Of a DNA stretch of 45,369 bases, positions 1 through 45,369 are shown in pieces. Within the stretch, counting starts at the first letter, position 1; each line of letters opens with the position of its first letter. The notes beneath the pieces are model-generated. The model saw nothing but the letters and a program-made list of their open reading frames with translations, had not been told where the DNA came from and made no database searches. Source of the stretch: Frankia sp. R82 (GTDB lineage Bacteria; Actinomycetota; Actinomycetes; Frankiales; Frankiaceae); assembly GCF_023716925.1 (NCBI RefSeq), contig NZ_JAMQQG010000014.1, positions 1 through 45,369 on the forward strand, read 5' to 3'. A program made the position numbers and the translations under genes.

Positions 1-728
1 CGGTGCGCGGCTACACCCGCTGCCAGCGCTGCGGGCGGTCCCGCTCGGTGTACCGGGTCTTCGGACTCTGCCGGGTCCACGCGGGTGAGCAGGGACTGGA
101 GGCCGAGACCAAGCGGGTCGGGCAGGGAGTCGTCGTGGCGGGCTGGCTGCGGACGGCTGCGGGTGATGATCTGGCCGGGCACGCCGACGACGACCGCGCC
201 GGGCGGCACTTTGCGCACCACGACGGCGTTGGCACCGATGCGGCTGTCGGCACCGACGGTGAACGGGCCGAGCACCTTGGCACCGGCGCCGATGACGACC
301 CGGTCGCCGATCGTCGGGTGTCGTTTGGTGGGTTCGAGGCTGGTGCCGCCGAGGGTGACACCGTGGTAGATCGTCACGTCGTTGCCGACCTCGGCGGTCT
401 CACCGATGACGACACCGGTGGCATGGTCGATGAACACGCCGTCGCCGACCTGGGCACCCGGGTGGATCTCGGCGCCGGTGAGCGCCCGGGCGACGGTGGC
501 GCCGACGCGGGCGGGCAGCGGCAGGCCGTGCGTCCACAGCCAGTGGTTGACCCGGTAGGCCCACAGCGCGTGGACGCCGGGGTAGCACAGGGCGACCTCA
601 AGGCTGGAGCGGGCGGCCGGGTCACGGTCGCGAGCGGCGCGCAGGTCGCGACGCAGCTGCCCGAACCCGGCCGCCCGGCGCCGGACGGGCAGGGGTGGGG
701 CGAGCCTGCGCGGGGCGGGCCTGGACAT
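1..728 (-). CDS. cysE: Serine O-acetyltransferase (epsilon type), cut by left edge
   Basis: Transfers acetyl from acetyl-CoA to L-serine to give O-acetylserine, the substrate of the neighbouring CysK. Reading from the ATG at 728, 242 residues are visible with no stop before the window edge, so the C-terminus is missing. The N-terminal helical part contains [20 protein letters not shown] and [17 protein letters not shown], typical of the short SAT family. It is followed by left-handed beta-helix hexapeptides including [40 protein letters not shown] and [20 protein letters not shown]. The catalytic histidines of the family are in the FIDHATG and IYHGVTLGG motifs. The start lies 2 bases beyond the cysK stop, so the two are almost certainly one transcript. 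The long frame on the opposite strand is a GC-driven shadow. Confidence 0.93.
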
Positions 729-730
729 GG

Positions 731-1663
731 TCAGTCCTCGAGGCCGGCGAACAGCGGGGTGGACAGGTAGCGCTCACCGAAGTCGGGCAGCACGACGACG
801 ATCAGCTTTCCGGCGTTCTCCGGCCGGGCCGCGACCTTCAGCGCCGCCACCGCCGCGGCACCCGAGGAGATGCCGACGAGCAGTCCCTCCTCGCGGGCGA
901 GCCGGCGGGCGAGCACCATCGCGTCCTGCGCCTCGACCTGGACGATCTCATCCACGATGGCGGTGTCGAGCACCTTCGGGACGAAGCCGGCGCCGATGCC
1001 CTGGATGGGATGCGGCCCCTTCGCGCCGCCGGAGAGCACCGGGGACGCGGCCGGCTCCACGGCGACGAACCGGGCGGACGGCCGGCGCTCCTTGATGACC
1101 TCGGCGACACCGGTGATCGTGCCACCGGTGCCGACACCGGCGACGAGGATGTCGATCTGCCCGTCGGTGTCGCGCCAGATCTCCTCGGCGGTGGTCGCCC
1201 GGTGGATCGCCGCGTTCGCCGGGTTCTCGAACTGCTGCGGCATGAAGTAGCGGGAGTCACTCCTGGCGAGCTCCTCGGCCTTGGCGATCGCGCCACCCAT
1301 CCCCTCCGGACCGGGGGTGAGCACGAGCTGCGCGCCGTAGGCCCGCAGCAGCATGCGGCGTTCCACGCTCATCGTCTCGGGCATCGTCAGCACGCACTGG
1401 TAGCCGCGCGCCGCGCACACCATCGCCAGCGCGATCCCGGTGTTGCCGCTGGTCGGCTCGACGATGACCGTGCCCGGCCCGATCGCGCCGGCCGCCTCGG
1501 CGGCGTCGATGAGCGCGAGGCCGAGCCGGTCCTTGACGCTGTGCGCGGGGTTGAACGACTCGAGCTTGGCGACGACCTGCGCCCCCGCCCCCTCGGTGAC
1601 CCGGCGCAGCCGCACCAGCGGGGTGTTCCCCACCAGGTGCGTGATGTCCTCGGCGATCCTCAT
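731..1663 (-). CDS. cysK: O-acetylserine sulfhydrylase (cysteine synthase A)
   Basis: PLP enzyme that makes L-cysteine from O-acetylserine and sulfide. About 310 residues, the usual length. Diagnostic segments are [11 protein letters not shown] near the N-terminus, NPAHSVKDR carrying the PLP lysine, [12 protein letters not shown] (substrate loop), [10 protein letters not shown] (phosphate-binding glycine loop) and [12 protein letters not shown] near the C-terminus. I chose the ATG at 1663 rather than the in-frame ATG at 1684: it gives the canonical [16 protein letters not shown] start, and GAGGAG lies about 10 bases upstream as ribosome binding site. First gene of a cysK-cysE pair; the 316-bp gap upstream should hold its promoter. 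Confidence 0.96.
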
Positions 1664-1979
1664 CGACGTCCCTACTCCTCGCACCCGTGCCCGCCCGTGT
1701 TCACGGGGCGCGCCCGGCCTCGTCGGCGTTCCGGTCCATCGGCAAGGGTATGTCGCGGGTCCGACCGGACCGCCCCCTGTGGGCCACCCGGCCCCGTTCC
1801 CGACCGTTCCCGACCGCTCCCGGAAAGTGCGCTGCCGTCTGCAGCCCGCCAGACCGGTCGGGCCTGCCGCGCGTCAGGTCAGCCGACGACCGCTGCTGCC
1901 AGCGTTTACCGACGGGCCGGATACAGTGAGCTGATTTCATCGTTGTAGGTGACCGACGCGCAGGTACGGGGGTCTGGCC
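1664..1979. promoter_or_regulatory. Divergent intergenic region, cysK / TIR-methyltransferase
   Basis: 316 bp between the divergent starts of cysK and the TIR-methyltransferase gene. No gene is recognisable. It contains a short degenerate repeat, CCCGTTCCCGACCGTTCCCG with a following CTCCCGG, around 1794-1822. A possible -10 hexamer TACAGT at 1922-1927 faces the TIR gene and would give a leader of about 45 bases. A purine-rich GGGGG run sits about 9 bases before the GTG at 1980. I cannot assign the cysK promoter with confidence. Confidence 0.4.
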
Positions 1980-4001
1980 GTGTCCATCGTGCATGGTGCC
2001 GGCCGGCCCGCGGGGGAACGCGGCGGGCCGGTCATCTTTGTCGGCAGCTCGGGGAAGTCGGTCGAACGCGGGATCGTCACGAGGCTCGCCTCGGAGCTGG
2101 TCGATCTCTTTGACCTGCATCTGTGGCGCAATGCCTTTCCCGCCGGCTCCTACATCCTGGATGTGCTGGTCGCCGAGCTGGACGTCGCGGACGGGGCGTT
2201 GCTGGTATTCGCCGCCGACGACGAGTACGCCCGCGAGGAGGGAGACTTCGTCGCAAGCCGGGACAACGTCATTCTCGAGTACGGCTTCTTTGTGGCGGGC
2301 CTGGGCCGGGACCGGGTCTTCATCGTCGCCGAGACCGGCGTCACCCTGCCCTCGGACCTGACCGGGCTGACGGTCGAGCGGTTCGATGCCCGTGACCAGG
2401 TCACGCTCGGGATCACCCTGGACAACTGCGCCCGGAAGATCAAGGAAAGGTGGCGCTACCTGCCGCCGCGACGCTCCGGCGGCATTGCGGACGACGGGCC
2501 TGCGGCCGCCTTCGGCTACGCGGAGACCCTGCGGCGGACCGGACGCCGGTTCGCCGACACCGTCGCCCGGGTCGAACAGGTGCCAGGCGCTCTGGTGGCT
2601 GGGGTGCCTGGCGGTGGAGTACCTGGCGGCGCCGAGCTCCCGCCCCGCGGCAACCAGGTGCCCGACTCGACGGTCGGTGGGGACGCGCTGGTGTTCGACT
2701 CGGCGGAGGCCGCACTGTCGACCTACGTCGAGGCCCTGGCCCGCGTCGAACGGCGTTTCTGGACGACGACCTTCCTGTCCAGCGGTTTCTGGAACAGCCC
2801 GCAGCCGGGCGTCCTGTCGGCCAACAACCGGATGATGAACCGGCTGCGGGTGTCCGTGGGACAGGCCCGGCGCCTGTTCCTGCTGGATTCCGAACCGGAG
2901 GCGGTGCTCGCCGGCATCCGCGCCGACCGTATCCATCTGCGGGCCGCCGGACGCAGCCGGGAGCTGCGCCGCAGCGCCAGCGAGTTCGAGCACATCAAGC
3001 GCAATGTGCGCCGGATGGTCGCCACCGGCTGCGAAGTACGGGTCGCCTTTGACTCGCAGGACCTGCACACGGCTCTCCCACCCGGACTTCTGGACAATCC
3101 AGAGGACACAGAGCTTGCGATCTACGACGACTTCCGCGTCGACGCCTTTGCGGGAGGCAGCGTCGGCCAGGTGCTCCAGGTGAAAAGCTTCTGCCCGACC
3201 GTCGAGCATTTCGAGACCTACCGGACGGCCGCCGAGGGATACTTCGACGACCTGTGGCAGCAGGCGCAGCCCATCGAGGGGTTTCTCGAAGCCATGCAGC
3301 GGGCGTTCGACTCGGCGCGCACCCACATCAGCTACACGTCGAACTGGCTGGTGGACTACGAGTTCGACCTCGACCGGGTGGACTCCCGCCTCAAGGCCGC
3401 GGAGGCCGCGCGGGTGCACGCCGTCCTCACCGCTGCGGGCCGCTGGGGAGAGGTGGGCCGCTACCTGGATGTCGGCACCTGCACCGGCCGCTACCTCCTG
3501 CTCATGCGGGATGCGGTGCGCCCCGACGGCGAGCTCGTGGGCATTGACGAGGACCTCGACTGTGTCCGGTTCACCGAGGCCGCCCTGGACCGGCACTGCC
3601 CACAGGAGACCCGGATCAGGGTCGAATGCTCGGACTTCCTCACCGTGCCGACGGACACCGGCCCGTTCGACACCATCACCTGCATGCTCGGCACCCTGTC
3701 CCACTTCGGCTGGAACCGGGCTCTTGACCACGATGACGCGTTGCAGGACGCGCTCGTCCTCATGCGCTCGCTGCTGGCGGACGACGGCCTGCTGATCCTC
3801 GGGACCTGGTCGCAGCTCGCTCGCGACCGGCACGCGATGTTGGCGATCTACCAGGACTCCGACCGGCACCAGCTGGCCCGTTGGACGCCGCCGATCGAGG
3901 AGCTGCACACCCGGCTGCGGGAGGCGGGCCTCGAGGTCGTCCGGTTCGAACGTCCGGAGGCCCGGCTCGACCTCACCGTGGCCCGGCCGGTCACGGCCTG
4001 A
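1980..4001 (+). CDS. TIR-like domain / SAM-dependent methyltransferase fusion
   Basis: 673 residues in three parts. Residues 17-155 match the predicted nucleotide-binding TIR-like family typified by CAP12/Pycsar TIR effectors: VIFVGSSG strand, LLVFAADDE, then RDNVILEYGFFVAGLGRDRV and LPSDLTGL. E100 in the LEYGFF motif sits where this family has its presumed NADase glutamate. Residues 235-470 are unassigned. Their pattern (RRLFLLDSE, GCEVRVAF, ELAIYDDFRVDAF, then EGYFDDLWQQA) loosely recalls a phospholipase-D-like fold without HKD motifs. Residues 490-673 are a class I methyltransferase: motif I YLDVGTCTGRYLL (495-507), GIDEDLD as the SAM-ribose acidic strand, SDFLTV and LLADDGLLILGTWS. Start is GTG at 1980. 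The next gene, 103 bp on, also begins with a TIR domain, so a shared defence role is likely. Substrates are unknown. Confidence 0.8.
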   Translation: MSIVHGAGRPAGERGGPVIFVGSSGKSVERGIVTRLASELVDLFDLHLWRNAFPAGSYILDVLVAELDVADGALLVFAADDEYAREEGDFVASRDNVILEYGFFVAGLGRDRVFIVAETGVTLPSDLTGLTVERFDARDQVTLGITLDNCARKIKERWRYLPPRRSGGIADDGPAAAFGYAETLRRTGRRFADTVARVEQVPGALVAGVPGGGVPGGAELPPRGNQVPDSTVGGDALVFDSAEAALSTYVEALARVERRFWTTTFLSSGFWNSPQPGVLSANNRMMNRLRVSVGQARRLFLLDSEPEAVLAGIRADRIHLRAAGRSRELRRSASEFEHIKRNVRRMVATGCEVRVAFDSQDLHTALPPGLLDNPEDTELAIYDDFRVDAFAGGSVGQVLQVKSFCPTVEHFETYRTAAEGYFDDLWQQAQPIEGFLEAMQRAFDSARTHISYTSNWLVDYEFDLDRVDSRLKAAEAARVHAVLTAAGRWGEVGRYLDVGTCTGRYLLLMRDAVRPDGELVGIDEDLDCVRFTEAALDRHCPQETRIRVECSDFLTVPTDTGPFDTITCMLGTLSHFGWNRALDHDDALQDALVLMRSLLADDGLLILGTWSQLARDRHAMLAIYQDSDRHQLARWTPPIEELHTRLREAGLEVVRFERPEARLDLTVARPVTA

Positions 4002-4092
4002 TCTCGCCGGTGCGACCGGGATCATCCGCACCGGCTGTCCACACCGTGGTCGGCTGGACGCCCGGACAACGGCAGACCGGAGGTCAACATGT

Positions 4093-4104
4093 CATGCTGA
4101 TCGG
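4093..4104 (+). promoter_or_regulatory. Possible leaderless -10 element for the TIR-NB-ARC gene
   Basis: CATGCT at 4093-4098 followed by GATCGG and the GTG start at 4105. Spacing and the GATCGG spacer are identical to those before the GNAT gene at 8166. The hexamer is one base off TANNNT. No Shine-Dalgarno-like run is visible, so transcription may start at or next to the start codon. It could also be chance; the gene may instead be read through from 1980-4001. Confidence 0.35.
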
Positions 4105-7100
4105 GTGATCGGCGGGGGCGACGAGGGCGCCCTCGACTGCTTCGTGTCGTACGCGCAGGACGCGCGCCCGTGGGCCGAGTGGATCGCCGACACGCTGGAG
4201 GTCGACGGCCTTCAGGTCGCCATCGACTGCTGGGACGTGGTGCCCGGCACCCACCGCATCGCCTGGCTCAACCGATCCACCCTCCACGCCCGCCAGACCA
4301 TCGCCGTGGTCTCCGACGGCTACCTGCGTTCCACCACCGCGGTGGACGAGTGGGGAGTCGCCTGGTCCGCCCGGCACGACCCGCCCGGACGACCCCGAGG
4401 TGACGGCGCGGGGCCCGCCGAGCCCGGCGAGCCCGGCGAGCCCGGCCGCAGGCTGCTGGTCGTGCGGGTCACCGAACAGCCGATTCCCGGGTTGCTGGGG
4501 CAGATCGCCCCGATCAACCTGGTCGACCTGAGCCCTCGCGCCGGACGGGAGGCGCTGCTTGCCGCCGTCCGGGGGGATCGGCCCGGCCACGAGGCCCGCG
4601 AGGCCCGCGCCGGCGGTCCGCCCCGGCATCCCTACCTGGCGCTGCATCCCAGCGAGCTGCCCACGGTGTGGAACGTGCCAACACCGCCGGTGGCGCTGGT
4701 GGGGCGGGAGACGTCCCTCGCCCGGGTGGACGCGGCGATGGCCCGGGCGCCGCTGGTCGCCGTCACCGGGCTCGCCGGGGTCGGCAAGACGAGCCTGGCC
4801 ACCGCGTACGTCCACGCGCACCGCGCCGAGTTCGACGCGGTCTGGTGGGTGCCCGCCGCCCAGCCCAGGCTGCTCGACGAGCGCATCCGCGCCCTCGCAC
4901 CGGAGCTGGGCCTGCCCGCCCACGCGCCGCCGGCCGCCGTGCTCGCCCAGCTCGACCGGGCCGAGGCCCGCTGGCTGATCGTCCTGGACAACGCCCCCGA
5001 CGCGGCCCTACCGGACTGGCTGCCCGTCCCGGGGCCGTTCGGGTCGGGCCGGGTGCTGGTGACCTCCCGCAATCCCGACTGGGACCGGCTCGGCGCGGCC
5101 GTCGCGCTGGCGCCGATGGAACGCCGGGAGTCCGTCGCGCTGCTCACCGACCGGATCGCCGGCATCGAGGCGACCATCGCCGGCCGCATCGCCGAGCAGC
5201 TCGGCGACCATCCGCTCGCCCTCGACCAGGCCGCGCACCGCATCCTCGCCGGACGGTTACCCGCCGAGACCTACCTGGCGGAACTCATCCGCGCCCCACG
5301 ACGTCTGCTGGCCGAGGGCGAGGCCCCCGGCCGTCCCGGCAGCACCGCCGCGAACCTGTGGGACGAGTCGCTGCGGGCCCTCGCCGCCGACTCCCCCGCC
5401 GCCGCGGAACTACTCCGCCTGGTGTCCCGCGCCGACGCCCAGGGCCTGCCGCTACGCCTGCTCACCGCCGACCCGCTCATGCTCGCCGACACCGTCGGCG
5501 CCCTGGAACGCTCGGGTCTCGCGCACCGGGACGGCCCGTCGGTCACGGCCCACCGGCTGGTCCGCGCCGCCGTCCGTGCCGACACCGCCCCCGACCACGC
5601 CGCCGAGCTCACCCGCACGCTGCGCCGCCTGCTGCGCACCGCCCTGCCCGAGCGGATCACCGCCACCCCGGACGCCTGGCCGGCCTGGCGCGAGCTGCTC
5701 CCCCACGTTCTCGCCGCCCTGGACGGCCCCGAGGACTCCGACGGCCCCAACGACCCCGACGGCCCCAACGACCCCGACGGCCCTGCCGAGACCGATCGCA
5801 CCGACGGCCGTTCGGCCGAGCGCCCATCCCGGCCGGACGACGACCTGCACGCCGCCTGGCTCGCCGAGCATGCCGCCGCCTACCTGGTCGAACACGGCCA
5901 GGGCCGGCAGGCCCTGCCACTCGCCCTGCGGGCCGTCGAAACCCGCGGACGACTCGCCGGCGCCGACCATCCCGACACCCTCACCGCCGGCGCCACCGCC
6001 ATCCACGCCGCGATCGCCGCCGACCGCCTCGCCGACGCGGGCCCGCTGGCCACCCGACTGCTCACCGAACGCCGCCGCATCCTCGGCCAGGACCATCCCG
6101 ACACCCTCGCCAGCGAGGCCACCCTCGCCACCGCCTACGAACGCGCCGGCCGCTTCGACCGCGCCCTGGAGCTCCTCCCCCACACCCTGGCCGACCGCAC
6201 CCGCCTGCTCGGCACCGAGCACCCCGACACCCTCGCCACCCGCCACCAGCTCGGCCGCGCCCACGACGGCGCCGGCCACCCCGACCAGGCCCTCGACCTG
6301 CTGCGCGCCGTGCGCACCGACCGCCGCCGCCTCCTCGGCGAGGACCACCCCGCCACCCTGGAAACCACCCACCAGCTCGCCGTCACCTACAGCCGCCGCG
6401 GCGCCTTCGGCGACGCCCTCCCCCTGCTCGAACGCACCCTCACCGCCCGCACCGCAGTCCTCGGCGAAGACCACCCCGACACCCTGCACACTCGCCACCA
6501 GCTCGGCGTCGTCCTCTCCGCGTCCGGTCGGCTCAGTGAGGGGACCCGGGAACTTGGCATCGCCCTTGACCGGCGCGAACATGTCCTTGGCCCTCGCCAT
6601 CGCGACACCGGCGAGAGCGCGCAGAGCCTCGCCGAGGCACACCTGAACAGCGGCAACACGGAGCGAGCTCTGTCACTGTTTGATCGAGCTCTTGCGGCCC
6701 GCGAGGACTCTCACGGCCCCGACCATCCGTTGACGAACCGCACGCGGGAAATCCTTTCCGAGGTGTACCTGCGTTTGGACCGTCCTGGCGACGCCGTCCC
6801 CCATCTCGAACGCGTTCTTGACGGATATGAGCAGACAGCTGGCGCGGCGTACATCCGAACCGTCGACGCCAGGGCCGACCTTGCCTCCGCCCTTCGTCGC
6901 AACGGCCAGGCGGAGGAGTCCATACCGCATCTGGAACAGGTGCTGGCGGACCGTGGCCGAGCTTTCGGCATCGCGGATTCCCGCACCCTGTGCACGGCGG
7001 ACGACCTCGTCGCGACCTATCAGGAGGCTGATCGACGGCACCTACCGAGAGCCCTCTGGCTCAGCCAGCGGACTCTGGAGACCCGCAGACATGTCCTCGG

Positions 7101-7350
7101 CCGTGCCCACCCCGACACCCGCGACAACGAGCACAGCCTCGGTGAGCTCTACCACCGGGCCGACCAGCCGCGAACCGCCGCCCAGCTCTACCGGGACGCA
7201 CTGCGTGAACGCATGCGCGAGGACGGGCCGTTCCACCCGGACACCATCCGGGCCCGTCGGTCCCTTGCCGACGCTCAGCAGGCCATTCAGACAGAACGGA
7301 ACCCGAGCGAGCGACCGTTCCAGGCCGAGCCGAGACGGGATCGCTGGTAA
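4105..7350 (+). CDS. TIR / NB-ARC / TPR protein (NLR-like)
   Basis: 1081 residues. Residues 8-160 form a TIR_2-type domain: DCFVSYAQDARPWAEWIADT opens it, and SDGYLRSTTAVDEW follows. E82, six residues after the conserved serine, aligns with the TIR NADase glutamate. Residues 195-400 are a STAND/NB-ARC ATPase with P-loop GLAGVGKTS (222-230), Walker B LIVLDN (291-296), VLVTSRNPDW and the GDHPLAL motif (367-373). From about 590 to 1060 there are tandem 42-residue TPRs of the kinesin-light-chain type, each carrying a variant of GxDHPDTLxTRxxLA. Linkers contain GEPGEP and GPNDPD repeats. Family logic: the TPRs sense a ligand, the ATPase oligomerises and TIR then consumes NAD. Codon use relaxes after about 6530, so the last TPRs may have a different origin. 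Same strand and 103 bp after the TIR-methyltransferase. Confidence 0.9.
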   Translation: MIGGGDEGALDCFVSYAQDARPWAEWIADTLEVDGLQVAIDCWDVVPGTHRIAWLNRSTLHARQTIAVVSDGYLRSTTAVDEWGVAWSARHDPPGRPRGDGAGPAEPGEPGEPGRRLLVVRVTEQPIPGLLGQIAPINLVDLSPRAGREALLAAVRGDRPGHEAREARAGGPPRHPYLALHPSELPTVWNVPTPPVALVGRETSLARVDAAMARAPLVAVTGLAGVGKTSLATAYVHAHRAEFDAVWWVPAAQPRLLDERIRALAPELGLPAHAPPAAVLAQLDRAEARWLIVLDNAPDAALPDWLPVPGPFGSGRVLVTSRNPDWDRLGAAVALAPMERRESVALLTDRIAGIEATIAGRIAEQLGDHPLALDQAAHRILAGRLPAETYLAELIRAPRRLLAEGEAPGRPGSTAANLWDESLRALAADSPAAAELLRLVSRADAQGLPLRLLTADPLMLADTVGALERSGLAHRDGPSVTAHRLVRAAVRADTAPDHAAELTRTLRRLLRTALPERITATPDAWPAWRELLPHVLAALDGPEDSDGPNDPDGPNDPDGPAETDRTDGRSAERPSRPDDDLHAAWLAEHAAAYLVEHGQGRQALPLALRAVETRGRLAGADHPDTLTAGATAIHAAIAADRLADAGPLATRLLTERRRILGQDHPDTLASEATLATAYERAGRFDRALELLPHTLADRTRLLGTEHPDTLATRHQLGRAHDGAGHPDQALDLLRAVRTDRRRLLGEDHPATLETTHQLAVTYSRRGAFGDALPLLERTLTARTAVLGEDHPDTLHTRHQLGVVLSASGRLSEGTRELGIALDRREHVLGPRHRDTGESAQSLAEAHLNSGNTERALSLFDRALAAREDSHGPDHPLTNRTREILSEVYLRLDRPGDAVPHLERVLDGYEQTAGAAYIRTVDARADLASALRRNGQAEESIPHLEQVLADRGRAFGIADSRTLCTADDLVATYQEADRRHLPRALWLSQRTLETRRHVLGRAHPDTRDNEHSLGELYHRADQPRTAAQLYRDALRERMREDGPFHPDTIRARRSLADAQQAIQTERNPSERPFQAEPRRDRW

Positions 7351-7383
7351 CCAGAGGTTCCAGGGCGGCGTCCGATGGCGCGG

Positions 7384-7860
7384 TCAGTCGCCGCGATCGC
7401 CGCCGTCAGAGCCGCCTGCACCGGACTCTCCTGCATCGGGCCTCAGCAACCTGTCCAGCTCGCTCTCCCGGGCCCTACGCGCGGACAGGTCCTCTTCGGA
7501 CGGACGCCGATCCCGCGCTTCGCGCTCGGCCTCCTGCCGTTCCCGCCGAAGCCGCTGGAGCAGCTCCTCAGACCACTTCTCAGACTGCTCGGCGAAGAGC
7601 TGGTTGGTCACGTCGTTGCCGTGGCGGGCGTCCCAGACCCGGCTGGACGAGCCGTCCCAGTCCACGGGACGCAGTAACGGGCGACCGTCGCCGCCTGGTG
7701 CATCAGCATCGGTCCTGGCCGCATCGACGTCGAACTCCTCAAGCCCGGACTGGTCGGGGCCGGCCGGCATAGGACCACCCGCCTCCGCCGATTCTACAGG
7801 CAATGGAGAGGTCGCACTGGAGTCGGGCTGCCTACCAGATGAGTCGTCTGGCCTTGCCAT
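7384..7860 (-). CDS. Small charged protein of unknown function
   Basis: 158 residues, not recognised. The N-terminal half is Pro/Gly/Asp-rich and looks disordered. A short ordered motif, VDWDGSSSRVWDARHGNDVT, is followed by a long charged helix rich in Glu and Arg (QLFAEQSEKWSEELLQRL onward), probably a coiled coil. The tail is Gly/Asp-rich. It ends 33 bp from the end of the TIR-NB-ARC-TPR gene, convergently, and starts at ATG 7860 opposite the GNAT gene. No membrane segment or signal peptide. It may be an accessory factor of the neighbouring defence genes, but only position suggests this. Confidence 0.6.
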   Translation of the reverse strand: MARPDDSSGRQPDSSATSPLPVESAEAGGPMPAGPDQSGLEEFDVDAARTDADAPGGDGRPLLRPVDWDGSSSRVWDARHGNDVTNQLFAEQSEKWSEELLQRLRRERQEAEREARDRRPSEEDLSARRARESELDRLLRPDAGESGAGGSDGGDRGD

Positions 7861-8165
7861 CCACGTCCCTTCCAGAAATCGGCGGTGACAACGTCAGTAT
7901 ATGTGTTTGCGCGCGTTTTCGACGACAGTCCGAAACACACATGGACGCCGACGTTCCTCGGCCCGCACCAAGCACGACCTTGATCCCAAACCGGCTTCGG
8001 CCATAGATCGGGGCCAGTCAGCGACACTTCACGCCGCACCGCATCGCAAATGACATCCGCGACACATGCTGCGATACTCGGCCGCCCTCCTGGTGCGGCT
8101 GGCGTCAACCAGCCACCTCCGACACGTACCCGTGATGCGGTGGCGAGACCTTCTACTCTGATCGG
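7861..8165. promoter_or_regulatory. Divergent intergenic region, charged protein / GNAT
   Basis: 305 bp with lower GC than its surroundings and no convincing gene. It holds an inverted repeat, TGTGTTT at 7902-7908 and AAACACA at 7933-7939, on the side of the charged-protein gene. The likely GNAT -10 element is at its right end. Confidence 0.35.
8154..8165 (+). promoter_or_regulatory. Leaderless -10 element for the GNAT gene
   Basis: TACTCT at 8154-8159 fits TANNNT and is followed by GATCGG and the ATG at 8166, so the transcript probably begins at the start codon. There is no Shine-Dalgarno run. The hexamer-to-start spacing of 6 is in the range known for actinobacterial leaderless genes. Confidence 0.45.
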
Positions 8166-8702
8166 ATGCCTTCGGTGGAGATCCGCACCTGCGATCAAAG
8201 TGATCTTGAGATCCTTGACCGATACATCCCGACAGGAGGCCAGATGAGCCATCACCGCCGGCGGTTCGAACGGCAGAGTAGGGGCACTGCCGCATACCTC
8301 GTGGCCTGGCTTGCCGGGCGGCCCGTGGGACATCTACTGATCATCTGGGCGGGCTGCGACGTCGACCAGGTGCGCTGGGAGACCGCTGGATGCCCAGAGC
8401 TGAACGCGCTTGGGGTTTGGCCACCGGAGCAGCGCCGGCAGGGGACAGGCCGGGAGCTTCTTCGTCAGGCCGAGATGCTGGTCTCCGCGCACGGCTACCG
8501 AGTGGTCGGGCTTGGCGTGGCCAACGGCAACCTCGAAGCTACCCGCCTCTACCGAAGCCTCGGTTATGTCGCGCGGGTGCAACGTTATGTCGATCGTTGG
8601 ACCTGGGTCGACCATGATGGCGTGGAGCACGAAGAAGCAGAGGAGGCGAGTTTTCTCGTCAAGTACCTCGAGACCGCAAAGAAAAGATCGCCGATTTATT
8701 GA
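8166..8702 (+). CDS. GNAT-family N-acetyltransferase
   Basis: 178 residues, one GNAT fold. VEIRTCDQSDLEIL is the usual first strand and helix. YLVAWLAGRPVGHLLIIWAG is the central hairpin, LNALGVWPPEQRRQGTGREL is strand 4 plus the acetyl-CoA-binding motif A (Q/R-x-x-G-x-G/A, residues about 90-98), and GVANGNLEATRLYRSLGYV is motif B. The substrate cannot be told from sequence. It lies between the NLR-like gene and the 3' end of the DISARM operon and is convergent with drmC. An unrelated cargo gene is possible, though GNATs also occur as toxins or modifiers in such islands. Confidence 0.85.
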   Translation: MPSVEIRTCDQSDLEILDRYIPTGGQMSHHRRRFERQSRGTAAYLVAWLAGRPVGHLLIIWAGCDVDQVRWETAGCPELNALGVWPPEQRRQGTGRELLRQAEMLVSAHGYRVVGLGVANGNLEATRLYRSLGYVARVQRYVDRWTWVDHDGVEHEEAEEASFLVKYLETAKKRSPIY

Positions 8703-8882
8703 ATTTTTCCGGGTAGCCCTTCGGCGGCGTTGCATGACGATAGGTGGTGTGCTGCCAGTCAGACAGTTCTGCGGCGCCCGACGTTCAGGCCGTCAGACGT
8801 TCACAGGAACTGTTCAACGGGTGGCAGTAGTACAACAGCCAAGAGTCGCACGGCGATGTCGGAGCGGGCGGGACCAGGATGC

Positions 8883-9647
8883 TCATTGAGATCGTCGACC
8901 GGTGACCGTGGGCGTGACGTGATCGAAGAGGGTTCCGTGCTGGGCTCGCAGGGTGGACTCGACGGAGGTGGCGAGGGCGGTGTCGTGGACGAGTAGGCCG
9001 AGTTCGATGTTGGTGGTTTCCGCTCGGTAGGAGAAGTTCGCGCTGGTCGTCAGCACGACCGTATGGTCGATGACGATCATTTTCGCGTGACTGACCAGGG
9101 GGCGGGGCGCGCCGGGCAGCGTGGTGGTGGCGAACACCGTGGCGGCCGGAAGGTGGTCGGCGACCTGCTGCGGGGTGCCCGCGACAGCGTCGACGTAGAC
9201 GGTGACCGTCGTCTCGGGGCGCAGCGACGCGGCCCGCAGCGCGTCCCACATTCTGGAGTGCGAGGTGAAGTTGTAGCTGGCGCAGGTCACCGAGATCCGC
9301 GCGCCGTCGATGAGGCGCAGCACCTCGCTGGTCAGCCGGCCGTGTGTGCTCTGGGGGCCGGGCATGGTCCACACCGGGGTGATGCTGGTGCGGATGGAGC
9401 GTGCTCCGGCGATCGCGCGCAGAATCGCGGCAGCGGAAGAGACGTCGTCATGGCCAAGCCCGGCAGCACGCAGTAATCGTCCCGCTTCGGGGCGACGGAT
9501 CCGGGTGATCTCCCGCAGGGCACCGGTCGTACTTTCGCCGGCTTCCAACGCCACGACGAGCCGCTCGGCCTCGTACTCGGTAAGGAACTCCCCAAGCGCC
9601 CGGTGCGGGTCAGCGGTGTCAGAGGCGGCATCGGGATCAGACAGCAT
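8883..9647 (-). CDS. drmC: DISARM DrmC, phospholipase-D-like protein
   Basis: 254 residues from ATG 9647, which overlaps the end of drmB by 11 bases; longer upstream reading would only translate the drmB C-terminus out of frame. The C-terminal PLD-like domain has one HKD motif, SHAKMIVID (H187, K189, D194), followed by TSANFSYRAETTNIELGLL, the usual asparagine/glutamate continuation. The N-terminal 90 residues are helical and of unknown role. One HKD per chain implies a dimeric active site, as in other short PLD proteins. DrmC belongs to the DISARM core set (drmA, drmB, drmC); published work found it dispensable for protection in one class 2 system. Confidence 0.9.
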   Translation of the reverse strand: MLSDPDAASDTADPHRALGEFLTEYEAERLVVALEAGESTTGALREITRIRRPEAGRLLRAAGLGHDDVSSAAAILRAIAGARSIRTSITPVWTMPGPQSTHGRLTSEVLRLIDGARISVTCASYNFTSHSRMWDALRAASLRPETTVTVYVDAVAGTPQQVADHLPAATVFATTTLPGAPRPLVSHAKMIVIDHTVVLTTSANFSYRAETTNIELGLLVHDTALATSVESTLRAQHGTLFDHVTPTVTGRRSQ

Positions 9648-11751
9648 CGGCGGCGCCGAAGAATGCGGGCACGGTGTCGCCGTTGCTGGTGGGCAGACGC
9701 AGCAGGAAGCGGCGGTCGAGGAAGCGGTTGGCCTTCTCGCAGGACGTCTCGGAGGCGAAGCAGCAGCAGTGGCAGGCCGCGCCGTGCAGGAAGTCCTCGG
9801 GATCCCGCGGCACCCGGCCGGCACAGACCGGGTCGGACGAACAGCGGCTGGCCCGGCGCAACGCCGAGACCACCAGGGCCTGCAGGCGCTCCGGCTCGCC
9901 GAGGGCGACCAGGCCGCCGAGGGTGCCCTCGCTGTCGGCGGCGGTGGTGGCGATGAGCAGGCCGGCGGCGGCCGGGCGAGTGTCGGTGGCCGGCCAGGCG
10001 TAGAGACGTTCGCTGAGGCTCGCCGCGCCGTACCCGCAGGCCATCGCCATCTCGCGGATCAGCAGGTGGGCGAGGGTGTGCACGAGCCAGTAGCGGGGAG
10101 CCGGCAGCCTGGTGGCGGGGTCGACGAGCGCGGCGGTGACGGAGAAGCGGCGGGTGAAGTTGCGCTCGTGCGCCTGCCGGTGGGCCGTCCAGATGCTGGT
10201 CTGCAGCACCTGAGCCTCCCAGGCGGTCACGGCGGGCTCGTCGAGCTGCAGGAACACGCCTTCGCCACGGTCCTCGGTGGCCGGTACCCAGGTCGGGGGC
10301 CGGGTGGAAAGCTTGACCAGCCGGCCGCTCACGTCGGCGACCCGGTCGAGCTCGTCGATGCGGGTGAAGCCGATCATGGCGTTGATCTTCTTCATCCGGT
10401 TGACGGCGATGACCCGGCTGATCGGTGCGGGCAGCCGCTCGCCGGTGGCCTGCTCGGTGACCATGAGTCCGCTGGCGTTCTCCTGACGCGCGAACAGGCT
10501 GGGCTTCTGCAGGTACTCCCATTCGGGGACGAGCAGGTCCACCGGGTCCCAGGTGCGCAGTCGCTCCTCACGCTCCTGTTCGTCGGGGGGTGGGGCGAGC
10601 GCCTGGACGGCGGCGGCGAGCAGGTCCTCGTCGCTGACACCGGTCAGGTCGGTGCGGCGGTCGAGCATGGTGCGCATGATGCCCGGGAGTGTCGCGACCG
10701 CCGTGATCTCTTCAGCTGAGCAGGCCGCCCGCAGGGTGTCGGCGAGGACGGTGCGCTGTTCGCTGGTGGTGCGCGGCATGACGATGACGGACTGGGTGGC
10801 GGAGAACCACAGGTTCGACGCGCCCATCATGATCAGCTTCGTCTGGTTCTCGCAGCCACGGTCGAAGGCGTTCAGGTGCGGGTGGCGGCCCCGACAGGTG
10901 GGGAGTTTGCGCTGCCCGGAGTCGCCGCGGGCCTCGCCCATGCTGCGGGTCGTCTGGCAGGCCTCGCAGCGCACGATGGCGCTCGCGCCCTGCCCGATGT
11001 TGGTGTCGATGAGCTTGAGCTGCGGTGCCTCGGCTCCCCTGGGGCAGTCGTTCCCCCGGTGGACCCACAGCGCATAGGGGAACTCGTCCAGATGCCCGTC
11101 GGGGCAGGCCAGCAGATAGCGGGCGGGCACCGCCGGGCTGCGCCGCTGCCGTTTCTTTGGCGCTTTGCCCTTCCCGCCCGGGCTGGGCTGGTCGTCCGTC
11201 TGCCGGCGCCGGCCGGGACAGCCGACATGTTCGAAGCAGGCGAGGTCTGGGCGGAAGGGATGGGTGTTGGTGTATTCGAACCGGGCGAGTGGTCCGAGGA
11301 AGTCGCAGCCGGTGCAGCGCATCCACTGCGGAAAGACCCGTGCCGGAATGCCGAGGTCGCTGCCGTCGGCGGAGCGGGCGTGCGGCACCGGCTGCCAGGG
11401 GAACGGGCGCAGCTGGCTGACCTTCGGTAGCAGGATCCGGATGGCGTCCAGCAGCCGCGGCTCGTCGATCTGGGGGACGAACTGGCGGCGGCGCCAGATC
11501 GGTTCCCAGTCGTCCAGGCCCGCCGGCATGATGGAGAACTGCGGCAGATCCATGACCGATCCGATGCCGAAGGTGTACAGCAGCGCGGACGGGCGGGCCG
11601 AGCCGACCTTGGCCCTGTTCTTCACCTGGGCGTCCTCGGCGTCACCGAGCGGGTCCAGTGGAAAGGTCGAGGCGAGCAGCATCGTCGGCACGTCCACCGG
11701 TGCTGCCGCGTTTCCTCCCGCGGGGGGCGCGTTGGGATCGAGTGCGGTCAT
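9637..11751 (-). CDS. drmB: DISARM DrmB, DUF1998 protein
   Basis: 704 residues. The N-terminal part holds RPSALLYTFGIGSVMDLPQF, typical of the DrmB N-terminus. Several cysteine pairs look like zinc ligands: MRCTGCDFLG, YLLACPDGHLDEFP and RCEACQTTRSM. The C-terminal DUF1998 region includes LVHTLAHLLIREMAMACGYG and ends in a cysteine-rich cluster (CSSDPVC, ACHCCCFASETSCEKANRFL). DrmB is thought to work with the DrmA helicase in a complex that acts on incoming unmodified phage DNA. Start ATG 11751 is one base from the drmA stop, and the end overlaps drmC, so translation is probably coupled. Confidence 0.93.
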   Translation of the reverse strand: MTALDPNAPPAGGNAAAPVDVPTMLLASTFPLDPLGDAEDAQVKNRAKVGSARPSALLYTFGIGSVMDLPQFSIMPAGLDDWEPIWRRRQFVPQIDEPRLLDAIRILLPKVSQLRPFPWQPVPHARSADGSDLGIPARVFPQWMRCTGCDFLGPLARFEYTNTHPFRPDLACFEHVGCPGRRRQTDDQPSPGGKGKAPKKRQRRSPAVPARYLLACPDGHLDEFPYALWVHRGNDCPRGAEAPQLKLIDTNIGQGASAIVRCEACQTTRSMGEARGDSGQRKLPTCRGRHPHLNAFDRGCENQTKLIMMGASNLWFSATQSVIVMPRTTSEQRTVLADTLRAACSAEEITAVATLPGIMRTMLDRRTDLTGVSDEDLLAAAVQALAPPPDEQEREERLRTWDPVDLLVPEWEYLQKPSLFARQENASGLMVTEQATGERLPAPISRVIAVNRMKKINAMIGFTRIDELDRVADVSGRLVKLSTRPPTWVPATEDRGEGVFLQLDEPAVTAWEAQVLQTSIWTAHRQAHERNFTRRFSVTAALVDPATRLPAPRYWLVHTLAHLLIREMAMACGYGAASLSERLYAWPATDTRPAAAGLLIATTAADSEGTLGGLVALGEPERLQALVVSALRRASRCSSDPVCAGRVPRDPEDFLHGAACHCCCFASETSCEKANRFLDRRFLLRLPTSNGDTVPAFFGAADAV

Positions 11752-11752
11752 C

Positions 11753-14700
11753 TCAGTCCTCCTGCGCCGGCAGCTGCCAGGTGGGGGCGTCCGGCGGGTC
11801 GACGACGGCCAGGCGCTGGGGTAGCGGGGACACGAGCAGATTGATCTCCGGCTGCACCTCGCGCATCGAGTTGGCGACGACGAACGGCGGCCGGGGCAGG
11901 CCAGGCGGGTGGGCCCGGCTGTTCTCCGGGCTGATCATCAGGGCGCTCAGCGCCTTCGAGTCGCCGACATGCTCATAGACGAGGGTCTGTCCGGCGCCCA
12001 CGGCGTGCTGGCGCCGCGCGCTCCACTGGTCCAGCCGGTTGACGAAGCGCTGTCTGACCTGCTCGGCGACGCTGTCGCTCTGCGCCGCGGCGAGGATGCG
12101 GGCGCGCAGCCGGGCCACCAGCGCGTCGAGTGCGTCCCGTTCCTGCTCGACGCGCCATGCCTCCCGCTCCGGCGACAGGCCCTGCACACCCAGATGGCCC
12201 TGCATCACCCGGGCGGCGGCAACAAGCACGCCGTCGAGGCCGCGCTCCAGAGCCGTGGGTGAGAACGGGGTGACAGATAGCGCCTCGACCTGCGCGTAGA
12301 ACGTCTCGTGGTAGTAGCGGAACTGCTCGTAATGAGCAAGGTCGCGAGGGCGGGCCCAGTTGCCGAGCGCGACAACCAGACCGGGTCGCCGCTGCGGGTC
12401 GCGCCCAACTCGGGAAGATGCCTGGATGTACTCGGCGGTGTTCTTCGGCTGGCCGACAACAAGCATCAGGCCGAGACGTTGGACGTCGACACCGACCTGC
12501 AACATCGAGGTGGCGAGCACGACGTCGAGGGGGCTCGCGGGTGGCCGCGGAGTGGGATGTCCGGCAGCCTCCGCCGCGATCCGGGCCTGTAGGGCCGCCG
12601 ACGTGTAGTAGCCCGGGTCGAACTCGAGGGCCAGTGCGTCCAGGGTGCGGCCGATATCGGCGGACGCGATTCTGGCGGTGAGCTCACCGGTGTTCAGGTA
12701 ACCGAAGGAACCGTAGCGGCGCGGGAAGCCGGAACCACGCTTGGGGCTGCGCACCCGGGTCTGGACGTCGTCGCCGATGTAACGGGACATGCCGGCGAGT
12801 TCGCGGGTGGCGTTGAAATAGCCGACGAGGGTCATGTACGGGTCGGCGGCGGCTCCGCTGCGGTCGAACAGCAGCTGCCCGGCGGACAGCAGCACCTCGG
12901 CGACCCGGATCTCCGCACTGGACAGGCGAACGCCCTGCGCGCTGACGCCGATGTAACGCCGGCCGGGATTGTCCGGACTGATCGGGACCTCTTCGGAGAA
13001 GAAGGTGTCGGCGACGTCCAGAACCTGCGGGGGGAACATCTGCACGCGCCGGCCGTAGAGCGCGCGCACCTGTTCCTCGGCGTTGCGGACGGTGGCCGTG
13101 GACGCAACGATCATGGGCTGGACGGGTCGGCTGGCCGCGTCCCGCCAGCTGCAGAGCGTCTCGACCGCGGCCTCGAACAGGCCGACCGTGGTGCCCAGCG
13201 CCCCGGTGATCAGGTGCAGCTCGTCCTGGATGATCAGATCCGGCGGGCGCAGCCGCGCCACCGGCCGCACGCCGGCCGCTGGGAGGCCCTTCTCGGCCCG
13301 ATGGCTGGTCTTGATCGAGCATCCGGCGTAGTCGGGGTGCGCGTAGCCGTGCCGGCCGCAGCGACCCGAGACGTAACCGAACAGCGAGGCCGCTTCGCCC
13401 TCACGGGCGAGGCGGGCGAACTTGTCCACCGTCGCGATGACGAAGGCGGGGGTGAGCCGGTAGATCTCCTCGTCGACGGTGAGGACCGGCAGGCCCTCGT
13501 CGACGCCGCCGCCGCGGGAGAACGGGCAGCGGCCCAGGTCGTCCCCGCAGTAGACGAACACCCGGCGGGTGGCGGCATCCGCCCGGACCTGCGCCGGAGT
13601 GATCGGAGTACCGCACCAGGGGCAGCGCTGGATCTGTAGGACGGTCAGCCGGTAGCCGCTGCCGTACTCGTTGGCCTTGCGAAGCTGTTCGTTGGCTTCG
13701 TTCCAGCGTTTCGGGCTGACGTCCGTGCCGACCCACAGGCCGATCCGGAACGGCTCGCGGCCCCAGCGTGTTTCGTCTGCCCGGCGAGCCAGTTCGGCCG
13801 CGCAGATCATCGCGGTGGCCCGCTGGAACTGCTGGGAGGTGAGCAGCCGCAGCGTGTACCGCATGAGGACGCTGACACCGTCGCGCCCGTCGAGCGGCCC
13901 GTCCGCGGTCTGCAGCACACCCTGCCTGCGGCGGATCGCAAGTGTGTAGGCGGCAAGCCCCAGGTAGGCCTCGGTCTTGCCACCACCGGTCGGGAAGAAC
14001 AGCAGCTCCACCCCGGCCATGCCACCACTGCGCGCCGGCGAAGCTGGGTCGGTCAGGCCGGGCAGCTGCAGCAGGATGAAGGCGAGCTGGAACGGGAACC
14101 AGGACGCCGCCGCCGGCCCACGCGCCCGCACCCGCTCGGTGGCCTCCGCCAGGGACAGCCCAGCGGTGGAGCTGCGCAACGCCGCGACCTGCGACTGCAG
14201 CCGCTGGTCGCGCATGACGGCGTTCATGAAGTGGAAGCACTCCAGCGCCTGCGGCTCGATGACCAGGTGCTCAAGCCCTGCCGCGAGCCGGGCATGAATT
14301 CTCCGCGCCTCGTGCACAGCCTCGTCGGCGTCGGTGCGCAGATGTTCGGGCAGCGTCGCGGCTTCGGCGGCACGCGCGTCGAGCCAGCTGCCGTAGCCCT
14401 CGACCAGCGGACGAAGCCCCTGGCGCAGCTCGTCTGCGGTGGCGTGCGCCAAGGCGTCCATGGACAGCAGGGCGTCGGCCACCGAGCCGGCTCTGGTCTG
14501 CGGGGTTTCCGCAGTTGGCAGCCAGGTCGTCCAGACGGCGCTTGCCCGGCGCCTGCGCGGCTCGGCCGCCCAGTCGGCCGAACAGGTGCGGCCGATGGCG
14601 AACTCCAACCGGTGCCGGTATTGCAGGTCGAGGCGACGGACCTCCTCGTCGTCCTCGGCGCGGTCCTGCTCGAGGACGTCACGGACCGGTAGGAACACCG

Positions 14701-15469
14701 CCTCGCCCCCGGCGGCCACGTGCAGCCGGGTCTGGAACATCCACTCGGCGACCGGGATCGTCGGCGGGGTCACCTTGTCATTGCACAGGGCAATCTCCAC
14801 CAGCCGGCGACCGAAGCGCTCGTCCTCGTAGAGGTCGATACGCAGACACACCTTCTGGCTGAGCACCCGGGTGTGAGTGCGGCCCGGGGTGAGCTCGGCA
14901 AGCCGGACGGGCTCGACGATCTCCACCGGAGTGCGCCGGTAGGCCCGCAGCGGCCGGCCCTTGCGGTCTACCTCCTCGGTGGCGACGCCTTCGTAGGTGC
15001 CCCACGACGCGGTCACCGTGACCTCGGCCAGATCGGCCGGCACCTGAAAACGCAGACCCATCGACGCGGGGATCATCAGCCCCTGCTGGGGTGCCCTGTC
15101 CTCGTTACCGTCGCCATCGCCGTCCCCGCTGTCGGGTCCGCCGTCTTCTACAGACATCGCGGGGATGCCCTGCTGCGTGGTCGGCCCCGACAGGTCATCG
15201 CGGGCAACGGCCAGCGCCTCACCATCCTCAACCGCGGCCTCATCGATCCGGTTCTCCGCGAGCTTCACCGGCGCGATGTGCCCCACCAGGTACATCTGCC
15301 GCGGGCTGATCGACAGCAGCTCCTCGGGCCCACCTGCGGGCCCCAACAACTCCCGCTCCAGGATGTCGACAAGGTTCTCCCGAACCGTCACCGACGACCC
15401 GTCCGGCTGGTGCGCCAGCCGGTACTCCGGCGCCAAGCGCGCCCCCGACGGCGGCGCCGAACCCACCAT
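11753..15469 (-). CDS. drmA: DISARM DrmA, superfamily 2 helicase
   Basis: 1238 residues. About 470 N-terminal residues precede the helicase core, as usual for DrmA. Walker A is FFPTGGGKTEAYLGLAAY (core at 493-500), and motif II is DLIIQDELHL (DELH at 749-752). Between them a zinc-ribbon-like segment has CPWC and further cysteines (616-648). The helicase C domain includes VLATSMLQVGVDVQRLGLML and ASSRVGRDPQRRPGLV (motif VI arginines). The ATG is fused to the drmMI stop (TGATG overlap). With DrmB it forms the DISARM core that recognises and blocks foreign DNA; the methylase protects the host. Confidence 0.95.
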   Translation of the reverse strand: MVGSAPPSGARLAPEYRLAHQPDGSSVTVRENLVDILERELLGPAGGPEELLSISPRQMYLVGHIAPVKLAENRIDEAAVEDGEALAVARDDLSGPTTQQGIPAMSVEDGGPDSGDGDGDGNEDRAPQQGLMIPASMGLRFQVPADLAEVTVTASWGTYEGVATEEVDRKGRPLRAYRRTPVEIVEPVRLAELTPGRTHTRVLSQKVCLRIDLYEDERFGRRLVEIALCNDKVTPPTIPVAEWMFQTRLHVAAGGEAVFLPVRDVLEQDRAEDDEEVRRLDLQYRHRLEFAIGRTCSADWAAEPRRRRASAVWTTWLPTAETPQTRAGSVADALLSMDALAHATADELRQGLRPLVEGYGSWLDARAAEAATLPEHLRTDADEAVHEARRIHARLAAGLEHLVIEPQALECFHFMNAVMRDQRLQSQVAALRSSTAGLSLAEATERVRARGPAAASWFPFQLAFILLQLPGLTDPASPARSGGMAGVELLFFPTGGGKTEAYLGLAAYTLAIRRRQGVLQTADGPLDGRDGVSVLMRYTLRLLTSQQFQRATAMICAAELARRADETRWGREPFRIGLWVGTDVSPKRWNEANEQLRKANEYGSGYRLTVLQIQRCPWCGTPITPAQVRADAATRRVFVYCGDDLGRCPFSRGGGVDEGLPVLTVDEEIYRLTPAFVIATVDKFARLAREGEAASLFGYVSGRCGRHGYAHPDYAGCSIKTSHRAEKGLPAAGVRPVARLRPPDLIIQDELHLITGALGTTVGLFEAAVETLCSWRDAASRPVQPMIVASTATVRNAEEQVRALYGRRVQMFPPQVLDVADTFFSEEVPISPDNPGRRYIGVSAQGVRLSSAEIRVAEVLLSAGQLLFDRSGAAADPYMTLVGYFNATRELAGMSRYIGDDVQTRVRSPKRGSGFPRRYGSFGYLNTGELTARIASADIGRTLDALALEFDPGYYTSAALQARIAAEAAGHPTPRPPASPLDVVLATSMLQVGVDVQRLGLMLVVGQPKNTAEYIQASSRVGRDPQRRPGLVVALGNWARPRDLAHYEQFRYYHETFYAQVEALSVTPFSPTALERGLDGVLVAAARVMQGHLGVQGLSPEREAWRVEQERDALDALVARLRARILAAAQSDSVAEQVRQRFVNRLDQWSARRQHAVGAGQTLVYEHVGDSKALSALMISPENSRAHPPGLPRPPFVVANSMREVQPEINLLVSPLPQRLAVVDPPDAPTWQLPAQED

Positions 15470-18400
15470 CAGAACAACCCCCCCTGGTCGTGCTGCCCCT
15501 CCACCTCGGCCGCCGCCTTCTGCCGACCACGCCCTTTCCTACCGGCGGGCACCGACAGCTTCTCTTCCTCCTTTGCCCGCCTTAGGTTTTCCTCCAGCAG
15601 CCGATCCATCAGCTCCACCCGTGCCGCCGGACTGATCGTCCACCGCCGCACCTGCCGATACGTGTGAAACCCATGCCCCAACTCGACGTCCGACCACCCA
15701 TACGCCGCCACCACAGCCTCATCCACTTGCGCATGCAAAGCCCGCACCAGATCAACATCCTGGTCACCTACAACACTACTATCGTTAACCAGATTATAAA
15801 GTTTAGTTAGCCCAAGACTTCTACGCTCCATTATCTCCCGACGCCCCATCTCCAGATTTTCGCCCAACTCCCACATAACACCTGTAAAGCCCGGAAGAGG
15901 GAAAGTCTCGAAAACATTTGATGGCGTGTAGCGAGGATCACTTCGCATACCGAGACCATATTTGACTACCCATGCCTGATGGAGCCCCGACGACAAAGAA
16001 GCCAGCAAAGCATACGAATCGCTGGCAAATACAATTACCGTCTGGTCGAGGACTTGACGCGATGAAACTCGAGTCGGAGCCAGCGTACTACTAGTTTGTG
16101 CGATCACAATGACCTCATCTAGGCCGGCCATTGCATGGCGCATCCCAGGTCGCTTCTCTGCAAATTGCCACCAATAATCTCGATACATTTTTCGATTATT
16201 TTTTGCACGCACAGTCTTGACTTTTTCGGTTACCCATTGAAAAATTTCCGGGTAACGCCTAGCGCAGCTATCACACCGATCACCAAAGTCTACTATCCAT
16301 CTCCCCGCCACCCGGTCCGGATGAGAATTTAGATTACCTCCAGTAAGGTAGGGAAAAATAACGTCTCTATTCGCAGGATTCGCATGCATCCATACAGAAG
16401 CTTCCCGCTCAGTCAGCGTAAAGTTACCCAATGGAATACATCCCTGGAAGGCGATGTTCGAATTCTCGATAAGCCTAACCGGACTCCCATCGACACGCCC
16501 GACCCCCTCAAGAAGGGTGGAGATGTACCGAACCTTCGCGCCATCAATCACTCGATCAACTCCTTTTTCAGGAGCGAATCGACAGCCCCAGACAGCCGCG
16601 TATTCCAAATTTGCACTTGCGGCAGGCCAAGCAGCACTCTGAATCCCTCGAGTGATCGTAAAACCCATCTCGACGATCCGATCAAGACCGACTTCGCGAC
16701 TTACCCCCTGAGCAATGGAGTTAGTGGCGATCAATCCAAGTACCCCAGAGGAATTCAAGAGATCGAATGCTCGCAGGAGGAAGTAAGCGACCAGATCGGC
16801 ACTTCCACGGCACCCCGACGCAAGCCAGTGGACAATCCAGTCACGCACATCGGCGCCAATTGAACTGGTAAGTTTCTGCCCACCCAAGAAAGGCGGATTT
16901 CCGATTACAGCGTCAAATCCGCCACGGTCGACCATGACGTCGGGAACCTCAAGTGCCCAGTGGAGCGGCTTCCAACGGCGGTAGTCGGTACGAACGGTCG
17001 GGGTGAGTCCCTTGGATGTAATGGCATCGAGCAGCGTCGGGTCAGGTTTTTTGCCAGGACCGGGAAATGCATCGGCGGTAGCTGCCCAGAGATTCCCGTA
17101 GGCCTCGTCGAGCTGGCGGCCGGGTTTGCCGCCGAGCCAGAGGCCGGCGGCGATGATGCCGTCAGCGACGGCGGTCTGCTGGCGGGTGACCTCGTGTAGC
17201 CGGGCCAGCTGGCGCTGTTTGGCGTTGGCGTTGCGCTGGGGGTCGTCCTCCTGGACCTCGCTGGCCAGGCGGCGACGGATCTCGATCGCCTGCTGGATGA
17301 CGTCGTCCAGCGGCTCGTCGCCGAACCGGGCCTGCTGTGGGCGGGTCGGGTCGATGTGCAGGGCCTTGAGCTGGCGGATGTCGGTGAGGCCGAGCAGCGA
17401 GTTGCCGTGCAGGATTTTGTCGTCGACGAAAGAGAACGGCAGGTCCCGGTCGAGGGACACCAGCCACAGCGAGAGTTTGCACATCTCGACAGCCATGCCG
17501 TTGATGTCCGCGCCGTACAGGCAGTTCGCGACTACCGCGCGAATGGCCCGGATACGCAAGTCGGTGCGACCACGCAGGGTCGGGTCCTGCCGAACCTGTG
17601 CCTCGACCACCCGGTCGGCGAGGTAGCGGGCGGCGGCAACCAGAAAGGCACCGGAGCCGGCAGCGATATCGGCGACCTTCAGCGACAGCAGCTCGTCCGA
17701 GGTCTTCAGCTTCCATGCGGTCTCGTCCGGCGTCTGATACGGACCCGGTGCGTAACACAGCGGCTGGAGGGCGTGGAAGACGACTTCTTCAGCAAGGTTG
17801 CGAGGGGTGTAGTGGGCGCCGGCATTGCGCCGTGACGGGGTTTCGGTGACCGCCATGCCGCCGCGCAGGATGACGGTGGGCCGACCCCGCAGGTCCCGCC
17901 GCACGATCGGCATCCAGCGCAGCAGCCGGACGCGCAGTCCGGCGCTGTCGGTGGTCGCGCGCAGGTGACGTTCCGCGGCGTCCTGACCATCGTCCTTCGC
18001 CAGGGCCCGGGTGAGTGCCGAGGCGCTGGGGGCCTTCGCAGCCGGCTGATGGGTCTTCACCCAGGCGAGGATCGCCGAGACCAGGGCGGCATCGGTCTCG
18101 TGCTGGCGGGAAAGGTCCTCCAGCACTTCCAGCGGGATTTCTGGTTCGGCGCCGGGAGCACCTGTGAGGCCCAGCAGGGCGATGTCGGTGACGACCGTGC
18201 AGGTGTAGCCGAGCAGGCCCTCGTAGATGTAGCCGATCTGCTCGACGTCGATGTCGCGAAAGGAGATCCGGCGGGCATCGGAACCACTGAGGTTGGCGAT
18301 CTGCACCGAGCGCAGCACATGGAGCATGACCCGGTCCGGAATCGGCATGGCGAGCGAGCCACGCTCGCCAACGGCACGCAGGAACGGGAAACGGTCCTGG

Positions 18401-19647
18401 CCGAACAGAGATCCGCCGTAGGCGGGGATGCGCACGTCCTCGAAGGACGCGCCGCGCGACAGTGCCCGGGCGGTGGCGAGCAGCCGGTGCCAGGTGAGGA
18501 AGGTGGCGTCGAGGGCTTCCTCCCCGTCGTCGAGGGCACGGCGTTCCAGCGCGTCGAGCTCACCGCTGATGCCGTAGCCGGCGGTGAACAGGTGGCTCTG
18601 CGGGAGCAGGCCGCGTTCCTCGGCGAACAGCAGGAACACCACCTGCATCATGACCGTGACGCAGGCCTCGTAGACGGTGTGCCCGTTGGCGGGCAGCGGG
18701 GCGACGCGACCGTGGCGGCGCGCGTCGGACTGCGCCTCGGAGAACGCGGCGACGAGCAGTTCCACCGCCTGGCGAACCTGGGAGCCGAGCGCCTCGGTGA
18801 CCTCCTCCGCCGCGGCGACGGATTCGGCGAACAGCACCGGAAGCCGCTCGTTCGCGGCACCACCGACGAGATGTCGGCGGTGGATCAGGGTGAGGAACGC
18901 GTCGCGGGTGCGGGTCTCCTCGGCCCAGGCGAAGGCGTCCACGATGCCGGAGGCGACCATGACGCCGGGCTGGGCGCAGACCAGCGCCCACCAGCGGCCG
19001 TCGGTGACGATGCCGATCGACACACCGCCCTCGTGCAGCATGTGTGCCATCCGGTCGAGCGGGCCCGCGGCCCAGCCGTCCGTGCCACCGGCCCGCAGGT
19101 CCTCAGTTGCCGGGATGACGCTGACCAGGGCGCCGAGCCCATCCGGTCCGGTCAGCGCGGCGGTGGGAGTCACCTGGATCTGCCGGTTCGGGGACTGCGC
19201 CGTGGCCTGCGGCGCGACCGCGGCGCCCCAGGTGAGCATGTCCTGCCAGCCGGCAACGTCGGCGAGGACCGTGCGGACCCACGTGATCTGGGCCTCCCCG
19301 AACGCGGTCCGGGTGGATTCGCTGTCCGGGTCGTCGGCGCGGTCCAGCGTCTCCCAGGCCCGTTCAAAGGTGGCGCGGGCGGCGTTGAGCGTGTCGCGGG
19401 TGTCCTGGTCGAGCGCGGGGACGCCCTGCGGCCACAGCCGCTTCAGCGGTGGGACGGCGAGGAACGGGCCGTCGGTGTCGACGAGATCCAGCCACGACCG
19501 ATGCAGCTCCGCGGCACTGGGCTCGCGGCGCCGGGCTGACGCCGTCCCGGCTCCGCGAGAAACGCCGGCCGGGCGAATGTTGTTGGCCGGGCGGGTGCTG
19601 GCCAGACGGGAGCGGATGGCGCGACCGGACGCGCGGGGGGCGCTCAC
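15469..19647 (-). CDS. drmMI: DISARM DrmMI, N6-adenine DNA methylase (class 1)
   Basis: 1392 residues from GTG 19647, which forms a GTGA overlap with the drmD stop. The frame stays open far upstream, but that stretch lies inside drmD and is low-complexity shadow. The N-terminal 600 residues resemble type IIG / BREX PglX-like methylases. Motif I is VADIAAGSGAFLVAAARYL (D660) and motif IV is IGNPPFLGG (N917-P-P-F920), giving the gamma-like N6-adenine methylase order. The region after motif IV should include target recognition; it ends with the familiar DPRYTPSNVFETFPLP segment. Bases about 15760-16915 are AT-rich with codons such as AGA, CTA, AAA and TAT, unlike both flanks, so this part was probably exchanged. 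A class 1 DISARM has drmMI plus drmD, as here. Confidence 0.93.
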   Translation of the reverse strand: MSAPRASGRAIRSRLASTRPANNIRPAGVSRGAGTASARRREPSAAELHRSWLDLVDTDGPFLAVPPLKRLWPQGVPALDQDTRDTLNAARATFERAWETLDRADDPDSESTRTAFGEAQITWVRTVLADVAGWQDMLTWGAAVAPQATAQSPNRQIQVTPTAALTGPDGLGALVSVIPATEDLRAGGTDGWAAGPLDRMAHMLHEGGVSIGIVTDGRWWALVCAQPGVMVASGIVDAFAWAEETRTRDAFLTLIHRRHLVGGAANERLPVLFAESVAAAEEVTEALGSQVRQAVELLVAAFSEAQSDARRHGRVAPLPANGHTVYEACVTVMMQVVFLLFAEERGLLPQSHLFTAGYGISGELDALERRALDDGEEALDATFLTWHRLLATARALSRGASFEDVRIPAYGGSLFGQDRFPFLRAVGERGSLAMPIPDRVMLHVLRSVQIANLSGSDARRISFRDIDVEQIGYIYEGLLGYTCTVVTDIALLGLTGAPGAEPEIPLEVLEDLSRQHETDAALVSAILAWVKTHQPAAKAPSASALTRALAKDDGQDAAERHLRATTDSAGLRVRLLRWMPIVRRDLRGRPTVILRGGMAVTETPSRRNAGAHYTPRNLAEEVVFHALQPLCYAPGPYQTPDETAWKLKTSDELLSLKVADIAAGSGAFLVAAARYLADRVVEAQVRQDPTLRGRTDLRIRAIRAVVANCLYGADINGMAVEMCKLSLWLVSLDRDLPFSFVDDKILHGNSLLGLTDIRQLKALHIDPTRPQQARFGDEPLDDVIQQAIEIRRRLASEVQEDDPQRNANAKQRQLARLHEVTRQQTAVADGIIAAGLWLGGKPGRQLDEAYGNLWAATADAFPGPGKKPDPTLLDAITSKGLTPTVRTDYRRWKPLHWALEVPDVMVDRGGFDAVIGNPPFLGGQKLTSSIGADVRDWIVHWLASGCRGSADLVAYFLLRAFDLLNSSGVLGLIATNSIAQGVSREVGLDRIVEMGFTITRGIQSAAWPAASANLEYAAVWGCRFAPEKGVDRVIDGAKVRYISTLLEGVGRVDGSPVRLIENSNIAFQGCIPLGNFTLTEREASVWMHANPANRDVIFPYLTGGNLNSHPDRVAGRWIVDFGDRCDSCARRYPEIFQWVTEKVKTVRAKNNRKMYRDYWWQFAEKRPGMRHAMAGLDEVIVIAQTSSTLAPTRVSSRQVLDQTVIVFASDSYALLASLSSGLHQAWVVKYGLGMRSDPRYTPSNVFETFPLPGFTGVMWELGENLEMGRREIMERRSLGLTKLYNLVNDSSVVGDQDVDLVRALHAQVDEAVVAAYGWSDVELGHGFHTYRQVRRWTISPAARVELMDRLLEENLRRAKEEEKLSVPAGRKGRGRQKAAAEVEGQHDQGGLF
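15760..16915 (-). other. AT-rich foreign-looking block inside drmMI
   Basis: Codons about 911-1296 of drmMI use many A/T-ending codons. For example, the stretch RRSLGLTKLYNLVNDSSV reads CGT AGA AGT CTT GGG CTA and onward. Flanking drmMI sequence is very GC-rich. The right-hand boundary falls at the catalytic NPPF motif (16888-16899), and the left one is about 95 codons before the stop. The reading frame is intact throughout. The block covers the expected target-recognition part of the methylase. Confidence 0.75.
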
Positions 19648-22600
19648 CAGGAACCGGCCTGGGCGGCGTCGGCCTCGGTCAGGGCGAACACGACGGCGGC
19701 CGCACTGATGTGTGGTTTGACCTCTTCGTAGCGTTGGCTGATCGTCGCCACTTCGCGGGTCTCCTCTCCGGCGAGCGATTCCAGGCGTTCCCGCATCGCC
19801 TGGATGTCGCGGCGGCGCTGGCGTTGCTGGTCGTCGGGGAACAGGGCCAGCTCCGCCTCCATCTCCGCGGTCGTCAGCTGTTCCAGCGACTCGGTGAGGT
19901 TGCGGGCGAAGGCCTTGTAGATTCCCTGGACCCGCCGGATGTCGGACTCCTCGCGGCGAGCCAGCTGGTCGCTGACCCGCCGGTGGTAGGCGTCGGCCCG
20001 GGTGGTCATCGACTCCAGCAGTCGGGTGCGCAGCGGTGAGTCCGGCGCGTTCCAGGTGTCGGTCAGCGCGGTGCGGATCTCCGCGTCGGCGAGACGCAGG
20101 TCGGTGGCGTCCAAGGCCTGGTCGAGGTGTCGCTCGGCGCGTTCCTCGGCCATCGCCCGTCGTCCACGCAGCCGGACGCCGGCGAGGAAGACCTCCTCGT
20201 GCAGGCGCAGCCCGCCCCGCCCGACCAGCACCATGCGGGTCACCGCGGCCACGAACGACTCGGGCAGGTCGGGGACGACGACGGCGCTGACCCGGTTCAG
20301 CGGCGCGTCCGCGCTCCACAGTGAGCGGCGCAGCAGCCGTTGCGCCCGCGTCACCAGCGGATGGCCCAGATGCACGTGGACGAGATGGTGCAGGGCGCCA
20401 GCCTCCTCGTCGAAGGTGATCGGTCGCAGCTGACCGGGGGTGAGCACGGTGTCGAGGCCGGTCAGCGCCGGCTGCCAGGCGGGGCTCAGCTGTGGGACGG
20501 TGAACACGGCGGCGTCGGTGTCCTGGTCACCGGTTTCCACCAGCGGCGGCTGGTGGTCGATGCGCAGGGCGGTGTCGACGACCCGGCGCAGGTTCTCCGG
20601 GGTCAGGTGCAGCCGGGCACGTTCCTCGCCATATCCGCGTTCCAGTGCTGTGAGCTGGGCGTTTAGGTCCATGCCGCCCTTGAGCGCCCGGTTGATGACG
20701 GCGTTGCCGTCGACGGGATCGCGCCGACGGCGCGCGGGCGCCCGACCGGTGAAATGCTCCTGGATCTCGGTACTGATCAGCTGGTTGACCGAACCCAGAT
20801 CGGATGCGATCGTCGCGACCTTCCGCGCGATCATCCCCATGAATGCCAGGTCCGCACCGTAGGTCTCGGACGAGGCCGGAGGCGCGAAGTAGAAGATCTC
20901 CGGCCGCCGCGTCTGCCCCCAGCGGTCGATCCGGCCGATCCGCTGCTCCAGACGCGACGGGTTGAACGGCACATCCAGGTTCACCAGCCGGTGGCAGTAC
21001 CACTGCAGGTCGATACCTTCACCGGCCGCGTCGGTGGCAAGCAGAACCCGCACCTTTTCCTGCGCCGGATCGGCGGTGAACCGGGCCCGGATGACCTCGC
21101 GTTCCTCCGGTGGCGTCGAACCCTGGATGACCGCGAGGACGTCCGCATAGCCGAACTGGCTCAGCACCCGGTGCGCCCAGTCGATGGTGTCGGCGTATTC
21201 GGAGAACACCACCACCCGCTCGTTGGACCATGTCCCGGCGGGCCGGCAGATCGCGTCCAGCTCGACCATCAGCGCGTCCAGGCGCGCGTCCGGGCGGCTC
21301 TCGTATCCCCGGCCCCAGGCCGCGAGCTGCTCCAGCTCGCCCGGTCGGGCGGCGACCAGTGGGTCAGTGGACTTACTGGCCCGGATGTGGCTGGCCTCCT
21401 GCTGCTCCCACAGACCCTCCTCCTCGTCGGCCTGCCCCTCGCCGAGAATGTCGTCGTAGTCGGGGTCGGCCAGGCCCTGGCCGGTGACCTGGGCGGCCAG
21501 ATACTGCTCCAGGGTGGTGGTGAACGCCCAGGGGCTGGACAGAAAGCGCTTCTTGAACAGCATCGTGGTGATGTCGCCGGACGGTCCACGTCCGTTCGCC
21601 CGGGCGCTGTCGTGCAGGATGCGTGCCAGCAGGGCGAACATCTCCTGCTCACCGGGGTCGGGCTGCACCGGCAGGGCCCGGAACTGCCGGCGCTGGAAGT
21701 CCTTGTGGGGCAGGTCGCTCTTCAGCCGGCGCACCGTGACATCACGCAGGGCCGACTCGTCGAGCTGCGCGCCGCGAGAGAACCGCCTGGAATCGATCAT
21801 CTCCATCAGGGCGGTGAAGGACTCCGGATGCCCGTTGTGCGGGGTCGCGGACAGGAACAGCCGGTGTTCGCACCGGTTCGCGAGGCCCCGCACCGCCTCC
21901 GTGCGCTGGGTGTCGACCGCGTAGCCGCGTCCACCGCCGACCACCGACGGGCTCGCCGGCGCGACGTGATGCGCCTCGTCCACCACGAGGATGTCGAACG
22001 CGAACCGTTTCGCGCTGTTGATCTGCGTGGTCTGGCCGTAGACGTCGCGCAGCATCCGCTGCGCCCGCACCCCGGGCAGCCAGGCCAGACTCACGATCAC
22101 CCGGGGGAACAGCAGGAACGGGTTGGCGTGCAGCCCATAGGCCCGGCGGACGTCCCGCAGCCGCTCGCTGTTGATGATGGTGAAGTCAAGGCCGAACTTG
22201 TCCCGCATCTCGTCCTGCCATTTGAGCGCCAGGCTCGGCGGGCAGACCACGATCGCGGTGCGGGCCCGGTGGCGCAGCAGCAGTTCCTGGATGACGAGGC
22301 CCGCCTCGACCGTCTTACCGAGGCCGACATCGTCTGCGAGCAGCAGGTTGGTCCGGGCTGAGGACAGTGCCCGGCGCAGCGGTTCCAGCTGGTAGGCCTC
22401 CACGGAGACGCCGCTGCGAAACGGTGCCTGAAAGCTCCGGTCGTCGGCGGAGGTCACCGCGCCCCAGCGCATCGCGTCCACGAAGCCGGCGAGCAGGTTC
22501 GGGTCGTCGAAGCCGTCGGCGTTCAGCGATGTCGGCAGGCCCTGGTCCGGGGTGATCGTGTGGCCGACCTCGAGCTCCCAGACAACGGTGAGCTCCTCGC

Positions 22601-22811
22601 CGAGCCGGTCCTCGTCCAGCGCCTGCAACGTGACCACGTGGTTCAACCCGGCCACCTCCTCGTCGCCGGGGCTGCGTGGCAGACCCTGCTCGGCGACCAG
22701 AGCCACCGCCCAGGTCGAGCCGCGGACCTCCACGACCTGCCCCTGCTCTGGAACGGCCGGCGCCGCTCCCCCGGTGACAGCGTCGGGGCGCAGGCTCGCG
22801 GAAACGGTCAT
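19644..22811 (-). CDS. drmD: DISARM DrmD, SNF2-type helicase
   Basis: 1055 residues. A SNF2/HepA-like translocase with Walker A LLLADDVGLGKTVEAGLVIQ (161-168 core), IVVCPPSLALKWQDEM (motif Ia), DILVVDEAHHVAP (DEAH 278-281), LFLSATPHNGH (motif III) and the C-terminal LLATDAAGEGIDLQ, NPSRLEQRIGRIDRWGQ motifs. The last 300 residues are helical. drmD marks class 1 DISARM and leads the operon here. The ATG at 22811 has no Shine-Dalgarno run. A TAAAGT hexamer seven bases upstream suggests a leaderless message, and a palindrome covers that hexamer. Its last codons overlap drmMI by GTGA. Confidence 0.93.
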   Translation of the reverse strand: MTVSASLRPDAVTGGAAPAVPEQGQVVEVRGSTWAVALVAEQGLPRSPGDEEVAGLNHVVTLQALDEDRLGEELTVVWELEVGHTITPDQGLPTSLNADGFDDPNLLAGFVDAMRWGAVTSADDRSFQAPFRSGVSVEAYQLEPLRRALSSARTNLLLADDVGLGKTVEAGLVIQELLLRHRARTAIVVCPPSLALKWQDEMRDKFGLDFTIINSERLRDVRRAYGLHANPFLLFPRVIVSLAWLPGVRAQRMLRDVYGQTTQINSAKRFAFDILVVDEAHHVAPASPSVVGGGRGYAVDTQRTEAVRGLANRCEHRLFLSATPHNGHPESFTALMEMIDSRRFSRGAQLDESALRDVTVRRLKSDLPHKDFQRRQFRALPVQPDPGEQEMFALLARILHDSARANGRGPSGDITTMLFKKRFLSSPWAFTTTLEQYLAAQVTGQGLADPDYDDILGEGQADEEEGLWEQQEASHIRASKSTDPLVAARPGELEQLAAWGRGYESRPDARLDALMVELDAICRPAGTWSNERVVVFSEYADTIDWAHRVLSQFGYADVLAVIQGSTPPEEREVIRARFTADPAQEKVRVLLATDAAGEGIDLQWYCHRLVNLDVPFNPSRLEQRIGRIDRWGQTRRPEIFYFAPPASSETYGADLAFMGMIARKVATIASDLGSVNQLISTEIQEHFTGRAPARRRRDPVDGNAVINRALKGGMDLNAQLTALERGYGEERARLHLTPENLRRVVDTALRIDHQPPLVETGDQDTDAAVFTVPQLSPAWQPALTGLDTVLTPGQLRPITFDEEAGALHHLVHVHLGHPLVTRAQRLLRRSLWSADAPLNRVSAVVVPDLPESFVAAVTRMVLVGRGGLRLHEEVFLAGVRLRGRRAMAEERAERHLDQALDATDLRLADAEIRTALTDTWNAPDSPLRTRLLESMTTRADAYHRRVSDQLARREESDIRRVQGIYKAFARNLTESLEQLTTAEMEAELALFPDDQQRQRRRDIQAMRERLESLAGEETREVATISQRYEEVKPHISAAAVVFALTEADAAQAGSW

Positions 22812-22813
22812 TT

Positions 22814-22833
22814 TATTGACTTTAACGACAATA
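22814..22833. promoter_or_regulatory. Palindromic operator candidate over the drmD promoter
   Basis: TATTGACTTTAACGACAATA pairs at 8 of 10 positions around its centre. On the minus strand it contains TAAAGT (22819-22824), a TANNNT hexamer seven bases before the drmD ATG. A protein bound here would cover the -10 box of a leaderless drmD transcript. The surrounding 22812-22983 stretch is AT-rich and separates drmD from the divergent HTH gene. Confidence 0.5.
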
Positions 22834-22969
22834 TGATGCGGGCCGTAATCGACCCCGCGCTTTGCCGACCCAACCTGTGCCGTAAAGGAACATATATGGA
22901 CACTTTGCGTCTCATGTCACGCCGTACGCAGACCACTCCACCCATCGGCGAGGAGCGGCGCGGCGACGT

Positions 22970-22983
22970 TAGAGTGATCGTCC
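22970..22983 (+). promoter_or_regulatory. Leaderless -10 element for the HTH gene
   Basis: TAGAGT at 22970-22975 followed by eight bases and the ATG at 22984. No Shine-Dalgarno run is seen. Fits the TANNNT pattern found before other genes of this region. Confidence 0.4.
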
Positions 22984-23787
22984 ATGAGCGAGGTCGAGCT
23001 GCGGGACCGGGTGGCGGCGCTGCGGGGCGAGGGGAAGTCGCCGAAGCAGATCGCGCGGATCCTGGGGGTGGCGCCGTCCGTGGTGGCGCCGCTGGTGCGG
23101 GCCGCCGCGGCGCAGGCCCGGGCTGCGGCCGGGGAGCCGGCGCTGGTCGGGTGCTGGATCAACGCCGGGTGGAGCCGGGGCCTGACGGTGGATCCGGCGC
23201 GCGGCTGGGTGGACGCGGCCCTCGCAGGCGGCGATGCCTCGGGTGGCAGCGACATCCTTGCCGGCGGCGACGCCTCGGACGACGGCGACGGGGCCGAGGA
23301 CGTGGTGGAGCCGATCGTCCTCGATGCCCGTAACAGCCTCGGTGGTCTGGTGACGGTGCTGGTCGCGCGGGCGCATCGCTGGGGCAGCGTGTCGGTGTGC
23401 GGGTATCTGGCGGACGTCTACTGCCTCGGGGTCAAGAACGCGATGGGGCCGGACGTCATGATGGACGTCGAGCTGCCCGGCTTCCGGGAGCAGTACTTCG
23501 CCGCCCAGTCGAACGGCTGGCAGGACGCGCCGCTCGGGCTGGCCGCCGACCTGGTCTTCGGCTCCGTCGAGTACGCGCGCGGCCTCGGTTTCGAACCGCA
23601 TCCCGACCTCGCGGCGGCCGCCGGCCATCTTGGTTCGTGGGCAGGGCCATCCGCGATCACGTTCGGGAAGGACGGCCGGCCGTTCTACGTCTCCGGGCCG
23701 TACGACGACCCCCGTCGGGTCATGCGGACGCTGCAGAGCGCCTCGACCGACGCCCAGCCCGGCTTCGTCCTCGGCCCGGCGGGTTGA
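22984..23787 (+). CDS. HTH protein of unknown function, divergent from DISARM
   Basis: 267 residues. Residues 1-45 form a helix-turn-helix of the LRGEGKSPKQIARILGVAPS type. A low-complexity acidic insert with GGDAS repeats (about 83-105) separates it from a C-terminal domain containing VVEPIVLDARNSLGGLVTVL and a VCGYLADVYCLGVKNAMGPD motif. I have seen similar YLADVYCLGVK segments in uncharacterised bacterial proteins but cannot name a function. Being divergent from drmD across 172 bp with a palindrome, it is a candidate regulator of the DISARM operon. It could equally be an unlinked gene. Confidence 0.7.
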   Translation: MSEVELRDRVAALRGEGKSPKQIARILGVAPSVVAPLVRAAAAQARAAAGEPALVGCWINAGWSRGLTVDPARGWVDAALAGGDASGGSDILAGGDASDDGDGAEDVVEPIVLDARNSLGGLVTVLVARAHRWGSVSVCGYLADVYCLGVKNAMGPDVMMDVELPGFREQYFAAQSNGWQDAPLGLAADLVFGSVEYARGLGFEPHPDLAAAAGHLGSWAGPSAITFGKDGRPFYVSGPYDDPRRVMRTLQSASTDAQPGFVLGPAG

Positions 23788-23933
23788 CGCCGGACCTTGC
23801 CGCCGACGCCGCCGACGCCGGATCGAATGGGCGCGTGTCGGCGGGCCACTCCCCCACCTGCACATCGGAGAGTGATTTCCTAACTTCATAGCGTCGCCAC
23901 CAAGGCGGCCGGGTATCCGTCCTGGAGGCGGCG

Positions 23934-25070
23934 ATGCGCCCGAAGCGTGCGGTCAGCATGGCGGCGGCAACGGCAACGACGGCGCTGGTGGCCGCGACCG
24001 TCGCCGCGATGTCAACCGGAGTGGCCGTGGCCGCGCCGCCCGCCGCGCCGCCATCGGCGCCGGCAGCGGCGAGCGTGCCCGCCGTCCCGACTGTGCCGCC
24101 GGTCGATCTCGGGGGCCTGCCCGGTCTGCTCTACACCAACGCGACCGCGATCAACGACCATGGCGACGTCGTCGGCTCCGGTTACAGCTCGCCATACGAC
24201 AACCACGGGTTCCGCTGGTCGCAGGGCGCCCTCACCGCACTGCCCGACACCGCGCGCGCCCCGTTCAGGATCAACAACGCCGGGCAGATCGCCGGCACCC
24301 TGCCGGGCCGTTTCTACTCCCCCGGCTTCGTGCTCCGTCCCGATGGCACCGTGGTCGCCCTCGACTTCTCCACGTCCGACCAGAACGAGCGGGGCGAGGT
24401 CGTCGGCACGGGTCCGGTGACCGGCGGTGGAACGCACGCGAAGCTCTGGCGCGACAACCACACCTTCGACCTCGGTGCTCCCGCCGGTCACACCAGCGAC
24501 GCCCGGGCCATCAGCAGCAACGGGTGGATCCTGGGCGAGATCCAGGACAGCAGCCACGGCGACGACTACTTCGCCCGCTGGATCCGTGGCCGCTGGGTGC
24601 CGCTGCCCACTCCGAGCGGCTACGGTTCGGACATCAACGGCCGGGGTGACGTCGTCGGCTGGGTCACGAACGCGGACGGCGTCACCCACGCCATGCTGTG
24701 GCAGGGCGACCATGCCATCGACCTGGACCCCACCGATCCGCTCAGCACGGCGGTGGCCATCAACGACGCCGGCCAGATCCTCGGCGACACGTTCGATCCG
24801 GTGACCAACATCGGACGCATCCTGCTCTGGGACCACGGCCAGCAAATCGATCTGGGCACCTTCGGCGGCCTGTTCACCCGGCCGATCGCCCTCAACCAGC
24901 GCGGCGACATCATCGTCGGGACCAGCACCGCGGCCTTCCGCCGCAGTCACGGGCGGACCGTGCAGCTCGGTGGCGTCGGTGCCTGGCCGGCGGCCATCAA
25001 CAACCGTGGCCAGGTGGTGGGCACCATCCAGGCGCCTGACGGCACCAGCCACGCCGCCCTGTGGAACTGA
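23934..25070 (+). CDS. Secreted HAF-repeat protein
   Basis: 378 residues. An N-terminal signal peptide (MRPKRAVS basic start, then an Ala/Val/Thr-rich core ending near VAVAAP) is followed by a Pro/Ala linker. The rest is about seven copies of a 45-residue repeat built round variants of AxxINDxGxVVGxxxxxxxxHaxlW. Examples are TAINDHGDVVGSGYSS, INNAGQIAGTLPG, AINDAGQILGDTFDP and AINNRGQVVGTIQAP. These are HAF repeats, probably forming a beta-propeller outside the cell. The enzymatic role, if any, is unknown. GGAGG six bases before ATG 23934 supports the start. Confidence 0.85.
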   Translation: MRPKRAVSMAAATATTALVAATVAAMSTGVAVAAPPAAPPSAPAAASVPAVPTVPPVDLGGLPGLLYTNATAINDHGDVVGSGYSSPYDNHGFRWSQGALTALPDTARAPFRINNAGQIAGTLPGRFYSPGFVLRPDGTVVALDFSTSDQNERGEVVGTGPVTGGGTHAKLWRDNHTFDLGAPAGHTSDARAISSNGWILGEIQDSSHGDDYFARWIRGRWVPLPTPSGYGSDINGRGDVVGWVTNADGVTHAMLWQGDHAIDLDPTDPLSTAVAINDAGQILGDTFDPVTNIGRILLWDHGQQIDLGTFGGLFTRPIALNQRGDIIVGTSTAAFRRSHGRTVQLGGVGAWPAAINNRGQVVGTIQAPDGTSHAALWN

Positions 25071-25196
25071 CCAGCCGGCAGCGACAGCACCGGCAGCGAC
25101 ACCGCTTGTGCCACGCGCGACCCAGCCGCTATATCTGACGTAAGGCACGTCACATCGATGTCGCGGCAGCTCGGCGTCGCGGCAGAGGCGGGGTAG

Positions 25197-26006
25197 ATGG
25201 ATCTCGGACTGGGCGGGGCCAGGGTCGTCGTCAGCGGCGGCTCCAGGGGAATGGGCCGGGCGGCCGCGGAGCGGTTCGCCGCCGACGGTGCCCGGGTGGC
25301 GGTGTTGGCCCGCGGCAAGGACGCGCTGGAGGAGACCGTCGAGGCGCTACGTGGGCTCGGTTCGCCGGACGCGCTCGGGATCCCCACCGACCTGACCGAC
25401 GCCGACTCCGTGCAGGCCGCCTTCGACACGATCACCGAGCGGTGGGGCAGCCTGAACGTCCTGGTGAACGCCGCCGGCCCGGTCGAGGTCGGCGTCCGCC
25501 CGTTCGACGACCTCAACGACGCCGAATGGCTGGCCACCTTCGACATCGGCACCCTGAGCGCGGTGCGCTGCGTGCGCGCGGCGCTGCCGGCGCTGCGGGC
25601 GGCCGAGTGGGCGCGCATCGTCAACGTCAGCGCCCATTCCACCCGGCGGCAGTCCCCGCGGCTGGTCGCCTACACCGCGGCCAAGTCGGCGCTGACCAGC
25701 CTGAGCAAGAATCTCGCGCAGTCACTCGCGCCCGACGGGATCCTGGTCAACACGGTGTCGCCGGGGTCGTTCCTGTCCCCCGCGCTGAAGGGGTACCTGC
25801 GCACCCTCCCGCCCGAGCGGGGCATCGACCCCGACAGTCTTGAGGACGCGATGCGCGTCATCCGGGAGGACTACGACCACCCGGCCTTCCTGCCCCGCGC
25901 CGGCGACCCGACCGAGATCGGCCCGGTCATCGCCTTCGTCGGCTCCCGCCTCAACAGCTACATGACCGGCGCGAACATCAACGTGGACGGCGGCAGCGAC
26001 TTCTGA
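25197..26006 (+). CDS. Short-chain dehydrogenase/reductase
   Basis: 269 residues of the classical SDR family. The NAD(P)-binding loop is GGSRGMGRAAAERFA (TGxxxGxG variant), the structural motif is NVLVNAAGP, the catalytic Ser lies in NVSAHS, and the Tyr/Lys pair is YTAAKSALTSLSKNLA. The C-terminus ends in TGANINVDGGSDF, the usual SDR ending. Arg in place of Asp after strand 2 (VAVLARGKD) suggests NADP(H) preference. The substrate is unknown; the gene stands alone on its strand before the repeat array. Confidence 0.92.
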   Translation: MDLGLGGARVVVSGGSRGMGRAAAERFAADGARVAVLARGKDALEETVEALRGLGSPDALGIPTDLTDADSVQAAFDTITERWGSLNVLVNAAGPVEVGVRPFDDLNDAEWLATFDIGTLSAVRCVRAALPALRAAEWARIVNVSAHSTRRQSPRLVAYTAAKSALTSLSKNLAQSLAPDGILVNTVSPGSFLSPALKGYLRTLPPERGIDPDSLEDAMRVIREDYDHPAFLPRAGDPTEIGPVIAFVGSRLNSYMTGANINVDGGSDF

Positions 26007-26029
26007 CCCGCACCTCCACCGGCGACACC

Positions 26030-26144
26030 CGCCAGATCCGTGCTCCAGGTCTGTCCAGATCTGTGACTCGTGCCCCTCCACATCTGTGGTTGACGGCCGT
26101 CCAGATCTGGGATTCAGGGTCGTCCAGATCCGTGGTTCGGGTAG
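26030..26144 (+). repeat. Five-copy 23-bp tandem repeat before the AAA ATPase
   Basis: Units begin at 26030, 26053, 26076, 26099 and 26122, exactly 23 bp apart, with core GTCCAGATCTGTGGTTC and a variable tail. Copies 1 and 3 are the most diverged. The array ends 10 bp before the ATG at 26155 and overlaps a TAGCCT hexamer (26142-26147) that could be the -10 box of a leaderless message. The regular spacing of about two helical turns suits side-by-side binding of one protein, so an operator array is likely. It is too short-spaced for a CRISPR. Confidence 0.85.
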
Positions 26145-26154
26145 CCTGGCGGCC

Positions 26155-27432
26155 ATGGATGCACGGCTGCACGGGCTGGTGCCGCGACGGCTGGGGCCGA
26201 TTGTCGCGCGCCGGATGGCCGACGAGCCGGTGGTGCTCCTGCAGGGGCCCCGCTCGGTCGGGAAGTCGACCCTGCTGCGCAGCCTCGCCAGCGACATCAA
26301 CGCGGAGCTGGTCGACCTCGACGATGTGGCCGTGCGCGACGCGGCGGCCAGGGACCCGGCGCTGTTCGTCTCGGGCACCCGACCGATCTGTATCGACGAG
26401 TACCAGCACGTTCCGATCATCCTCGACGCCATCAAGGCCGAGCTCAACCGGGACGGCCGGCCCGGCCGGTTCGTTCTGACCGGCTCGGCCCGCCACGATG
26501 CCCTGCCCCAGGCCGCGCAGGCACTCACCGGCCGCCTGCACCGGCTACCGGTCTACCCGCTGTCACAGGGTGAGTTACACGGGGTCCACGAGCATCTGCT
26601 TGACGATCTGTTCACCGACCCAGGTGCCACCGTGGCCGCCGCGGCGGCTCGGCCCTCGGCGACGACCCGCGAGCGGTACATCGACAGCGTCACCATGGGT
26701 GGGTTCCCCTCGGTGCTTGCCCGCGCCTCCCTCACGTCGCGCAACCGCTGGTTCGACGACTACGTCAGTCTCAGCCTCGAACGCGACGTGGCGGGCCTGC
26801 GCCGGATCCGCCAGGCCGCCGCGCTGCCGGCCCTGCTCGAACGGCTGGCCGGTCAGACCGCACAGATCCTCAACATCACCCGGGCGGCGTCCGACGTCCG
26901 GCTCGACGAGTCGACCGCGCACAGCTATGTGCGCCTGCTCGAAGCGGTGTTCCTGCTGTACCGGCTACCCGCCTGGGGCACCACCCTCACCGCGCGCTCC
27001 GCCTCCTCGCCGAAGCTCCACGTCCTGGATTCCGGGGTCGCGGCCCGACTGCTGCGTCTCACCCCGCAGAAACTGGCGGCCCGCAGCCCGGCCGCGCTGA
27101 CCGAGTTCGGGCATCTGCTCGAGACGTTCGTCGTCACGGAGCTGCTCAAACAGGCCTCCTGGGCGGACTGGTTCAGCGGAGCCGGCCACTGGCGCACCCG
27201 CGGCGGGGACGAGGTCGATCTTGTGATCGAACGCGACGACGGAGCGATCCTCGCGTTCGAGATCAAGGCCGCCGGCCGGGTGCCCGGCGATGATCTCGCC
27301 CCCCTGCGGAAACTCCGCGACACCGTCGGCGACGCCTTCCTCGCCGGCGTCGCGCTCTACCTCGGCGCGCGTTCCTACACCTACGAAGACCGCCTGCACG
27401 TCCTGCCCGTCGACACCCTCTGGGCCCCCTGA
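26155..27432 (+). CDS. AAA ATPase with DUF4143 domain
   Basis: 425 residues from ATG 26155; upstream in-frame codons fall in the repeat array and are not protein-like. The N-terminal AAA_14-type ATPase has P-loop LLQGPRSVGKSTLLRSL, Walker B-like RPICIDEYQHVP and sensor-1 FVLTGSARHD. The C-terminal DUF4143 domain includes YVSLSLERDVAGLRRI, SYVRLLEAVFLLYRLPAWG, KLHVLDSGVAARLL and the nuclease-like end DEVDLVIERDDGAILAFEIKAA. The E/D-x-x-D and E-x-K pattern there recalls a PD-(D/E)XK fold. Members are common, often mobile, and of unknown cellular role. The repeat array suggests autoregulation. Confidence 0.9.
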   Translation: MDARLHGLVPRRLGPIVARRMADEPVVLLQGPRSVGKSTLLRSLASDINAELVDLDDVAVRDAAARDPALFVSGTRPICIDEYQHVPIILDAIKAELNRDGRPGRFVLTGSARHDALPQAAQALTGRLHRLPVYPLSQGELHGVHEHLLDDLFTDPGATVAAAAARPSATTRERYIDSVTMGGFPSVLARASLTSRNRWFDDYVSLSLERDVAGLRRIRQAAALPALLERLAGQTAQILNITRAASDVRLDESTAHSYVRLLEAVFLLYRLPAWGTTLTARSASSPKLHVLDSGVAARLLRLTPQKLAARSPAALTEFGHLLETFVVTELLKQASWADWFSGAGHWRTRGGDEVDLVIERDDGAILAFEIKAAGRVPGDDLAPLRKLRDTVGDAFLAGVALYLGARSYTYEDRLHVLPVDTLWAP

Positions 27433-27488
27433 CCACATGCTCCGCTGACCGTGTTGCTCCTCTCGCTGGCTGGGCTTCCGGCGGCTGA

Positions 27489-28925
27489 TCACCTGGAACG
27501 GTCGGCGGCGACCTCGTCGCGGGTGTGCAGGGAGGCGAGGTCGGCGGCGGCGCGGCCGGAGGCCCAGCCCTCGCCGTCGTTGGCGCGGATGGCGTGCGAG
27601 GTGAGCTGGGGGAACATCGCCGTGGTCGCCGCCTGGACGGAGTCGGTGCGGGCGGCGAGCACCGGCAGCAGGCGGCTGTCGCCGGCCGCGGCCACGGCCT
27701 CGTCGCGGACCTGCTCGGACGCGGCCCGCAGGCGCTCGCCGATGCGCATGGCGAACGACGCCAGGAACGACTGGCGAAACGAACGGGTGCGGGATCGTCC
27801 CGCGCGGTCCTGGCGGGCGCCGGCCCGGGTCATCGCCGTGGTCGCCTGCAGCAGCAGCGACGTGTAGAGCAGTTCGACGGCGTCCAGATCGGGTTCGAAA
27901 CCGATCACCGTCGAGTGGCCGAGGTGCTTCGACCACACCGTGCGGCAGCGGTTCGCGTCGGCGACCACGTCGAGCAGGGTCGCCTTGGCCATCTCGTAGG
28001 GATTGTCGATGCCGACCCGGCGCCCGGTCGGCTCCTCCCGGGAGCCCTGGCCGGCCGCGAGCAGCGCCTCGTCGATGCTGTGGCGGGCCATGAGCTGCTG
28101 GGCCTTGGCGGTCAGCGCCTCGGCCTCGTCGGCGAACTCGGTCGACTCGGCCTTCGCCAGCAGCGCGCGGACCTTGTCGAGGATGCGCGTGTCGGCACCC
28201 TCACCGGCGCCCTGACCGACGTTCGGACCGGCGCCCCCGGCTGGTCGAGAACCGCTGCCGCGCGAGGAGTGCTCCCGCCGAGCGGTGCCCGGTGGGGGGC
28301 CGAGCATCTCCACCTCGGGCAGCCGGTGCAGCACCCCGAGCAGCTCGATGACGTCGCTCAGGACCATGACCCGCACGCGTCCCTCCCGCTCGCCCCAGGC
28401 ATCCAGCCACTGGTCGTCGTGCTCCCACCACACGCTGGCGCCGAGGCTGCCCAGCTGGGCCGGCCACCGCTCGTCCACGGTGGCCGGGGCGTAACGCCGC
28501 AGCTGGCCGGCGATGGCGTCGAGCACCAGCCGCACGCGGCGCTGGTCGCTCTGGCGGCCGACGATCCGGTGCAGGTCCACCGGCTGCCAGCCACGCCGCC
28601 AGAGGGTCTCCAGGACACGGTCGAACCAGCCGACCAGCGCCCTGTTGACGGTCCGACGCCCGCTGGGCCCGTTCGGCGGGTCGGACAGGGCGCTCAGGAA
28701 CCCCATGAACGACTCGTCGTCCTCGGCGAGCAGTGCGGTCAGCGCATCGGCGATGATCAGATCGACGAGCTCCGCCAGCGATTCCCGCGGCGGCACCGGC
28801 GGCCCGAACGGACCTGGCTGCCCGAACGGACCCGCCTCGGTCCCGGCGTTGCGGGCCCGGGCCCGGGCCCGGGTGGCGCGCGCCTTCTCCTTGGCCTTAC
28901 GTCGTTCCCTGTTCTGGCTGCCCAC
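27489..28925 (-). CDS. DUF2786 protein
   Basis: 478 residues from GTG 28925, with GGGAGAG just upstream. The N-terminus is very basic (RRKAKEKARATRARARARNA), possibly nucleic-acid binding. A middle region of about 180 residues is unassigned. DUF2786 is clear at KVRALLAKAESTEFADEAEA and onward to LMARHSIDEALL, and the C-terminal part includes HLGHSTVIGFEPDLDAVELL and SFRQSFLASFAMRIGERL. DUF2786 proteins are frequent in actinobacteria and phages, with no established function. It is convergent with the AAA ATPase gene. The long frame on the other strand has no family signal. Confidence 0.85.
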   Translation of the reverse strand: MGSQNRERRKAKEKARATRARARARNAGTEAGPFGQPGPFGPPVPPRESLAELVDLIIADALTALLAEDDESFMGFLSALSDPPNGPSGRRTVNRALVGWFDRVLETLWRRGWQPVDLHRIVGRQSDQRRVRLVLDAIAGQLRRYAPATVDERWPAQLGSLGASVWWEHDDQWLDAWGEREGRVRVMVLSDVIELLGVLHRLPEVEMLGPPPGTARREHSSRGSGSRPAGGAGPNVGQGAGEGADTRILDKVRALLAKAESTEFADEAEALTAKAQQLMARHSIDEALLAAGQGSREEPTGRRVGIDNPYEMAKATLLDVVADANRCRTVWSKHLGHSTVIGFEPDLDAVELLYTSLLLQATTAMTRAGARQDRAGRSRTRSFRQSFLASFAMRIGERLRAASEQVRDEAVAAAGDSRLLPVLAARTDSVQAATTAMFPQLTSHAIRANDGEGWASGRAAADLASLHTRDEVAADRSR

Positions 28926-29029
28926 GCGTCTCTCCCGCTGATCGACCCTACGCTCGCCGAGTATCGCAAGCCGCCCAGGGCCCCGGAGAACAGACCAACG
29001 GCCAGCACCCGGGCCTACACGTGGTCTCG

Positions 29030-29197
29030 ATGCAGTGCACCACCGCCGCGCCGACCGACGACCACAACCACGACCGTGGCCACGGCCACGGCCACGGCCA
29101 CGGCCACATCAGCCGTCACGGGCCGTTGCCGACTCCAGCGGCCCGGTGGGGCGGATGGGTCCTTCGGCAGGGATTAAACGCGCTGGGCACCGGATAG
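29030..29197 (+). CDS. Possible 55-residue His-rich peptide
   Basis: ATG 29030 to TAG 29195-29197. The peptide opens MQCTTAAPTDDHNHDRGH, runs into alternating Gly-His (five HG/GH units) and ends RQGLNALGTG. The Gly-His run is encoded by the CGGCCA hexamer repeat, so it may be a by-product of DNA slippage. His-rich stretches of this type bind Ni or Zn in metallochaperones and transporters. No Shine-Dalgarno is evident, and one codon is TTA, rare in such genomes. Weakly supported as a gene. Confidence 0.22.
   Translation: MQCTTAAPTDDHNHDRGHGHGHGHGHISRHGPLPTPAARWGGWVLRQGLNALGTG
29078..29107. repeat. CGGCCA hexanucleotide microsatellite
   Basis: Five consecutive copies of a GGCCAC/CGGCCA hexamer with a partial copy at each side. 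Such runs can change length by slippage. Confidence 0.8.
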
Positions 29198-29276
29198 CTG
29201 CCTTCCGCCCAGGATGGGGTGCGCAGCCGGTTCACCAGCATCCGAGCCACCATCGGAAACGTTCGTGGACAGCGCG

Positions 29277-30023
29277 TTAGCCGCCCGGGCGGGCCGGGAC
29301 GGGTGCCTGGACGCCAGCAGCCGGCGCCGGGGGGCCGAACAGGGCGGCGCGCACGGCGGCGAGGTCGGTCAGCCCGGGGAGCACGGCGCTGGCGCCGGCC
29401 GCCGCAAGCTCCTCCAGGCTGGTCGTGCCGGTGGCGACACCGACCGCGCGCACCCCGACGTCGAGGGCGCCGCGCATGTCGTGGACGGTGTCACCGACGA
29501 CGATCACCCGGGCGGGGTCGAAGGTCGTCGTGTGGGCGGCCTCGGCCCGTCCGACGGCAAGGCGCACCAGGTCGGCCCGGTCGGCGCTGACATCCCCGTA
29601 GCCACCCAACTCGAGATCGAGATGCCGGGTGAACCCGAACACGGCCAGTTTGACCTCGGCGACGGGACGGACGTTGCCGGTCACCACCGTCTGCACCACC
29701 CCGTCGGCGGCCAGGTCCGCGAGGGTTTCCCGGGCTGCGGGCAGGGCCCGGCCGCGCCGGTGCATCTCGTCGCGCAGGGCGACCGCGGCCAGCGCCATCT
29801 CGGCGTAGAACACGGCCAGCATCGGCGCGACGTCGCTGATCCCGGAGCGCTGCAACGTCTCGGTGACACTCGCCCGTTCGGTTCGGCCGGTCAGATCCAC
29901 CTCGATGTCCAGCGGCCGTCCGACGACCCGCTCGAACGCCCGGGCATACAGTTCCCGGCTGATCCCGCCGGCGTTGAGCAGCGTTCGGTCGATGTCCCAC
30001 AGGACGAGCGCGGGCGCAGGCAT
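29277..30023 (-). CDS. HAD-superfamily phosphatase
   Basis: 248 residues. Motif I is LVLWDIDRTLLNAGG (Asp nucleophile and acid/base Asp), motif II VVTGNVR, motif III lysine in AEVKLAVFGF and motif IV VIVVGDTVHDMRGALDVG. An alpha-helical cap follows motif I (subfamily I, phosphoglycolate-phosphatase-like). VGVATGTTSLEELAAAGASA is the usual C-terminal end. It probably hydrolyses a small phosphate ester; the substrate cannot be deduced. The ATG at 30023 has GGGAG about 9 bases upstream. It is divergent from the Lsr2-like gene. Confidence 0.9.
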   Translation of the reverse strand: MPAPALVLWDIDRTLLNAGGISRELYARAFERVVGRPLDIEVDLTGRTERASVTETLQRSGISDVAPMLAVFYAEMALAAVALRDEMHRRGRALPAARETLADLAADGVVQTVVTGNVRPVAEVKLAVFGFTRHLDLELGGYGDVSADRADLVRLAVGRAEAAHTTTFDPARVIVVGDTVHDMRGALDVGVRAVGVATGTTSLEELAAAGASAVLPGLTDLAAVRAALFGPPAPAAGVQAPVPARPGG

Positions 30024-30203
30024 GCCCCGATGCTCCCATGCGCCGACCGCCCGCCGCCCCGAAGCTGCGTTGCGTCGACGCCGGCTGGCTGATCCCGGCC
30101 ACCGGCGCCGAACATGTCGGACCCGGTCGCTAGGCTCGGCCGCGCCGGATCACGAGAACTCCGGATCATGAGAACGCACAGCTACCTGTACAGGGGGGCA
30201 ACA

Positions 30204-30848
30204 GTGGCGCGAGAGGTCATCTCCATCGTCAACGTGTGGTGCGACAACGGCGGGCGTCACCCACACGAGCGGGCCGCCGCGACGACGAGCGCGGCGTTCG
30301 CGTTCGACGGTCAGCTCGTCCGCCTCGATCTGTGCGCCGAATGCCGCGACGAACTGTCGTCCGTGCTCGGTGAATACGCCGAGTTCGGCGAGGCGACCCC
30401 GCTCGCCCGCGGCGCCCGCCTCGACACCACCTGGTCCACGATCGAGGAGAACGACGCCACGAACGCCTCGGAGCCGGCTCCGGCCACCTCCGCCGGATCG
30501 GCCCCGCGCACCCGGAAGCCGGCGGCTGCGGCCTCGGCCTCGGCCTCGGCCGCCGAGGATCAGCCCCGGCGGCCACACCAGATCGCCTCCACCAACGAGG
30601 TCCGGGCCTGGCTGCGCGACCACGCCGGCGAGTACGACGCCCCCGTCCCCTCCCGCGGCGCCCGCCTGTCCGCCGACCAGAAGGCCGCCTACGATCAGGC
30701 CCACGGCTGGGCGCAGGTCGACGGCACCTGGCGCCCCGCCGCCCCGTCCGACGGCGATGCGCCCGCGCGGACCGGGGCCGAGGCCACCGAAACCGCCGAT
30801 GCGCCGTCCGACGCCGTCCCGGTAACCGCCGACCTCGCCCACGTATGA
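30204..30848 (+). CDS. Lsr2-like DNA-binding protein
   Basis: 214 residues from GTG 30204, chosen because AGGGGGG lies just upstream and because the Lsr2-like N-terminus starts there (MAREVISIVNVWCDN). The pattern AFAFDGQLVRLDL followed by ELSSVLGEYAEFG follows the Lsr2 dimerisation domain, here with an added CAEC cysteine pair. A Ala/Ser/Pro-rich linker leads to STNEVRAWLRDHAGEYDAPV and then SRGARLSADQKAAYDQAHG, which matches the Lsr2 C-terminal AT-groove domain (REWAR...RGRIPADVIDAYH). A divergent Lsr2 paralogue, probably binding AT-rich DNA, is the best call. About twice the length of Lsr2. Confidence 0.65.
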   Translation: MAREVISIVNVWCDNGGRHPHERAAATTSAAFAFDGQLVRLDLCAECRDELSSVLGEYAEFGEATPLARGARLDTTWSTIEENDATNASEPAPATSAGSAPRTRKPAAAASASASAAEDQPRRPHQIASTNEVRAWLRDHAGEYDAPVPSRGARLSADQKAAYDQAHGWAQVDGTWRPAAPSDGDAPARTGAEATETADAPSDAVPVTADLAHV

Positions 30849-30902
30849 CCTGCGACCACTGACGTCGGCCACGTACGTGTGCGGAGACAACGCCTGCTGG
30901 GT

Positions 30903-30935
30903 ACCTCGCCGCCCATCGCCGTCAGGCGGCGAGGT
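30903..30935. terminator. Bidirectional hairpin between Lsr2-like and PIN genes
   Basis: ACCTCGCCGCC (30903-30913) and GGCGGCGAGGT (30925-30935) pair perfectly over 11 bp with an 11-base loop. It sits between two convergent genes and includes the stop codon of the PIN gene. No T-run follows, as is common in high-GC actinobacteria. Confidence 0.6.
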
Positions 30936-31302
30936 TCATCAGCTCGACCCGCTCACCTTCCCAGTTCTCCGGCGCAGCGGTCGCGACCACCGCGGCGACC
31001 GGACGATGCGGCATCGGACCCGCCGTGTGACGGATGTGGGCCGCCGCCCAGGTCTCGTCGCGCGCAACAGCGAGCGCCGCCGACAGGTCCAGGTCCACCA
31101 TGAGCACGCCCGGCAAGGAGGCGATGTGCTCGGCCACGCCCCGACGGATGCGGTCAGCCTCGACCAGCGCGCAGGTCGGCGCGTACACCCGAGGGCCGCC
31201 GGGCTGCCCGGCGTGGACGATGAGCCTCGAGCCAAGCAGGTTCCCACGGCCGATCGCGAGCATCGCCGTCGCGTCGAGCACCACGTGGGCCGGCATGCTC
31301 AC
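30922..31302 (-). CDS. PIN-domain toxin (VapC-like)
   Basis: 126 residues. HVVLDATAMLAIGRGN supplies the first PIN acidic residue, YAPTCALVEADRIRRG the second, and the DLDLSAALAVARDETWAAAH stretch the helix that normally carries the third. The C-terminus is short and lacks a clear fourth acid, so activity is uncertain. PIN toxins are metal-dependent RNases. Its ATG overlaps the stop of the upstream gene (ATGA), the standard toxin-antitoxin layout. ATG at 31296 is an alternative start. Confidence 0.75.
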   Translation of the reverse strand: MSMPAHVVLDATAMLAIGRGNLLGSRLIVHAGQPGGPRVYAPTCALVEADRIRRGVAEHIASLPGVLMVDLDLSAALAVARDETWAAAHIRHTAGPMPHRPVAAVVATAAPENWEGERVELMNLAA

Positions 31303-31580
31303 TGCGCTGGCCGTGGGCGGACGAGGTGCGCGCAGCGACGCTCGAGCTCCGCATCGCTTTCCGCGATCTCGGCCTCGGTCGGGTTGTAGCCGGAGTACGC
31401 GAACAGGGCCTTGAGCGCACGTTCGGACTGCTCGCGCCGTTCCTGATCCGTGTACACCTCCACCGAATGCGCCAGACGCGTCAGATACGTCCGCAGCGAC
31501 ATCCCCTCGTCCCGCGCGATCCGGACCAGCCGATCACGCACATCCTCAGGAACCTGGATCAGAGCTTCGGTCAGGGCCAT
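31299..31580 (-). CDS. Ribbon-helix-helix-like antitoxin
   Basis: 93 residues from ATG 31580. The N-terminus (ALIQVPEDVRDRLVRIARDE then GMSLRTYLTRLA) has the strand-helix-helix pattern of Arc/MetJ-type antitoxins. The C-terminal charged tail (YNPTEAEIAESDAELERRCA) would wrap the PIN toxin. Stop overlaps the toxin start by 4 bases. The ORF is open further upstream, but this ATG begins the recognisable fold. Pair regulation is presumably autorepression through the upstream DNA. Confidence 0.75.
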   Translation of the reverse strand: MALTEALIQVPEDVRDRLVRIARDEGMSLRTYLTRLAHSVEVYTDQERREQSERALKALFAYSGYNPTEAEIAESDAELERRCAHLVRPRPAQ

Positions 31581-31682
31581 CGATCCTCCACCCACCGATA
31601 CGGACGGACGGTGCCCGATCAGGGTACGACAGGTGAGGCCGAAGTGGATCTGCTTTGAAGAAAATGCCCGCGCGTCACGACC

Positions 31683-31718
31683 GGAGCACCAACAGTGCTC
31701 CAGGGGTTCCGCGGAACC
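31683..31718. promoter_or_regulatory. Two adjacent inverted repeats upstream of the TA pair
   Basis: GGAGCAC/GTGCTCC with a 5-base loop (31683-31701), and the perfect 14-bp palindrome GGTTCCGCGGAACC (31705-31718). They lie between the MmgE/PrpD stop (31786) and the antitoxin start (31580), on the same strand. The first could end the MmgE message; the second could be the antitoxin operator, though it is over 120 bp from the start. Confidence 0.4.
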
Positions 31719-31785
31719 GCACTGCCGCCCACACCCGACGGCGGAACGGCGAGCCGTACTTCCTGACCCAACCGACCCGACCGGA

Positions 31786-33183
31786 TTAAATGATCTTACT
31801 GGCCGCCGGCGAGCACGCGGCGAGCAGATCACGGGCCGAGTCGGCTTCGGCCGCCCGGGCCAGCGTGTCGTGCAGGTCCTCGACGCGGGCGCCGTCGAGG
31901 CGGGTCCGGGCGCCCAGGCGGAACTTCGTCGCGATCTCCTGGTCGTCCAGCGGCCGGTCAGGGCCGCCGCGGTTGCGCTCCACCCGAGCCTCGTGGCGGC
32001 GTCCGTCGGTCATCTCCACGCGCAGCACCGCAGGCAGGTGCCGTGGGAACAGGCTGTCGCAGGCCTCGTCGGGCACACAGGTGACCTCCGCGGCGACGGT
32101 GTACGGCCCGGAGAACGCCGCCGCATAACCGCTGGGCGGCGCGGCCTTGAGCGCCGCGGGCTCGGCGATGGTGCGCAGCACGGCACTCGGCGCGCCGAGC
32201 TCGATCCCGACGATCTCGGCCGGGTTCACGCCACGGTCGCGCAGGTCGAGGGCCGCGTCGATGCCGGCGTGGGTGAAGTGGTTGCACGGGTACGGCTTCG
32301 TGTGGACGTCGTCGGACTCCCAGACCTCGCCGAGCCCCGCGGTGACCCGCTGCGGCACCGCCTGGTCGCCGCACCAGGCCTGGAAGAAGCCGAACCGGCC
32401 CTCCAGTACCGTCGGCGGCCCGGTCAGGCCGGCGGCGGCGAGCTCGCTGGCCACGATCGCACTGTGCGCGGCCCATCCGGTGTGCACCCGTTTGGCCGTT
32501 CCGCCGGTGCGGTTTGCCTCCAGGAGGCCTGAGCCCATGCTGGCGGCGATCCCGGCGGCGTGGGCGACGCCCTCGGCGTCAAGGCCGGCGAGCATGGCCG
32601 CAGCGACCGCTCCGGCGACGGCCCCGCAGATCGCAGTGGCGTGCTGGCCCCGCTCGAAAAAGATCGAATTGCCGAGCGAGGGGTCATAGCCGGCCAGGCC
32701 GAGCCGCACGCAGAACTCGTTGCCGACCGCGATCGCGTCGAGCATCGCGGCGCCACCGTGGCCCGCGCGCTCGGCCGCCGCCAGCGCCACCGGCACCACC
32801 GTCGCGCTGGGATGCAGCACAGACGGAAGGTGCGTGTCGTCGAAGTCGAGCGCATGGGCGAGGGTGCCGCCGAGCAGGGCGGCGCTGGCCGCCGGGTAGC
32901 GCCGCGAGCTGCCGGGCACCGACGCGGGCCCGTCGCCGCCCCAGCCGTCCACCACGGTGCGCACGATCGTGGCAATCGGCTCGCCGCTGGCGGCCAGGCT
33001 GTTGCCGACGACGTCGAGCAGCCGTCCGGTCGCCCGGTGCCGCCGCTCGGCCGGCAGGCCCCGCTCCCGCACACCGACGGCGAACTCGGCCACCTGCTGG
33101 ATCAGGGAGCCCTGGCCCGATGCCGGCCGGCCCACGCCACGCGGGTAGGTGGCGCTCTGATCCTGGTTGGGCGTGGTTGTCAT
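31786..33183 (-). CDS. MmgE/PrpD family protein
   Basis: 465 residues from ATG 33183, which overlaps the stop of the upstream remnant (ATGA). The family fold is shown by LLDVVGNSLAAS, AALLGGTLAHALDFDDTHLP, HPSATVVPVALAAAE, GRFGFFQAWCG, KPYPCNHFTHAGIDAALDLR and RLGARTRLDGARVEDLHDTL. The group includes 2-methylcitrate dehydratase and cis-aconitate decarboxylase; these cannot be separated here. Neighbouring CaiB and CitE remnants suggest a former CoA-ester pathway for a dicarboxylic or branched acid. The gene itself looks intact. Confidence 0.88.
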   Translation of the reverse strand: MTTTPNQDQSATYPRGVGRPASGQGSLIQQVAEFAVGVRERGLPAERRHRATGRLLDVVGNSLAASGEPIATIVRTVVDGWGGDGPASVPGSSRRYPAASAALLGGTLAHALDFDDTHLPSVLHPSATVVPVALAAAERAGHGGAAMLDAIAVGNEFCVRLGLAGYDPSLGNSIFFERGQHATAICGAVAGAVAAAMLAGLDAEGVAHAAGIAASMGSGLLEANRTGGTAKRVHTGWAAHSAIVASELAAAGLTGPPTVLEGRFGFFQAWCGDQAVPQRVTAGLGEVWESDDVHTKPYPCNHFTHAGIDAALDLRDRGVNPAEIVGIELGAPSAVLRTIAEPAALKAAPPSGYAAAFSGPYTVAAEVTCVPDEACDSLFPRHLPAVLRVEMTDGRRHEARVERNRGGPDRPLDDQEIATKFRLGARTRLDGARVEDLHDTLARAAEADSARDLLAACSPAASKII

Positions 33184-33632
33184 GCGTCCTCCCCCATCAG
33201 GGTCGGGTCGGTGCCGAACCGGTCGGCGAGGGCGAGCAGACTGGTGGCGCGACGTACCACCGCCGCGTCGACGAAGTCGCCGTCCGCGGTGGCCAGCGCG
33301 CCGCGCCCGGCGTCGGCGGAGCGGCGTAGCCGAGCCACGAGCTCCCGCGCGGCACGCACCTCCCGCGGCGTCGGAAGCTGGGCCGGATGCACGGCTGTGC
33401 GGCCGAAGAACCCGGCTGCCCGCCCGGCCCGGGTCGTGCGTCGCAGCCCGGCCGGGTCGGCCAGCGCCGCGTGGATCGACTGCACCGGGCGCGGGAGTCC
33501 CCGTGCCCGGGCCTGGATGACGCAGTGGGCGCGGGCGTTGTCGAGGAGGGCGTCGGCACCGGCGGCCAGCCGGCGGAACAGCTCCTGCCCCCAGGCCGGC
33601 CGAGCTGCAGCGTCCTTGTTGCTGCATGGCAC
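33180..33632 (-). pseudogene. CaiB/CitE remnant, minus-strand copy
   Basis: An open 150-codon frame that joins a fragment of a family III CoA-transferase (GQELFRRLAAGADALLDN) directly to the C-terminal third of a CitE/HpcH-type lyase (ARAHCVIQARARGLPRPVQS, then AGFFGRTAVHPAQLPTPREV). The CoA-transferase part lost one G relative to the plus-strand copy at 36763, so its upstream LGRPGG is in another frame. The lyase lacks its catalytic N-terminal two-thirds. Both are non-functional as enzymes. Same strand as MmgE/PrpD and overlapping it by 4 bases. Confidence 0.75.
33551..33604 (-). repeat. 54-bp inverted repeat, left copy
   Basis: Reverse complement of 36763-36817 with one single-base indel in a G run. 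It encodes the CoA-transferase GQELFRRLAAGAD segment. Confidence 0.85.
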
Positions 33633-33731
33633 GTTTCCTCCTGTGCGTACTCCCCCGGGGTGCGGACCTCTGCGGTGCGTGCTCCGGCGGGACGGCTGCG
33701 CCGGTGGGGCGGGTCAGGCTGGTAGGGCGGG

Positions 33732-34322
33732 TCAGGCTGGTGGGAACGTCTTCGCCAGGTGGTCGAGGACGGCGTCGGTGTCGTCGACCTGGCTGATCCG
33801 CGGGAGGACCCAGCGCAGCGCCGCGTCATGCTCCTCGGCGCTCGGCCCGCTGATCGCGTCGGCGACGACGATGGTGCGGTAGCCGTGTTCCCAGGACTGC
33901 CGCACGCTGGACTCCACGCCCAGCGTCGTCACCAGGCCGGTGACCACCACGTCCCGCACGCCCCGGCGACGGAGCTGGTCATCCAGATCGGTGCCGTGAA
34001 AGGCACTCCATTGACGTTTGGTGATCACGATGTCACCCGGGCGCACGCCGAGCTCGTCGACCAGGGTGCTCCAGTGCGGGTCCAGGTTGGGCGGGACGCC
34101 CGGTCGGTCGACGGGGGTGCGCAGGGCCGCGCCGCCGTCGGGCCCATGATCCACCCGCACAGCGAACACGGGCCGCCCCGCGGCGCGGAAGGCCTCGGCC
34201 AGCCTCGCGCTGCGGGCCACGACGGCGCCTGCCGGGTTCGGCGCGATCGGCATACCCACGATGCCGTACTGCAGATCGATCATGACGAGAGCGACGTCCG
34301 AGGTCAGATGGGTCAGGGGCAT
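33732..34322 (-). CDS. Isochorismatase-family hydrolase
   Basis: 196 residues from ATG 34322, overlapping the MFS stop by 10 bases. The Rossmann-like fold is shown by VALVMIDLQYGIVG (catalytic Asp), VFAVRVDH, DIVITKRQWSAFHGTDLDDQ (catalytic Lys) and VVVTGLVTTLGVESSVRQSW. At the nucleophile position a Gly replaces the Cys of nicotinamidase-type members, as in true isochorismatases; so an amidase role is less likely. Last gene of a MarR-MFS-hydrolase operon. An 18-bp duplication (33707-33742) repeats the stop region. Confidence 0.88.
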   Translation of the reverse strand: MPLTHLTSDVALVMIDLQYGIVGMPIAPNPAGAVVARSARLAEAFRAAGRPVFAVRVDHGPDGGAALRTPVDRPGVPPNLDPHWSTLVDELGVRPGDIVITKRQWSAFHGTDLDDQLRRRGVRDVVVTGLVTTLGVESSVRQSWEHGYRTIVVADAISGPSAEEHDAALRWVLPRISQVDDTDAVLDHLAKTFPPA

Positions 34323-35842
34323 GACTGTTCCTCTCCTGTGCAGGCGTGGGAACGAGCAGATGCACGGGCATGCCGGGCCGGCAGCGCCGCGGCGGCCACC
34401 AGCGCAAGGCTGATCACGGTGATGACGGCGGCCAGGTGGTGCAGACCGCGACTGCCGGCATGATCGCCGAGGGTGAGCCCGACGAGGGCAGCCGCCAGGT
34501 TCGCCCCGACGTACTGGGACGTGCGGTACAGGCCGGAGGCGGTACCGAGACGCTCCGGCTGGGCCGCGGCGTACATGGCGGTCTGGTTTCCCATGTTGTT
34601 GAAGCCGTTGGGCAGCCCGAGCACGGCGGCGGCCAGCAGCAGTACACCCACCGGCGTCGCGCCGCCGATCCCGAGCAGGGCGAGGCTGCCCGCGAGCAGG
34701 CCGACCGAGCCGATGACCAGCAGCCGGCGGTTGTCGCCGCGGCGCGACATCCGGGTGGCGAGCACCGTGGCCACCACCCCGAGACACGCGATCGGCAGCA
34801 CGACCAGGCCTGCCTGGGCGCTGCTCATCCGCCGGCTCTGTTCCAACCACTGCGGAAGCCCGTAGAACACCGAGTAGAAGACGACGTAGGTCACCGCACA
34901 GCGCAGGTAGGTGGCCGTGAGCGGCCGGTTCGACGCGAGCATGCGCACGTCGATGAAGGGGCTGGCGCAATGCCGTTCCCAGCCGACCAGGACCAGCATG
35001 AGCAGCGCCGCGCCGACCAGGTCGAGCCAGATCGGACCGTGCGCCACCGAGAACAGGAACAGCAGTAGGAAGACCATGCCGCCGGCGAACAGGACGATAC
35101 CGAGCGGATCGAGTGCCCGCAGCGCCGCGCCCGCGGGCGTGTTCACGCGCGCGTCCCGGCGGATCCGGCGCAACGCCAGGACCAGCGCGAGGGCCGCGAC
35201 GGGGAGGTTCACCCAGAAGATCGACCGCCAGCCCGCCACCACCACCAGCACCCCGCCCAGCGGCGGGCCGAGCGCAACGGCGACCTGGGACGCCGCGGAG
35301 ATCGCGCCCAGCGCCGACGCGGAGCTCGCCTCAGGACCGGTGCGGTCGGCCCAGTCCCGCACCAGTGCGACACCCGCGGGATAGGCCGCCGACGTGCCGA
35401 CCCCCAACAGCACCCGCGCGATGAGCAGGTAGCCCAGGGTCGGGGCGAACGGCGCGGCACACGCTGCCACGATGATCATCAGGAGGCCGGCGCAGAAGAT
35501 CCGGCGCGGGCCGAACTGGTCGGCGAGCCGGCCCATCGTGGGCTGCGCCACCGCGTTCGCCAGATAGAGGCCCGAGACCAGCCACACCACCGAGGCGCCG
35601 GCGTGAAAGTGGTCCCCGATGGCAACCAGCGCCACCGCGATCATGGAGGAGTTCAGCGCGTTCAGCAGCGTCCCCAGCACCACCGGCAGCAACAGTGCCA
35701 GCGGCGGACGTGTCGCCGCCAGCGCGGGGATCGGCTGCGGGGGGGAGCTGAGGGGGGGAGCGGGGACCGGCCTGGTGCCGGCCACCGCTCCGGTGTCACT
35801 CGCGGTCATGACAGCCTCCCGACTACCGGAGTGTCCGGTCAT
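34313..35842 (-). CDS. MFS drug/metabolite exporter (DHA2-like)
   Basis: 509 residues. A cytoplasmic Pro-rich head is followed by many hydrophobic segments starting LLLPVVLGTLLNALNSSMIAV. MFS motif A is GRLADQFGPRRIF, and motif C-like GPPLGGVLVVVAGWRSIFWV is typical of DHA1/DHA2 drug:H+ antiporters; 14 segments are likely. ATG 35842 overlaps the marR stop (ATGA), supporting that start over ATG 35809. The regulator and hydrolase in the same operon suggest export of, or resistance to, a small aromatic compound. Confidence 0.9.
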   Translation of the reverse strand: MTGHSGSREAVMTASDTGAVAGTRPVPAPPLSSPPQPIPALAATRPPLALLLPVVLGTLLNALNSSMIAVALVAIGDHFHAGASVVWLVSGLYLANAVAQPTMGRLADQFGPRRIFCAGLLMIIVAACAAPFAPTLGYLLIARVLLGVGTSAAYPAGVALVRDWADRTGPEASSASALGAISAASQVAVALGPPLGGVLVVVAGWRSIFWVNLPVAALALVLALRRIRRDARVNTPAGAALRALDPLGIVLFAGGMVFLLLFLFSVAHGPIWLDLVGAALLMLVLVGWERHCASPFIDVRMLASNRPLTATYLRCAVTYVVFYSVFYGLPQWLEQSRRMSSAQAGLVVLPIACLGVVATVLATRMSRRGDNRRLLVIGSVGLLAGSLALLGIGGATPVGVLLLAAAVLGLPNGFNNMGNQTAMYAAAQPERLGTASGLYRTSQYVGANLAAALVGLTLGDHAGSRGLHHLAAVITVISLALVAAAALPARHARASARSHACTGEEQSCP

Positions 35843-36345
35843 CCAGATCCGCTGGGCCAGCCAGGGTGGACGGGATCCTCCAGCACGGACGGATCGGGCT
35901 CGGCCAGCAGCGACAGCAGCCGCGCCGACGCCCGCAGGAAGTCCTGTTCGACCGGGGACAGCCGTTTTTCGATCGCCCGCGCCAGCCAGGCGTCGCGCTG
36001 GCGGCGATCGGAACGCAGCAGCTCGCGACCAGCCTCGGTGATCGAGATGATCGACTGGCGACCGTCCGTCGGGTGACTGGTGCGGGCCACGAGCCCGGCA
36101 TCCTCCAGCCCGGCGAGGGTGCGGGTCATCGTCTGCGGCTGCACCCCCTCCTGGCCGGCGAGCTCCTTGGGGCTTGCGGGACCGAGCCGGTGCAGCCGCG
36201 AGAGCACGGACATCCGGGTCAGCCCGAGCTCATGCGCCGGGCGCTCCTGGCGCAGCCGCCGGGCCAGCCGGCCGACCGCAACCCGCACCTCGCTGGCCAG
36301 CGTGTCATCCAGCGACTCGACATCCTCACCCTCATCTCTACCCAT
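35839..36345 (-). CDS. MarR-family regulator
   Basis: 168 residues from ATG 36345; the upstream open frame is Cys-rich and not family-like. Winged helix: ELGLTRMSVLSRLHRLGPAS, PKELAGQEGVQPQTMTRTLA (recognition helix), GLEDAGLVARTSHPTDGRQS (wing with the DxR motif) and LLRSDRRQRDAWLARAIEKR (dimer helix). First gene of the MarR-MFS-isochorismatase operon, probably its own repressor relieved by the transported ligand. A perfect palindrome lies 28 bp upstream of the start. Confidence 0.9.
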   Translation of the reverse strand: MGRDEGEDVESLDDTLASEVRVAVGRLARRLRQERPAHELGLTRMSVLSRLHRLGPASPKELAGQEGVQPQTMTRTLAGLEDAGLVARTSHPTDGRQSIISITEAGRELLRSDRRQRDAWLARAIEKRLSPVEQDFLRASARLLSLLAEPDPSVLEDPVHPGWPSGSG

Positions 36346-36694
36346 ATTGTCAGCATAGCTTATCAGCTTGGGGCAGACAAGTCTGCACCCCGACCGGCAC
36401 GCGACACACCCCGCACATCCCGAGCACACCCAGCACAGCCGAGTGACAGTTGCCACATTTACCCACCAATGGCGAGCAAAAAGTTACTTTCAGTGAAAAT
36501 TTTTGGCCATCTAGCGGCATATCTCCCGGTCAGGCCGTCATCACGTCGGTCATCGCGCCACACCGAGTAACACTTTTCCTGTACGAGCGGGGCACCCGGA
36601 CCATCAGCCGACTCCACTCGCTACCCAGCAAAGATGTTCGCCATGCGCAGTATCTGGAGGCGAAAAGGTCCTCACGAAGGGAGAGGTTGCACAG
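36346..36694. promoter_or_regulatory. Intergenic region between marR and the CaiB remnant
   Basis: 349 bp, AT-richer than its surroundings (around 36470-36520 in particular). It holds the marR promoter and palindrome at the left. No gene is recognised. GGGAGAGG near 36680 would serve as the ribosome site for the GTG at 36695. Confidence 0.45.
36373..36386. promoter_or_regulatory. Candidate MarR operator
   Basis: GCAGACAAGTCTGC, two perfect 6-bp arms round AA, 28-41 bp before the marR ATG. Position and symmetry suit a MarR dimer. The TTGTC/GACAA pair at 36377/36347 may extend it. Confidence 0.45.
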
Positions 36695-36930
36695 GTGTCT
36701 CCTACTCCGAACGCGCCGCGCGGGCCGCTCGCGGGTCTGCGGGTCAGAGCACCACGATGAACCTCGGCCGGCCTGGGGGGCAGGAGCTGTTCCGCCGGCT
36801 GGCCGCCGGTGCCGACGTGGTGATCGAGAACTTCCGGCCCGGCACCCTGGAACGCTGGGGCCTGGACTACGACACGCTGCGCGCCGACAACCCCGGGCTG
36901 ATCCTGGTCCGCGTCACCGGCTTCGGCTGA
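36695..36930 (+). pseudogene. CaiB-type CoA-transferase remnant
   Basis: GTG 36695 with a good ribosome site starts SPTPNAPRGPLAGLRV, the standard CaiB/BaiF N-terminus, then a stop at 36758. A second frame continues with NLGRPGGQELFRRLAAGAD, VVIENFRPGTLERWGLDYDT and LILVRVTGFG, then stops at 36928-36930. The long middle and C-terminal parts, including the catalytic Asp region, are missing. At least two deletions therefore occurred. Intact members run near 400 residues. Confidence 0.85.
36763..36817 (+). repeat. 54-bp inverted repeat, right copy
   Basis: Matches the reverse complement of 33551-33604 with a single G insertion. Lies in the CaiB remnant and faces the opposite way to the left copy, 3.2 kb apart. 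Confidence 0.85.
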
Positions 36931-36938
36931 CCAGCGGG

Positions 36939-37580
36939 CGCTGCCAGGACGACATCCAGGCGGTCTGTGGTCCGGGCCTCGCCGGCGTGCGGCTGCCGAA
37001 GATCGAGCACCCCGAGGACGTCCACCGGGTCGCCGGCTGGCTGGCCGCGGCCGACTGCGAGGCGGGCGTCGACCTGCTGTTGGAGTCCGCCTTCGCGGTG
37101 GAGATGGCCTACCCGCTGGCCATGGCCTCGCCGCGGGTCCGCATGCTCGGCCTCGGTGAGGAGGACCTGCGCGCCGACCTGCGCAGCGCAACCGACACGG
37201 CGACCCTGGACGCCAGCCGCACCCGCTGCGTGATCGCCTCCCGGGCGGCCCGGCTACCCAACCCCGCGCAGAGCGTCTTCCCCCAGGTGCGCGACCTCCC
37301 CGGGCTGGTGGCGTCGAGCCGGCGGGGCAAGGCCATGGGATTCGTGGGCCGGATGGCCATCCACCCCAGCCAGCTTCCCGTCATCCACGAGGTGTTCACG
37401 CCGACCGACGCGGAGATCGCCGACGCACTGGCGATCAGTGAGGTGGCGAGTGCGGCGCAGGCGCACAGTGCCTCGATCGTCATCACCGAGGACGGCCGCA
37501 CGGTCGGCCCACCGATGCTCGCCCACGCCCGCCAGCTCCTCGACCTTGCCGCCACGATGGAGGTACGACAGGCATGCTGA
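36939..37580 (+). pseudogene. CitE/HpcH-type lyase remnant
   Basis: About 213 codons in one open frame with no start of its own. It begins at CQDDIQAVCGPGLAGVRLPK and continues through ADCEAGVDLLLESAFAVEMA, SRTRCVIASRAARLPNPAQS, MGFVGRMAIHPSQLPVIHEV and ASIVITEDGRTVGPPMLAHA. This is the CitE-like beta subunit fold, lacking the first 75 or so residues with the first substrate-binding arginine. It follows the CaiB remnant without a gap, so one deletion probably removed both the CaiB tail and the CitE head. Its stop overlaps the cyclase ATG. Confidence 0.8.
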
Positions 37581-37991
37581 CCACTGCGCCAGTGACCACT
37601 GCGCCAGTGACCACTGCGGTGACCTCCGAGCCGACCGGACCCGATCGGCTGCTCGAGACCGTCCGGGCCGGCGTCACGGTGTTCGACCTGGCCCAGCCGC
37701 TGGAGAACGGCATGCCATGCTCGCCGAACCACCCCGGCTTCCGCCCCGGCCGCCTATCTGGGCACCGAGACAGGAGTGCCGGGTGCCACCGTGTCGGCGG
37801 CCCGGTGGCTGGCCGAACGGGGTGTCATCGCCGCGGGCGCCGACACCACCGCGTTCGAGCAGATCACCCCCGGCGCCGGACATCGCACCCTCCCGGTACA
37901 CCGGATCCTGCTGGTCGAGCACGGCGTCCACATCATCGAGCACCTCACGCTGGAGTCCCTGGCCGACACCGCCCGCCCTCCGAGGTCCTGA
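37574..37991 (+). pseudogene. Cyclase-family (kynurenine formamidase-like) remnant
   Basis: ATG 37574 overlaps the CitE stop. The N-terminus contains three copies of TTAPV-like repeat from a 15-bp tandem repeat (37579-37620), then TVFDLAQPLENGMPCSPNHP, typical of this family. The frame is then lost; another frame resumes with GATVSAARWLAERGVIAAGA, DTTAFEQI and HRILLVEHGVHIIEHLTLES. The metal-binding HxGTHxD region is missing between them. Last residues are abnormal. A broken gene. Confidence 0.78.
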
Positions 37992-38168
37992 TCACGGCCG
38001 AGTCACCGAAGCCGGCGGCCCGCGGCTGCGCGCGGGCCATGCACCGAGTGCGAACCGCACCGGATCAGCCCGGAGGAGGCCGCGCGCTGACGGACCGAAG
38101 CAGCACCGTCCCGGGGAGCTGAGCGAGATCCCCGGGGCCGCGGACAGCCTGGATGTTCCGCCGGACCG

Positions 38169-38441
38169 TCAGCGCAGGCCGGTGGCGGCGCAGGCGTCGG
38201 GGAGCGTCGGCCAGCCGGTGCCGAGCATCAGCCAGCCATCATGGCCGGCGAGCCGGTTCGTCGGATCGTGGACCTTGACCTGCCAGCTGCCGGCGCTGGT
38301 CTCCCGGGCATAGGCGGCCTTGCCCTGGTACGTGCCGTAGTAGCTACCAAGCTTCGCTGCCGGTTGGGCCTGCGCTGCGGCGGCGGGTGTCGCGGTGGCG
38401 GGTGTCGAGGGGGATTCGGCGAGGACGTCCTTGGAGGGCAT
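38169..38441 (-). CDS. Small protein of unknown function
   Basis: 90 residues, not recognised. An Ala/Pro/Thr-rich N-terminal third leads to an aromatic-rich domain with LGSYYGTYQGKAAYARETSA and GHDGWLMLGTGWPTLPDAC. The second part looks like a folded small domain. No signal peptide. It stands alone between remnants. Confidence 0.5.
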   Translation of the reverse strand: MPSKDVLAESPSTPATATPAAAAQAQPAAKLGSYYGTYQGKAAYARETSAGSWQVKVHDPTNRLAGHDGWLMLGTGWPTLPDACAATGLR

Positions 38442-38596
38442 GGCTGGCTCCCACGGGGAGAGAGCACCGGGGTACCCGGCGGTGAGCGGTCATGCTCGCG
38501 GGATGCGGCATGGTTGCGGCGGTCCGCTCCGGGTCGGCTGGTACTCAGCATCCTCACTCTACGCCCACACTGCCACTCGAAACGTGAGGAGCGGGC

Positions 38597-38860
38597 GTGA
38601 GCGGACGACCAGGCCCGGACCGCGGTCGCCAGCGCCGAGTTCGTGCGGGCGGTGGACGACGTGCAGTACCGGCTGGGCGAGGGCCGTGCCTGCTGGCGCT
38701 CGAGTCGGGGCGCACCCAGGTGTCGCTGCTGCCCGATCGGGTGGTGGGCGCCATGACCGTCTACGCCCAGGTCCTGTCGCAGTCACAGCGGCTGGCCGCC
38801 CAGCTGCAGGAGGCGTTGACCAGCCGGGCCGTCATCGACCAGGCGCCGGGGTCATCATGA
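38597..38860 (+). pseudogene. GAF-ANTAR regulator remnant
   Basis: One frame reads AEFVRAVDDVQYRLGEG, typical of the GAF domain in actinobacterial GAF-ANTAR proteins. The continuation GPCLLALESGRTQVSLL is in a second frame, then VVGAMTVYAQVLSQSQRLAA and LQEALTSRAVIDQAPGSS, the start of ANTAR. The ANTAR end (KGILM onward) is lost, and most of the GAF domain is missing. Frameshift plus deletions. Confidence 0.65.
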
Positions 38861-38967
38861 GCCGTACGGGCAGCGGGCCCGAGGAGGCGGCGGAACAGGA
38901 CCCCACCGACCGCTGGGCGCCGTGGATCCACCCCCCAGCGGTCGGTGGCAGCCGGGCAGAGGACGGG

Positions 38968-39396
38968 TCAGCCCGCGGGCTCGAGCGCCCAGCCACGGTC
39001 CTCGCCGAACACCGGCGACAGGGCCACCATCGGCGGGAAGACCAGAGCTGGGTGCAGGCCGAGGGTGAGCTCGTTCTCCACGACGCCGATGGTGACGGTG
39101 TTCGGCCGTGGGCCGTCGCTGATCCGCCACTCACGGGCCTCGGGAAGGGGACGGACCCGCTCGAACACGTCCGGTTCGCCGTCGAAGCCGACGAACAGCG
39201 GCGCGGAGACCTGGCGAATCGTGTAGGTGCTGTCGCCGTTGTGACCGCTTCCGCTCTGCCTGATCTCCCAGTCCTGACCGGGGCCCTCGCCGGGCAGCAG
39301 GAAGATGTTGTTCCGGTCGGGCGAGCTCAGAGTCAGGTTGTCCCGGCCGTCGATTCTGATCCGGTAGACACCATCAGCGATTTTTCCCACGGTCAA
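38968..39396 (-). CDS. Beta-trefoil-like protein (possible I66-type protease inhibitor)
   Basis: 142 residues. The pattern DGVYRIRIDGRDNLTLSSPD, QDWEIRQ, YTIRQVSAPLFVGFDGEPD, REWRISDG and GEDRGWALEPAG repeats a strand plus Trp-x-I motif three times, as in beta-trefoils. It resembles fungal cospin-type I66 inhibitors in spacing. No signal peptide is apparent. Family assignment is from pattern only; a ricin-B-like lectin is the alternative. Confidence 0.5.
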   Translation of the reverse strand: MTVGKIADGVYRIRIDGRDNLTLSSPDRNNIFLLPGEGPGQDWEIRQSGSGHNGDSTYTIRQVSAPLFVGFDGEPDVFERVRPLPEAREWRISDGPRPNTVTIGVVENELTLGLHPALVFPPMVALSPVFGEDRGWALEPAG

Positions 39397-39684
39397 CCCC
39401 GTTCCTGGTCATGAGGTAACCGGCCCTAATACGACCGGTTCGGACAATCGGGCGCTGTGGTCTCGGCAGGACCACTTCCTGCGAGCCGGTACGCCACCCG
39501 TGTTGTCGGACCCATCATGCCCATGCGCTCGGTACCAGACCGCGAGCGCCACGCACTCGATTCCGCAGCGCACCCATTTTCCTGCAATCCTGACTACGTC
39601 TTCTTTGCCCTTTTTCCGTGCGCAGCCCGACACCTTTGCCCTGCCCAGGAGGACGAGCGGGAACCAGCACCGCAACGACGGACA

Positions 39685-39705
39685 CCCCACCCGTGTGGTG
39701 ACGGA
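39685..39705. repeat. 21-bp direct repeat, left copy
   Basis: CCCCACCCGTGTGGTGACGG plus A, identical to 40075-40095. In this copy the right arm that would complete the hairpin is absent. Confidence 0.8.
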
Positions 39706-40069
39706 CAGGGGACCATCGCCCTGACCGGAACGCTTCCCATCGTTGGTGACCGGCTCCGTCATGTCTACGGCTTCGACGATCCGGGGGAACGCCCTCGCGC
39801 CATCGAGAACATCCACCGGTCCGCCGTCCGGACCCGCTGCCCGCCGCCGCTCCAGCGGAAGCCGCGGTCCACCCCATTTTCGGCACAGTCCCGCCTCGGG
39901 CGAGATACGCATCGTCGTGTCGTCGGGAAACCGACCCGCGGCCGGCAGGAGAGACGATCTCAGACCGCCGAAAAATCCGGCTGTTCCACCGGGATCATCT
40001 GAGCCCTGGGGATATCGGCCCGGACACGCCACTCAGAAAAGATCGGAGGGGCGTCGCACCGGGAATGGT

Positions 40070-40105
40070 CGACGCCCCACCCGTGTGGTGACGGATGGGG
40101 CGTCG
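40070..40105 (-). terminator. Hairpin after icd
   Basis: CGACGCCCCA (40070-40079) and TGGGGCGTCG (40096-40105) pair over 10 bp with a 16-base loop, just downstream of the icd stop at 40119. No T-run. Its loop and left arm are the second copy of the 21-bp repeat. Confidence 0.7.
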
Positions 40106-40118
40106 CGGTGCGGGTGGC

Positions 40119-42347
<2,229 letters not shown>

Positions 42348-42552
42348 TCCGCTTCACGTCTGGTCCGTCTGGGTATCACGATATGCCGCGAGCTCTCCGC
42401 ATTCTGGCCGCCACCGCTCCCACGCACCGTGATCACTGCCGGACCCCCGCCGAACCCCCGCCGATCAGGCGTCGAACCCCCCGTCCCGCAGCCACCGTCA
42501 CGCCCCGCACCCACCCGGACCGGCCGGTGCACCGTCGACCCGGCGGTCGAGG

Positions 42553-44448
42553 TCAGGGCCCCGGCCGGAAGGATGCGACGACGGTGCGGAACTGGGCCGC
42601 ACTGGCCGCCCACCGGTCCTCGGGGACCCGCCAGCGCAGGGCGTAGCCGTGCCCGTCGCGCACCACCCCGAGATCGAGCACGTGGATGGTGCGTCCGTCC
42701 GCGGTGAAGGTGAACTCCCAGGCCGCGGACGTGGTGCCGGCGCCGCCGTCGGCTGGGTCGATCGCCAGGCGCCGGTAGCCCGGCGAGGTCGTTCGGACGG
42801 CGGGCTCGAGGTCGTGCCAGGCGTCGATGGCCGAGGGGCCGGCCTTGGCCTGGGTCTCGATCAGCAGGTCCGGATAGCCGGATGGGGCGGTGGCCACGAA
42901 CCTCGCGCCGTCACCCGAGGTCTGCCACCCGGACGGCAGCGCGACGGACCAGCCCAGGGCGTCCCGGTGCGCGGTGTACCCGGCCGGGACGGTCGCGGGC
43001 TTCGTGGAACTCGGGACCAGAGCACCAAGATCGTCAAGGCTGGCGGTGCCTCCACCCGCCCCGTCCTCGGTGCCGCTCGTGCTGGTTCGCCCACCGGACG
43101 GTGCGGCGCTCGCGGTGGTGGGCGAGCCGGCGGAGGCCGTCGGGGTCGGCGCCCCGGCCGTCCCGATCGCCGCGCCGGAGCGGGCCGGCCCGGCCAGCTG
43201 CTGCTGCGGCCTCTCCCCGTCCCCGCCGAACAGCAGGCCCACCAGGATGCCCGCCACGACGAGCACCGCGACGGCCACTCCCGCCAGCACCCACCATCCC
43301 CGGTACCGCGACCGTTCTCCCCCGACCGGGCCAGCGTCCACCGCCGGCGCGGATGACCCCCCCGCCACCGGGCCCGGCTCGTCCGACGCGGGCACGGCAG
43401 CAGGCGTGGGCACGGCAGCAGGCGTGGGCACGGCAGCCGGATCCGCCTCCCCGCCTTCGTCAGGTGCCCCGACATCGCCGGCAGCCGCAGCGGCGTCCGC
43501 CTCGACGAGAACCGGATCTGGCGGGACGACGGCCTCGTCCGCGAGTGGGTCACTGGCCAGGTCGGGGGGGAGGAGGTCGAGCAGGGTGCGGCCGGTCTGG
43601 GCCTCGCCAAGGCGTTCGGCGACCTCGCGCAGCCGGCCGCGGGCCTCGGCCAGAGACGGGCGGTGGGCCGGGTCGGCGGAGAGCAGTTCGGTGAGGACGC
43701 CACGCAGCGGACCACTGTGCTCGAAGGGACGGCGCCGGTCCGCGACCACGGCGGCGAGAATGCCCAGCGGACCCTCTCCGGCGAACGGCGGGACGCCCTC
43801 CACCGCGGTGAACAGGGTGGCTCCGAGGCCCCAGACGTCGGCGGCGATGCCGACCCGGGCACCGTGGGCCCGTTCGGGTGCGATGTAGGCAGGCGAGCCG
43901 ACGAGCATCCCGGTCGCAGTCAGGGCGGCATCGCCCTCGGTGATGGCGATGCCGAAGTCGGTGAGCCGGGCGTGACCATCCTGCGTGACCAGGACGTTGC
44001 CGGGCTTGACGTCACGGTGAATCACACCCGAGCGGTGCGCGGCCTCCAGGGCGTAGGCGAGGCTGACGCCGATCCGGGCGACCTCCAGGGCCGGCAGCCG
44101 GCCCCGCTCGCGGATCAGATCGGACAGCGACGCCCCGTCGACGTACTCCATGACGATCCAGGTGCGGTCGTCGGTGTGCAGGACGTCGTAGACGGTGACC
44201 AGACCGGGATGACGCAGCCGGGCGGCGGTGCGGGCCTCGCGCAGCACCCGCTGGGCGAACACCTCCGCTTCGGCCTCGGATGCCGCCGGCGGGCGCCGCA
44301 GCTCCTTGATCGCCACCTTCCGGCGCAGCAGCATGTCCTCGCCCTCGCGGACGACGCCACCACCGCCCCGGCCGAGGACGCGCCCGAGTCGGTAGCGGCC
44401 GGCAAGGCTGCGCTCCTGGCTGGCATCTCGGTCGGTCGGCATCGGCAT
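42553..44448 (-). CDS. Membrane Ser/Thr protein kinase
   Basis: 631 residues. Residues 18-280 are a Hanks-type kinase: glycine loop GRVLGRGGGGVV, VAIKEL (K48), EYVDGASLSDLI, HRDVKPGN (D146), DFG (164-166), GSPAYIAPERAHG and DVWGLGATLF. A Pro/Ala linker carries a triplicated AVPTPA encoded by an 18-bp DNA repeat (43391-43440). One membrane helix, WWVLAGVAVAVLVVAGILVG, lies near 380-403. The outside part ends with a domain of about 130 residues (YTAHRDALGWSVALPSGWQT onward to FRTVVASFRPGP), common in actinobacterial kinases; no PASTA repeats. Ligand and targets unknown. Confidence 0.94.
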   Translation of the reverse strand: MPMPTDRDASQERSLAGRYRLGRVLGRGGGGVVREGEDMLLRRKVAIKELRRPPAASEAEAEVFAQRVLREARTAARLRHPGLVTVYDVLHTDDRTWIVMEYVDGASLSDLIRERGRLPALEVARIGVSLAYALEAAHRSGVIHRDVKPGNVLVTQDGHARLTDFGIAITEGDAALTATGMLVGSPAYIAPERAHGARVGIAADVWGLGATLFTAVEGVPPFAGEGPLGILAAVVADRRRPFEHSGPLRGVLTELLSADPAHRPSLAEARGRLREVAERLGEAQTGRTLLDLLPPDLASDPLADEAVVPPDPVLVEADAAAAAGDVGAPDEGGEADPAAVPTPAAVPTPAAVPASDEPGPVAGGSSAPAVDAGPVGGERSRYRGWWVLAGVAVAVLVVAGILVGLLFGGDGERPQQQLAGPARSGAAIGTAGAPTPTASAGSPTTASAAPSGGRTSTSGTEDGAGGGTASLDDLGALVPSSTKPATVPAGYTAHRDALGWSVALPSGWQTSGDGARFVATAPSGYPDLLIETQAKAGPSAIDAWHDLEPAVRTTSPGYRRLAIDPADGGAGTTSAAWEFTFTADGRTIHVLDLGVVRDGHGYALRWRVPEDRWAASAAQFRTVVASFRPGP

Positions 44449-44609
44449 GGCTCGCCCTGTCCCCCCTCATGTCAGAGATGTCACCGCAATGCACCCATCC
44501 TCCGACGTGCGCACCGCGCAGGCCGGGTATATGGCACGGCGAGCCGCGATCCACATCTCGACGGTGACCGCTGGTGTACACAGACGCGTCGGTGCAGCAG
44601 GGTGGTGTC

Positions 44610-45369
44610 ATGCCGAAGCACACACCTGTCCCGCCGCCCACACCCCGGGCAGCGGCGTCGGCGCCCACGTCGGCCCCGGCGCCGGCACAGGCCAGCCGTC
44701 CAGACCAGGCCGTCCGTTCGGATCCAGCGGTCGCGGCGAGTGAAGGGCTGCGACAGGCGTTCCGGCGGCACGCGGCGGGCGTGGCGGTGGTGACCTTCAC
44801 CCGGCGCGGCGAACCGGTCGGCTTCACCGCGACCTCGGTGACCTCGCTGTCGCACCGTCCACCGCTGATCTCGTTGGCGCTGGCGACGACGTCCTCGTTG
44901 GTCCCGGCGCTGCACGCGGCCGAGACGCTCATCGTCCACCTGCTCGGGCAGGACGCACGGGAACTCGCGATGCGTTTCGCCGAACCAGGGGCCGACCGTT
45001 TCGCCCCACCCACCCGGTGGCGGCGGCTGGAGACCGGCGAACCACTGCTGGCGGACGCCGCCGTCTGGCTGCGCTGCCGCATCCGGGAGCGGATCAGCGC
45101 CGGTGACCACTGGCTGGTCATCACCGAGGTGCTCGACAGTCACCTCGAGCGCCCCGTCGCCCCCCTCGTCTACCACGACGGCGGCTACGGCACCTTCCAC
45201 ACCGGCGCCCCCACCGCCGCCGCCATCACTGCCGCCACGGGCCCGGGCATCGGACCAGCCGGGCAACCGGACGGAGACCTTGGCATCCGGTCAGCCTCGG
45301 GCTTTCACCGGGGTGATCGTCTGTTGGGTTGCCGCAAAGAGGAAAGTGCTCCTGAACAGGGAGGATCGG
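44610..45369 (+). CDS. Flavin-reductase-like protein, cut by right edge
   Basis: From ATG 44610 the frame is open to the window end (about 253 codons), so the C-terminus is missing. After a Pro/Ala-rich head comes the FMN-binding split barrel: EGLRQAFRRHAAGVAVVTF, GFTATSVTSLSHRPPLISLA, HLLGQDARELAMRFAEPGAD and DHWLVITEVLDSHL followed by PLVYHDGGYGTF. Family members reduce FMN for two-component monooxygenases. The core ends near residue 195; the tail to the edge has no family similarity and may be an unusual extension. Divergent from the kinase gene by 161 bp. Confidence 0.85.
   Translation, partial: MPKHTPVPPPTPRAAASAPTSAPAPAQASRPDQAVRSDPAVAASEGLRQAFRRHAAGVAVVTFTRRGEPVGFTATSVTSLSHRPPLISLALATTSSLVPALHAAETLIVHLLGQDARELAMRFAEPGADRFAPPTRWRRLETGEPLLADAAVWLRCRIRERISAGDHWLVITEVLDSHLERPVAPLVYHDGGYGTFHTGAPTAAAITAATGPGIGPAGQPDGDLGIRSASGFHRGDRLLGCRKEESAPEQGGS

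Follow-up and report, generated by a model that had tools for sequence, protein, structure and literature searches.

Does the AT-rich stretch within the DNA methylase gene of this locus mark a specificity region that was exchanged, or is it an old property of the gene? The window analysed here (the whole stretch of 45,369 nucleotides, from Frankia sp. R82) belongs to a 6.9 Mb draft genome in 370 contigs that is about 95% complete. Its minus strand carries a complete class 1 DISARM operon in the order drmD-drmMI-drmA-drmB-drmC (Table 1). Class 1 DISARM is defined by drmD, a SNF2 helicase, beside the adenine methylase drmMI; in the window drmD adjoins drmMI, and the core genes drmA and drmB are present together with drmC. 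The drmMI start codon is a GTG that overlaps the drmD stop codon, and residues are counted from this GTG as residue 1, which places the NPPF motif at 917-920. Our answer, given with good confidence, is that the AT-rich block is a specificity module of DrmMI, the adenine methylase of DISARM, that is exchanged as a unit in the family and, in a minority of loci, probably forms part of a flip switch.

Table 1. Features of the window and, in the last six lines, inverted cassettes directly after drmMI in relatives
Feature	Position	Strand	Basis or remark
drmC, phospholipase D-like protein	8883..9824	-	PADLOC DrmC 1.7e-86; PLDc_2
drmB, MZB/DUF1998-type protein	9637..11751	-	PADLOC DrmB 4.5e-61; Pfam MZB
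drmA, helicase	11753..15469	-	PADLOC DrmA 1.2e-300
drmMI, N6-adenine DNA methyltransferase	15469..19647	-	PADLOC DrmMI E=0; Pfam Eco57I, MmeI_Mtase, MmeI_TRD
drmD, SNF2-like helicase	19644..22811	-	PADLOC DrmD E=0
AT-rich tract of drmMI, residues 852-1311	15715..17094	-	GC3 change-point fit, permutation, composition
Specificity module, exchangeable, with bounds taken from relatives (residues 921 to about 1304)	15736..16887	-	Median breakpoints, 105 close pairs; MmeI alignment
MmeI_TRD (PF20466) match, target recognition domain	15892..16428	-	Pfam
Catalytic motif IV NPPF codons, residues 917-920	16888..16899	-	Left joint of exchanged module in relatives
L010 Cellulosimicrobium cellulans, inverted cassette	10676-17321		Large serine recombinase (Pfam)
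L012 Propionibacteriaceae MAG, inverted cassette	8333-14695		Large serine recombinase (Pfam)
L016 Streptomyces tuirus, inverted cassette	10676-16495		Tyrosine recombinase (Pfam)
L019 Streptomyces sp. LBL, inverted cassette	10676-16495		Tyrosine recombinase (Pfam)
L118/L150, genome of L019's genus, inverted cassette	L150 2860-9157		Tyrosine recombinase by similarity
L123/L151, genome of L019's genus, inverted cassette	L151 5136-11258		Tyrosine recombinase by similarity

The initial annotation had described an AT-rich block of about 1.15 kb (15760-16915) with an unbroken frame and a breakpoint at NPPF. The drop in GC is real and the frame is open; the tract is longer, about 1.38 kb, and the earlier block proved short at both ends, the C-side edge lying some 15 codons further on. 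A two-change-point fit of GC3 places the edges at codon 852 (849-859 within 2 lnL) and codon 1311 (1307-1317), and the N-side step in the window gene falls about 65 codons upstream of NPPF rather than at the motif. GC3 is 0.487 in the tract vs 0.873 in the rest of drmMI. The trough is well beyond the permutation range, with a lowest 380-codon mean of 0.468 against a lowest value of 0.661 among 2000 codon permutations. Overall GC is 52.1% in the tract and 71.2% elsewhere in the window; among 1,380-bp segments sampled every 60 bp, the one of lowest GC starts at 15721. With the genome in 370 contigs, one might suspect an error of assembly or sequencing, or a gene in decay, but the reading frame is open throughout the tract, the motifs are present and the same anatomy occurs in 93 genes from many assemblies, which leaves this explanation with a negligible chance of being right.

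TTA codons are absent from the tract (15715-17094) and from the remainder of drmMI, which may hint at host selection against TTA.

DrmMI is an MmeI-like gamma-class N6-adenine methylase with a fused target recognition domain (TRD), as seen in its NPPF motif IV, its MmeI_Mtase and MmeI_TRD matches and its MmeI fold. True MmeI additionally has a PD-(D/E)XK nuclease at its N-terminus. An AlphaFold model of residues 560-1392 has a mean pLDDT of 80.6 and a pTM of 0.64, with the block mostly at 77-97 per ten residues. The best solved match of this model is MmeI (5hr4; VIA Z 25.2, rmsd 3.1, 422 aligned), followed by CamA (Z 15.6); Foldseek gives the MmeI match a value of 6.7e-21, though the whole-model TM-score is just 0.42-0.48. 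The earlier proposal that the block covers the recognition region is borne out by this fold and by the MmeI_TRD match inside the block. NPPF 917-920 aligns with MmeI 481-484 and residue 1251 with MmeI 822, and the end of the recognition domain aligns with about DrmMI residue 1254. In MmeI, motif IV is reported at 481-484, residues 487-489, at the third to fifth positions past this motif, contact the DNA minor groove and the TRD spans 621-825 (PMC4833311). Because the minor-groove contacts come just after NPPF and the TRD ends near 1254, a module cut here would carry the base contacts. The module as bounded in relatives comprises the end of the methylase domain together with the TRD.

One reading of the low GC is that this strain recently acquired the block from a lower-GC donor. 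A genome scan gave 55 loci, of which 52 are DrmMI and 47 full length; the rows dropped are the truncated genes L024, L032, L038, L042 and L048 and the remote cyanobacterial hits L055-L057. GC3 is lower in residues 917-1300 than in residues 40-850 in all 48 drmMI genes, the window's included (median difference -0.18), and the window trough is the deepest of this set (z -3.7). A larger set adds genes from the same genus, the same family, the Streptomyces group (33 matches, leading to loci from 29 new places) and plasmids (14 genes, taken among 40 listed matches of 238 plasmid records). It omits L054 and L037 (NPP[FYW] not found), the duplicate L126, L146 (no NPPx) and the fragments L137 and L138, and the paralogous loci L147, L149 and L152 stand outside all counts. 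GC3 of the 340 codons after NPPx is lower than before NPPx in 93/93 distinct DrmMI or DrmMI-like genes of this set, among which the window trough ranks fifth deepest. For the 13 plasmid genes counted (1 of the 14 is without NPPx), the difference is -0.05 to -0.31, and the plasmid hosts are actinobacteria, cyanobacteria, proteobacteria and Deinococcus. All homologues measured have an AT-biased module. Since the drop is family-wide, low GC by itself neither dates nor sources an exchange, and we rejected it as a stand-alone argument for recent low-GC import.

Within the same operons, the median GC3 troughs are -0.03 to -0.05 in drmD (n=51), drmA (47) and drmB (48), against -0.18 in drmMI (n=49) and -0.38 in the window drmMI; the drmMI trough is deeper than that of drmD in 48/48 pairs and than that of drmA in 47/47. 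Along the gene, GC3 per 25-residue bin tracks close-pair identity (Spearman 0.77, or 0.82 after controlling for deep conservation) but barely tracks deep conservation (rho 0.20), with p-values that are optimistic because adjacent bins are not independent. An exception is residues 765-790, where close pairs vary yet GC3 stays at 0.85, and two deeply variable stretches that lie outside the block, residues 90-115 and 515-565, retain high GC3.

These patterns bear on whether the AT-richness was carried in by donors or was selected or forced at the DNA level, as a xenogeneic silencer target or an internal promoter, through relaxed translational selection or through mutational bias where turnover is fast. 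In the 10 lower-GC genes, block GC3 follows core GC3 (slope 0.87 +- 0.21) and is lower still, which a donor-averaged pool would not yield: from core to block, GC3 goes from 0.51 to 0.30 in Oscillatoria, from 0.54 to 0.27 in Pseudanabaena and from 0.73 to 0.42 in Methylocystis, with smaller falls in Trichormus (0.41 to 0.34) and Sulfitobacter (0.53 to 0.48). Among the 83 genes that are GC-rich, however, block GC3 is independent of core GC3 (slope -0.02 +- 0.16), as imported modules predict, and the variable stretches 90-115, 515-565 and 765-790 keep their high GC3. We hold the DNA-level cause as a tentative possibility, weaker than its opposite. Such a bias could conceivably, with a similarly restrained degree of belief, explain the origin of the AT bias; it would not replace exchange.

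Other N6-adenine methylase genes of the genus show a GC3 trough in 4/9 cases, beginning exactly at NPPW in L096, L097 and L098 and some 155 codons further on in L091; L092-L095 and L099 have no clear trough. L098 (G000:C99) lies in the window's own genome and is a type IIG-like gene with a SNF2-type helicase before it. Low GC3 from NPPx onward may be a marker of such modules in other N6-adenine methylase genes.

Exchange itself is best seen in close relatives. Among the 13 genomes examined from the window's genus, 10 contain a match to the DrmMI model if weakly matching other methylases are counted, and six, the window's included, have full-length DrmMI (seven genes). Four same-genus genes (L065, L067, L068 and L069) share 92-95% identity over residues 40-850 but 48-57% within the block, the pattern of high identity outside and low identity inside that had been anticipated for an exchange. 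Codon-aligned nucleotide identity of L065 and L067 is 0.88-1.0 over residues 800-919, 0.42 from 920 and 0.85-1.0 from 1256. Identity drops at residue 920 in 5/6 same-genus pairs, to 0.28-0.50, and recovers at about 1256-1280; in the L065/L068 pair the step comes later, around 932-956, and pairs involving L068 are less similar even ahead of the step (0.67-0.94).

The same anatomy emerges across the family when close pairs are compared, a close pair having a core identity of at least 0.88 among genes with the NPPx motif. The 112 close pairs, which are not mutually independent, have different modules in 105 cases and share one in 7 (one a duplicate genome). The fitted left breakpoint has a median at residue 918 (IQR 907-922; 78/105 within 900-929) and the right breakpoint at residue 1304 (IQR 1284-1316); the left break falls at 760-859 in 16/105 close pairs, 10 of these at the lower bound of the fit. 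A breakpoint at NPPF is thus found at the level of the family, and the same-genus genes agree with it. Grouped into 12 core clusters, 46 genes carry 40 modules at a cut-off of 80% block identity, which implies at least 28 module changes, one of them (L016/L019) an inversion; the block differs among members in 11 of the 12. Together, these comparisons show that the block is replaced as a unit within the family: genes almost alike ahead of NPPF and, in several groups, also past about residue 1304 have unrelated DNA in the interval.

A recognition domain that just evolves fast in place, by diversifying selection or local hypermutation and without recombination, would fit a block tree that keeps several subfamilies together on long branches. 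Silent positions speak against it. In the four genus genes and one same-family gene, identity at fourfold-degenerate sites before, in and after the block is 0.81, 0.29 and 0.83. In 7/8 groups it falls from 0.65-0.92 before the block to 0.22-0.37 inside, near the 0.19-0.30 found in the block of five far pairs, and after the block it is back to 0.73-0.83 in 4/8 groups and less in the others. The drop at fourfold sites excludes amino-acid selection as its cause. AU tests on block data also reject three core clades (p 3.5e-6, 0.0015 and 0.0047), for groups picked after the trees were seen. We consider in-place evolution very improbable. Many subfamilies remain clustered in the block tree, so most exchange is among related modules.

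How far does this account for the window gene? The proposal that its recognition module was swapped while the catalytic core was kept stands for the family; for the window, identity to the best core relative is about 62-64%, and no closer one than about 64% was found in the genus, family and order (35 genomes) or in the other collections searched. The best relative of the block is 58% identical, and core and block have their nearest relatives in much the same lineages; our search identified no donor of the window block, and these nearest relatives give no sign of a foreign one. With no close relative and a GC step 65 codons upstream of NPPF, we infer the window's own exchange from the family, from the right GC edge at 1311 that matches the family breakpoint and from the deep trough. 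To explain its left edge, at 852, either a crossover farther upstream than the usual joint or two events would be required. The window module is among the more AT-rich ones and sits on a host-like core.

An old low-GC tract is the other possible history for the window: a block inherited vertically, with an AT-richness ancestral to DrmMI modules and no exchange in this lineage. The low GC3 of 93/93 homologues from several phyla agrees with it, as do the drmMI trough being deepest in the operon in 48/48 and 47/47 pairs and a block that is not unusually diverged for its core (mean residual +0.028). Set against this are the variation of the block within 11/12 core clusters, the rank of the window trough (lowest of 48, z -3.7, and fifth of 93) and the coincidence of its right edge with the family right breakpoint. 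The initial annotation had named, as the sign of such a tract, close homologues that all share the block with equal divergence throughout; low GC is indeed shared by 93/93 homologues, but divergence is not equal throughout. We regard vertical inheritance of an old tract as rather unlikely, and exchange as the preferred history.

Replacement of the module would proceed through homologous recombination, with the conserved DNA encoding the catalytic motif as a putative left anchor and the conserved GLTKLYNLV/C-terminal helix region as a putative right anchor; anchoring of TRD recombination in conserved DNA is an idea reported for Type III TRDs (PMC3983042). A cut at NPPF would move the base contacts with the module and leave the SAM-binding half in place, and the predicted outcome is a changed methylation motif marking self DNA for DISARM. 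The adenine methylase of the Serratia DISARM is reported to target ACACmAG (PMC9142583); a new module should change the self-mark. It is plausible that, as the initial annotation had suggested, a new methylation motif redirects what DISARM treats as self. The same source reports that DrmAB is less active on 5-methylcytosine DNA and that the Serratia system also restricts phages without target sites (PMC9142583).

In some relatives a second specificity module lies next to the first. In 6/94 loci with at least 900 bp visible downstream (L116, with 564 bp downstream, and L126 being left out), drmMI is immediately followed by a second, inverted copy of the specificity region, with recombinases of two types (Table 1). 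Perfect inverted repeats at these loci reach 334 bp. The serine recombinases of L010 and L012 are 71% identical, and the tyrosine recombinases of the other four loci are 62-94% identical. The first approximately 100 residues of the L010 recombinase frame match TRDs; we took this part as a frame antisense to the TRD and set the match aside. An inverted silent copy beside a recombinase suggests that the methylase can probably flip between two specificities, which would then hold for 6/94 loci. The active C-terminus of L016 is 86% identical to the silent copy of L019, and the active one of L019 is 90% identical to the silent copy of L016, against 64% between the two active C-termini; such a reciprocal match is what an inversion of the segment after the divergence of the two would be expected to leave. 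A search of the window and of its roughly 95% complete draft genome found no second specificity copy.

Movement of the tyrosine-type unit from one DrmMI backbone to another, at the same joint, seems to have occurred. Identity of L118 and L123 with L016 and L019 is only about 41% in the core, compared with 65-69% in the block. Long nucleotide similarity begins 7-8 codons ahead of NPPF, upstream of which there are only shorter separate matches, and among the tyrosine-type loci it recurs through the repeats into the recombinase. We lean, by a small degree, towards a wider reading in which the DISARM self-mark is a standard cartridge with a fixed NPPF joint that would circulate among DrmMI genes, also as a portable two-specificity switch, with a serine or tyrosine recombinase, entering different backbones and making self phase-variable.

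Several candidates were rejected along the way. On the Nocardioides plasmid pNOCA01, drmMI and drmA are separated by three genes in reverse orientation that resembled an inverted cassette and are not one; these genes (L059, 13071-15623), of which one has a YfbU domain and another weakly resembles AbiJ_NTD4, were added inside the DISARM operon. In Streptomyces sp. JJ66 (L048, the same as L148/L149), a contig break at NPPF looked like a switch; drmMI is instead interrupted by inserted DNA just before NPPF, and no inverted copy was found in the stretches of JJ66 examined. Phage-borne relatives were dropped as a lead, there being only two distant records (31% and 39% identity).

Both the movement of TRDs and the inversion of specificity genes have precedents (PMC3983042, PMC3077401, PMC7394358, PMC5903667). 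In Helicobacter pylori, TRDs are reported to move in Type III Mod and Type I HsdS (PMC3983042, PMC3077401), and DrmMI is like them in that recognition-domain DNA moves between genes; unlike Mod and HsdS, it is a gamma-class single-chain methylase of DISARM, and its module includes the end of the methylase domain. DrmMI shares its fold (VIA Z 25.2) and its Pfam TRD with the MmeI/Type IIL family, whose TRD structures are described as amenable to specificity change (PMC4833311). It differs from MmeI in accompanying DrmD, DrmA, DrmB and DrmC, and whereas specificity change in MmeI is treated per residue in that account (PMC4833311), in DrmMI whole modules are replaced at motif IV. The switch resembles inverting Type I hsdS, in which a silent second specificity copy is reported to be exchangeable with the active one by recombination (PMC7394358); it is distinguished by its DISARM setting, by two unrelated recombinase types and by a unit that diverged backbones have in common. 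Another variable defence methylase is pglX, for which phase variation is described (PMC11341690).

Within DISARM, the Serratia class 1 DrmMI is of the same methylase type, and the accessible passages of its account do not mention module exchange or inversion (PMC9142583). In Cutibacterium acnes, drmMI is reported to be split by a genomic island (PMC7365801). DISARM inversion likewise goes unmentioned in the accessible parts of PMC12458937, PMC12707154, PMC12839542 and PMC7365801, and neither inversion nor module exchange in DISARM was found in the open-access literature as far as titles, abstract openings and passages go, with subscription papers and most preprints outside this scope. The apparently new elements are module exchange and inversion in DISARM, a joint fixed at motif IV, the AT bias of the module and the portable switch.

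How a BREX or DISARM system changes its methylation motif without harm to its own host is an open question. The natural cut site described here is resolved to a few codons in several lineages, and in the MmeI structure the base contacts fall to one side of it. Natural chimeras, in which one core is combined with many modules, offer material for testing the DrmMI motif against what DISARM spares, and the prediction follows that some Streptomyces and relatives switch DISARM specificity through DNA inversion.

Two further arrangements were seen among the loci collected. In L085-L088, from four genomes of the window's genus (G001, G003, G005 and G010), drmD and drmMI occur with no drmA or drmB match in the 17-19 kb examined, and the L085 pair adjoins MkoA/MkoB-like genes; the drmD-drmMI pair is possibly a reduced DISARM-like system. 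In L147 (G160:C85), two oppositely oriented DrmMI genes lie on one contig about 3.7 kb apart.
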